A stretch of DNA of 64,000 bases, taken from contig CM060073.1 of the NCBI GenBank assembly GCA_030533445.1, forward strand, positions 40,160,928-40,224,927, given 5' to 3'. Positions 1 to 64,000 of this stretch are shown one piece after another. Within the stretch, counting starts at the first letter, position 1. Every line of letters begins with the position of its first letter. This stretch comes from Cyprinodon diabolis (Eukaryota; Chordata; Actinopteri; Cyprinodontiformes; Cyprinodontidae). The position numbers and the translations under genes were made by a program. Under the pieces are notes generated by a model that did no database searches, was not told where the DNA came from, and saw only the letters and a program-made list of their open reading frames with translations.

Positions 1-2445
1 GTTGGACTGGGATATTGCAAAAGTGCCGTCATGAATGCATTGTATAGATCCAAGAATATTTGTTTGAGGAGTGGCTCGATGGATTATATAGTACAAAAGA
101 TTCAAGTACTGGAATGTTGTTGTTTTTCTTGATATTTGATCCTGTGTGCTGCCAAATTTCCTTTAAGAGAGTGACGTCAGTATGTACCAGGTAACTCTGC
201 ATTTACCTGTTCAACTGGTTCGCTTCTTCTTAAAAAGAGAAGCCTTGGCTTGGTTGTTTGCTACCATAATTGCAAAATCATCATCATTATGTGCAGTACT
301 TGAAGCTGGGATGACTTGTTTGGTATTGCAGAAATGAAATGGGTCACAGTGTGTGCCCTGCCTCTCCGACCATTCTTGGCGTTCTACTACATTCCACACG
401 AGGCATAGCGACAGGAGCCTTGGGATACTAGCTCCAGTCAAGATGTATAATGCTGGACCCCGTCGTTCAATAGGCTCCTCTGCAGGGCAGCCATATTGGG
501 AGGGCAAATATTGTGTGGTCGCCTGAGAACTTGCGTGTTTCCCAGCCAACGTCCATCTAAAGAATAACAATTTCACTAGCCATGAAGACTGTCCATGGAG
601 CCGCGGGGGCCATGGCCAGAAACCTCGGCCAAATGCTCCAATCACGCAGCTTTCTATGTACTTCTATAAATACATCGCCTATTTGTATAGAGGTGATATG
701 CATCTTTGGGAAAATAACACGATGTTGACACAAGAAAGCCCTCATCACCCCCTCCCCCACCCCGTATGGGTCCCACTCCCCATGCTACCAAAACTCTTTC
801 TCCCGCTTGCTGAACCTTTCACTTCCTGAGAGAAATACTGAGAGGAAAAAGAAGACATAGAGAGAAGAAATAGAGAGGAATGGAAGGAGACTGGGAGTAA
901 AAGAAGTGTCTTTTAGAGGCCTCCACGGTCTTTAAGCCACTATGGTATCCACCAGAGCCCTCACATACACTCAGCCTTTAAAGGGCTTTTGTCCTGTAAA
1001 GAGGGTGTTTGGCTAAATTGGGGGTGCTTGTGGACTGGCGGGTGGGATTGGTCTGGGTTCAGAATATTTGGCTCCCACGTCTCCATCACTGGAATGGTGA
1101 ACTTTTTTTTTGTAAAGCAAGGGCATTGAGAGGTGGGACATGGAGGGGCGAAAGGGGGATCCTTGTTTCTTCTTCAAAAATTTGTTTTGAAGGGGGGGAG
1201 GGTTGGAAATCTTCCAAACAGTGCCTTTTTGCTTTTAAAGAAAGCTCCACTTGTGTAAATGTGCTCTTTGTCCCTTGCCCTATTGTTTGAATAGCATTGT
1301 GAACTTTTTGTGGGAAGCTCACAGGGGCTTGGGGGCCTAGGGGGGACCAGAGAGGGACCAACGGGGGGCTAGGACTCAGTGACTCGGACCTAAGACAACA
1401 TAGCTTTACAGAGGACAAGGTATGATTTAGTCTATACCCCCTGCTTCACAGAAACACATTCAGCTTCACACAAGCATAGAAATACATCTATACCAAATCA
1501 TTATGTGAATTAAATCAAGTCTTCTCAGCCGGTGAGTTCCAAAATGGGGTTCCAAATGTAAAGGCAAACCTACAACAGACCTCAGGAAAGCCTTTCATTC
1601 TTAGAACCAGCCCACTGTGGCACCCTCTTTGCTCATAGAAACAATATGAAAACAGCTCAGCTCCCGCCCCCTATAAAGGGATTTCATAATAGCTCTGAAT
1701 GACTGGAGTCCCTCACTTCAGCCAATTCATGACTTCCATCTGTCCTCTCAAAAAAAAAAAAAAAAAACGCCGGCAGGTGGAAAGGAAGGATATGCATTTG
1801 CATTTTGGGACCATTTACTTTACATTTATAGACTACAGGGTGAGTTGTGTAAAAATTTTACCCTGTGTCATAAAAAAGAAAAAAAAAAGAGTTGGCCAGA
1901 GTGAATTTTAAATTCCTATGAGCCGTATCTCCTATACAGAAAAGACATTGGCCGTTGTAGGATTCTCAAGATAGCCTTTAGTAAAAAGCTGTACATAATT
2001 TAATTTCATATAATAGTTCTGCTCTATGTGCAATGCAATTCAAAACAAACTGTTATTATTAAACTGGTACTGTGGAAGTTATTTGCTGAGGTATCTAGCC
2101 TGTAATCGTAGTTTAAAAAAAACAACATAATAGGATAATTAGTGGCACTTTTTCAGTTTGCACTCCATGACTTAAGATATATTTATGAGTGCCTGAATTA
2201 GTTTTCTTATAGTCTTCATTTGCCCGACTCATCAGCAGAAAACAACAACCGCTTGAGAAAAACTCCTTTTACTTTCTGTAGCATCTAATTAGATTGACCT
2301 AAACCCTAAGAATAGTATGAGAGGCTATTTTTCACCTTGTTAAAACCATGGGATTTTTTCATACTGCTTACTTAGATGACCTAGAGGACATTTGAGGCGT
2401 GAAACACTTCATCTGTTAAATTGGTCCCTTTTTTCTTTTCTCTAG
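1..2445. other. Non-coding stretch, no recognised gene
   Basis: No recognised gene. A 144-codon open frame lies on the minus strand (645-211). It is rich in Trp and Pro at its start and basic at its end, has no recognisable domain, and starts at an ordinary ATG. A moderately GC-rich block (about 300-640) and a purine-rich block (about 830-900) stand out from the AT-rich surroundings. Poly-A runs occur near 1750 and 1880. The open frame could be a chance frame or part of an unrecognised repeat. Confidence 0.5.
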
Positions 2446-2505
2446 CTTTCCATATGATGCTAAAGGTGTTGTTAAATCCAACCAGGATGCCCTGGAGAGA
2501 GTAAA
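2446..2505 (+). CDS. Candidate 60-bp symmetric internal exon, gene not identified
   Basis: This is a possible internal exon of an unidentified host gene. It follows a strong acceptor (a long T/C tract ending ttttctctag at 2445) and is followed by a consensus donor, gtaagg, at 2506. The segment is exactly 60 bp, so including or skipping it would keep the reading frame. Only one frame is open throughout: one base completing a codon, then 19 codons reading FPYDAKGVVKSNQDALERV, then two bases (phase 2 at both ends). The other frames hit a stop at TGA (2455-2457) or TAA near the end. I do not recognise the peptide. If real, it places the flanking DNA inside introns of a plus-strand gene. The call rests on splice signals and reading frame only, so a chance match remains possible. 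Confidence 0.4.
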
Positions 2506-5472
2506 GTAAGGCCAGAAAAATTCACTACCTCATTCACGGATGCTCTAAATTTCAGGTTTGTTAGCCGTTGTTACCAGTAAATCTCTATCTCAGCTGTGTT
2601 TCAAGCTCTGAGCATTTCTATAGTCCTTTCAGCTGGTTTGATACCAGTCTCTTTGGAGGTCCCGTCTCCTGTAATCACAAGATATCCTGTGACCTCACTT
2701 TGCTCTGACCCCCTCCGCCACCCCCCAAAGAAGCACTCAGGCTTTTTGCTAGAAGGTGATGGAGCATGGCACCCTGCTCCAGGCCTGTCCTGCTTTGTCT
2801 GGGGACGTGTGCCTGTGTCTGGAACCACAATTAGTGGGGCGCGTCCCCTATCATTAAACACAGAAAAGCCACGAATCTCAGTGTCCCACAGACACACTCA
2901 CTGTCAGCTTCCTCAGCATCAGGACCCACATGGCAGCAGCATCCTCATATACAGTGGGACCATGTGTGATTCAAAGGTTTGTCCAACTTATAAAGAGATT
3001 TTTGTTTCAGATGTCTGATCGAAATAAGTGTCGCAAAAATCAGCACATGAAAAAAAATAAAATTATGACCTAAAACGGTTCTGGTTCATGTAGCTTCTTA
3101 GTTTACCTGATCAGACATATGTGTGGGTCTGATTATATTAAGAGGCGCATAATTATTCTAGTTTGAACCAAATACAAATCTTGCAATGGTTTTAACGCTC
3201 CTTGAACTTTTCCCTTTAGTGTCTTTTATTGGCATTCTGTAAGGTGGACCAAAACAGCATTAGGTATAATTGTACAAAAAAAAAAAAGAAAAAAGAAGAA
3301 GAGACACAGATTGATGTCACCAGCAATATGTTATGTGGCAGGGAAGGTGTGTTCAGGGTCAAGTGCTGTGTTAGGTTTTTTTGGCATGCATTTCTGCCTG
3401 TAGGTTTATAGTTAATGAAATTTCAGGGTTACATATTCTAACTTTACTTTAAAAGTTTAAGCTGACAGAGACACCATACTCTTATTATGTCACATCAAAA
3501 GTAAATTAGACGTAATAGATTTATTTGAAGCCCATTTAAGGAAAGGACTAAATACAAGTCTACTCTATACATTTCATATTCTTATTTGTTAAGAAAAAAC
3601 AGGTACAAATGTTGTATCTTATTTTGAGGCAATAGTGTTTCTAGATTATCGTAGTAAATCTCAATAAAAACAACATCTGTTTATGGTTTCAAGCTGAGAA
3701 CATGAAAAACCTTTAAGGAGTATAAAACCTTTTGCAAGACACTGTAATCAGGTTGGGATCATCTTTGCAGCACACATGCTTTACAGTCAGGGCATGAAAT
3801 GATACACGCCTTCTGCAGTTTGAACAGCAGACAGGAGGCAAATACAAACCTGACCTCTTGAGAGGAAAACACATCCTCAGTTCCTATTTCAACAACAGTA
3901 TGCAGATCAATACGGTGGCAGGATGTTAAATATTTGTCATCAGACGATCACACATTGATGAAACAAATCAATGGCTGATAGGAAGGAACTGACACCAGCT
4001 TCTGCTTGCTTACCTGGCTCCTAAGGGACGGAGGAGGAACAAAAGAAGGATAGATAAGGGAGGTGGAGATTTGTGGCACTCAGGTGCTGAGACTTTTCTC
4101 TGGGGACCTGTCTGTTTTTCCTTCTCTTTCTCACTGAATTTTTTTCCTTCTCTGGGGGAGGAGAGATGGCCAGGAGAAAAATGGATGAGGAAGCTTAAGT
4201 TATTGGTGAAGGTGAGAAGCTCACCACCCTTAAAAAAATGGAGTCTTTCCAATAAATTTTATGTCTCTTTGATGTATTTTCCTTCTGTTCTTACAAACGT
4301 GTACCTATAGCAGATATATTTTAATATGCAATTCACAACATGAAGATATGTTCTGAAGGACTGACATTTTGTCTCTTACATACACTCCGGTGTATATGCT
4401 TCCCCCTCTTTCTCTCGCCGAGCCTTTATTTAACACATAATGAATTTTCTGCCCAGACTCTTTCGATCTTTTTTTTGCTCTGTCTCTCTCTGTGCTCTCC
4501 TTGCTTTATAAAAACAGAGGAATGAAAAGCAGCCAGATGGTAGCTCGGGTCTAATATAAAATCAATACACTGCCTTCAAGAGAAAAGACGTAGGGGTGAG
4601 GGGTGGGGGGGTTGGAGACGAAGAAGAGTTGGTGGGAAAAAAGAACATTCAAGCACCACAAACGCCAAAACAGACATCTGTGGTCTTCTTTTTTTTCCTA
4701 GCTCCATCCATGCCTTTTCTTTTCTCTCCAGCTTTTCGTGGACTTCCTCAGCCTTTCTGCCTCATATTACACCACTGGGGCTAGAAGAGAGACCTACATC
4801 ACGCTCGTGTGTGTTTGTGTGTGATATTCCATCAGGCAGGGGAGAATGTCAGGATATCTCACCGGTCTGAAAATTAAGAGGAGGGGAGGAGGGCAAGCTA
4901 GAGATAGCCTTTGAAGAGAGAGAAGACTAAGGGCCATTGAGAAGTCATTAAGGTAATGATAATTGGCACATTGAATAAGCAAAGAGACAAAAGGGGAATG
5001 AGAGTTAACAGATGTAAAGAGCTGATGGGCTAAAAGTTAATTTGATTGACAGTCTTGTGTTTTATTGTGAGACCATTACTAAAGTTTTGATGTTTTTTTT
5101 GTTTTATTGTGACACCATTCATTCATTAAAGTTTCAATTTATTTTATGTTTGTTTGAAAACTAGAAAGAGAGGTGTGGATGCTGGAGCGAGCGGGAGAAG
5201 CTCCTCTCTGTGTGTGGAGAGCAACAGAGCCTGTCCTCTTGTGACTGGGTCTGCTTGCTGGGTGACAGATAGCCCAGGGAGAGAGGGGACACCAGGCTGT
5301 TTAGCTGATAATTAAGGGGGTTTTATCTTAATTTGAGCTGTTACTCTCTATCCTCCGCTGTGATTTATGAGCTGCTGGCCAGCCCTGCTGCCCCACGCTC
5401 ACCCTTAGCATTGGGAACAAGACAAAGGATCCTCTCCCCCCCTCCTGTTCATTTCCTACGTTCATGGTCATA
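2506..5472. other. Non-coding stretch, no recognised gene
   Basis: No convincing exon or gene. The stretch contains short A-runs (near 3280), a Tc1-like terminal scrap at 3714-3746 listed separately, pyrimidine/purine-rich patches near 4100-4200 and 4870-4930, and a compact AT/homeobox-motif-rich block at about 5265-5400 (see findings). Short open frames here look random. Confidence 0.5.
3714..3746 (+). repeat. Tc1-like terminal inverted repeat scrap
   Basis: The segment ends cttttgcaagacactgta. This resembles the 3' terminus of the fish Tc1-like family whose ends read roughly tgcaaagtattcacacccctt on the opposite strand. Nearly the same ending occurs at 51747-51764 (acttttgcaagacactgta). 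No transposase sequence adjoins it, so it is an isolated end. Confidence 0.4.
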
Positions 5473-6165
5473 CAGTCCATTGCAAAGATATTCACGCCCC
5501 TTGAACTTTTTCGCATCATGTTCAATTATAACCACAAAGTTTAAAGTGTTCTGCTTTGATTTTATGTGACGGACCAACGTAAAGTAGTAACTGTGAAAGG
5601 AAAATAAAAAACGTTTCCTATAATTTTTACAAACGTAAATCTGAAAAAACTTGTCATGTCTTTGTGTTTAGCTTCCTTTAGTCTGATAAAACAACATTAA
5701 ATCCACAATAATTAACTTCCCAGCTAATTAGAAATAACTCGTTTGAAATTTGTGCAACTTTATTTCTGTAAAAATACTGTATGGACAATCTGTAGATCAC
5801 AGAGGTTAGCCAGGAGGTAACTCTGGAAAAGATGCAGAGATCCACAGCCCAGGTCTAATCTGCGGACAGGGAAGCTATAAATTTTACACTCTACGAATCT
5901 GGCCTCTATGGAGGAGTGTAAAGATTTAAGTTACAGTGAAGAAAAAGGTATGAAAAGTGCAACTTGCACTTATCACAAACTAAGGAGATATTGCGGGTAT
6001 GTAGGATAATTTACTCTGGTCAGAAGAGAGTGAAATGAAACATTTTGGCCTTCATGCAAAAAAAAAAAAAAAGTGTGCAAAAAAAAAAATGAGCACACAA
6101 CCACCTAAATGAAACATGGGGATGGCGCTATCATGCTGTGGGGATGCTGTTCCTTAGCTTCATTC
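5473..6165 (+). mobile_element. Degenerate Tc1-like element, 5' end and transposase remnant
   Basis: The left part begins cagtccattgcaaagatatt, followed by cacgccccttgaacttttt and an AT-rich stretch with gattttatgtgacggacca. This is the characteristic 5' region of a fish Tc1-like family. Near 6107-6150 the sequence reads as a decayed piece of transposase (motif similar to H-G-D-G-A-I-M-L-W-G, matching the GGGxxMxWG motif of Tc1 transposases). Stops, indels and A-runs break the frame and the right terminus is not recognisable. It is an old, inactive copy. The boundaries are approximate. Confidence 0.55.
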
Positions 6166-9084
6166 CCTTAAAGTGCTGTTAATACAGCCCACTGTAGGAC
6201 ACGCGTTAAAGAAGCTTACAAACCATAAGGTAAATTTTGTTTCTTTTGTGTAAAGATATCAGGACTCCTACTCATTGTGTGGGTTTATTTCAGTAGTGAA
6301 TAGTTCTGGATAAGAATAGGAAAAGGAATTAAGATAATGGAAGAAATATTTGTCTTTCCAGACCTTCTTATCCCACTTTGCAATTGTTGTGTCCTTCCTT
6401 CCTTGCTTCCTTCCTTTTTCTATTTTTGCAGGTTGAATGTCTAAATATTATTCGCTGTAGAAATATATGCCATTAATTAATAAGAAACATTGTTATTTTA
6501 AATGTTTTCGAATGAATGTAAAAAAGAACTCTTGACAGTTCAGTCTGGAAAAGACTGGAAAACGTACTTGGAAATTGCATAACAATCCTGACATATGTTA
6601 CTTAATAGAGCTGTGTCAGTATCAACCCTCCAGTGTCTTTCTTGCTGTTTGTAGATGCAATGTCCCAAAGTGTGAAATGTTCAGGATACTTTTGTAAGTC
6701 ATTGTGCTGTAAAATGGGCATTTCCAATGAAACTCTGTGTACAGAAACAAGGATGCACATTTTTCTAAGAAGATCCTAATCCAAAATTTCTCAGTATAAG
6801 CATATGTCTTTTTCTCAGAACTACAGCAGTTCTCTGTTATGGGCTTTATTCTCCTCAATGACCCTCGTGTGGAAATGAATCATATGAGAAACAAGGCTGA
6901 GGCTTTAACCTCTCGCCAGCTGGCCAGGAGAACACAGAACGGCACAGGATTGAGTTCCTCCGCAGTGGAGTGACTGCAGGCAAGAGTTAACTTGATCTTT
7001 AGCTGGGTGGGGTATGAGTGAAGAGGAGGCAGGGTGGTGGGGGTGGGTGGTAGTGGAGCAGAGCGTACCACTCTCAAAACAATGTAAGCCACTGTTCTCA
7101 ACCTATAACCCCCCCCTGGGGTCACAGAGGAGAAGACACGCTAGTGCAACCTCATCTCTTCCAGTCGCCTCTCACATAAAGCCTGGGGATTTCAGGAGCT
7201 CCCTGGCTCGGATGTTGTTTTTACCCAGATTGTGGGCAGGACTTTTGGACTAGCGTGTTTCAGGCTGCTGTGTTACAATAATCCCACAGGTATTTAGCTG
7301 GAGGGAGGGACCTTCACACCTCCTCACCACCAGTGTAGGGTGAAAGTGTGTGGGTTCACAGGTGTGCGTCATCCTCTCCATTTTATCATTGATCTCTGTT
7401 TGTCTCAAACTTTCCAGTTGGTCTGCATTCAAGGGATGTTTCTAACGACAAGAAGCTCACATGCTCACCAACTTTTAACATTGTCATTTAAAGATGTTCA
7501 GACCTCTCAATAAAGCACTGTGGAACATTTTAGGAAATAAATGTCTGATAAAGATAGTCTGGATCTTTTTTCCAGACCCTCACTGGTTTGCGTGCTCAAA
7601 AAGGGTCCTACTGCTTTTATCTTATCTCTTCTTTTTAGAAAAGGGTAACAAAGGAAGTAGCAGTTTCAGGGTCTTCTCCAGGCCTGAAACTTCATCTGTC
7701 CCCTTCCCGGTCAACACAGGACTCTTAGCTTTCACCCCTGACCCCGTCACACCCTGCCCTGGTTTCCAGCGACAACAAAAGCAGGAGATTAGGGAAATTG
7801 ACAGGCTAGAGGGGATTACTGTAGCCCTTTTCATCTTTGGCTGTGCACACAGTTGACACAATCTGTTAGCAGTACTTTAAACTAATCTGAGTGCAGTTTA
7901 CTTTTCAGTTTGTATGTTTAGCTTCAGTTTGTACATAGATTCAGCTGTAACAAAGTCCACAGATCTAACAGTCACCATGAGCTTCACATTTGACCCGGCA
8001 TGTACATTTCATTTACAACACTTAGGTTGATAAACATGGATGAGTGCATGTGATTATCTAGCTTAGCTGAAGCCACTGTTGACATATGTCCTGCCCATTT
8101 CTGTCACCTACTGAGGGTGACTCTGCAGAGACGTCACGTCCAGACAGGAAAAGTAGAGTCCAACAGGAAATCAAAGGATTATGTGACACCCAGGCAAGCT
8201 GGGATGGCAAAGGTAAAACATCGTGGTAATCCTCAGATTTACTGAAATAAAAAATCAGAGTTCTAATATATTGTAAATATAAAAATGTCATACTTTTCCT
8301 AGTAGCTAGCTAATTCTAAATGGAAAATCATGCATGTGGAAGTTATTTCACAAACTGTCTTTGCTTTTAGGCAAACTTAACTCAGCTCTGCTTCAAAGAC
8401 ACCTTTCATTACAGTTTATTTAAAGCACAACTTGTGATCCTCACTAATAATAAATTAAGTAACAGAAGTGTGCAGGAAATACTTTATGTAGCATTTCAGT
8501 TTAAGAAACTACCCATTTTTATCTTTGAGTGCAGACACCTTATAAAAACAAGTCTGGAAGCTGGACAGATCCCTCTACATTTTCCTTTTTCCCCCCATAT
8601 GTGTCAAAAGAAAATGATAAAAATCAAATCTATACTTCCTAGAACTTTTGCAGTTCAGTCTTTGTAGAAACTCAGTAAAGCATAATTTAAAACAAGAGCA
8701 TAAGTTATGCAATATGTTCACTCTGACTGCAATATGCCTTTTGATCCACACCCAACTCTCAACTCTGCCTTCATTATAAGTTCAGCAGAACAACTACATA
8801 GTTTGGTTAGATCAACTTCCTCCATTGTTATGCTATCCCAATGAGACAGCCTTGTAGATGACATTGGTCTGGTCTGCATGATTACTAGTCATTGGACAAT
8901 GAGAAGTAATCATGCAGACAGGAGGTAGATCCGCTGGTCGACCGGATCGTTCAGAACAAACTGAGTATTACTCTGCTCAAGATCATGTTAGCATTTTCTC
9001 AACACCACCTGATCTAGTGTGGATCCCTTTCACTTCCCATAACCATCCTTTGTCAGGATCAGTGGTAGTCCTCCCACATTCAAC
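6166..9084. other. Non-coding stretch, no recognised gene
   Basis: Nothing recognisable as a gene or full repeat. There is a short pyrimidine-rich run (about 6385-6425), ordinary AT-rich sequence and some moderately GC-rich sequence around 7000-7800. The open frames of 60-120 codons lack domain-like features. Confidence 0.45.
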
Positions 9085-9470
9085 AACTAGCTCCCAGAAG
9101 ATGGCAAAGCAGAGACTGGACAATCTGCTGCAACTCTAGAATTAAAGCTTCCACAAGAGCTGTGGATAAACTTCCATGCTGCCGTTATTCAGTCTGTCAA
9201 ATGTTCATCCACCACTGTGTGGTCTGGCTCATCCTTAAAACAGGACAGATCCAGACTGCAACAAACAATTAGGTCTGGAGAGAGGACCATCAGGGCGGAC
9301 GTTTTTCCCCGTAAAGGATTTACACAAGATAGATAAAAAGTCATGCAGCAGAGTGCTATTGGCAATAACCAGCTGCTACAGAAACAAACCGTTTCTCTGA
9401 TTAACCTGATAGATGCCCTAAAAAAGTCAGCACCTCTCCTGAAAAACAAAATAAACACCCTCAGTATAAT
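9085..9470 (+). pseudogene. Fossil of a non-LTR retrotransposon, end of the reverse-transcriptase ORF
   Basis: From 9187 one frame reads IQSVKCSSTTVWSGSSLKQD and continues with R-S-R-L-Q-Q-T-I-R-S-G-E-R before a stop near 9331. This pattern (xQSV, then VWxGS, then QDRxRLQxxIRSxERxI) is the conserved segment after the reverse-transcriptase domain in fish non-LTR elements of the L2/Rex-like group. Sequence on both sides looks like the same ORF, with stops and frame changes. It is a short, dead fragment. The clade and exact ends are uncertain. Confidence 0.5.
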
Positions 9471-9551
9471 AACTGCCGTCTTTTCTTTACTTTATTTCAA
9501 AAAGTAACTGTGGATTAACGTACGTGAACATATTTTTCCTCTTAAGCTTGT

Positions 9552-9588
9552 ATATTTACACCAAATATTTAATATTTGGTGTAAATAT
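9552..9588. repeat. Near-perfect palindrome, 18-bp arms
   Basis: Arm atatttacaccaaatatt (9552-9569) is followed by a single T and then its exact reverse complement (9571-9588). The sequence could form a hairpin or cruciform. It sits about 80 bp after the LINE fossil, with no clear link to it. Confidence 0.85.
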
Positions 9589-11078
9589 TTTGTTCTCTGA
9601 GCCCTTGTAACCGTAATCTGCTTCCGTGTCTGTGCACACAAACTCAGTCAGTAAGGCTGATCATAAAATGTAGATGTAGATTTTCACAATAACTCTAAGA
9701 TTTCTGGAAACACCCAAACATTTCCATTCTCAGAATGAACTGACCTTGATGGCTAAAGTGATATAAAGTAGCAACTATGCTGAACTCCACTTAGCCTTCC
9801 TCTTTTATGCAGCAGGAATGAACTGCAAACACCTTTACACATATAGTTAAATTCTTTTTTTTCTTTTAAATAAAGCTTCCCCATTGAAAGGTGGAAAGTT
9901 AAACTATCCTCTGATTATTATGGTTTTAAACAGTAATGCAAAAAAATACCTAAGGTTTGTGGATGTCAGTTTTTTTGTTTTGCTTCTCCTTCTAATATTT
10001 TATCCTCTTGGTTGGGTTCAGTTTGCTGTTTACCTAAATAGCAGTGCTGCATGTACTCTTATGTTGAGGAGCTGTTCTTTATTTGTGCTCCATTGTTGAG
10101 TAGTGCAGGATAAAAATATGTCTAACCCTGAAATGCTGCTGTTCATCTTTGCTGTTAATTCCTTCTCCTTTTTTTTTTTACTTATTTCTTTTCCCTCTGT
10201 TAGCCCCTGCAGAGCCCCTGAATTGACTTGGTGTTTCAGGGTCTGGCAGCGAGTCAAAACCATGTGTTCGACCCTCTAAAAAGCACGTCTGCGAACCGTT
10301 AAGCCGTTTAGCCCCTAATACCAACAACAAACACTCTTTCTGTGCTGGTCCTGTTCACAGTGCACTGTTAGCTGCCTGAGAGTGAGGTCAGACAACTCTA
10401 TAATCGGACTTTACCCATCTGCCCTCCACGCTCCCTCCCAGGGCAGCAGGTTGGGCTCCTCGGCAGGGGACTAAGTGGGACACAGGGACACATATGCCCA
10501 CTGCCACAGGACCATTCATGGGGCTTAAGCTCCAACATAGAAACACAGTAATCTCATATTAAGCAAGTCAAATGAGTCAAATGCAAGCTGCAAATGTAGG
10601 TGCAGGAGTGGATATGTGATAGCCTTTATTATGTAAATAAAAGACAACTACAGTTTGTAAAAAAAAACAAAAAAAAACATGCATGCATTTATGAAATTAT
10701 ATTTTATCATACATTTAACTGGCCACAGCTTGGTAAAAGGCATTGTTGCTGTCCCCAACCTCTCAGCATCCCTGTCTTGCACCCTCTCTCTCTTTTTACT
10801 TCTTTTCTCCCTTATCTCTGCCCCTTACTCCCCTGTTCTTGCACCACACGTTGGGACTCATTTTAGAACTTCTTCCCTTTTCCCTTGCATTCAGCTGGAT
10901 CCGTCTCCCTACCTCTGCCTGGTCATAGAGGATCTCTCATGCGCTAGACAGAGTACTCAAGCGTTCCTTTGGGGCATGTTAAAGGTGTGCTTGGAGGGAA
11001 AGGGGGAAAAAAAGTGTTGAGGAAAGTGGGGGGTGGAGGTGCATTAGCTCAGAATTCAGTGCTCTTTAACCATGTCAA

Positions 11079-11092
11079 GGTGCCATGGCAAC
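11079..11092. promoter_or_regulatory. X-box-like (RFX) palindromic site
   Basis: The sequence ggtgccatggcaac matches the symmetric RFX-factor consensus GTTGCCATGGCAAC at 13 of 14 positions. RFX sites of this type occur in enhancers and promoters of ciliary and neural genes. Function here is inferred from the motif alone. Confidence 0.3.
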
Positions 11093-11408
11093 AATAAATC
11101 TACGTCTCTAATAGGTGCTTTTCTTTGTTTTTGTTTTTTCCTCTCCTCTGCTCACCCCATTCACTGGAAGAGTGGCATTCTCCAGACGGATGCATAAGCT
11201 CACAGGTGATTGGCTAAGAAGGTTCCCTGGTGATCTATTAGCAGTTAGACAGAACACCGCATAGTGTGCAGAACACTGCAAGAGACAGCTTTCTGTCAGA
11301 CATGGGACACACACAACTGAACAAGCTCACCCTGCAAAAATACAGGATATACACATGCATGGGTGTCTGCATTTTATTTTGTCCCAAATTGGATGATTTT
11401 AGCAAACA

Positions 11409-11440
11409 TAAAATGACATGACAGCTGTCATGTCATTTTA
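11409..11440. repeat. Perfect 32-bp palindrome centred on TGACAGCTGTCA
   Basis: The left half is taaaatgacatgacag (11409-11424). The right half (11425-11440) is its exact reverse complement with no spacer. The centre, TGACAGCTGTCA, matches the paired TGACAG site bound by TALE homeodomain proteins of the TGIF/PREP/MEIS type, and it also contains the E-box CAGCTG. Any regulatory role is inferred. Confidence 0.85.
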
Positions 11441-14400
11441 ACTGCTATGTGTAAAATTCTGGAGATTTATAATGTGGGAAGGATCTCTCTTAAATCTTTG
11501 TGAACGTCAAGACATAGCCTTTTGGTGAATGAACATGTAGAAAAATATTTTAAGACCGAAGCTGATTGCAGCTATGTTAACTGTGTCAGGTCATTTCAAT
11601 GATACTTCCTAAAAGCTGTTTAAAAGAACCCGCTGAAGTCTGTAAAACTGTAAATAGTAAATCTTCACTTCAGATTTGTTTGAAAATCCCAGAAAGACAG
11701 AAGAATCTTCTCAACATTCATTAGGGATGTTACAACATCTCTATAGCTGGCTCACATTTTATTAGATTAAATGTCAACAAGACCTGCATATCTTATTGGG
11801 ATATTATCCTATTGACTGACACAAAATAATGGAAAACTTTTGGTAGGGTCATACATTTTTTTTTTTAAATAAAAAGTTTGATGTTTACATTTCTGATCTG
11901 TAAATACCCCATGGAACGTTTTTTGTTGGAATGGATTATTTCCCTCTAAGCTTTGTACATCAGATTTTTGCCTTTTTATTGGGAAAGTTGTCGGTTTGAT
12001 TGGGTGTTGCTTTTCTGCCCATGTTAATCGGACCTTGGGCAAAACTACCCAAAGTTACAATAATATGTAATTGTGCATTTAGTGATTTGTATAACTAGGA
12101 AATAACTATGTCTAGTTATCATTTTTCTTTGCTTTCTTTTCCCATGATAACTTCCTGTCCACATGCTGCCACGACTGTATTGTACAGCTTTCATGGTGCA
12201 CTCCATTTGATGTTTTTATTTTTTCAACACTTTTGCATTTGGTTTTATGTTTGGAATCAAGAAAGGCATTCTACGGTTCTTTTAACAATTGCTTCTTATC
12301 CACATTCTTCTGTAAAGAGCTGTGTTATGGAGCACAAAAAAAATCCTGTTAACAGATTCTTCCTCCTTAGTTGTGGGATTCCAGCTCTTCTCTGGAAAAA
12401 AAAAAAGTTATTCTTACCTGCCCTGGAAGCTGAGGTTGACAGCCATGTTTTGCTAGTTTTACAGTTGTGTTGCCATCTTTTGAAATGTAGATGATTGACT
12501 GAACAATTCTTTGTGAAGTTCAAATTCTGGGATGTTGCTTTATATACTAACTGCAGTAAAATTCTCCACAAACATCTCCTTCTGTGCTGTGCTCCTTGTT
12601 CTTTCCGATGCCGTTTCTTCACTAATGTTATCCAACAAACTTCTGCAGCCAAACAGGAAGATTTATGCAAAGCTTAGATACTAATAAGATGACTGCTGAA
12701 AGCAAGTTGGGTACACTGGATTTAATTGTGGGGGATAAAGGTAGGTTAACTAGGGTCAAAATAAATGTGTGCCACAATTTTTTTATATTTGTTTGCAAAA
12801 ATTAGATTGTTTTTATTATTTATTTTTTTATAATTGTGAAAGAAACTCAGGGGTATGTTTTGTTACACTTGTAAAAGTTTTTGTATTTCTTATTCAATGC
12901 TTTATATTCAAAAAAAAGAAAACAATAACCAGGGGATATTTTCTTTTACACCACCACTATTCTATGGAAATGCTAATCATGTAGTGAAAAAACCAAAGCC
13001 AAAATTTGAAACATCCGATCCACAGACACAAAGATCTCAGTGAGCTGTGCTGTCTATAAGGAGCATCTGCAGAAAGTCCAAAAAAAGGAAAGAAAAATCT
13101 GGGAAAACAGTCTGACTTTGTCACCTGTCTGCCTAGATTTGCTTTCTTGTTGCTGTTTTCGTCCTAGCTTTTGGGGCAAATCCTTACATGTTGGCGTCCA
13201 TTCAGCTGCTCTAACAAGCCTAGTGGGGCATGGACTGTGCTATCCGTGGGACTTGAATCGGACCTGGCCGAGGGCGCAAATCACAGCCAGAGAACAGGAA
13301 AGGCCCTGACAGCGGAGGGCTGGAGTTGGGCTTTCTCCCTCCTCCCCTTTGCTCCTTGGTGAATTTTCTACTTTTCCTGCTCTCTGTACTGCTGTTGAGA
13401 GCTCTGACTTGGCTTGTTAAAATTAATCTCCATGCACGGCAAGGGAGACGGAGATGTGTTTCTCTTTCCTGCTAGTAGCTGCACAGGGCGAGAGAGCTGG
13501 TGTGTGTGTGCCGCTTTGGACAGGGCTGGAACGTGATTCATCATGTGGTGGTCAGGAGAACTCAACAGGCATAACCACAGTCAGCCACACCGAGCCTTCT
13601 GAGACCATGCAGTGATGGTGGCTGGCTACTCTCTACACACAGCTTCACTCTGAACACCCGAGGGAGGCTGCAGAGATGGTGTGTAGAACATACACAAAGA
13701 GAAAGGCTGGAGGCCGCTTTAGTTCAGATATGTGTGTGCATGAAGTAGATGCAGGCATGTGTTTCTGCTCGCCGTACACAAGCATGCTCTCTGGAGTTCA
13801 GATGGAGGCTGTAAAAGCCTAGAATGCAACATAACTAAAGAGATATGGAGAACACCCAGGAAAACATGTTGTCATGCCTTTCTTTTTGTCTATATTTCCA
13901 TGCCTTGCCAATGGAGGAGGTTTCCGGACATGAGGCACGGGTTCCTGCTAGCGGTCATGGGGGTAGGGTGGCTGATGGGCTCCATCCTAGTCTCCTTCAC
14001 TTTTTCCACTTTTTTCCCCCATGGATTCAGCTGAAGGACATGTCACCAGAACAGAGCACTGAATGAGACAAGCCCAAATCCACCCGCCTCCTTTCACCTC
14101 CAAACTCTCCTCCCTCCTTCCTCCTCTGTTTTTTTTTAAATTGTCTTTTATCTTTTGTCCCTACAAACACAAACAGATAAACTCAATTAGCTAATGACAC
14201 TGGCCTGGCCATTGGGTGTTCCTAATTAACATTTACTGGCTGCCTGATGTCAGCTTTCAGGCTGTGATTTATAACTTCACCTCCTTAAATACACTCACTC
14301 ATATGCTAACACATACGTCCAGATGATCTACTCAGGAAGCCAGGTTATTTTTAATTGTACCAAAAACCATTTTACTCATTGAGGTTTTTCTCATGTTCTC

Positions 14401-15540
14401 ATGGTTATCATAAAACTAATAGGATTTTTTTAAGATACCAAAAAAAAAAAAAAAGTAAGAATTTGAGGTAAAGTTATTAAAAATTAAAATCTAAGAAAAG
14501 TGTTTTTGTATTCAAATCACCTTAGTCAATAACTTGTAGAACAGGATTTTTCTAACAGCCCATCCTGAAGCATATAGCACCTATGAATTTGCCTATTTCT
14601 CTTTGAAACTAACAAAAGTTCATTCAAACTTGATGAATATCATTAATTCTTCATTATTTCAATTTGATCCTAAAATCTTAACTGGAATTGGGCTTTGTTG
14701 CCAATTAATGTAATTTGTTCTACATCTTCTTGTGTAGCACTAATAAAGGCTTCAGTAGGGTACATAAATTGCATACTTTTTTGATCAGAGCGGGTTAAAG
14801 AAGGAGATCTGGTGGCACGGAGGGAGGTGTGACTGCAGTGGTAAACGTTTTAGAGTACATTTTGCATAAAGTCAAGTAGAGAATATTGGTGATCTTGATA
14901 GAGACTGAACAGCATGTTGAAGAGTGTTGTATGTGATCGCCTAATATGGCAGAGATGCAGATGAAGGAATTTTGTAGGAGAGGAATGAAAGTAACATTTA
15001 CAAGACAAAGGCTTCCAACCTGAGGCGCAGATCAGGAAGAAAGCTCTAGATAAGAGTTCGTTCCAAACAGTGCAAACCTGGAAGTGCATATTCAGTCGCC
15101 ATGATAAGTGCTATCCAAATACTAATAAGGAAGATCCTAAGAAGAGGAAGCTGGGTGCATATTTTGTGATATGAACTCTATGTGACACATTCTAATGTAC
15201 ACTCCTTTTAATGATTGGGTTTTAATAACAGACAGCTTCAGCCGTTTGTTACATTTATGTAACTTTTATCTTGTTTTAGTTATTTTCTGGAGGCAGTAGT
15301 CTCCATTTTATTTGCATAAATCATGTGCATGTCCATCATATAATGATGTCTGTAAGGCTGAAAGTTGTCCAGCTTCAGTAAAGCAGTTTGGAGCTCTCTA
15401 CTTCCATGAATAGTTGAAGTGTTCTTACTGTTGACCCCACAATAGCAGAAGTGGTAGGAGATAGGGACAAAAAAGTTTCATGACTGTCATGTTAGAACCA
15501 TGACAATCTCTGTTGGAGACTCTTAAAAGGTTTTTTAACT

Positions 15541-16041
15541 ACAGCATTATGCTGCCACCACCCTGTTTCGTTGTAGGTAAGCTATTTTCCTAAAGATGTG
15601 CAAGGTGTTTTTTATTTTTCAACGCATCTCAATTGTTTTAGATGAAAAGTTCATATCAAACCCAAGCTTCTGCGTGGCTTATTTAAAACTGGTACTTCGG
15701 CTTTCCTTTAAAACTTGGGGTATTATTTTTTTTTAAACCTAATCCTACTTTGAACTTCTTAACAACCAGACATCTGACCTTTAAGGTGCGGTCCTGATTT
15801 TTCAAAATAAAGTTTGCTTTATAAACCTCTGAGGCCTTCACAAAAAGCTATGTTTACCTCTAAGGCGGATACGATCTTTTTAGGTCTAAGGATAAAAGGT
15901 GTTCAAAAAATTTTTTCTTCCCCATTATAATTATGGAAATTATGTTTATCTCTTAAAATCACACTAAAAGAGACTGAAATTTGTGGTTGCAAAGTGACAA
16001 ACTGTGAAAAAGGTTTAAGTGGCATTTTGGAAGGAGCTGTA
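15541..16041 (-). mobile_element. Degenerate Tc1-like element, minus strand
   Basis: Read on the minus strand, the segment starts with tttgtggttgcaaagtgaca-type sequence in reverse (16035-15985), typical of a Tc1 end. It finishes at 15543-15570 with the reverse complement of a transposase motif (gcattatgctgccaccaccc gives the GGGxIML motif). No open frame survives. It belongs to the same broad family as the copies at 5.5, 18.2, 34.0, 37.0 and 54.2 kb. Confidence 0.5.
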
Positions 16042-18159
16042 TTTATCTACGACTCTAACGACTCCTCAAAACCAGGAACCAAGCCAGCTTTTTCTCTGCT
16101 CTTTCTCTTTTTTAAATGTGCACACTCGCGTACGGTAGAAGCCGTAATATGATCATTAAATCCACTGTGCTGTAAAAGAGATTAGAGCCTGAGGGGAGTG
16201 TTGTGGGGTACCAAGAAGCTCAGTCCAAACACACTGGATCCAGCCGACAGTGTGTGAACAGGCCCAGTGGAACGCTCCTTACAGGAAAGACTGCTGTTTA
16301 GCTTGGAAGGGTTAACATCTGTCAGGCTTGCAGACTCCCTGTGTGTGACGCACTGTCTCGATGAGGGAAAGTCTAACAGGAAAGGCAGTCTAAAAAAGGT
16401 CCCTGTGCAGCGAGGGCCCAAGGTACATTTTCTTTGGCTTTCTGTTCACATTTTTTTACCCTTGTATTTTTTGCCTAGATGTAGTTCACTGGCTTTTACA
16501 TTTGCAGATAGCTGAACGGTTTCCCTGTCAGTCCTGACTGTGGAAGTTTCTTCCTTTATCTCTACAGTGGGACTAATTTTGCTTGTTTTGCAAACATTGT
16601 TTCTACGTTCTTGGCAAGAGTCCGACTCGCCCTATCTGGGCCCCGCTCACAGTTTTGTTGCTCATAAGTTTACCCTGCTGTTTTTGCACAATCCCACTAA
16701 GCCCCTAAGAGATTTCCAGTGATAAAACAGCAGCGCACCTGATCCAAACACTCTGAGTGTTGAGTGTGTGTGTGTCTGTGTTTGAATGTTAATGAGGTCA
16801 GTTGGGAGGGGGAACTCAACAGTGACAGGGCTTCATATGTTAATATGCTGCACATGTGGTTCAGACATCGGGAGGGCTGGGCTGGCCAGAGTGACCCCCT
16901 ACCCGTTTCCATCCCATCCCATTCATCCCAACTGAATGTGGCTCTCCATTCACACTCCTTTCACGGTGAAGGGAGGGGGAAGGAGGGTGGAGATGGAGGA
17001 GGGGACCACAGTCACAGAGAGAGAGAGGTGGTCTTTCTCTTTTTCTTGGCTCAGAGAGATGGAAAAACAATTGGTGTGCAAATGGAAGGGTCTTCTTTTT
17101 CCTTGATGATTCCTCCCTTCATTCTTCCCTCCCCTTTTCTCTTCCTTCCTTTTCTCCATTCTTATTTTTGACGGTTTCTTGAGGTTTTGGGTAAGGATCA
17201 TCAGCCTGAAATCAGGATAAATTAATTAGCAGATTATATACATGGTAATTGTTTGTATATTTTGTGTTTGTGAGTGGCTGTATGTTGTGGCCTGACAAAG
17301 AATAAAGGCAACCAGTATCCTCTGTAATTTTTATAGGTTAGAACTGACAATGACCACTTTGATAGAGAAGCTGTGGAAATGTAAATCTACCAATGGAAGG
17401 AGACAAAACAACTGTCCTCCCACAGGCCCCACCACCAAACCAGAAAGAGGGGGGATTTAGATTTAAAATATGGGGTGAGAACACAAGAGAGTGAAAAGAC
17501 AAGAAAGACAACCTCTACACCTTTTCTATGATAGTCCTCTTTTCAGTTTCTCACTGGAGATGGTAGAAGTGATGAAGAAGAGGGCGGGGTGGGGGGTTAA
17601 AGTTGATAATGGTTGTAAGTGAACTATTTTAAACCATCAAGCTCATTCTTGGGAAAGTTTGGAGCATCTTCCCTATTGCCTGGCACCTGGAGTGGGCTCG
17701 CTGGGAATCAGAACAATGACAGGGAGGCTGATGGGCTGCCGGACTGTTAGTCCAGCTCAGCTCCAGACGTTGTCACGCTTCAGGCTTCCCTTAATCCAAT
17801 CACTACAGCAGTGCCCGGGGCTGAATAGACCCTCTGGAAAAGGGTGGGAAAACCTCCAGCAGCAGCAGTCACATTTACCATATGCGTCTTCAGTTAATGT
17901 AAATAAGCTTCTTTGTAAATATTCATAAATAGAGTGAAAAATTGTGTATGCACATGTAATAGGGAGCTGCAAGGCTCCTTTTTTATATTCTAAGTTTCAT
18001 TTGACTTCAAAGGAAAAAAGAAAATTAGCTAATCTAAGGATTCCAACAAAGGAAACATAATGAGAAATTGATAAAAATAGATTCAAATGTCAAATATTTG
18101 CAAAAATATTAAATCGCTATGCTAGTTTATGGGAAATTTGGCATGTCTAGTATCTGCTA
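16042..18159. other. Non-coding stretch, no recognised gene
   Basis: No recognisable gene. A strand-asymmetric purine-to-pyrimidine patch lies at about 16970-17165: gagaggag-type sequence, then cttccctccccttttctctt-type sequence. A short GT run occurs near 16760. The moderately GC-rich sequence at 17650-17870 has no supported splice or coding structure. Confidence 0.45.
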
Positions 18160-18345
18160 GAATATTGCAAACATCTTTATAGCTCTGGACCAGAGTTTGC
18201 TTCTTGATCACGACCTTGTAAACACATGCATTAAGATCTATGGCAAACATACAAAATGCCATTTGTGGTACTAAACTGCACTGACCAAATCATCCACCTG
18301 TGAAACACGATGGTGGCAGTATCATTCTGTGGGGACCTGATAGAA
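18160..18345 (+). mobile_element. Tc1-like transposase gene fragment
   Basis: The stretch catccacctgtgaaacacga, followed by tggtggcagtatcattctgtgggg, is the DNA signature of the Tc1 transposase region encoding H-x-G-G-S-I-I-L-W-G. The upstream part shows the same family resemblance but is frameshifted. No terminal repeats were found. Confidence 0.5.
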
Positions 18346-18576
18346 GTTCATAGGAGGATTTAAGTTGTAAATACAGGAAGGAAAACCTGTTATTAGCTAT
18401 AAAAGATCGAAGACTAGGATGGATGCCTGTCTTCAGGTGTGGTCCTGTTTCTCTGGCCGTGGCTGGATGGATGTGCTCTCTTCATCCTCTGGCATGGGAG
18501 CTGCCTTGGAGCTCATCTGCCTGGCTGTGTGTTTCCTGGACGGGGCCGCCTTTTACAGCTGCTTTTTGTATCTCTG

Positions 18577-18880
18577 CTTCTGTCTCCTTGAACCCCAGTC
18601 GGCCTCGGCAGATGGCCGCTCACACTGAGCCTGGTTCTGCTGGAGGTTTCTTCCTGTTAAAAGGGAGTTTTTCCTCTCCACTGTCGCTACAAGCATGCTT
18701 AGTGTGAGGGATTGTATTTGAGTCAATGAGTCAATGCAATCAACTGGTTTTCCTTAGATAGAAAACTTTGTATCAATTTGACTGTATGATCTGGTTGAAC
18801 TGTAAAGTGCCTTGAGATGACATGTGTTGTGAATTTGGCGCTATATAAATAAACTGAATTGAAAAAAATTGAATTGAATG
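18577..18880 (+). repeat. LINE (L2-like) 3' end with AATTG tail
   Basis: The segment has gttctgctggaggtttcttc, then cctgttaaaagggagttttt, later aagtgccttgagatgaca, then ggcgctatataaataaact, and ends in a gaattg-type simple repeat. This ordered series is the 3' end of a widespread fish non-LTR retrotransposon, and the ctatataaataaa tail recurs at 22929-22941. It could alternatively be a SINE sharing that tail. No ORF is intact. Confidence 0.65.
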
Positions 18881-20192
18881 TTTACCTTTAATAAGAAACA
18901 TTTTTTGAACATACAGACAGAACTACAATCAACACGTTTAGGTAAAAGCATATAAATGTGTGGCAATGGTCCATCTAAAAGTAGGATCTAAATCCAATCT
19001 GTCAAGACTTAAACATTTTATTAACATATATTAATCACATTGGAGACAATAATTCAACAAAAATTAAGATGTATCCCAGTGCCCCAGAAGAACTAGAGAA
19101 ATAGTTGCACTATGGGACCAAATGTGCAGAAGAATAAGAGGTGTGAATGCAGTTGCAAAAAGAAAAAAAAAACACAAACCCCTCTCTTGACTTTAAAACA
19201 TGGTTTGCCACAAAATAAAATAAAATGAGTAATTTTCCTGTTGAAAACCTACCTCCCCTAATAGTTCTGTGGTCACTGAGAAGGGTTCATGGGGAGGGAA
19301 AGCTGCGGGGCTGTGCAAGGGCCTCCGAGTGTGAATGAGCAGTGAGGCGGTCAGGCAGACAGTGGTCAGAGATAAGCAGATGAGAGCTCGGGGGATGGCT
19401 GGTGGGCAAAAGATTGATCCATCAAAGTCTGCAGACATCTCATGTGACATTTGATACCAAATGTATGAAAAAAAAATTTCATAAATAACAGGAAATGCTT
19501 TTTTCAGTTTTCTTTAAAAAGGTAGTTCAAAATGTTTTACACTTGCTTCGTCACATACTATTTTAAAAATAGAAAGCCTAATTTAATGATTTAAACTTCA
19601 ACAAGGTCATTTTTATTTAATTTCGTTATACAAGTGCCAGGATACAAGATAAATAGTGAGGAAACAAAAGTAAGGGAAGCAAACAGAAGCAGACAAAAAA
19701 AAAAAAAATCAGTAGTATTTTGGTAATGGTGTGTAATTGCTCCCCTTTCTGCATTTGTATTCATTTGGAGTTCGTCTGCTTAATGTTTACATGCAGCAAT
19801 ACAGGCTGGGAAATTGCTATTAGATAATGAACTCAGCTCACTTCCACTAGGTGCCAAACAGCCTCAGGCTTTAGAGCAGTCAAGTAACGACAACTCTTGG
19901 GTATACAGTGGAGCTGACAACAAGCACAGATCATCTTGGAACAGGGCAGAACACCTCATTAAAATGAATAACAGGATTTTGCAGAGTGATGATTCAGTTG
20001 GGGAACTATTCTTTAAACTACAAGCTACAAATTTATAGAAGTCTGCCACACAGATATAATTTTTCACTATTGATTCTATTTTGTTTTTATGAACAAAGAT
20101 TTTATGGGCTGCAGTAAAACATTGATTTTAGAAATTGGGCATCATGACTGACCGTTTTGGTCGGTTAATGGCTCTCATATTCTCTTCCGCAG
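18881..20192. other. Non-coding stretch, no recognised gene
   Basis: AT-rich sequence with A-runs (near 19165 and 19700) and no supported gene. An open frame of 74 codons at 19814-20038 lacks splice support or a recognisable motif. Confidence 0.45.
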
Positions 20193-20319
20193 GTCCCTGT
20201 GTGGGGGCCTGAAGTTCTCTCTCCAGGCTCCTGGCTGTTGTGCAGCTTAGTTTTACTGTGGATGTGTTCCGGAGCTCTGAGGGACGATGGGTCTGCTCAG
20301 AACCCCAGAGCTGTGGGAG
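20193..20319 (+). CDS. Candidate 127-bp exon with signal-peptide-like coding
   Basis: A plausible acceptor (attctcttccgcag) precedes 20193 and a donor-like gtatgc follows at 20320. The block is more GC-rich than its surroundings and one frame is open throughout. It includes SWLLCSLVLLWMCSGALRDD, a hydrophobic run followed by small residues and then acidic ones, as at a signal-peptide cleavage region or the end of a membrane anchor. An internal ATG codes the Met in that run. I do not recognise the protein. The opposite strand is also open here, which weakens the case. It may be a real exon of a secreted or membrane protein, or a chance open frame. Confidence 0.25.
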
Positions 20320-21085
20320 GTATGCACCAAGACACAGTGAGGGCTCTGTTTCACATATCTGAAGAAGATGAGCAGGAAAACAGTGGAACTGAGGAATCAT
20401 GAAAAAGTGTCTTTGTGTCAGAGGGTTGAAAAACAGCCCATTTAGATTGGTCTGCCCATTAGCTGAACAAAGAAAAGGGTCTGTCTCTGAAATCTGCTGC
20501 AAAGTCTATTTAGTGTGTATACTGTATCAGGGGGAGGCCAACAGGATCTTCTTTTTGTTCCTAGGCTGCCTTGAATTTCCTTACAAAAGACTCAGCCTCC
20601 TCTGTCCTTCTCTTCTGGCCCTACAGTCCTCTCTACCCCCTTTATCTCCTCTTCATTCACCTCCTCAGCTAAACTTTTGTAAAAATAGAGGCTTTCTTCA
20701 ACTTAAATCTTGTGTATGGCTGATACTTTTGTTCTGTCCTAAACACAGCTTCAGGTCATTTTAGCAGGAAAATCTCACTAATATCTCTTCAGTGCAGCTT
20801 GCAGAGATCCAAGGCACTAATTTTGAATGTTTTAATCAACACGGATTTTAACAGTGATACACTGAAGACTTGAAGTTACAGACCTCAGTGCTGTTATAGA
20901 TAAGGCATATGGATTTAAAGACTGGAAGAGTGAGTGGGATTGTCTTTCTAGCAGATAAGGACAATATTACATCCTGTTGTATCGCATTTATGAATTCCTA
21001 TGAATCCATATGACATTCGGGGGTTCCTCAGGGCTTTATTGTTGGGCCACTTTTATTCAAATATTTTCTTTAGTGTAATCCCTTT

Positions 21086-21113
21086 CTCTATAGACTATTA
21101 GTAGTCTATAGAG
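21086..21113. repeat. Hairpin, 12-bp arms and 4-nt loop
   Basis: Arm ctctatagacta (21086-21097), loop ttag, then the exact reverse complement (21102-21113). It lies between the two surviving reverse-transcriptase motifs of the LINE fossil and probably arose by local rearrangement. Confidence 0.8.
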
Positions 21114-21198
21114 TATTACAATATATTTTACCAGACATATGCTAATGACATACAACTTGATATGTGTGCCAACAAGAATTACAACAATCAAATACCAG

Positions 21199-22117
21199 GC
21201 AGTTACCAGGGGTGGAAAGTAACGAATTACATTTACTCACGTTACTGTAATTGAGTACTTTTTATGAGTAATTTGTAATTTTTTGAGTAGTTTTTGAAAT
21301 ATGTAATTTTTACTTTTACTCAAGTAAATTTTAACCTAAGTAGTTTTACTTCGCTACATTTAAAACCCCCTCACGTTACTGAGTAAAAAAAAAAAAAAAT
21401 ACTGATGGTGAAAAAATTAAATGCGGCCAGAAATTTAAACCCCTGTGTCACAGAACCGACACATAATCGCCATTAAAAAATAGAAGAAGACTTTTGACTT
21501 TTAACAGTACTTTATTTACACAATTCTAGCAATTGATGTAAAAAACAAGTGTCAGTTAAAAATCACTATTAAAGTAAAACAAGTGTCAGTTAAAATCATT
21601 AAATGAAGATTGTTAATAACAGTGGGATCCTGTTGCGTTTTAGTTTGATTTCTGGTATCTTTTGGGAATTTCATTTTGTGTGCATTTTGAAAACTTTAAA
21701 ATGTAGTTTAAATTTGCTTATTCCTATAATGGTGTTTTCTGTTGGACAGTAAGATTGAAAATTGTTTGCACTTTATGGTAGAGGTTGTGACTGTCCTTGT
21801 GCTGTGAGGAAGTATGTTCCTTAGCCCAGCTGATCTTTTGCAAGTGTGGATGTCCACTGAAATATGCTTTGAAATCGATTAAAACATCTTGTGGTCAATT
21901 CGATTCATGAATCATCCTTTTTTGCATTAAATAACTAATGCAAAAAACTAAGTAACTTTTACTCAAATTACATTTTAAATGAAGTAATTTTGCACTTTTA
22001 CTTGAGTAAATTTTGAGATGGATCATTTTACTTTTACTCTGAGTAAAATTTAGGCAAAATAAAGATACTTTTACTCAATTACAATTTTTTAGTACTCTTT
22101 CCACCTCTGGCAGTTAC
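21199..22117. mobile_element. Non-autonomous hAT transposon with 8-bp target duplication
   Basis: The element spans 21207-22109 (903 bp) and is flanked by identical 8-bp direct repeats, gcagttac (21199-21206 and 22110-22117), the hallmark size for hAT insertions. The ends are inverted: caggggtggaaag on the left and the complement of cagaggtggaaag on the right (12 of 13 match). Both subterminal regions carry many copies of short motifs such as tttactc and gagtaa in opposite orientations, as expected for transposase binding regions. No transposase frame is present, so it must have been moved by a related autonomous hAT. It inserted into the L2-like LINE, so it is younger than that copy. Confidence 0.9.
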
Positions 22118-22359
22118 TAAGTCAGTTTGCCAGTTTCAAAAATTGTTGTTTCCTGCTACCTAGAGTAATAAAGATAATTCAAACTATATTTTTCATAAAA
22201 TTAAGAGTTTCTAATCAGCACTCACCTACCCTTGAACATACCACAGAAAATACAGAAAACCTTGATTTCATCATAGAGAAAGACATTTCAGCAAATAGAA
22301 TAAATCAGGTGATTTCCATCTATTTTTCATTTAAATAGGACACAGAAAAATCTGGGGAA

Positions 22360-22362
<3 letters not shown>

Positions 22363-22458
<96 letters not shown>
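22363..22458. repeat. TA dinucleotide microsatellite
   Basis: About 96 bp of nearly pure TA repeat with a single C interruption near 22444. It is likely to be length-variable and could extrude cruciforms. Confidence 0.95.
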
Positions 22459-22950
22459 GTCTCTCTCAAACGAGTCAGTGCTTCATTATTTTACTGGCTC
22501 TCTGTCTCTAAAATAATATATTAAAAACTGATGTTATTGCTATCGGATAGTGTTATGAATAGTGTGACCTAAAAACATCTCATAGTTGATGTCAAAGTTT
22601 CAGTCATGTACTTTAACAGTTTACTCTGTGTTCCTAGGTGCAGGACTTCAGGAAAGGAGGCAGCATTTACTCTGTATGTTAATCAGCTGCTGAATAAATT
22701 CCAGTTGAATGGCTCCTGTAGGGTTGAAAGCATTTCTGTTTACAGGAGGTTATAAAAACTGAAGATTGTTTTACTAGCTCATTTCCATCATGTATTATCC
22801 ATTTATAAGTTTTAAATGTACATTGCAACAATTTCTTGATTTTATGTGATGTTTATATATACCGTTAAATGTTAAATGTATTTAATGTTTATTGTAAAGC
22901 ATCAAAATTACCTTGTTTATTAATGGTACTATATAAATAAACTTGCATTG

Positions 22951-24620
22951 TTTGTCATGTTCTGACACAGGCGTGTTGACTTTGAGGCTTCCAGTCGAAC
23001 GGACGCAGCTGTGCGATGGCGCCTTCTTTTTCACCATCGGGCAACTTGGATTCGTTCGACATAGTCTATTTAGACACGTGTTAGACGAGTCTGCATGACT
23101 GCTCCGTGAGGCACTGCAGCAGTTTTGTTGGAACATTGGGTGTGTCAAAACTCATTAAGTCATGTAATTGTGAAGAATTTTAAAAAGTAGATCAGTCAAA
23201 CTTTTGAGGTATTTCAGTATTACATAAGGTTTAGGGATGTTTACTATAATTGGGCCACAGAACGGAGTTCTGATCACTTTGCTGTATGGTGCTCGAAGCA
23301 ACAGCTCTTCATTTTAATGGGACAAATTTGGGACCTGGGAGTAATTTATAGCGTACAAAACTATGCTCAAAATGTTAAATAGATTTTCTTGAGGGAAATA
23401 TTCAAGGTTTCATTCTTTAGGCATAGTATTCAATCCAATTATGTTGAACTCCATTTATCCCCGCTGCCAAAAAAGAGAAGAAAAAAACAAAGCTTCCTTG
23501 TGGTAAAGGAGGATATGACCTCACCTGTTTTGCTCCTTAAACCACTGACTCATGAACACCCATGTCTCTGAAGAACTCTTACCTGTCTGAGGAAATAAGG
23601 TCCTTATTTCTACTCTCTACCTAACATATCCTAATCTTAGTCTAATCTTATTAATTTCACAACTTTTGTTTTTGGTTTTTGAAAATAATTTTATTCCCCT
23701 CTGAGAAAAAAGGTATAGATGTTTGAAGACAAAAACAACCCTAGACATGATTAATGACAAGAGCAGCTTTAATTTACAGTTTGTAATATATTCTTGTAAA
23801 ATATACCACTTTGGCTTCTTTTGTTGAGTTAAAGACAGGAGCTTTATATTTTTATTTAGATTTTAGATAGACCCACCAACACATAGCTGAGAGGTTGTTG
23901 AAAATGTATACAGTAAAGTTTGTCTTACAGAACCTGAAATGCATAGACTTTGCCTTCCTTGAAGGCAATGTGTGTAAATAATATGGCTTTTTATCTGCAA
24001 AAATCATGTACCTGCATGCTTTTATAAATACATATTCTTCTGAAGTCTAAAAACAAACATAGTAAAAATGACAGAGTTCCAATGGCATGGAATCAGCTGC
24101 TTATAAATACATACGTGACGTGCACCCAATGGAATATTCCATGTTGTGCCATTTTTGGTTAAGGTAGCAGAAGGGGGAAAAACTTGTTATCACTGCATTT
24201 TTTTTACCAGTGAATCAAGAGTATTGTTGGAGGAGAAGCAAAGACCACCAAAGACCATTCCACCCATCGTTTTCTGTTGAAGTGGAGGACCATCTGTAGT
24301 CTTTTCTAATAAGAGGGAAGAGAAAGTAAAGACTTGGAAAAGACGAACCTACATCATTCTCGCTTTTTTATTTAATAAAAAAAATAAAACGTGTAGGAAA
24401 TACTTGTAACTTATTGGCATCAATGAAAAGACAATCATGCATCATTCAGAACCTCATAACCCAATGGAAAACTTCAGGTTGTTGGCACTTTAAAATGTAT
24501 GACACCCTGGGGCTTCCATAGTAGTCATTACTACTCTTGGTCATTTGTAATTCATGAAGCGCACCGCTAGTTGGGACTAAATCTTGCACACAGACGCTTT
24601 TAATTAATGATAGATATACA
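22951..24620. other. Non-coding stretch, no recognised gene
   Basis: AT-rich DNA with no supported gene or repeat boundary. A small GC-richer patch at about 22980-23120 is open on the minus strand for 88 codons, with no recognised domain. Confidence 0.45.
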
Positions 24621-24625
24621 CTAAG

Positions 24626-25424
24626 TGTCATGATGGGATTTACGTTACTAGCCCACATGCAGAACACACACGGAGTCAGCGGAAAAGTTTAACTGTTTAT
24701 TAAAGAAAGAACACAAAGTTATATGACTGATGCTGGAAACAGATCCGGGACTGGTCACACATGGTTCTCTGCAGAGAGGGACAGTTGGATTAGCCAGGAA
24801 GCTAATGATCCTTTATCTGAGATGAAGTGCAGATCTGTACCTGTTCTGTGGTTCAGGCTGAGCAGCAGAGAGAGGGAACCAGAAGGGTCTAGAGACTGAG
24901 GGCGGCAGAGGACTAGGCAGCGGCAGGGCTTGACTTCAGACTAGATGGTGTTCAGATCTTGAGTTTCTCCAGGCTCTCTTCTTGAGAGCCGGCAGGCAGG
25001 TTCAGACAGTTTGATCTTCAGATGTGTTTCTGAAAGCAGGCAGGCAGGATTCTGTCGAGAAGCTCTTCCTGAGCTCCAGGTTTCAGTCAGGTTGTTCCTA
25101 GGAAGCAGAGAGGACAAAAACTGGTTAGGTTCAGATTCAGGCTTTTTAGAGGAGTCAGGGAATCAGACAGGTTGGTTGGCTCAGGTCTAGCTGTTACCAT
25201 TACTGGCTAACACTCTGGCACTGGAGTCTAGTCCTGCTGCTGCTTATATGCTGGTCTCCTGATGAGCAGATGAGAAACAGCTGGTGAAGTCAGTTCCAGC
25301 TTCAGGAGACCCAGAACGCCCTCTGGAGGAGAAAGGCAGACAGAACCCAGAAACTGACAGAAAAACAAATCCCCAGGAAGGGATCCTTGGCACCCTCTGG
25401 TGGGCAAGCCTCCGGATCCCAACA
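24626..25424 (-). repeat. Solo LTR of an LTR retrotransposon, minus strand
   Basis: Read on the minus strand the 799-bp unit starts TGTTGGGATCC and ends ATCATGACA, the TG...CA ends of an LTR. It contains a TATA-type promoter box (atataag at 25249-25243) and a polyadenylation signal AATAAA (24701-24696) about 70 bp before the LTR end. The flanks ctaag (24621-24625) and ctaaa (25425-25429) look like a 5-bp target duplication with one change. No gag/pol frame, primer-binding site or polypurine tract adjoins it, so this is most likely a solo LTR left by recombination. It is perhaps of the Ty3/Gypsy type, but the family cannot be fixed from the LTR alone. Confidence 0.65.
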
Positions 25425-25429
25425 CTAAA

Positions 25430-26651
25430 TGATAGGTATTAGTTTTTTTTCTGAAATATTCAGTTAATCCTCACTTACTCCCATGGCAGATCTTCATGAT
25501 GTTCCAGCCATCTGACAGCACATGTTTATTAAACCAAAATCACCCTAATCAATCAATTATTTAAGACTTTTTATATTTTTCCTATATTTCCTTAGAGCGA
25601 GCCTGTAGTCAGGAAATAATCATCATTAGCTGCTACAAGGTATAGGGAATCAATAGCTGTATCTTTGATTGGCATGCCAACGTCTTAAAATCCCTTGAAA
25701 GAGTTCCCAAGGTCCAATACTTCACAAATGTAGAAGCTTCCTCTTACTCTGATCTGCTCACCCAATGATTTGAATTAAAGAGCAAGCTCTAGTCTTCATA
25801 ATAAGAAAGTCCTGCCTCAAGTTTGGCTGTAGCTTTAAATAACCGATACAATGTGCAATCTAAAAAGACGTTATTATTAATTAAAAAGGTTATGTTGTTA
25901 TTAATTAAAAAAGTTAATTTGGATCAACTTGATTCAATTACTTGTTACCGATTCATGCAATTAATTTAAGTTGGTGCAGCTTTTTCTTTTTAGAGTGTGT
26001 ATCTTTGCAAAGCCTTATTACTTATGCCTCATTTAGACTTGTTAAGTCTATAAGCAGAACAGAAATCCACATTTCAAGTTTTGATCATGTTCAGTCAAGA
26101 CTTTTAACACTAAACCTAATAAATTCAGCCTAAACAAATCCAAAACTTGAAAAAGCAAATACATATTCATCCATATTCCACCAAAACAGAAACAAAAAAA
26201 ACAAAGAAACAAAAAAACATTTTGGCACAAATTAAGTAATGTTCTCCTTTATCTGTTGTAATTATATGATTTCATGAAAAGGGCTTCAAAAATTATCTGT
26301 ATTTTTAGCATTTAAAAAAAATGTTTGGATTTTCTTTTAACTAATGAATAAGAGAGATTTCAACTTTTTATGACTTGAGTTGGAAAATCCTATGCTATAA
26401 AGAAAATATGCAGCTCATTACAGTATCTTACAAAGTGAAGGAATTCTTATAAAAAAAACCTGATTCTGATCTGGATCAAAACTAAAATGTGGTAAATACT
26501 TAAGAAAAATCTTTTTATAGCTTTTTCAGTAATCTTGCTAAGCAACCAACAAACCAAGCAACTAACCAACAAACAAGCCATTGCTACTGAAAACATCCTT
26601 TGCAGAGGTACTAATTATTTGAATCAGTCAGTAGGGAATAGGTCTTTAATA
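25430..26651. other. Non-coding stretch, no recognised gene
   Basis: Very AT-rich. A locally duplicated ttattaattaaaaa-type unit occurs twice at about 25870-25915. A CAAC/CAAA-rich low-complexity patch lies at about 26540-26580. No gene is supported. Confidence 0.5.
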
Positions 26652-26653
26652 TA

Positions 26654-26682
26654 CACTATATTGCCAAAAGTATTTGCTCACC
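26654..26682 (+). repeat. Left terminal inverted repeat of Tc1 copy 1
   Basis: 29 bp, an exact reverse complement of 27873-27901. It begins cactatattgccaaaagtat and directly follows the TA target site. Confidence 0.95.
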
Positions 26683-26787
26683 CATCCAAATTATTGGAAT
26701 CAGGTGTTCCAATCACTTCCATGGCCACAGGTGTATAAATTCAAGCACCTAGGCATGCAGACTGTTTTTACAAACATTTGTGAAAGA

Positions 26788-27819
26788 ATGGGTCGCTCTC
26801 AGGAGCTCAGTGAATTCCAGCGTGGAACTGTGATAGGATGCCACCTGTGCAACAAATCCAGTCGTGAAATTTCCTCGCTCCTAAATATTCCACAGTCAAC
26901 TGTCAGCTGTATTATAAGAAAATGGAAGTGTTTGGGAACGACAGCAACTCAGCCACGAAGTGGTAGGCCACGTAAACTGACGGAGCGGGGTCAGCGGATG
27001 CTGAAGCGCATAGTGCGAAGAGGTCGCCAACTTTCTGCAGAGTCAATCACTACAGACCTCCAAACTTCATGTGGCCTTCAGATTAGCTCAAGAACAGTGC
27101 GCAGAGAGCTTCATGGAATGGGTTTCCATGGTCGAGCAGCTGCATCCAAGCCATACATAACCAAGTGCAATGCAAAGCGTCGGATGCGGTGGTGTAAAGC
27201 ACGCCGCCACTGGACTCTAGAGCAGTGGAGACGCGTTCTCTGGAGTGACGAATCGCGCTTCTCCATCTGGCAATCTGATGGACGGGTCTGGGTTTGGCGG
27301 TTGCCAGGAGAACGGTACTTGTCTGACTGCATTGTGCCAAGTGTAAAGTTTGATGGAGGGGGGATTATGGTGTGGGGTTGTTTTTCAGGAGCTGGGCTTG
27401 GCCCCTTAGTTCCAGTGAAAGGAACTCTGAATGCTTCAGCATACCAAGACATTTTGGACAATTCCATGCTCCCAACTTTGTGGGAACAGTTTGGAGCTGG
27501 CCCCTTCCTCTTCCAACATGACTGTGCACCAGTGCACAAAGCAAGGTCCATAAAGACATGGATGACAGAGTCTGGTGTGGATGAACTTGACTGGCCTGCA
27601 CAGAGTCCTGACCTCAACCCGATAGAACACCTTTGGGATGAATTAGAGCGGAGACTGAGAGCCAGGCCTTCTCGTCCAACATCAGTGTGCGACCTCACAA
27701 ATGCGCTTCTGGAAGAATGGTCAAAAATTCCCATAAACACACTCCTAAACCTTGTGGACAGCCTTCCCAGAAGAGTTGAAGCTGTTCTAGCTGCAAAGGG
27801 TGGACCGACGTCATATTGA
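26788..27819 (+). CDS. Tc1-family transposase (DD34E), intact, copy 1
   Basis: A cut-and-paste transposase of 343 residues that would bind the element's inverted repeats and insert at TA. The start is set at [10 protein letters not shown], the usual fish Tc1 beginning; the frame is open further upstream into the terminal repeat but without an ATG. Residues about 1-110 form the paired-type double helix-turn-helix DNA-binding region, with the GRPR linker at 59-62. The catalytic triad is D154 (in WSDESRF), D245 (in FQHDCAP) and E280 (in NPIEHLW), with 34 residues between the last two. A GGGxMVWG motif lies at 190-197. At 189 this copy has Asp, where copy 2 has the family-typical Gly; this is the only protein difference seen. 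The single-exon gene sits alone in its element. The length is normal for the family and there is no stop or frameshift. Expression is unknown. Confidence 0.95.
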
Positions 27820-27872
27820 ACCCTATGGATTAGGAACGGGATGTCACTTAAGCTCATATGTGAGTCAAGGCA

Positions 27873-27901
27873 GGTGAGCAAATACTTTTGGCAATATAGT
27901 G
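27873..27901 (-). repeat. Right terminal inverted repeat of Tc1 copy 1
   Basis: 29 bp, an exact reverse complement of the left end, followed by the TA duplication at 27902-27903. Confidence 0.95.
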
Positions 27902-27903
27902 TA

Positions 27904-28869
27904 TCTAGAAGTTTTTTTAATGATTTGTACATCCCTCCATTGAGAAAACTGAAATCAAACATTATTACTGCAGCATTTGGCATTTAGGTTAAGATGTTTT
28001 GTTGACAAATCACTCCACCAAACACTAAATCCCTATAAGTTTTGTATCCAGAGGATCAAATGTTTTTTAAGGCAGGACGTAGACATGCACTGCTGGGCTC
28101 CCTGTTGTATAATATACCATGAGGGAATGTCACATCCTGCACAGAATAATGCAAAACAAGTATTTATTTTTTATTTTTTATTATCCACCTGTGTATTTAC
28201 TTGCTTTCCCTCCTTTTTTTCTGTACATTATTTTTTATTAATAACAATGTGTAGCAGGGTGGTCATGGAGCAAAGCATTGAGAGAAGGTTAAAGTGTATG
28301 ATACCTTCTACAGAAACAATAAAGAACATAATGCGTAGTTATCTGCTTTGTACTTCATGGAACTGCCCTTTATGCTCATAGATTTTCAAATAATGTTGGT
28401 CTGGAATCAATGGGACACGGTCAGATCAGGGAATGCAAGTCCTTTGGAAGAACACATCAATTAGATAATATTGGGGAATGGATTTTTCCCCCAACCTCAA
28501 CCCTGCCCTCCCCTCACTCCCATGTACCCTTCACCTTTGCTTTTTCCTTCAGTGCTTACTGCAATTATTTCATAGTCAGCGATGGAGATGGAGAAATGGC
28601 AAGGTCCATTTGTGTTTATGTGCATGTTGACTTAAAGGAACTCTGAATGTTGTAATTTATATGGTTTCGGATAGTGTGTGTGCCCAGGTGTGCACCCCGT
28701 TCAACATTCAGATGGATCACAACAATGGAAATCTCCTAGAAACTTCTGTTGTCGCATTCCATACGAGTGCAGGCATGTAGAAATGGACACACACGTGCAC
28801 ATACCCTGCATTTGTTTTATCCCCTCTGGAATCTGGAGGAAGGTGTCAGGTCCATGTCTGGTCTATCTC
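27904..28869. other. Non-coding stretch, no recognised gene
   Basis: No gene recognised. The open frame of 134 codons at 27977-28381 is AT-rich and has no domain-like pattern. Confidence 0.45.
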
Positions 28870-29170
28870 TGGCTTTGCACACAAGCTTCCCTCTCCTCCT
28901 GTCTCCCACCCCCTTCTCTTCCTCCTCCAGGCCTCACCATAATCTCTCTTCTTCCTCATCCTCCCTGTTTTCTGCACCCCCCTTCCTCATCTCCTCTTGG
29001 CTTCCCTCTATCTCCTCTCATGCTCATTTCTCTCACTTTCTCCCCCAGACCTCTCTGTCTTCCCTCACCTCCCTCATGTTTTTCCATCTCTTCATTCTCT
29101 CCTGTCCTTCTTCAGGTCTCTGTCTTCTCTCTCTGCTGCTAATTTTCCCAGCCTTGTTTTGCTCTCAGCT
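28870..29170 (+). repeat. Long pyrimidine-rich tract
   Basis: About 300 bp made almost entirely of C and T on the + strand, with repeated ctcctcc, cttcctc and tctctct units. Such a biased strand gives long artificial open frames rich in Ser, Pro and Leu in all three + frames, which I do not count as genes. Mirror-symmetric polypyrimidine DNA of this type can form triplex (H-DNA) structures. Confidence 0.75.
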
Positions 29171-32100
29171 CTCTTCAGTCTGAAATAAATTACACACAAA
29201 CTCAATGTACATCTCTTTGTTCTCCCTGCTGGTTAATTCAATTCATTTTAGCCAGGCTCTGCATTCTGAATGATAAATGCATTGACGATGCAATTAAACA
29301 GGGTCGTGCATTAAAGCGCTGGTAGTAAGCTCCCAGTACATGTCATGCACATGATGCCTAGGACAAATATTCAGATGTAGCTGCAGAGAGACCACATGGA
29401 AGATCAATTAACATGTTTTCAAATGTTTTTTTTTTATGCTTGTGGACAACAGCAACCCCAATATAGGCAGTATTTGTTCTTTGGCATCCAATATGGTTAA
29501 TTATTTGACATCACTAAACTCACTTTATCCAGCATAAAGCTTTAGATATTCAGACAAATATACTTAAAAATATTTAGAAGATTCTGGCCATAGACTAATA
29601 AGAATTTTAGGTGGCTAAATCTGGTTTTGGCTTACAAAATGTTTAAGAGTAACCTTCTAAAAGAAAACTGTGTTTTCAACTGTGCTTTTACCCAGAGATT
29701 TGGATACAAGTCCAGTTTTTGGAGTGGATCAGGCCAGTGTGAACCTGGACCATCCTGGACAAGATAAGTGAACCCTGGTATGGTAACAACCATAGAACAG
29801 TGTGAATGTAAGGCTCCTACCAGCATAAGGTGACTAGATGTTTCGGTTTGTGTGGGAATGTGCCTTATTTTTCGATTAGGTCCCTGTGTCACATAAATTG
29901 AAAATATATCCCACTTTTGGCTGGGTTAAACTCTGAAACATAAAAAACAGCTTAATAGCTGCTTTTCTTGAGTGTAAAGAAAGCAGAGCTGCAGTCATTG
30001 AAACAGGTGTTGCACAGCTGTTAATCAAAATACAAATGCTGTCCTCCACATCATGACCAACCCGCAGATAATGCTGTTAAAAAAATTAGAACAGGTAAAG
30101 AATTTGCACAAAATGTAATAGAAACTACATATGAAGAAAAGAAAGCACAGCTACAACAAAGACTGGGGATTGAGATCAATAAAAATCAGAGATTGTTGTG
30201 AAAGTTATTTTTCGGTTTCATATTAATATAATATAAATATTATGTCCAATTTCAGAAAAGAGTGAAATAAATTAATTGTATTATTTATTTCTAGGTCAAG
30301 GCTCTATATGTTTATCCCTTGACTGTTTAGTAGTGACTGGTTCCTTAGGTTTATGCCAGTATAACGCACAGTAGCTGAAGTATGTTTTAGGTTATTCAAT
30401 GTAAATAATTGATACTTATAGGTAAGTAGAATTTAAAAATATTGCTGATTAAATACATTTTAGGACAGGTTTGAATTAACCAATTTGTTAAAACTGTTAT
30501 CAGATAATATATCAGAAATATATATAACAAACCTATATCAAATGTATGATCTGTTACCTGTCCTGGTTGATTTCTTACAGTTTTATCATTAAAGTGATGC
30601 AACTAGTGAAGTATTGTTTCCCAGACTTAAAAATCAAGACTCAGCATGAATGAATGCTGTATAAGCAGAAAATTGTGTGTCTTCCACAGACAGATTGTGA
30701 ACTGTCTGTATACCTTTTAGGTTTGGAGAGAGATGTTTTATTGAAGGTGACCCAACAGTCCCTGGAGAACCAGGTGACTTCTTTCTTGTGTCTTCAATCG
30801 TCTGCTCTAGCGTTTGGCTTCCTGTGGTGTGATTAATGTTTTCTCAACAGCATCCTTTCTGCATACCTTCAACTTTACATGTCAAAACATGAGGGCAGCG
30901 TCAATCAGCTACCAAATCTTCCTGGTTGTGACCACCGGTACAGAGCTTGGATTTCATTATCTGTTGTCACTTGAGATTACATTTGTGTATACATCAGTGT
31001 TAGGTGTAAAGCCTTCGTTTTAGATCACACCTAGTAGAGTTATATCAAAATTTCCAAGTTGCCCTTGTTGTTGTTAGTATTAGTTTGTCATTTTTTTGTC
31101 ATGAGTCTCCATATTTTCAAAGCTCCAGATACTTTAAAATATTTAACAGCCAACTTCTTTTGCCTCCCTCCTTCACATGTTCAGGTCTTATCACCCCAAA
31201 AAAATGGGAATCTTAAACCATATTGGATTTAAAGGCCGAGATCCAGATGAAAATAGAAAACAAAATCCAGTGACATGTGAGGAATACTGTAGTTTGGTGA
31301 GTCCTCATTTCCTCTCTTTACAGGAAAGGAAAGATTTACATTGACACCTGTGTCACACAATGTCCCGAAGAAGAGCACCCAGTTTAAATGCTGTGGGATT
31401 GTGGGAAGGCAGAGGGTGATTAATGGGGCGTGTGTAAACAAAGCCCTTGAAACAAAAGCGAGAGTGTAAAGAATAGAGATAAGGCTCGACTCCAGTCAAG
31501 TTTGGCATCATCCCTCTTCCACTAACGACCTCTACTGTCGTCCAGTGATGGTGGGGGCAGTGAGGAGACCTCAGAATAGAAAGAAAGAGGCTGAAAGAGG
31601 ACCTGACATGCACATTCATTCTTTAAATGAAAAGAGATAATTGTGAGAGGAACTGACCTGTCTTCATTCTTTGAATAAATAAAAACGCATGACCTGCCTG
31701 AAATATGGACAATGCCATTACTGATTTAATTTGAATAGACTACTTGTTATTGTGTCTCGCTCTGCCCGCCTTGAATGCTAAAATGGCTGGCATGACTTAA
31801 AAACAGCAATGGAAAAATTAAACGCAGTCTCCATTGTTAAAAAAAAAATATTTACAATTAATATGCTTTTAAAAGAAGTGTCAGGGTCTCTGCTGCATGA
31901 CGTAAAGTAATGAAATCTTTTTAAAGATTTATCGTTTATCAAATATTGCCACCCCTGCTGATCATGCATTATGATGACTGGGATCATAAAATGAACCACT
32001 CTAAAGATGAGTTGCACCAGTCTTACCATCTTTTCAGTTCTTTATCGTGGTCAAGAGCAGTAAAACATGTTTACTAAGCATTATAAATCTCACCAACAAG

Positions 32101-32881
32101 CTCAGACTCTTAACAGCCGGCATTTTCATTTTCACTTTTCAATATAATGCTCTCATAGAGGTCTTAATTTAGTATATTTGACAAAAGCTGACCAATTAAA
32201 CGTATTGATTTCTTACCATGATGTAAGCATGCAATAATCAACATAGACTTGTTCTCTTTCGATTTTATGAAATACAGCCTGTCAACCTGTAGCACAGCCC
32301 TATGTTTACCTAATGATATACTGGAAGAGAAGGCGTCTGTGTCCTCCCATCCAAATACTTTAGATAAGCCGAGTTAGCCTCCCCACTGCTCCATCCTGCA
32401 ATGCTATCAGCGGGGCAGGCTGGCCCATTCCAAAGAACATCTTTCACCACATAGTGAGGACCCTAAATCATTTAAAACACATTGCTCAGCTCTTAACGAC
32501 CTAAATAGTGAGCTCATGAGGATAAATAAACACGGAATAGAGATGAAATGTTTTGGCTTTTGATTTTAAAATAAAGTTTTCTTGCCAATTTGTAAATTTC
32601 TCCTCTGTGAGAAGCAGCCATCTTGACATAAACAGTCACACTGAGGTTTATTCTAAAAGAACCTTTATTGGATTCAGTTCTCATTTTTACACTTTTCCAG
32701 ATATTGTCTTTTTGTACTCAGTCTAAAGCCTGCTTTAAAAACCAGTAATTCAAAGTTATTTTCTCTCTTTTTAAGCTTCCATAAGTTAACCTGTTAATGA
32801 TGGAAATAATAAATACAAGTTGGACATGTAGGTTCCCATTGCGCGCTTTATTTAACAGTCCTGATAATTGCTTATATATCA
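29171..32881. other. Non-coding stretch, no recognised gene
   Basis: No supported gene in 3.7 kb. Blocks at about 29225-29335 and 32290-32430 have higher sequence complexity than their surroundings and could be conserved non-coding elements (see findings). The rest is AT-rich. Confidence 0.45.
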
Positions 32882-33400
32882 AAAGGCAAGGCGATTTATC
32901 TAGCTCATTTTTGCAACAAGACAATTCAAAGTGCTGCAAATGACTCAAACAATACATTAAAACAGAGAGAAACATACATTGCAGGAGCCGCATTTAAAAA
33001 AACAACAAATGACTAAGTATTACAGCTAATATAGTGACTGGTGCCATCCAGTGATCTAAAGACTAGAAGTATTTGAAAGTTGATTCTCTGAGATACAGCA
33101 AGGTAGTGTTAACACTTTAGAACCACTTTCTTAGTTTTAGTGAGGATGCAGGCAGCAGCATTCTGCATCAACTGCAGCTATCTTATCCGCTTTTTAGACA
33201 AAACTGAAGAAGCCTTTGCAGTTGTCAATTATACTTCTACATATTCATATTCTACATATGAAAGCATGAATAATTTTTTCAAGATCTTACTGCAACATTT
33301 GTCCTTTCATTCCCTTGAGGTGATAAAAGGCCAACCGTGCTACTGTCTTTTTGTTCCTTGAAGGTTCAGTTCCCGTCTTAACTGAAACTCTGAGCTGACT
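32882..33400 (-). mobile_element. LINE 3' fragment (L2-like), minus strand
   Basis: The plus-strand start aaaggcaaggcgatttatct, followed by agctcatttttgcaacaaga and caattcaaagtgct, is the reverse complement of the widespread fish LINE 3' end whose tail runs ctatataaataaa then cttgcc repeats. Sequence to about 33400 (gcagcagcattctgcatcaa, then aggtgataaaaggc) belongs to the same repeat. It is heavily diverged, without an ORF. Confidence 0.5.
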
Positions 33401-33544
33401 TTTGAATATTGACATCGGTTTTGATTTTATTCAGTAGAAGAAAAGTTTAGCATCCGTTCACTTATTTCGACTTTGCATTTGGTTCTTAGTCACCTGATGA
33501 CATTGTGATATATCAGAGTGTAACGTCTGCATAGTTAACTTTTA

Positions 33545-33731
33545 AATGATCTCACATTGGAGAAATTTCCCTCTGTATTTAACCCATCCCTTTGGAGAGC
33601 AGTGGGCTGCCATCGTGGGGCGCAGGGGGGAGCAGTGTGAGTTTAAGGGTCTTGCTCAGAGACCCAGAGCTGAAACTCAGAACCTCAGGACTCCAAGCTC
33701 ATTGCCCTAACCACTCGGCCACCACTCCCGG
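33545..33731 (-). repeat. tRNA-derived SINE, minus strand
   Basis: On the minus strand the 5' part contains an A-box tggccgagtgg (33721-33711) and a B-box-like ggttctgagtt (33684-33674). These are the internal RNA polymerase III promoter elements, resembling a tRNA-Leu/Ser head. The body continues with gcagcccactgctctccaaa and gggatgggttaaatacagag. The body is shared with copies at 51421-51590 and 62101-62228, which run on the + strand and seem to lack the tRNA head. Confidence 0.65.
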
Positions 33732-33989
33732 TACAGTAAAATGTTATTCATCTGAAAAGGGCAGTTCATTTCTGTGGTTAGCTTCATTCATTTCAAGGAA
33801 AAATAAATTGTATGAATAATGATATTCACTCCATCAACATTAGTATTGATATATACGTATAAGCAGCACAATGTACAAAATTAGCTCAACGTTTCTGTGC
33901 AGCACTGAATATAAAAGGATATTCTGTGCCAATTACAATTTTTTGTACTTAGCTGAAAGCTGTGAATAACAGGGTCAGAATAAATCTTT

Positions 33990-34245
33990 GCAGATACAAA
34001 AGAATCATACCACTCTTTTTGACTCATCCAAGTGCAATCTAGGGCAAATTCATTTTTTGCTACAGAGGGTAATCATGGTTACACTCAGTAGGTACCATGG
34101 AAGTGGCAGTATCATGTTAAGGGAATGCTTTATTTCAGTAGGGACGGGTAAAACTGTGAAAAATGATGGAAATCATCGGATTGATCTAAATTGGCTCATA
34201 GACTTGTCTTCCAAATTTAATGCATTCCTGAGTGAAAATAAATAG
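33990..34245 (+). mobile_element. Tc1-like transposase gene fragment
   Basis: Around 34091-34125 the sequence reads taccatggaagtggcagtat and then catgttaagggaatgc, a decayed form of the GGSIMxWG coding motif of Tc1 transposases. The downstream gatctaaattggctcataga also resembles that family. Frames are broken and no termini were found. Confidence 0.45.
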
Positions 34246-36950
34246 TGCATTCAGATGCACAATTTAGGTTAAGTTTGTTTTGGTCAGTAAAATACACTTT
34301 ACGTCACAATACATCATATTTGAAGTGTCTTTCAAATATCATGATTAGGTTTGTATATATTTAGCTGGATATATATTGAGTGTAGAGGGTCTGTCTGGCC
34401 AAAACCAGCTCAATCTGTCCACTATACAGTGCTTCCCTGTCTCCTAGCAACTCCCTGAACGCCTGAGGTCGGCTGTTACCTTTCTGTCAGGACCGGGGAT
34501 TTCTCCCGGCTGGAGTGAGGTGACTTTCATGTGTGATGTGTGTTTCAGAGACTTCCACCCCCTCCCCTCCTCCTCATCCTCCCCCTCCCCTCCTCTCTTC
34601 TCCACTGCTGCTATGGGGGTATAACACGCAAGGAGCGGCCCTGCTGTCGAAAAGCATTGGTTCAGATTCCTGTTTGCTCTACCCCCGACGGCAATGGCTC
34701 TTTGAAAGAGGGAGGACTTGAAAGGATGGCATCGCAGTGAGTGATCACTGGATGTGCTGTAACAAGAGAAAACTCTGAGGGCGCCGTAGGAGGAGGAGAC
34801 AAGAAAATGAGAACGTGTGGCAGCGTGGAGGGAAAAAATAAAAATAGTACCAAAGAGATGTTTTATTGGAAGAAGGGAGAGCAGCAGATTAATGAAATAG
34901 GAAGACATTAGTCACCGACTTGTCTGTTAATATTCCCACAGAAATAGGTTTGGAGCTGTACTTGTTTGAAGCAACACAGGGATTTTAACACACTTTACTG
35001 AAAGACTGGTGCAGGATTGTCAGAGAACTCCGTGGCAATGGACATTTTCAACACTTCATTCACACTAAAGAGCCACTTCAATAATTCATCACTCATTCTC
35101 TGAACAGTGCCTCTCCACAGCTGGCTAATAGTTTTCAACACTCTTTAAACTCTTTCACAAACACACTCAAACTCTTCTTTCCCCCACCCTGTTTTACAAA
35201 CCTCACACATCATATTTTTTCAGTGAGACAGAGATGGGACAAAACATTGGAACAGAGATGCCAAGGTAATTTTTTTAACACAAATCTGACGCACATTTTA
35301 ATATTCTTCAGCGACACTGATTTGCCGGAATCTGATAGCGGACCATTGTGACCCTATTATGACCCCTTATGTGACTACTCAGCATTTCAGTGCTTGCAGA
35401 CTTAAAGGAGAGCCTTGGAGGAATTTCTGGGCCACACTGCTCTCCACAGTTTGTGATGGTGAGGTCATTGGTGGTTTTCTTGTGAGAGCGTTTTTATGTG
35501 GGTGTGTGGGCTAATATATCTTTGTGTGGTATTTTTCATTGTGCCAGGGGGATATGGGTTTGGAAAGGCTAATTTGGGTTTTAGGGTACTGGGCCCTTGC
35601 CAGATACGCTAAACACGTGTGCCATTTGTTATAGGACAGCCGCAACCTAAATGCACACATGCACAAACATGCAACAACCCCAACCCTGTTCATGCACCTG
35701 GATCTTGGCTGAGAATAGTCATTTTTTCAGCCGTGACTTCATCTATGACAAACTGTGCAGCGAAACCAGTCCTTGCTTGACTGATGTCAATCTCCTAACC
35801 ATATAGTTTACTTACCATATTATATTATATCCATTAATGTATCAAATGGCACATTTAAACATAAAGATTGAGCTTTTCCATATTAATGACATTTAAAGCA
35901 AATACCTTATTAAGATTTTATGGTGCAGATCAGCACAAGTAGGACGTGTGAGTTGGGTGGATAATGATCATGGGCTATAAATAAGAATATGGCGTCAGGA
36001 TTACGACAAAGTTGAACCACGAGTTAATATTATGCTCCTCGGGTGCATTGGGGTCACCTTTTTTTTATTAACCGCAAGCTCATATAATGCTAAACAAGCA
36101 AATTTTGTAGTACATGAATGCAGTCAAGGTCCCACGCTTGAGACGTGCTCTGAGACTCACCAAAATGGACTACTTTTTCAGTGCTTTTAGGGCTTTTCCA
36201 AAATTTGAAGGTCTTCCCAGGTCAATTCAAAGGTTTTGCATAGAGAACAATTAAGCAGCATTCCATAATGTTAGATTTTGTCATAATCATGTCAATGCAA
36301 AGTTATTTAATCGCTATAAGTCAATAACATTTTGAACCTCTACATTAACTTGGTATCTGAAGGTCAATTATACTTCATAGAGATAATCTGATCAGCAACT
36401 GTCTGGTTTTGAAACATATTTGCATTTCATTTTAGGTCCGGACTTTCATTTTATTAAGTCTGGCTACATTTTAGGGTTGTTGCCTTATTAGACAGTGAAT
36501 TACAGTGATTGACAGCTATGTTCAAATATGATTACAAAGGCCATTTTTTGTCTCATCTAAACCGATAAACTTCCTGCAAATTTTAAGTCCATATGTATTT
36601 TTGATGGCTTGTAGAAAAATGAGAACAGTAGCTTTTTTCTATCACTCATTCATAACGGTTACATTTGTGCACAACTAAATTCTACAACTATCCTAGATGA
36701 AGTCCGTAATTATTTCTGCCAAACACATTCCAGCAATGTGTTCAAGATGTGTTAAAGTGGATTGGGATGTGCAAACTGACAAGACACACTGTCCAAACCA
36801 ATTCTGTCACCTGAGCTGTGGATATTTCCAGCTCCTCCAGAGTTACCATAAGTCACAAAGTTTGAATTCCAGTTAGGCAAATTCTATACACTAACTAAAT
36901 AACTTTTAGTGGCAGTTTGTATCTCTGGATTTTATCCAGCGGTACCATAT
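34246..36950. other. Non-coding stretch, no recognised gene
   Basis: No gene recognised. A pyrimidine-rich patch lies at 34552-34605. A weak splice-bounded segment at 35224-35265 (acceptor ttttttcag, donor gtaatt) is noted under findings. Confidence 0.45.
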
Positions 36951-36959
36951 GTGAAGGGG

Positions 36960-37136
36960 CAAAATAAAAATACATACCAAAGATTCAACTTTATTCTTTT
37001 TTGGAAAAATATATCTGTACTACTTTGAATTGGTCTGTTACATTAAATTCCAAACACAAACATAAAAGTTTGTGACTGCAATGCCACAAAACTTGAAAAT
37101 AATGGAGGCTGTATGAATACTTTTTGACACAATGTA
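36960..37136 (+). mobile_element. Tc1-like element, 3' end remnant
   Basis: The stretch tttgtgactgcaatgccaca, then aaacttgaaaataatggagg and ctgtatgaatactttttgac, ending acacaatgta, is a diverged 3' end of the same Tc1-like family as at 15.5-16.0 kb. No transposase coding is left. Confidence 0.5.
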
Positions 37137-37316
37137 TAAAGACATTTGTTCACTTTATCTTTACGTTCTTCACAATTATGCAGATGGTACAGAAGGTTTT
37201 TATTTTCTTTTTATGGTTTTAATTAGTCTAAAGCCATTTCTTCCCTCTCACTTGCCCCTCCTCCATTGTTGTTGAAACTGTTGCTCCTGATTAGTGTTCA
37301 GTCATAGGCCTTGGAA

Positions 37317-37365
37317 AGGTTGGTGGTGGTGGTGGTAGTAGTGAGTGGTGGTGGTGGGGGGGGTT
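37317..37365 (+). repeat. GGT-rich tract, possible G-quadruplex
   Basis: Runs of ggtggtggtggtagtagtg followed by gtggtggtggggggggtt give many closely spaced G-runs on the + strand. A G-quadruplex is possible. Confidence 0.6.
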
Positions 37366-38291
37366 ACAGAGGCATCAGTGACACAAGTAGTTTGGCTCCA
37401 TTTTCTTCCCCCAGTTTCTCTTTCTTTCCCTTTTACTTAGACCCTGATGTTTCCAACCCTCTCCATCTGCAGTCCGACCTCTGCTATTCTTCACTATGAT
37501 TCCTGTGTGTTCAAAGGCGGCAGGATGTAAGTAATTGGAAGGGATGTGGTGAAGTTGAAGCCCCCCCCTCTTCTATATTGGAAGGCCCCTAGCACTGGAG
37601 AGGTCAGCGAGAGAGAGCCTCACACTGACATGTAGGCCTGGACGGCAGCATCCAGCCACAACATGCCCGAGGCACCTCGATCAGCAGCAGCAGCTCTGTC
37701 CGGACACGAGCATAAAGAGCAGTGAACGGATCTGCAGCTGCTGCAGTCAAGCTTACCCTCAACATGTTTGCTCCTCTGATTCCAGCACAAAGAAACTTAG
37801 CTTCATACGGCTCAGATCCTCGGCTCAGGTTCACTTCTAAGATATTACAATGCCTTAAAGCTAAGAACTAACACTCTGTTCTTATACACTCTTCTGTGCT
37901 AATCTGCATTCTACCTGTTTGCCTTATACACCGTGGGTGCGCCTCTAATCAGCTGTGATCAAATTGCTGGGCTTCAGGGATCGCTCCCACGCGTCTAGCG
38001 GCACAGACATGGCAGGGCAATTAGCACATCTCTTCACACAGGCTTAGACCACAGAAACGTGGAAAAGGGCAGCTTAAGAGGCTACTTTAACCACGACGGC
38101 TTTAAATAAAGATGTCTGGACTGCATCAACATCAGTAAGACCACTACTACCAATGGTCCACATCATACAGTGATTCAGTCATACACATGTGCAATGTATA
38201 CACCCAAACATGCTCTGACAGCCAAGCAGACGCTTAAACACACAAACACTGCTTAGACTACACGTGTGTGTTTATGAGGAAAAAAAAAGTT

Positions 38292-38313
38292 GGTGTGTGT
38301 GTGTGTGTGTGTG
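38292..38313 (+). repeat. GT dinucleotide microsatellite
   Basis: An uninterrupted GT run of about 11 units, the commonest microsatellite type in fish DNA. Confidence 0.9.
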
Positions 38314-39352
38314 AGGGGACATAAATTACACATTACACAAGCACACAGAGTCAGTCTCTGCCTTCAGCATATGTCATCATCAGCAGACCATTTCTTTTGA
38401 GGGGCTGTCCTGGTAAGAGTGCAAGGTTGATTTGGGGAAACACCCAGCTGACACGATAACCCCGCCTTTCTGTGACACTGAGTCGCCTCTGCTCTCCCAG
38501 AACATTACCTGGGGCTTTCCCTGTGCCAGTTGGGATTACCGCTGGAACAAGTTAGCACCACACTACCCACCCACTGTCATGTAAAAAAAAAAACCAACAT
38601 GTATCCACCAATCCAAAGGTCCTGAAATTCTACGAAGACATGGAAAAGATGATGCCTCCTAATGTTATCATCATGCAAACCCCATGGGGATATGTCTGCC
38701 TGTCATGCCCTGGGGTGTGCCATGGTTGGCAACCTTTCCAGAGGGGGCAGGGCGTCCTGCTGGGCTCGCAGGGCTGCTCCTATCTATTGGGAGGGCCCCT
38801 CCCACTTCCTAGAATACCACCAAAATTCAGTGACTACTCCTTTCTGTCTGTCTCCTCAAATCTGTTGAGACTGAGGTCATGAATAATACTGGAAAATTAC
38901 TTTTTCAAGCACACAAAGAAATTGTTTTGCTATTACCAAAATGGTACGGTTATAGTGCAGTTAAATATGGTGATTCCTTTTACATCGATTTAGAAATCCT
39001 TGTAAATTTCCAAATACTTTTTTAATGTAAAAAACACAAAATGATCCTGTTTGCTGTGCTTTTCATGTTCTTTGAGTTGGGGATGTTGTCTATTTTGATG
39101 GGTAAAAGATTTTCTATCCTGCTTGCTTACATGTTTAATTCATTTTGGGTAACTAGTGTACCCTACGTATACCCTTAAAAATGGGAAAAACAAGGAAATT
39201 CATGACCAGGAACACAGCTTTTTTGTAAATAAATTTGGGCGAATTTTGGATCACAAGAATATTCATCCAAAAAACAGGTTTACTGTTTACCTCATGGGCT
39301 ATACGTTTTACCTCCTCACAGTCTATATCAGCTATGGCTAGATATAGTAACA

Positions 39353-39355
<3 letters not shown>

Positions 39356-39383
<28 letters not shown>
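39356..39383. repeat. TA dinucleotide microsatellite
   Basis: About 28 bp of pure TA repeat. Confidence 0.9.
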
Positions 39384-39389
<6 letters not shown>

Positions 39390-39931
39390 TGGTAATTATT
39401 GTTGACTGATTTCATTTTGTTGGTGAATATAGCCAGAAGTAATCATAATGCAGCAGTTATTCTCTGATAGCATAACAACAAGTTGACATCTGCAACAGAA
39501 TAATGTTGCAATGAAGCAATGTTGCAATGAAAATTAAGGACGTATGTGAGAGCAAACCTTATATCCTCATATTTTAAGCAAAACTGGCAGAAATCATTAA
39601 CTGGAGAGTTTCTTCGGCGGCTTGACATGTTTCACGGACTACAAAATTACAGAAACAGAAATTGTCGTTTGGAGTTTTTGCGTCAGATCTGATTCGTTCC
39701 AACCTGACAAGGGTGACCCTGTTAATCCTGCTTTTAAAATCAAGCCGTACTATCCCTTTATCAGATTGATAAACCGTATCCTATTAGCCTGGCTGGCAAG
39801 GCTAACTACTGTCACCTGTGGTTCCTACTGTTATAGCCACTGATGCTTAAGGTTTGGGTTCTAGATGTCTCCATTTTTTAAAAACTTATAAACAAGTATT
39901 GTGTCAATTACAAACACCAATATGATCAACA
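39384..39931. other. Non-coding stretch, no recognised gene
   Basis: Nothing recognised except a short direct duplication of aatgttgcaatgaa at about 39502-39531. Confidence 0.45.
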
Positions 39932-40024
39932 TATTCTCATTATCAGTTCGTATGAAATCATACGAAAAGTTATGCACATTACTTCGTACGTTTTGGACGT
40001 TTTTCCTCAAAAAACCACATCAGT

Positions 40025-40034
40025 GCGCATGCGC
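40025..40034. promoter_or_regulatory. NRF1-like motif GCGCATGCGC in the MITE, left copy
   Basis: An exact match to the palindromic NRF1 binding consensus GCGCATGCGC. It lies inside the left half of the MITE. Binding is inferred from sequence only. Confidence 0.4.
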
Positions 40035-40202
40035 TGGCAGACAGAAAAAAAGCAGATCCGTGGACGGACGTAAAACTGGGAAAAACAGTGCAATCATCAC
40101 TTATTCATGTCTCTAACTACGTTGCTTGCTGTTTTATATCTTAGGGTCAGGGTTAGGGCTAATTGTAATTTATATTCTATGTTCGTGAATGGTGCGTCAG
40201 AT

Positions 40203-40212
40203 GCGCATGCGC
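40203..40212. promoter_or_regulatory. NRF1-like motif GCGCATGCGC in the MITE, right copy
   Basis: A second exact GCGCATGCGC, extended to TGCGCATGCGCA, in the right half of the same MITE. The two sites are 178 bp apart. Confidence 0.4.
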
Positions 40213-40293
40213 ATACGACGAAAAAAACATCGAAAACGTACGAAATTACGGTGCATAACTTTTCGTACGATTTACGAACTCATAATGAGAATA

Positions 40294-41297
40294 CACTGAT
40301 ATGATTTATGGAAAATCATTCCATGTGTATAGCTCTGCTTTTTCTTGTCCATCTTCTTATACTGTATTTTCTTAATATCTTTGTTATGTATTTTAATTTG
40401 GGAAAAAAAGGTTAAACTACAGTAAAGTAATCCCTTACATTCTGCAGGTCTGTGGAAAGACCAGAGGAGATTGCTTTAGGACTTAAATCTTGATCACAGA
40501 GATGCTTTTCAAACCTTTTAGAAAAATGTAAACTTGTGAGAAGAAAATACTTTCTACAGTTTAAATCTAAATGTTTATTTTAAATGATTGTCTAACCTAG
40601 AAATCGTTTTTCTTACACTGATTAGCAAATCAGAAACAGCAGATTTAGTAGCTTATCATCCACAGTGCAATGCTCTTTAAAGGCCTCCTAAAGGACAAAC
40701 CTTAGCTACTTGGGGATATTTGGATGTTATAGTCCAATTATGTTAATCTGGGCTTGGATAAAATCATAAACCGAGGAAAAAAAACATGGTAAACTACAGC
40801 TTCAATCCTTTGACAGCAGATAGTACATTCAAACCCTTCCCACACGGCAGTCGTCATCAGCTGAACATCTAAACATGCAGTTTACATTTAGAAAAGGGGC
40901 ACATGAGTGGTATCTACACTGTCATCTCTTATCTGCCAGACACTTATGCAATGGTTTAACTACATAATAATCGCTAATAATGCAGCATACTAAAATAGAG
41001 TATGAGAGTATGAGAGACCAGATCCACAAACTACTAAAAATACTTCCTTTACGTCTGTTCTTTTACTAAAAATATTGAATTAACTAAAGAAAATATTTTT
41101 GTCTAATGACAATATATTACTTACAATTCTGAACTTCTCATATTAGAAAAGGTTTAAGAGTTTATCTTTTTTTCTACTCACTTTGCAAACGTGAATGTTT
41201 TGGTTTTCTTTAAGGAAGACTTAATGACATGCTGTATGTCATACTTGCAATAACAATAAAAAGGCGATTGCTTTTAAATTGTTAGCATCACAATATA
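40294..41297. other. Non-coding stretch, no recognised gene
   Basis: AT-rich DNA with nothing recognised. Confidence 0.5.
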
Positions 41298-41299
41298 TA

Positions 41300-41328
41300 C
41301 ACTATATTGCCAAAAGTATTTGCTCACC
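41300..41328 (+). repeat. Terminal inverted repeat of Tc1 copy 2 (transposase 3' side)
   Basis: 29 bp, an exact reverse complement of 42519-42547, preceded by the TA duplication. Confidence 0.95.
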
Positions 41329-41381
41329 TGCCTTGACTCACATATGAGCTTAAGTGACATCCCGTTCCTAATCCATAGGGT

Positions 41382-42413
41382 TCAATATGACGTCGGTCCA
41401 CCCTTTGCAGCTAGAACAGCTTCAACTCTTCTGGGAAGGCTGTCCACAAGGTTTAGGAGTGTGTTTATGGGAATTTTTGACCATTCTTCCAGAAGCGCAT
41501 TTGTGAGGTCGCACACTGATGTTGGACGAGAAGGCCTGGCTCTCAGTCTCCGCTCTAATTCATCCCAAAGGTGTTCTATCGGGTTGAGGTCAGGACTCTG
41601 TGCAGGCCAGTCAAGTTCATCCACACCAGACTCTGTCATCCATGTCTTTATGGACCTTGCTTTGTGCACTGGTGCACAGTCATGTTGGAAGAGGAAGGGG
41701 CCAGCTCCAAACTGTTCCCACAAAGTTGGGAGCATGGAATTGTCCAAAATGTCTTGGTATGCTGAAGCATTCAGAGTTCCTTTCACTGGAACTAAGGGGC
41801 CAAGCCCAGCTCCTGAAAAACAACCCCACACCATAATCCCCCCTCCACCAAACTTTACACTTGGCACAATGCAGTCAGACAAGTACCGTTCTCCTGGCAA
41901 CCGCCAAACCCAGACCCGTCCATCAGATTGCCAGATGGAGAAGCGCGATTCGTCACTCCAGAGAACGCGTCTCCACTGCTCTAGAGTCCAGTGGCGGCGT
42001 GCTTTACACCACCGCATCCGACGCTTTGCATTGCACTTGGTTATGTATGGCTTGGATGCAGCTGCTCGACCATGGAAACCCATTCCATGAAGCTCTCTGC
42101 GCACTGTTCTTGAGCTAATCTGAAGGCCACATGAAGTTTGGAGGTCTGTAGTGATTGACTCTGCAGAAAGTTGGCGACCTCTTCGCACTATGCGCTTCAG
42201 CATCCGCTGACCCCGCTCCGTCAGTTTACGTGGCCTACCACTTCGTGGCTGAGTTGCTGTCGTTCCCAAACACTTCCATTTTCTTATAATACAGCTGACA
42301 GTTGACTGTGGAATATTTAGGAGCGAGGAAATTTCACGACTGGATTTGTTGCACAGGTGGCATCCTATCACAGTTCCACGCTGGAATTCACTGAGCTCCT
42401 GAGAGCGACCCAT
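41382..42413 (-). CDS. Tc1-family transposase (DD34E), intact, copy 2
   Basis: An intact 343-residue transposase on the minus strand, the same protein as copy 1 except Gly at 189, which restores the run of four glycines ([11 protein letters not shown]) usual in this family. The paired-type DNA-binding half (about 1-110, GRPR at 59-62) and the catalytic residues D154, D245 and E280 are all present. The start at 42413 is the MGRSQ methionine; an upstream extension of the frame has no ATG and runs into the terminal repeat. Of the two copies this is the better candidate for an active enzyme, because Asp at 189 in copy 1 departs from the family pattern. Activity is inferred from intactness only. 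Confidence 0.95.
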
Positions 42414-42518
42414 TCTTTCACAAATGTTTGTAAAAACAGTCTGCATGCCTAGGTGCTTGAATTTATACACCTGTGGCCATGGAAGTGATTGGAACACCTG
42501 ATTCCAATAATTTGGATG

Positions 42519-42547
42519 GGTGAGCAAATACTTTTGGCAATATAGTG
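42519..42547 (-). repeat. Terminal inverted repeat of Tc1 copy 2 (transposase 5' side)
   Basis: 29 bp, an exact reverse complement of 41300-41328, followed by TA at 42548-42549. Confidence 0.95.
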
Positions 42548-42549
42548 TA

Positions 42550-45500
42550 CAATCGCCCGTTGTATCATATTTAGTCCTTTTCTTTTTATGCTGCTGGCCA
42601 AAGATTTATGGCTCTTTGGAGCTATTTTGATGCCTTTTTGCTGTTCCTATTTATGTTCTTTCACACACAATGTTCAAATTAGGCCTGAGATTCCCTCTTA
42701 CAGGCATTGTCATTTGTATAATAAATATAGGGCATGGGAGGTGATAACAGAGCCAAGATGGCATATATGTCTCAAGGTGTAGTGCTACACTCTGAGCAGC
42801 GCACCGGCTACCGTTCATTCATCCTGTCCGCTGAACTGCTGCTAGTTTTACTTACATGCCTGGAAGATGTCTAGTGCTGCTACCACAGATGATCTCGCTC
42901 TCGAAATGGAATTGAACGATTCAGATTAGCTAGCCGAATGAATATAAGGGGTAGAGCGTAGCCGTCTGTGGCACAGGCTTCCTGTTACAACTCCAGTCCG
43001 CCGTGTGGATGACATCATACACACTCCACTTTGTTTTAAAAAACTATAAATATACAAAATAAAACCGTGGATGTCTGGGGGAAAGTCATTTGCCTAAACG
43101 TTATGTTGTTGGCGTACCATAAAGAATAAATTATTAACAGTTTAGTTTGTGCCTTCAACTCGTTGCACATAGGAAAACGTTACTTGGATATAACCTAATG
43201 GAATATCTTCAGAATAGCTCCAAATGACACAAAACTAATATGGGTGTGTAGAAGAAGATGTAATAACGTAAAATCAAGGGCCCAATGTAAAAAAAAAAGG
43301 TATTCCCCCTTAAGTTCTTCAAAACATGCCACCACCATACCTTCTGCAAAGCTTTAAACCAAGAGTTTTATCTCTGATACTTTCACGACTTCAGTTTCTG
43401 TCCCACTAAATGCATAAGCGTGTTTGTCTGGGATATAGTTAAAGTGATAAAGGAAAGATCAGAACAATTAAGTCTACAAAGAAGAATAGATTAAAGTGTT
43501 CCAAGAATTATAGAATATTTTTTTAACATTAATTTTCTACAACATCATCATCACCAAAAAGAAAAAAAATGGTTCTGGTGGAAGACAAAACTCATAGTGT
43601 GACAAAGAATATGACACAAAGAACAAAGCTGGTTGAAGAAAATCAGGACTTCTATAGAAAAGCATTTGTCTCTATCTGTCTTGCTCCTGTAGGCTGACTT
43701 GTCTCCATTACTTATTAAGTCTTCAGTGTAAGGGTAATGTCATCTGCCATCTTCTGGATTTTGACACAGTGGAGACCACCATATCTACTTTTTCTATCTT
43801 TCCTTCTGTTCTTGCTGTGGATCTAATCCTTGGTGGAGGTGACTAACTCACCTGACTGTCAACACACTGTTCACTGAGCTGTGTTCAAGAAAGCAGACGG
43901 GACCTCTCCTCGTTGCTAGATTGTCACATCAAATTTGTCACAGTAACTTTGGATCATATACCTTGTTCCATGTGAATCTCTTCAGATACATTGCTAGTAC
44001 CAGTCCCTAGTTGTGTGCTTTACAGACTGTTGCTTGTAAGTGTCAAACTTATTTTATTCAATTTGTCAAGGCCAAACAAAACAAGACCAAGACCAAGGCT
44101 GAGGCATAAGCATCCAAGAACGAGCTCAAGACCAGGAAAAACAGGTTGTGGTCTAAAGACCTCCATCCCTGCTAATAGAAAATTAAATTATATGAGCACA
44201 AAGATAGTAAGAGTTCAATCCAAATGTAAAATATTTTTAAAGTTTTTAACTAAAGATGATCATGTTCACATCTTGGACATAGAGAATAGATGGTCTGGAA
44301 GAGAAATGATGAGGCTATATTCGTCAAAAAAAAAAACACTGTTTAGAGGGGGATGAAACTTAATGCAAAGAATTTACTTAACCAGTCCCCTCAAAACTGA
44401 GATTGACAAGCAAACGATTATGACCACACATAGACTCCAGCAACCCAGGAAAATAACTGTAGAGTAGAATTGAATTGCATCTGACATGGATTGGGCCAAT
44501 AGGAGGATCAGTCTCCATGTACCTTAAAATCACAGCACTCTAAATACAGGATATTCTAGTGCGAGCAAGCAGAATTAACAAGGACTCATAGATAGTCGTC
44601 AAAACATTTTCAAAAAAGCTGAACAAAAGTCCAGTTGCCCCCAGTTTAAGCCTAGTTTATAGTTGCCATGACCTGGATAACAATTTGTTCCTTTAAATAT
44701 GTAATGGAATAACATCCCTGCATCCGCTGCAGTGAGGGAACTGTTATGCCGTCAGCCTCCTTTTAAAAGTAATGGTGCCTTAAATTTGTAGGACTGGTCT
44801 TACTGCTGTCCTCATTTGCATTTTCTGACAATGATTTAACTAATGTTTCTGGGATCTCCTTACAAAAAGGTAGCAATCATCCCCCCATAAGGCATGAAAG
44901 GTTTTCAGGGAAGTTTTATTTACTTGCATCTGATCAGTAGCCCTGTCATGTGTGATTTCTCTCTGTGTCATCTTGTTTCCTAACACAGTTAAAAAGTGTT
45001 GGATAAACCAGTCTCACTAAGGTCTACCCCACATCTTAGTTAATGAAAGCCAAAGAAAGGCATAACAATCACTTAACCCTACATTGATAGGTGGGTTCAG
45101 ACACCGGGTAGAGGTGTTCACCATGTTTTAGATTTTTCATTGACTTCTTATTGTTTTTGAGATAGTTATTCTGGTGGGAAAAACTCACATGATCATACCA
45201 CTTTAAACCTTTTAACACAAGCTATTTGTAGAATCAATATTTTAAGTAGTTTACTTATTCCTCTCTTACCTTTCGGTTTCACTAGATGTGGAAGCAGCAG
45301 GTTTGCTGCACTACTGCACCATGCTTTCTGCCATTTACTCTATTCTACTGAGTGCGTTTTCAGAGCACAGTGAGTCTGCATGTTTGGACTTGGATTTTGC
45401 CAGAAATGTTTAATTGATCATCAGAAACACATTGTGAGTGACCAGCTTCAAAAGTGTGGTGCAGGTGCATTGTGGTGCTCGTGCACTGCTTCAGACTCCA

Positions 45501-48500
45501 GTAGAACTGAGGGTTTAGTCCTAACTTCTGTTGTCTCTGACCACCTTTGATTGACATTGGAGAGTCAAAACGTTGCACTTTACTGATAACTATTAAACTC
45601 ATTCAGGAACCTATGAAAGTTCAAGGCTTTCTACATTTATTCATAAATTCGATTACGGATTTATTCAATTGTTAAAAAAATATTAAGGGTTCTTACAGAA
45701 ATGTACCCACATTGCCCTAATTGCAGATTTGGACTGGCTGAATGCAATTACCAAAGCCTGTTAATATTACTCTTTGTTTTGAATCTGTTCCAAGTAGTTC
45801 TGATGGTTTGTATACACTATACTTTTTAGGTGGTGGTATTAGCTAAAAAGTCTTCTGTTTACCAATTTAATTTGCTACATTATCTAGTCTAGGATGATTA
45901 AGATCTCTAAACTCCTCCCCCAACCTAAGGGAACAATAAATGCTGCAGAAGCAACACAAACAAACTTGGTAGCACAGCATTTCTAATAGATCTGAATATT
46001 TTGGAATTACCCATTGATAACTTTAATAGGCATAAATCTTAGAAAAAATATCTGTGTGCAGGTTTAACAATAGAGTCTACGTTCTAAAATAATCTTAAAT
46101 TTGCATTGGGTTTCTTTGGTGACAGTGAAGGCAGCACATGTCCTGGGTTGTAAAAAGCAATAAAAAGATGGAATTAGATCCAGTTTGATTGCACAGTGTG
46201 TTCTCAATAGCCATTCTCGATGAAAAGTGCACTTTCAGTATCTGTGCTCTTGTTTTCTGGCTAAAACACCACAGAGTTTTGGGGAGTTCAGCTGGAACTG
46301 TCAAGCTCTGGTCTTACATTATAATGAACTGGCCTTGAAAATCAATCTGCTGGCTCATGTTCACGCAATATCATCTATTTGATCTTGATTGTGCATCAGT
46401 GGAGCAAAACCCACAAGTGAATTGGCAGCGGCTCATCTGTTTGCCATCTCTCTTTGTTGTCACGATGAAGACTCAAGAGGTGAATAGTATACATGACCTT
46501 AGCATGGCTAAAGTAAAAGAGGCAAATTATAAGAAGTGAAACAGGAGGCGGGAGACCCAGGAAATACAGGATATCTGAGCCGGACACTTGAGCCTGACAG
46601 TAAGAGAAAACCTCATCCCAGGGGAGAGTGGTAGGCCTGCATTTAGTCCAGCCTAGGTATGAGGCATGGACCGGGTACAGGGATGAGCCAAAGTGCTCCT
46701 TTGACGGCAGTATGAGGTTTCACTTCAATAGGATTAACAGGTGAGCCAGGCTGGTGGCTCATTCAGATGTACTGTTCACCCCATCTCATTAGCAGAACAG
46801 TCAGTTTTCTCTGTAACGGATGGGCAAGATAAGGTGTGCTGTCCTTTGGTTTTAATAAGAAAAAAAAGGTATCTGGATCCAAAGCGCAGGCTGGCATTCA
46901 GTCCCTGCCCATTCCTTTGTTATCTACTCTTGGCCAGAGAGCAGTCAAAGAAGTGGAAGGAATGCAAAGTATTTCCAGGGCCTGATTGTGTGTATTTGTG
47001 AGTGTAAAAGTGTGTGATGGAGGGTATTCGGAGAGGTGGTCAGTCAGTGGCTACTCAAAGGACTGTAGCAGCATGATGCCTCCCAACACCCATAATGGAA
47101 GCATTGTTTGCTGCTCTACCTTCTTTCGCCTTTCCTCCTGAAGACATTGGACTTTCACAGCCATTTCTTTCACTTCCTTTCCTGGGGCTTGTCTCTCTTA
47201 TCCAGCATACAAGCTCAAAATCCGTGCACGCACAGACCGACTTAACTAAATTGGCAAAAACTATACTTATATAAATCTTAATTAGTTTCCAGGGATTAGA
47301 AGTGTGTAGATTTGGTAAGTAAAGAAAACACTAACAGCTTGAAACCATGATTATCACACTGCGTAGGTATAAAATTGGGGTTAATACCTGAGATGAAATA
47401 AACAGCTTAAAAGTCCCAAACCTCTCTGTAGCTGCCAGGGGATTCTGGCAAGCGTCACAATAGCAGAAATTGAAATATAGTTCTGTCAGAGAGAGAAAAC
47501 GCTGGATTTTTTTTCAGTTTATTTCGCATATTTTATTTTGCTGTGTTATATGGGGTAGAGTACATCCTCTAAATAAATAAAAGATAAATCAATCGCACAG
47601 ATGTGCCTTGTACCAAAGCAAAAATAAATCTGTTGAATGATACATAAGGTTTTCTTGCTTTCCTTTACTTTTACTTTTGTTGCTTTTTCCAGGGCTCACT
47701 TATCAATCCTCCTTCTGTCCAACCCTAAGGCGGGTTTACGTTGGTAATGTACACAGCAGTATTGGAAGGGTGTGTGCTTAGAGCAGGATTCAGGATAGCT
47801 CATTTGGTTAACTCATTGACTGCTATCAGATTTCAGGTCAATGACCTTAATGACCAGACAACAGCTCAGAGCAGGTATGGAAAGTGGAGAAATGAACACC
47901 AGCACGGATGGTATGTAGCTCGGCTTAATTGATGCTTAGACACGGGGGTGGACAGATGGAGGATTCTCCAGTGGAGCTGAGTTGGGTTTCACACATGTCA
48001 ACTTGCACAAATGAGCAGATTCAAGAAAGTAAAACCATAAAACTTCACATTTATTTCAAAAGACTCTCAAGTTAGAATAATAAGGTAAGCAACTGCATAA
48101 GAAAAAGATTTAGAGAATTTCTAATAAAAACAATGTAAACTGGAAAGTATCACATGACCATCCTTTAAAAAGTCATTACATTAATAAAGATATTAAATAC
48201 ATACATACATTTACAGATAGCAGATCCCATTGCATAATACATCAATACTATAACTAATCACATAAAATGATAAAAATAAGACCATAAAGTCACTGCAGTC
48301 TCATTTTCTTTAAAAAGCAGCAGATATTTTGTTTCAAGCAGAGTTTCAGCAGGAGAGCCATAATATATGGCTATTTACAAGGTAAAATAGTCACAAGCAA
48401 TATTAATGTTCTGACTGAAGAATACAACAGCAGCCAAAAACACTCATCTCTTTCCAACTGACTGTGTTTTTATGCTGTTCCAAGACTGATGTTTGCATGT

Positions 48501-51420
48501 TTCGCCTTGATATAGTTTATCATACATTTCATTTAGGTTGCAGTTACTTATGGAAAAAATATTCTGCTTTAAAAAACATGTTTTGTTGCTTTGAATATTG
48601 TAAAGTTTAATGATGAATGTTTCAGCTACCTCCTACACAGCTCTTTTCTGATTTATAAAGGGTATAAAAGCACTAGTTTGGGTTAAAAAAAAACATGAGG
48701 GCAATTCATCAAGTAAAACACTTTGATAAAGTTCTGCAAACTGTGCTCACATTGACAAAACCACAACAAACTGTACCTCAGGAAAGAGTATCCAGGGATT
48801 AGTTGATCATTATTCTAGACTTGGTTTGCAAATGTAAACAGCCCTAAAAGGTGGCGGGTGCAAAGGTGCCAGTGTCCCTTGTAAGGTGTTGCAAAGTAAA
48901 AGTACTCAAATAAATTAATTCCTGCAATTTAGTCAGAATTGAAGTATTTAATTTCGACCTACAAACAGAAAATATGAACATACCTCTTACATCTAAAAGT
49001 AATGAATATCTCCCTTCCAGCAGAAACCACTAATGGTAGCTGTGAAACAGAGACAGTCAGTTTAGGTGGACAGTCCTGTCTTTTTATGCTTTTATCTTTG
49101 CTGTAGTCGTTTCACGTTCAGGCAACCTGGGCAATGTTCTGTAGTAAGATGATCATTTGGGATGTTGTTTCAAACTTAATACTGTTTAAAACATCTGTAG
49201 AAAGATGAAAAGCAATGAAACAAAGGAAATAATGGACTCAAAGCCCTAAAACACAAATGCAAACACATAACTAGTCTTGGTTCAATGCATAACATAAGAA
49301 GACAGCAATGCAAAGTAAGAAATATAACATAAATCAGTTTTTTTTATGGGGTTTCAGTGCTGTTATAAAGGGAAATTAAGGACCACTTTCATTTTTCTAA
49401 AGAGTTTCACTAACATTAGCATGAAAGGGGGGTTAAAATACAAACACAAACCACATTTGTATCATTTGTATTTGTAAAATAACATTAAATTTCATACATC
49501 CTTACCTTTCGCCTTAACAGTATCCTCTAATTTAAAGAGACATTACAGAGTTTTGTAATTATACTGCCCCCTGTGGTCAAAACACATAACTGCAAGACTT
49601 TTCTGCTCAATCTCGTAGCTTGCGCACATAATTGACTATTGTTATTATTATTTTTAAAGGTTTTTCACCTTATTTGGAGCTGCCTTTGGTGTCAGAGTTG
49701 AGCTGGATGGTGGTTGCTTCTGAGTATCCACTAAATCCATCTTGAATAAAATGCTTCGATTGTTTGCAAGCTCAGACCGATTAACATGGACGAGCTTGAT
49801 GTCATGTATGTCAATTAAGGAAAATAGACTACCGACTTATAGATGCATCGGCTCTGAACTACCGAGGTGTCAATTTGCTCATCAAACTATGTCATAAAGG
49901 GTGAAATAGAAGGGATATTTTAAAGATTTCTTTCAGTAAGAATTACATGATAACAAGAAACATCAAGTGAGGAAACCTATTTTAGATTTTGCAGTGTTTT
50001 TAGATTTTTAATATGTACATACAGTTTACTTCGAGGTACCCTGCTTAGAAAAAGTCACCCAATCATAAATATCTTGTTAATTATATTACATTTACAAATT
50101 TAAGAGAAAGCTTTATGCCATTACTACAGACCTAGTGTTTGGCAAAAATCTGCATTATCTTAAAAATTTAATTTGAAAACTACTCTGTACAAAAGCCATC
50201 CACTAAAACCCTTAGCTGTCACATTACCCAGTAAGATATTTATAGCTTTTTCTCTCAGTGCCTTTATAGCCTCTGTTCTTTAAAGGAGAAAACAATCTAT
50301 TATTAGACAGATGCCACACCTTTTCTTTTGCTTGTCTTTTTTTTCAATTTGCTTCCTATCCTCACTGCCTCTCCTCCCATTCTCCCTCAGTCATTAGCAT
50401 GTTGCTGATGGGGACCGGTTTTCCATTCAGTGTTGCAGAGAGGTTTGGCTGGAGCTGCAGTGGGCCTGTCAGGGTAGGTCATTAGGAAAACAACGGGTCG
50501 TGGAAAACACAGACAAGGATGATTGGTTTCCTGCAGCCATCAGCAGAGCCCTGCAGCATCTCCTGACCCTAGAACCCCATCTAACCTGGACATTCACATG
50601 CATGCACAAACATTCACATACCTAATGCACCTGCACAATGCACAAAGGCCTAAACAGAGTTTCAAAAGTAGCCATGCCCCACATTTTGTCATGCTGTATG
50701 TTATTTATATTTTGGGCTTGTTAAGATAATAAAATGATTACCAATTGTGGTGTTGAAATAACAATTACATACTACATGTTATTCATTTAGCAGTTAAAAA
50801 TATAAATTTATGGATTGCAAAGCAATCACATATTTTAAAAAATGTGTTTTGATAACATTGGACTAAAAATGATTTTTTTCTTCCACCTTAAAAACATTTG
50901 TAAAACTAGCTCTGCATATTACTCTGAACACATTGTCCCTGTCCTTACAATCAAACATGGTGATGCATAATTCTTTATTTCTTTGGTAGGGAAAATACTG
51001 ATACTTAATGCCACTGACTATAAAATTGCTGCAACCATGAGGAAGTACAAGCAAGTGTAAACAAACCCCTACCAAACAGAAGTTTTTTACCCCCGACATT
51101 GAGAAGCGCAATGTTACCTGAGGCATTTAGTGAGACAGTTTGCTTTATCAGCAAACCTTACGGCAAAATCTTTTTCTAAATCAAGTTAGTAAATGGATTT
51201 TATAGCATCACTGGACAAAACAACTTTTAAACCCAACCTTTCCACAGACAGAGCAAAAATAATAAGGGACACAAAGTCATGTTGACTGTGAGTAAAAAAA
51301 AAAAGATTTCTAATGTCTTTTGCAGTTGCAAATGCATGATTGTGAATTACAGAAACAAGGAGGTGAAAATCTGTTGCCTTGGATGCAGTTTAATATGCTT
51401 GTAATTAAGAAAAGCAAGTC
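42550..51420. other. Long non-coding stretch, no recognised gene
   Basis: Nearly 9 kb without a recognised gene or clear repeat. A short accaag/aagacc-rich patch at about 44070-44150 resembles, on the opposite strand, the tcttggtcttgg patch at about 53470-53510. Open frames of 60-121 codons lack domains and splice support. The sequence is consistent with intron or intergenic DNA. Confidence 0.45.
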
Positions 51421-51590
51421 CCACTCCCACGGACTGACACTCTGGGTCAGACCGTTAACCCTACACTGCTCCCTGGGTGCCACACAGTGGCAGCCCACTG
51501 CTCCCCAAGGGGACGGGTTAAATGCAGAGAATTTATTTCGTTGACCTGTGTTTGTGGCAGTGTAATGACAATAAAAAACATATAATGTAA
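51421..51590 (+). repeat. SINE body copy, + strand
   Basis: Contains gcagcccactgctccccaag, then gggacgggttaaatgcagag, and ends in gtgtaatgacaataaaaaac. The core is shared with 62101-62228 and, inverted, with 33545-33731. The tRNA-like head is not evident, so it is probably 5'-truncated. Confidence 0.65.
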
Positions 51591-51705
51591 AATGAAATTC
51601 CTGAAAACTTTTGTTCCCTATTGCTGGATTTCTGGATTTCTTAAGTGCGACTTTCCTGATAAAAAACAAAAACAAAAAAAAAAAAAACATGACCTATTTC
51701 TCTTG

Positions 51706-51764
51706 TGACTTGGCAAAATGTGGAGCCAGTTTGGAGGATATAAAAACTTTTGCAAGACACTGTA
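51706..51764 (+). repeat. Tc1-like 3' terminal scrap
   Basis: The stretch ggatataaaaacttttgcaa, followed by gacactgta, matches the scrap at 3714-3746 and the general 3' end of the old Tc1-like family in this window. Transposase coding is absent. Confidence 0.4.
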
Positions 51765-54099
51765 TGAAGCCACAAATAAAAAAATAACATGAATGGGAAG
51801 ACTGCTTAAAGCAAGACTAACTGAAGACTAGATACTGAGAAAGCATAACATCTCAGCCGGGAGATTACCTTGATCCTGATCCACAAAAACCAACATGTTG
51901 CTAGTTTTTAAATCAGCTTTTAACAGCGTGGAGCCTGGCACTAATCCAAACAGCTTTCCTGCTGTAACCTCTCCTAAGCTTGGTCCACACAAGGGCAAAA
52001 GGAGAACAGTAAAGTAGCCCTTAGTTTTTCTGAAAGGTCATGTATGGGATTGAATACAGTTGTGTGCAGGAATGGGCTCTTTCATGCGCACTTAGATGCA
52101 AGGCTACCCAGCATTCATCTTTGCTGTCTGTTGTGCTGAGAATGTCAAACCCAGAGGCTGTGACACCCACCACCCTTCCACCTCCTGCTTTGTGCCCCCT
52201 TCCCTGCCTGATCCCCCCGGTCTCTGGCAGCCCTGGCCTACCTGATGAACAGAGCCTCCCGCCCGGAGGGTCTGTGCACCAAATGAGTTCTATAATAATG
52301 TTACATTAAATGTCAAAGGCAGGGCTATTAGTGTTGTGTGTGTTCCCTGGTGTTGTGCGTGTCGTTTGGGGGAACGGAGCCTATTGTGCAGCTGCCACAG
52401 CTTTCCTTCCATCCCTCAGTGTAATCCAATGCATTAATGTGTAAAAATGCCATTTAGCACAACACCACTGACTGCAGGCTGGTTAGCAGATGTTGATAGA
52501 TGGATAGGCTTTGACTGACACTTTCTGGCTGTTTCCTGTCTCTCGGTGTATATGACACACAAAATGTTCCTTAGGCTTTGGCTCGGTTATCGAAACACAT
52601 CTATATTTTTGGCAAAATTATATGCACTGATTAGAAAATAGGCAACAACACACATTTGTAAGATATTGCACAAGCTCTACTATCAAACCAATATAATTGC
52701 TAATGGGACCTGTCTCTAAGGTGAAGTGCTGTTAACCTTTGATCAACCAATGGCCCAACCACTTATGGGCTAGATAGCATCATTACATTTCGCCCACTTA
52801 ATCATCAACATCTGACGGCGCAATTTCACTCCCATGACACTGAAATCCACAGAGAGGTGAATTAAACAGACGAAATTTGAAGAAGGGTTTTATTTTTAAC
52901 CTGTATAATGAAAAAAAGCACATTTTCGTTTTCAGATCATAACTATTCATGCAATATTTAGCTTGAAAACCTGGAGATTGGATGAAAGACTTATGTAAAT
53001 TAACAGAGCAAACAGTTACTGTACATCTTTTTTTTGCCATCAGTGATTGATAATGCTATATACCCGTATAAAAATTTTGTATAATTTCTCATTATCTCTG
53101 GTGTCTTCTTAGGTAAAACAGAAAGCTTTAGTGTTTTTAATCACATTGCATTAAATCAGAACTTTATCTGATTTGGTCCCAACACCAAAAACATGTTTTA
53201 GTCAAAGTAATTGAGCTTTTTATTTTCATATTATTAATATGACCACTACGGTTCATTTTAATCATCCAACATGCAACGTGAACTTCAGAGACTGTTGCAT
53301 GTTTGCATTTAACAGATTATTAGTTGTTTTTTTTAAAACAACATAATGATTTAATACAAAGAAGTAATTTCATTTGAACAATTCATCTTTTTGAATTAAT
53401 TTTTTTCTATACGGTATTATTTTTGTATTAAAAATATATGTCTAAATCTAAAGATTCTGGTTTGCTCCAGTCTTAGTCTTGGTCTTGGCCTCAGAGCTTT
53501 CGGTCTTAGTTTTGGAAAAGCCATCCATGACTCCATCACTTTAAAATATTTAGAAAGTATGTACAGCTTTTGTGTTAAGGCCTCTGGAATATGTTGAAGC
53601 TCATTACAGAACAAACAGCAGCATAAAGATGATAATTGGACTCATTAGACAGGTTTGGAATTAAGTTGTGTAGAATATAAAGCAGAGTTAGATTATGAAG
53701 CAAGAATTCCTAACTTTGAAAATCTCACAAAGCACTCATCAGTCCTTTATCCCCCCCCCCAAAAAAAAAAAAAGAAAAGTAATGACAAAAGTGCAAATCT
53801 TTTGAGATGTGACCCTTTCTCAAAATTAAAGTATGGACATCAGGTCTATCAATTAGAGTAGCACCCATGATTGTACCCATGAGGGTACTATACTCTACTG
53901 TAACTTGTAGGAGCTGTAGAGAGCCACAGCTCAAGGGGGAGAATAATCAACAAGGCACTTACCGGTCAAGGACCCCATAAAATGTAGTCTTTATAGATGA
54001 TTTGAAACAAGTCTTACATTGCAAGCTAGCAGAGGTAGTATGACTCAGATGTTACTGGACAATGGAAGAAGGTGAAATTAGAAAATATTTGAATATTTT
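51765..54099. other. Non-coding stretch, no recognised gene
   Basis: No gene recognised. The GC-richer block at about 52130-52540 could be a conserved non-coding element (see findings). A poly-C run followed by poly-A is at 53751-53773. Confidence 0.45.
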
Positions 54100-54414
54100 T
54101 GCTCTTTTGGAAAACAATGCATATGGTGGAAAAATCACTGATATTAGCACTGAATGAACGCCCTATGAGGAAACATGATGATGGCATTATGCTGTCGGAT
54201 GCTGTTTTAAGCAGGGACAGGAAATAAAATCAGAGTTTCTATAAGTATTAACTGAAGCGGGGTAAATACAAATGCACCCTATTTCACAATTATGCTCCAT
54301 CCTGTGTTGTATTATCACACAGCAGCCCAATGAAATAGATTACAGTTTGAAGCTATATTGCACAAAATAGTGGAGATCTAAGTGGGCTTTTTAGACCTTT
54401 GCCAGGCACTAGCA
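54100..54414 (+). mobile_element. Degenerate Tc1-like element, 3' half
   Basis: At 54171-54205 the sequence gaaacatgatgatggcatta, followed by tgctgtcggatgctgtttt, is a decayed form of the transposase motif region. It continues through a typical 3' half (ggggtaaatacaaatgcacc; agtttgaagctatattgcac) to an end resembling tttgccaggcactagca. Frames are broken. Confidence 0.5.
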
Positions 54415-57400
54415 ATCTTTACATGATCCTACGTGTTTAGATAATATAGGGATCCTTTTTGGAAACACAAATACTTTGCATTCATATGAGCTGATAGTTT
54501 CTGTCTGTGTATAAGAGATATTACATTTCTGCATAAAGTCAGGGGCAGGTAAATGATAGTAGTTCTAATTAACAGGGTGGTGGCTCCTTCACTGAACTGC
54601 TCAAGAGACAAGTCGTCAGGGACGCTGTGTTGCCCTGCTCAGTGGGGAGGACTCAGAAAAACAGCTTTAATTGCTGGCGGTTATTTATAGAAGAAACACC
54701 TCTTCCAAGGTTAGTGGGTTAAGTCTGTTAAGTCGACTGTGGGGACTGTCAACGTTAGGTGGCACCAAACATGTTACAACCGGAGAAAGGTCCCGTTTCC
54801 AAATAATTATGCACGCACATTGTTTTAATCCAATGCCCTTAGAACTAGATACTGCAGAACTGTTTTGCACCTTTATGAAGCACTTAGAAATGCTGTTGAC
54901 ATCTTTTGCTTTGTGGGAGAAAGGGAGAGGCAGATGGTGAATAACAGAGATGCACAAAACTGCAAGAGCGATAGAGAAACGTTGGAGGGGAGACAAGGTG
55001 GGGAGGTTTGCTCCTAGGTTGAATCCCTCATCGCAGGCATCTTCATCTGCCGACGAATCCTCCTGGGGCCCCCCCCCACTTCTCCATTTCATTAGTTTGT
55101 CAGCTTGCACGAAGGATTGTGCATTAGGCCTTTAATTTAGTGGATAGCCAGGGGCTGCATGGCTATGCTGCTTTCTGCAACTCACAGCTCCAACAGGCTA
55201 CAATCTAACTGGGATCAGCTTATCTCAACTTAATACAGACAAGCACATGATCAAAGCACACACACATCTACACCCATTCACATGCTTGCAGATGACCATG
55301 TATACACAAAGCCAACTGAATCCAATCAAGAAGGGAGAGAGAGTGAAGGTGGGAGGTCTATTTCGAATTTGTGTGTTTGTGCTGCTCTATTTGTCATTTC
55401 TGAATGAAAGAATCAATAAATAGGTAAATAAGTAAATAAATGAGCTGCCCAGCGGCCCATTTGTAAGATGGGCTGTCTTGCAGCAAGAAAGGCAGCAGGG
55501 CAGTAAGTCCTGTGGTCAATTCTATTCAGGTTTCCTTCTACATGTTCAACATGTGCATGCATGGGCTCTCTGTATAGTTACCTCAGCTACATTCAGTAAT
55601 TCAATAAAGTACAAATTAGGTTAACTGGGTGTCCCTTAGTTATAAATTAAAAGGTGTATGGTTGTTGTGTTTTTGATCTCCTTTATAAGACTGAATATAG
55701 AAGCTATTTGTTTAGAGTTTTATAAATGCTGGTTTAACCTGATAACATTAACCCTTAGAAACGACACCTCTGGCCCTCGACAGAAATGTCAGAGCGGTTA
55801 GTCCTGCAGAGCAGAGTATTACTATTGCGCTCAGGGTATGAGCATTTGCAGAAGAATAGGATGTTTTAAACTCATATTTTAATGTGGGGTGTGTGTTCTT
55901 TTGTACGACTTTAATCAATCCTATTAACCTTATGGTTCCCTGAGTTTCTTGATAATTGGCAGCCATTAATGGATGGATTTAAATTTACAGTTAAATGTTT
56001 ATAATAACTTTACATTTCACCTGGACTTAAAAAAAACCCTGCACCATCTACTCAGACTCAGCAAAGGTTGAAATGGTTTATTGATGGTGGTTTCAGTAAT
56101 GAAGGCCTTCATTACAGATAAAAAGCAGACATACCCTCAAACATCAGGCGTCATTTACACGTTGGTTATTTTTAGCTAAATTTTTTTGTCCATCATCGTC
56201 TTGATTTAGTCCAGAATTGAAATTGAAAATTGGGTTATGTTTGGTCGGTCTGATTTTGTCCCACTTTAGTCCCATAATAAACGTTTAAAAGACATTGAAA
56301 ACCCAGTTTTCAGCGTCTTCTCAATGTCAATCTAAAAATTACTTTCACTTGTCAACTAAACTTAGACGCTGTTTGGACATAAATCTTTTCGTCTTTTCAA
56401 CCAGTTTTTGCTCGCTGGATACTGACCATGATAAATTACCATATGATGCTGAGCGCGAAATCTGACTGGTTTCTGCAAAAGTCACCTTATTAGACCAGCT
56501 CTGTTTATACATTTGTAGAAAATGTAAAGTGGTATGTCATATTAATTGGCTAAAAACATGGAAAAAAACATGCAAAAAAAGGGTTATAAATGTTTTCCTA
56601 CCCCTGTAAGTTATGATGATCATTAATCCTTATTAATAATGGTCATTGATTGAATCAGGTCCAGTTAAATCAGTTCTGCTGCTTGTGTATATTACTCATT
56701 GTACTGGAATGTTAGCAGTGCATTAGGGTATGTGTAAAAAGAAATTTAAAACAGATACCAAAACTTAAGACTGTAAGGAGACCAAACACACCATAAACTA
56801 TATTGCAACAACTGGATGTGACTACACACAAAATCAATCATAACTACAATTATAAACTGATTTGGATAACAGGGCGGGCAATCCTACTCTATGATGAAGG
56901 AAGCAAAGGTCGGTAGATTAAAACACATTTCCTGTCAGACAATCAAAAATTATTTAATCCTTTTTTTGTTTTTTTCCTTATGAATTCATGACCCCACCTC
57001 CACCCAGAGCCTGATAAGACTTTTAACCTGGCAACACCCTTCACTTTCTTCCCCCCTCATTGGCCCGTCCCCCAAATCCCAGTATGGGAGACCAGGCTTG
57101 AGACGGAGCTTTGTCTGTTGGTGAGGAGAGGGGCCCTCCTTTTGTTTCCTGTTACAACATTCATTTCACGGGAGCCCTGGCTTCTGAACCTGCAGAGAAC
57201 ACACTGAGCTGCAGTTTGGAGCTCCAAGGGAAAGGCCCATCTGTGGCATCCATCAGGGCTATGCTCCCCTGCTGAGGAACTGTCAGAAGTTGGGGTGAAG
57301 GTGGTGGTGGTGGGTAGACTTTCAGTAGGATGATGAAGGAGGTACTGTTAGGGAAGAAAGGTTGTTAGATTGAAAATAGAGATTAAAGTTGAAAATGTAG

Positions 57401-59340
57401 TTACAATCCTTATTAATTAAAAACGATCAAGGTCAGGTTTGAGTCAGGGGACAATATATTATTACAGCACATGGTGCAAAATGTATTTGCAGCTGTGTAA
57501 CCAAAAACTTTTTATGAAGAGAAAAAATAGAGTAAACTATTAAAATTTCATATTTTTATTTACCTTTCAACTCAAAGCACTTATAATGGGGATATAAGTA
57601 TCACTAAGGCGATGCTGCTACCACTTAGTGGGATAGTGTGGTCAGGATGATGTTAATAATGCATTTCTGCAACATTGAGAATTTTGAATGTTGTCTAAAA
57701 AGCTTGTCTTTAGTCATATCTGACTAGAGCACCATCCCACAAACATATTTGCTGCGTCTCTTGTGAACACAACCCTGAACACACCATCCTGATGTTTAGA
57801 TCTTACTGTGGTAATATCTGTATCAGAGAAAAAGAAGATGGACTGAATTAATCATGAGTATAAAATTATGTAATCTTTGGTCAAAAACTTAAATATATAG
57901 GAAATGGGATGCTGTATAATTCTCTTCAGAAAATAGCTGTAAAAATTTACTTTACATAAAAACTATTGTATCAACAAACCAAAAAGTGTCTTCCTGTTAA
58001 TTTATTGGGAGCAAAAGGAAATTGTTGCATTGAGCTCCAATAGATATCCCTCTGGTATACTGAGAGTTTTGAGTAAATCTGATGAGGAGCCCACACACAT
58101 ATTCGCATGGAGACACATGAAACAATTGTTTGATTTTCCAAGGGCCTGCAAGCGGTAAAGGTATTCAAATACCAAGAGTTCAGGTGAAAGCTGCTAAGGG
58201 TGGAACTGAAAGACACCAGATGTTCTTCTCCAGTGTTCCTATCTGTCTTGAAGCTCCTGCGTTGTTTCAAATACCTGAGGCGTTACAGAGGGAGAAAAGC
58301 GGATTGTTTGAAGGTCAGTTTAAATAAAAAATACTTGAGCAAGTATGACAGGCAGGGTGTGCTCTGTATAAATGCAGCTCTTTCATGCCAGCTCGCTGAG
58401 GTTGATTGATTGACTTGTTAGGTGTCATGGACAGACTAGGGAGGCAGAGGGAGGCAGGGAGATGGTGGTAAGGATACAGCTATTGTTTGATGGAAAAAAT
58501 TTTTCCCCTCTCCGTCTATATGTGCTTGAATGTGTTGAAGTCGAATGGATGGATCACCACAAACAGCTGGCCAGATTCGCTCTGGTTCTGGTCAGATGCC
58601 CGTGGCCATAGTGAGCACAGGAGTCAGCTGTCAGTCAGTGACGGATTGATATAGACCCCCCTCACCCTTCCACCTCCTCACCAACACTCCCAGACCTCCA
58701 TCTCCATCCTTCACTTCCTCCAGACACTCCTCCTCCCTGCTTCTCCAGAATCCAGCTCATGCCTAGTGGGCACGTTTGAGTGGTTTGATCGAAGGGCTTG
58801 GAGAAGTAGAAGTGAGCCTCCATCTTGACTCTGGCCAGTATTAGAACATTCCTTCTTGTCACTCTCTCTCTCTTGCTCTTTGATTTCACTTGATTTACCT
58901 ACAACCTTGTGGTTTTTTCGGCATATAATTTGGCCAGTTGACAGCACTTTGACAGCCTGTTTTCCTGTCATACGTGTAGTGAAAGTCCTACTCACTTTGA
59001 GCCCTTTGTTTTATATGAAGTATGCAGCCGACATATGCTTTATAATGGAAAGCACCTTTTTATTAGCAAGGCATTTAACTGAATTTGGATTGATTGTTGA
59101 GTATTTGTATTTATTCACTAAAAAGAGATATTGGTACACTTGTAATAAACAATATTCTCCTATGCTGTGAGGAGTCAAACCTGAGAAGGTCATGTTAATC
59201 AACAGAATCATTTTGGGAATAATAAAACCTTATTAAATCAGTATACCCTTACGTAAATATAACCTTATTCATGTTAATAGGTCAGTCTGTCTCCCAAGGT
59301 ATCAGGTCAATATAATAATTGAGTAATTTTCTAGTAGTCA
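54415..59340. other. Non-coding stretch, no recognised gene
   Basis: About 5 kb without a supported gene. Blocks at about 54990-55135 and 57000-57300 are GC-richer. A poly-C run lies near 55070 and a GGT run near 57300. Nothing identifies a coding exon. Confidence 0.45.
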
Positions 59341-59859
59341 TTAAAGCTACAGTGTGTAACTTTTAGCGACATCTAGCGGTCAGACTGCAGACTGCAGCAA
59401 CATGAACATCTCCCCCCCACCGCTTCTCCCCCCCAACAGTACGGCGAGAGTTATGGGACAAAATGTCTTCCACGACGTCCGCATCACCTACCTTCTCAAG
59501 TGATGAGGTTTGTTTACATAGATAATTTTACAGATAGTATTTCATTAGTCTGTGTAGGGTATAGATTTCATGTAGACTTAAGATAATAAATATACCCGTT
59601 ATTTTTTCTACATCGTTGTGACGTTTTGGCAATCTCGCAATCGCTAGTTTGTTGGCTCTGCGCTGCCGTAGCGCAAAGATGTCTGCCTCCATGGCTGCGA
59701 GACCCGCTCCTATGTAATTATAAATAACGAATTCTAAGGCAATGCAAATATTAAGGTTAAGAGGCTGAGCTCGTAGATGATGATAAATAACATAGTTATG
59801 TATAATATAATACATTTCTGACTGTATATCACTGTAATTATTACACACTGTAGCTTTAA
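59341..59859. mobile_element. TTAA-flanked MITE, piggyBac-like
   Basis: The element at 59345-59855 (511 bp) starts agctacagtgtgtaa and ends with its exact reverse complement (15 bp). It is bounded on both sides by TTAA (59341-59344 and 59856-59859). TTAA duplications are the mark of piggyBac transposons, so this is probably a piggyBac-type non-autonomous element. The interior is partly GC-rich and has no transposase frame. Other superfamilies cannot be excluded, because the ends do not start with the classic CCC of piggyBac. Confidence 0.75.
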
Positions 59860-60618
59860 CAGCTTTCTGCAGATTCATTTATTTTTAATGAACCTGCTGA
59901 TTATCCAAACCAAAGGAATAAAGCAAAAGAAATGTAAACAACCAGTAAAAAACAAATCAGAGCAAATCAAACTCTTGCATATTACTTTTTAAAGAATACA
60001 TAATAACCAGATAAAGGACTAGATTAGAAATCAGAAAAAAATACTGCTGGGGTTTTCTTCACAAACTGAAGGGGAGATAATTTTTTCATTTTATGTGGTA
60101 TTTGTAAATGCTTTAGCTGAATTTGATCTTAAAGAGGGAAGTGGATGTTGTCCGATTTGTTGAGTTTTACAGTCTTGCAGAGCTGGCATTGGTCCCTGTG
60201 GTTTTGTAGTTTCTACACCATCCCTTAGCTTGGCTGACAGTTAGGTCTCAGAAGAAACACCTGTCTGATCTACTTGAGGGTACGGATGGAACACTTTGCA
60301 TTTATTTCTAGGCATTTGGTTTCTAAACGATCCCAGCTTGATGAAACTCCTAGCACGGTGTCAAGAAAATGTTCATATCTAAATGTACATGTAAAGAAGG
60401 TTACAAGAGAGGTTACTGGGAAGGTTGCAAGTACCCCATTCGATCCCCACAGCATCCACTCTGGGTTCCTGAGCAAAACCTTAACTATTTATAGGGCAAG
60501 TGACCCTTTTTTATCACTTGCATACCCCTTAAAAAGGGAGTCCCCCCCATCCCTCGGTGAGGTCTAGAAGCACAAGATCTATATCCAGCCATTCAGCAAA
60601 GATACTGCTACATGGCTG
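59860..60618. other. Non-coding stretch, no recognised gene
   Basis: Nothing recognised. A 97-codon open frame at 60274-60567 has no domain-like features. Confidence 0.45.
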
Positions 60619-60620
60619 TA

Positions 60621-61689
60621 CACTCACCGGCCACTTTATTAGGTACACCTGTCCAACTGCTCGTTAACACTTAATTTCTAAGCAGCCAATCACATGGCGG
60701 AAACTCAGTGTTTTTAGGCATGTAGACATGGTCAAGACAATCTCCTGCAGTTCAAACCGAGCATCATTATGGGGAAGAAAGGTGATTTGAGTGACTTTGA
60801 ACGTGGCATGATTGTTGGTGCCAGAAGGGCTGGTCTGAGTATTTCAGAAACTGCTGATCTACTGGGATTTTCACGCACAACCATCTCTAGGGTTTACAGA
60901 GAATGGTCCGAAAAAAGAAAAAACATCCAGTGAGCGGCAGTTCTGTGGGCGGAAATGCCTTGTTGATGCCAGAGATCAGAGAAGAATGGCCAGACTCATT
61001 GCAGCTGATAGAAGGGCAACAGTGACTCAAATAACCACCCGTTACAACTAAGGTGGGCAGAAGAGCATCTCTGAATGCACAGTACATCGAACTTTGAGGC
61101 AGATGGGCTACAGCAGCAGAAGAATTTGGCGTCTACAACATGAAAGCATGGATCCATCCTGCCTTGTATCAACGGTTCAGGCTGGTGGTGGTGGTGTCAT
61201 GGTGTGGGGAATATTTTCTTGGCACTCTTTGGGCCCCTTGGTACCAATTGAGCATCGTTAAAACGCCATAGCCTACCTGAGTATTGTTGCTGACCATGTC
61301 CATCCCTTTATGACCACAATGTACCCAACTTCTGATGGCTACTTTCAGCAGGATAATGCGCCATGTCATAAAGCTGGAATCATCTCAGACTGGTTTCTTG
61401 AACATGACAATGAGTTCACTGTACTCAAATGGCCTCCACAGTCACCAGATCTCAATCCAATAGAGCATCTTTGGGATGTGGTGGAATGGGAGATTTGCAT
61501 CATGGATTTGCAGCCGACAAATCTGCGGTGACTGTGTGATGCCATCATGTCAATATGGACCAAACTCCCTGAGGAATGCTTCCAGCACCTTGTTGAATCT
61601 ATGCCACGAAGAATTGAGGCAGTTCTGAAGGCAAAAGGGGGTCCAACCCGTTACTAGCATGGGGTACCTAATAAAGTGGCCGGTGAGTG
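60621..61689 (+). mobile_element. Broken Tc1/mariner-type element with DD36E-type transposase
   Basis: A 1,069-bp element flanked by TA (60619-60620 and 61690-61691), with 26-bp perfect inverted ends beginning cactcaccggccactttatt. Its terminal sequence is unrelated to that of the two intact Tc1 copies. It carries a transposase pseudogene with an internal deletion. The ends are intact, so it could still be mobilised by a matching transposase made elsewhere. Confidence 0.93.
60769..61657 (+). pseudogene. Transposase pseudogene, DD36E type, first catalytic Asp deleted
   Basis: The gene starts at an ATG (MGKKGDLSDF) with a recognisable paired-type N-terminal half. It then hits a frameshift in an A-run that leads to TGA at 60931-60933, and later a TAA at 61049-61051. 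Near 61118-61128 the sequence jumps from the end of the DNA-binding half (QMGYSSRR) straight to IWRLQHESMD. Compared with the intact Tc1 transposases here, roughly 50 residues carrying the first catalytic Asp are missing. Further frame changes follow. The last part stays open at 61310-61531, with the second Asp in QQDNAPCH and the Glu in NPIEHLW separated by 36 residues. That spacing defines the DD36E (Incomer-type) group rather than DD34E Tc1. The final frame ends KGGPTRY. It is inactive. Confidence 0.9.
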
Positions 61690-61691
61690 TA

Positions 61692-62100
61692 CATCCTGTT
61701 TTGGCATTTGACCAATTAGATGAGCCCTTGAATGATATATTACCTACTGTAAATTAAGCAGGAAAAAAAAAGTTAAGTCTAGGTAAAAAAAGTTAAAAAG
61801 TAAAGTTAAAAAGTTAATAGGCCTAGTTAACAATTATATTTAGGTTTATAAACTGAAAAATGTAATTGCCAGTATCAGTATTAATGCCTCGAAGGTTATG
61901 TTGTACTAAAAAAGTGTTTCTTTCACTCTCAAAATGTTTTTCATTAATTTCTTATAGATGAACTTTGGTTATTTCTCTTAATCTATTCTGGCAAATTGGC
62001 ATTTTTAGTTATTACATTGAAATTCATTTTGGCCATCAAAATATCCATATTCCAATAACACTATTGGTTTGAAATTTGGATTTTCAAAGTATTTCACGTA
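61692..62100. other. Non-coding AT-rich stretch
   Basis: Contains a tandem-like gttaaaaagt patch at about 61770-61830 and otherwise nothing recognised. Confidence 0.5.
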
Positions 62101-62228
62101 GTGCCCTATAAAGGGGGAACTCCTGATTGCTCCCCTGGCGCCACACAATGGCAGCCCACTGCTCCCCAAGGGGATGGGTCAAAATGCAGAGAATGAATTT
62201 CCCATTGTGGGACAATATAGATATTTAA
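62101..62228 (+). repeat. SINE body copy, + strand
   Basis: Contains ggcgccacacaatggcagcc, then cactgctccccaaggggatg, and ends in gaatttcccattgtgggaca before an AT-rich tail. It is the best-preserved match to the 51.4 kb copy and lacks an obvious tRNA head. Confidence 0.65.
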
Positions 62229-63099
62229 ATTTTTCTGTTATGTTCATATGTACGGTTATATATTTAAATTACAACCTGGCAAAAACAATATATATTGAGA
62301 ATTAGCTTTGAATAAATCTATTGCTTTGCAAGCGCTGCAAAAAGACAATAATTTACATTTAATCATTATTTCAAACACTTGAATGTTTCAAATGCAAAGG
62401 TTGTGAGGACTTTAGTCCAATTTGAGAAACACACTGACGTCATTACCTTGACTTAGATAATAAAACAAAATTGTGATTTCCAAAAGAAATATGGCTTGTA
62501 GGATGTAGAAGCTGAGCTAATGCTCTGGGTCTTCTTGTTGATTTCCTTTATACCTTTTAAAAAATCTCAGTGTCAACCCCTGCTGGCTCTTTGATTCTGA
62601 GATCTCAGCTCCAACTGGGTTGCACGTACTGTATGTGAGCAGGCTGCAACTGTAAGTGATGTTTATGCTGTATTTATAAATTCTGTTGGATAGTTTAGGA
62701 ATTTTGAAGGAAATGCACATACAGTTTATCTCATCAGTTGTGAGTACCTGTCTTTGTTTGTCCATCTAGTAAAAGTCCAGATTAACTGGACCAGGCAGCT
62801 GGTGTGAAAGGCTAATTAAAAATCTATCAAGATAGACCTTGACGTCTGATTTCTTAAAACATCTTTAGTCTATGGAAGATGTCACTGTAGTTTATGTGAT
62901 AACTACTTTTTGAATGGTATGTTTGCATGGGAATGTTTCCTTTTAAAACAAAAAAGGGCATACTGTTTACACAGGAAGGGTAAGTTGGAAGAGGCAGTTT
63001 GGCAAACATAATCCTCCTGAAACAGTTAAATATAAGCCATTAAACTAAATAATAGAAAACTAAAGTCATACAATAAGCAAATGATACCATAACAGTTTT
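62229..63099. other. Non-coding stretch, no recognised gene
   Basis: AT-rich DNA, nothing recognised. Confidence 0.5.
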
Positions 63100-63102
63100 T
63101 TG

Positions 63103-63172
63103 CTCCTGTAGTGTAGAGGGCAAACTCTACATCTGTGAAATTAGGGGATCCGGGTTCAAGTTGTAATGATGA
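63103..63172 (+). repeat. tRNA-like sequence with A and B boxes (tRNA relic or SINE head)
   Basis: The stretch tagtgtagagg (63109-63119) fits the A-box consensus TRGYNNANNGG. The stretch ggttcaagttg (63153-63163) matches the B-box GGTTCRANNCC except at its last two positions, at tRNA-like spacing (44 bp). A clean cloverleaf acceptor stem is not apparent, so a functional tRNA is unlikely. Confidence 0.35.
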
Positions 63173-64000
63173 CTTTAGCTGTGGGGATCCAAGAAAAGGA
63201 CAATAAAAAGTCTCACAAGTTATGACTTTTTTCATTTTCTCTTGTTTTTTTTTTTTCTCAAGTACAGTAGTAACTCATTGTTTAGATGTCCGAACATTAA
63301 TACGTTTTCTAAACACGAAGGTTTTGGGTGATGCATCACCTCTGACCTTTAACTTTATTTACATGTCTCATCATCTTCAGTTTAGATAACTTCTCTAAAT
63401 ATAACTGAAAGATGTTTAAAGGTGAACTAAACTGTGTCAAATCTTATGACATTATTGTTGTTGGCAGAAGCCTTTCTCTAGTGATTCTGGATTTTACTAA
63501 AACATGACGAAGAGAGGTTTTCATTCCATGAAGAATTATAAACTCTTCAGTTTTGAAAATAGAAATCTATTTCACAAACTCTACAACCTCTCTTTGATAA
63601 AGTTTTTGCAAAAACTTTTATTGTTTTGTGTTTATGTTGTCATTAGGTTTGCTTGCAAATATATCACACAAATCTAAAATTTAACTGTTGCCATCTGTGT
63701 GCATCATATTTATTTATTTCTGATTATAGCCTAAGGTGAAAGTTATATTGTAGTCCTTGCAGTAGTTAAAGTGATTTGCAGAGCACTCATTGAATCTAAA
63801 CTACTGTTTTCACCTGTTCAAACTCAAAAAATCTAAATACCCTCTAGGAAATGATGGGGGGAAATTAAGCAGGCATCATGTTAAGAAATGTTAGCCTATC
63901 AAAAAATGATGTTTCTGGGTTTGTTTGTTGTTGAAGTCATCAATCTTATTTCAGAATTTTTAGGTTTTGTGATGTTTGTACCATTGATGCTTCTACAGTT
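63173..64000. other. Non-coding stretch, no recognised gene
   Basis: AT-rich sequence with a T-run near 63245. Nothing is recognised up to the window edge. Confidence 0.5.

What the first reader, a model, noticed from the sequence alone, without database searches (positions are those of the whole stretch)
26654..42547. Two near-identical intact Tc1 transposons in inverted orientation 13.4 kb apart
Both copies are 1,248 bp with perfect 29-bp ends, TA duplications and intact 343-residue DD34E transposases. Only one base difference was found by reading. Intact copies this similar suggest very recent or ongoing transposition, unusual for vertebrate Tc1 families, which are mostly dead. The inverted pair also brackets about 13.4 kb that could invert by recombination.
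Basis: partly seen in the sequence, partly recalled or inferred. Interest (0 to 1): 0.75.

Follow-up and report, generated by a model that had tools for sequence, protein, structure and literature searches.

The report
Two copies from huge fresh transposon burst
Two almost identical jumping genes in what looks like a fish genome turn out to be ordinary neighbours within a very young burst of about five thousand nearly identical copies, so the pair is unremarkable but the burst is not.

Summary
In detail: L (26654-27901, +) and R (41300-42547, -) are 1,248-bp Tc1/DD34E elements with perfect 29-bp ends, TA duplications and open 343-aa frames, one base apart (G189D in L), with unrelated flanks.
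The window's own genome (1.22 Gb) changes the meaning. A 33-base diagnostic word occurs exactly 5,122 times: 4,715 with R's base, 407 with L's; 5,352 within 3 mismatches. Thirty copies read (26 as listed, 4 in two tandem loci) are all 1,248 bp with open frames and 0-2 changes from L or R. At one copy per 238 kb about 315 pairs this close are expected, so the pair is ordinary.
The burst is not: about 0.5% of the genome if copies are full length, about 0.05% private divergence in the majority form. L belongs to a younger-looking sublineage changed at a near-invariant glycine (G in 112 of 120 relatives); 8 of 18 listed copies read also have P274A. Either these transposases work, or the copies are moved in trans by the majority. 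New member of a known kind; ongoing activity and horizontal arrival are inferred, not shown.

The parts
26654..27901 (+). L copy: complete 1,248-bp Tc1/DD34E element of the D189 sublineage
   Evidence: identical over 1,248 bp to all 40 scored copies (422 candidates)
26652..26653 (.). TA target duplication, 5' side of L
27902..27903 (.). TA target duplication, 3' side of L
26654..26682 (+). 29-bp terminal inverted repeat, 5' end of L
27873..27901 (-). 29-bp terminal inverted repeat, 3' end of L
26788..27819 (+). L transposase, 343 aa, D154/D245/E280, with G189D
   Evidence: HTH_SB, HTH_Tnp_Tc3_2 and DDE_3 above Pfam cut-off
27353..27353 (+). the only base that differs between the copies (GAT D189 in L, GGT G189 in R)
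   Evidence: 407 versus 4,715 genome-wide exact 33-mers
41300..42547 (-). R copy: complete 1,248-bp element of the majority (G189) form
   Evidence: of 8 G copies read, 3 are identical to it and 5 differ by one base
41298..41299 (.). TA target duplication of R (low-coordinate side)
42548..42549 (.). TA target duplication of R (high-coordinate side)
41300..41328 (+). 29-bp terminal inverted repeat, 3' end of R
42519..42547 (-). 29-bp terminal inverted repeat, 5' end of R
41382..42413 (-). R transposase, 343 aa, G189
   Evidence: model mean pLDDT 85.8, best fold match the Sleeping Beauty catalytic domain 5cr4
27904..41297 (.). host DNA between the two insertions; no protein-coding gene recognised by the scans made

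Best explanation
The two elements are independent insertions belonging to one very young amplification of a short-TIR Tc1/DD34E transposon, with about 5,000 copies in this (by inference fish) genome. Each copy read encodes a Tc1-type transposase. By the known mechanism of the superfamily, it binds the 29-bp ends, cuts the element out and reinserts it at a TA, here preferring A-N-A-TA-T-N-T. The copies lie 13.4 kb apart and inverted because copies are dense (one per 238 kb), not because of a special arrangement. R carries the majority base. L belongs to a younger-looking sublineage (407 exact words) with G189D, part of which also has P274A. Shown: anatomy, word counts, near-zero divergence and open frames in the copies read, target preference, chance-level spacing. 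Inferred: full length of the copies not read, cut-and-paste mechanism, continuing activity, recent horizontal arrival, and that the G189 majority supplied transposase for at least part of the D189 spread.
For: Anatomy. Copy number: 407 exact D words, 4,715 exact G words, 5,352 of both with up to 3 mismatches; backward-read controls 0 in each. Divergence: 40 of 40 scored copies 100% identical to L over 1,248 bp (422 candidates, best 40 scored, so biased to likeness); 22 D copies at 0-2 changes from L; 8 of 8 G copies, the first listed on C1, at 0-1 changes from R. All 30 of these last copies have no indel and an open 343-aa frame. TA on both sides in 30 of 30 loci. Target preference over 55 of 56 single-insertion loci: A at -3 in 50, A at -1 in 46, T at +2 in 45, T at +4 in 47. 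Spacing: 6 gaps of at most 14,646 bp observed versus 7.5 expected among 107 copies on the first 21.2 Mb of C1.
Against: No transcript, excision footprint, empty allele or second individual was available, so current mobility is unproven. Divergence rests on 30 copies read plus one 33-base word; copies that lost the word were not sampled, and 230 of 5,352 have 1-3 mismatches in it. The word would miss copies more than about 9% diverged, so an older layer is not excluded. Near-identity could be inflated if the assembly filled repeats with one consensus, although sublineage markers and private changes argue against that. The two tandem loci do not show the standard TA at every junction.
Confidence: 0.93

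Rival explanations
1. The D189 (and D189/A274) transposases are functional, perhaps better than the ancestor, and drive their own younger sub-burst in cis.
For: The D sublineage has 407 exact copies of the word and looks more uniform than the G majority: 2 private changes in 27,456 bp (tandem copies included) versus 5 in 9,984 bp, two-sided p 0.017. The neighbouring residue of Sleeping Beauty gives hyperactive mutants (H187F/Y, passages of PMC4820933), and this family naturally has F there (F in 83 of 120 relatives). One of the 120 relatives (P0075, a fragment) also has D at 189.
Against: Residue 189 is G in 112 of 120 relatives and corresponds to the first of the three pivot glycines of the clamp loop (G188 in Sleeping Beauty by the offset of the triad). 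Residue 274 is P in 101 of 120 with 14 gaps. Changes at such sites usually impair an enzyme. The sample is small, and the five G changes could include unrecognised sublineage markers.
Confidence: 0.35
2. D189 copies are full-length passengers: their transposase is impaired, but their intact ends are moved in trans by the G189 copies, and they spread by drift from one source.
For: The 29-bp ends are unchanged in all 30 copies read, so trans-mobilisation is expected. Transposase of this superfamily can act in trans (established knowledge, recalled). 4,715 G words are present as possible sources. Both changes hit near-invariant residues.
Against: No functional test. A younger and more uniform D group also fits a gain of function.
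Confidence: 0.5
3. L and R are related by a local hop, one having produced the other.
For: Close linkage; local hopping is known for Sleeping Beauty (about 80% within 3 Mb in frog remobilisation; abstract and passages of PMC3271037).
Against: They carry different forms at codon 189, each with many copies elsewhere. Short gaps are not in excess: 6 observed versus 7.5 expected.
Confidence: 0.04
4. The near-identity is an assembly or gene-conversion effect.
For: Identical repeats are hard to assemble and can be filled with a consensus; gene conversion between copies is possible.
Against: Flanks of the window copies and of the 30 loci, compared with each other, share only six partial repeats (154-325 bp, 89-94%); no N in the window or in those 30 loci; a consistent D/G and 954C/G structure and private changes. 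Flanks of the other 28 loci were not compared by BLAST.
Confidence: 0.04

Closest known systems
Tc1-like transposase cluster represented by Cyprinodon variegatus (UniRef record, P0003, 74 member sequences)
   Same: 341 of 343 residues identical to R, same domains
   Different: Residues 57 and 73 differ and the record starts 11 residues earlier; only the protein was seen, no DNA, ends or copy number
Short-ITR Tc1 subclass of fish with CACT ends (DTSsa2 and DTSsa7 of Atlantic salmon, PMC2198921, section 5 read)
   Same: TA target, CACT end, short ITR (about 40 and about 20 bp in that paper, 29 here)
   Different: DTSsa2 is listed at about 1,600 bp, here 1,248; sequences were not compared. The paper reports that recovered copies often have internal deletions or insertions or are fragments
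Sleeping Beauty and other long-TIR fish Tc1 elements
   Same: DD34E catalytic domain and helix-turn-helix domains; 5cr4 is the best match by sequence and by fold
   Different: TIRs of about 230 bp with two binding sites (PMC4820933, passages); here 29 bp and no inner copy found
Traveler (DD35E), recent invader of fish and frogs (PMC7093834, passages read)
   Same: Recent burst with intact copies; more than 8,000 copies, of which more than 2,000 intact, reported in Rhi. marina
   Different: Family named for spacing 35, here 34; 1-142 intact copies reported in ray-finned fish, here 30 of 30 copies read out of 5,122 word matches

Membership tests
Tc1/mariner superfamily, Tc1/DD34E family | DDE triad with 34 residues between the second D and E | tested here: met
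   D154, D245, E280, spacing 34
Tc1/mariner superfamily, Tc1/DD34E family | TA target duplication | tested here: met
   Both window copies; 30 of 30 loci; the two tandem loci differ
Tc1/mariner superfamily, Tc1/DD34E family | N-terminal helix-turn-helix domains and C-terminal DDE domain | tested here: met
   HTH_SB, HTH_Tnp_Tc3_2 and DDE_3 above cut-off; fold match to 5cr4 and Mos1
Tc1/mariner superfamily, Tc1/DD34E family | Catalysed transposition | not testable with these tools
   Needs an excision or integration assay
Sleeping Beauty / ZB type (IR/DR) | TIRs of about 200-230 bp with inner and outer direct repeats | tested here: not met
   29-bp perfect TIRs; a 16-base core of the TIR, up to 3 mismatches, matches inside the elements only at their ends
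Traveler (DD35E) | 35-residue spacing | tested here: not met
   Spacing 34
Short-ITR, CACT-end fish Tc1 subclass (DTSsa2/7) | Short ITR with CACT end | tested here: met
   29 bp, CACT; table of PMC2198921
Short-ITR, CACT-end fish Tc1 subclass (DTSsa2/7) | DNA sequence similarity to DTSsa2 or DTSsa7 | not tested
   Their sequences were not at hand

The most novel reading that the evidence does not exclude
Inside a burst of about 5,000 near-identical copies, a younger sublineage spreads although its transposase is changed at one or two near-invariant residues. Either full-length copies with crippled enzymes are already spreading as passengers, which would be an opening step of how a transposon family dies, or these residues tolerate change and even raise activity. 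The window holds one member of each type 13.4 kb apart.
Probability: 0.4. Interest if true: 0.68.

Novelty: new member of a known kind. Interest (0 to 1): 0.52.

Why it matters
Vertebrate Tc1 families are often seen long after their burst. Here about 5,000 copies are caught at about 0.05% private divergence (in the copies read) with frames still open and sublineages inside. That makes it possible to test whether defective copies already hitchhike while the family is still spreading. It is also a candidate for a living fish transposon, and a dense set of possibly polymorphic insertions for population work. The pair itself matters little.

Tried and rejected
1. My own early reading that L is simply a dead copy because of G189D was dropped after the genome search: 407 words carry that codon and 40 of 40 scored copies equal L.

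2. Local hop and special inverted pair were rejected on density.

3. Host gene context: a coding-potential scan, a splice-aware exon scan and a Pfam scan of 10 open frames gave no recognisable host gene; Rfam at gathering thresholds gave 0 matches. It is a teleost by inference only (closest proteins, genome size, contigs numbered up to 24).

4. Relatives in public contigs: viral contigs by protein and by TIR, and genome contigs by protein, found none (the tool warns that records near the window's genome may be left out). Two TIR strings were found in none of the held papers.

5. Horizontal transfer: in a 23-row tree of chosen rows, three Leptobrachium frog fragments fall unresolved among cyprinid, Sphaeramia and Cyprinodon copies at 87-90% identity to R. 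This suggests transfer, but database contamination is not excluded and the fork is open (86/85).

6. A bacterial promoter scan is irrelevant here. The count of the P274A word and of the tandem junction were asked and never answered; a search for empty sites on alternative contigs was not asked.
Full report
OBSERVATION. The window holds two complete Tc1-type elements: L at 26654-27901 (+) and R at 41300-42547 (-), each 1,248 bp, with 29-bp perfect ends and TA on both sides. They differ at one base of 1,248. The change is non-synonymous: codon 189 is GAT (D) in L and GGT (G) in R. Their 1,500-bp flanks share only chance-level short matches (best E 0.007), so they are two insertions, not a duplicated segment. 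A TATAAA lies at element position 81 and the frame starts at 135; no AATAAA or ATTAAA is present in the element.

PROTEIN. The 343-aa frame matches HTH_SB, HTH_Tnp_Tc3_2 and DDE_3 above the Pfam cut-offs. The triad is D154, D245, E280 with spacing 34. The closest solved chain by sequence is the Sleeping Beauty catalytic domain 5cr4, E 3.5e-50, which is also the best fold match of a model of R with mean pLDDT 85.8 and pTM 0.61. In the model residues 186-190 have pLDDT below 50, in keeping with a flexible strip. Position 189 is G in 112 of 120 listed relatives, with 3 gaps and 5 others, one of them D (P0075, a fragment). By the offset of the triad (SB D153/D244/E279) it corresponds to SB G188, the first of three glycines on which the clamp loop pivots (passages of PMC7827188 and PMC4820933).

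WHOLE GENOME. The window lies in G000:C12:40160928-40224927 of a genome of 1,219,523,432 bases in 936 contigs. A search with L scored 40 of 422 candidates, and all 40 were 100% identical to L over 1,248 bp; these are the best, so they are biased to likeness. A 33-base word round codon 189 occurs exactly 407 times in the D form (207+200) and 4,715 times in the G form (2,384+2,331). Both forms with up to 3 mismatches occur 5,352 times (2,716+2,636). The backward-read control gave 0 in each. So 5,122 of 5,352 (95.7%) are exact over 33 bases, corresponding to a mean of about 0.13% per base for this word. If all 5,352 are full length they make 6.7 Mb, about 0.55% of the genome (0.52% for the 5,122 exact ones); full length was checked only for the copies read.

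COPIES READ. D form: 20 loci (all 12 sites on C5, the first 6 of 16 listed on C6, and 2 tandem loci chosen for their 1,248-bp spacing) hold 22 copies. Ten equal L, and twelve carry C954G (P274A), of which two have one further private change each (C372T, G481A); among the 18 single-insertion copies 8 carry C954G. G form: the first 8 sites listed on C1. Three equal R and five differ by one private base each. All 30 copies are 1,248 bp without indels and keep the 343-aa frame; none of the changes lies in the 29-bp ends. A further 30 copies, the top rows, contain L letter for letter. Private divergence is 5 in 9,984 bp (95% interval 0.016-0.117%) for G and 2 in 27,456 bp (0.0009-0.026%) for D; the D group looks younger (two-sided p 0.017, tandem copies included), but the five G changes could include unrecognised sublineage markers. 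With assumed rates of 2.5e-9 to 1e-8 per site (per year or generation, not measured for this host) point estimates are about 50,000-200,000 for G and 7,000-29,000 for D. These are rough, and the intervals are wide.

INSERTION SITES. 55 of 56 single-insertion loci passed an exact filter on the ends; the dropped one was not identified by the script, but L084 has a base change at position 31 inside the filter word. All 55 have TA on the 5' side, with A at -3 in 50, A at -1 in 46, T at +2 in 45 and T at +4 in 47. Thirty of the 56 were the top-scoring identical copies; the other 26 were not chosen for likeness beyond the 33-base word.

IS THE PAIR SPECIAL? At one exact copy per 238 kb, a copy has an 11.6% chance of a neighbour within 14.6 kb, and about 315 such pairs are expected genome-wide. 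On the first 21.2 Mb of C1, 107 copies give 6 gaps that short against 7.5 expected. The pair therefore needs no special cause. Two inverted elements could in principle act like a 'sandwich' transposon, a Sleeping Beauty design (with disabled inner ends) that carries more than 10 kb (passages of PMC4229213), or recombine to invert the interval; neither was testable.

CONTEXT. The same genome has other young Tc1 families: ten copies with 229-bp TIRs at 99.1-99.6% identity to one of them, and ten with 28-bp TIRs at 97.7-98.4%; these were picked from the highest-scoring open frames, so they are not a random sample. The first look for PF01498 had 21,653 candidates, of which 150 were scored. A third, decayed Tc1 with stops and frameshifts lies in the window itself at about 60614-61696, a direct contrast with L and R.

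ORIGIN. The closest protein outside is from Cyprinodon variegatus, 341 of 343 identical to R. In a tree of 23 chosen rows, fish of several orders and a frog (Leptobrachium) fall in an unresolved star. Together with the small number of copies at 1-3 mismatches (230 of 5,352) this suggests recent horizontal arrival (inferred). Against it: the word search cannot see copies more than about 9% diverged, the frog rows are fragments, and contamination is not excluded.

MECHANISM. Most likely ordinary cut-and-paste by a Tc1 transposase, with copy gain through replication-linked hops and gap repair (established for the superfamily, recalled). The D189 and D189/A274 sublineages spread either because their enzymes work or because G189 copies move them in trans. 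I put the second slightly ahead, since both changes hit near-invariant residues, but the evidence does not decide it.

PRINT. Short-ITR, CACT-end Tc1 families of fish are described (PMC2198921, section 5 read and passages). Recent invasions with many intact copies are described for Traveler (PMC7093834, passages), and Tc1 transfers between fish and lampreys in PMC3516227 (first of four parts read). PMC4683633 was seen in passages and PMC9777934 in outline with abstract. Ten literature searches were made; the one for two strings of the element's end found no paper.

Noticed in passing
L077 (C2:23068500-23073500) and L078 (C3:20290800-20295800): Two loci hold two elements head to tail with the ends joined directly (AGTG|CACT), no TA between. 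In L078 the host flanks read TATC on both sides, so either a 4-base duplication or TA plus two filler bases. All four copies are of the D189/A274 type. An assembly artefact is not excluded.
   Followed up: partly
window 60614-61696: A third Tc1 element of another family (about 34% protein identity to R over residues 51-343), with 36-bp ends 94% alike, stops and frameshifts: an old decayed copy.
   Followed up: partly
L009-L018 and L019-L028: Two further young Tc1 families in the same genome: about 1,654 bp with 229-bp perfect TIRs, and about 1,650 bp with 28-bp TIRs.
   Followed up: partly
window 39932-40293: MITE-like palindromic element with arms of about 72 bp, 85% complementary, carrying a GGGTTAGGG stretch.
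   Followed up: no
window 33550-33661, 51440-51539, 62128-62212: Three copies of a dispersed SINE-like repeat (79-88% alike).
   Followed up: no
window 22363-22458: (AT)48 microsatellite, 97% matches.
   Followed up: no
P0013, P0017, P0051: Transposase fragments from the frog Leptobrachium leishanense at 87-90% identity to the protein of R: a possible fish-frog transfer of this family.
   Followed up: partly
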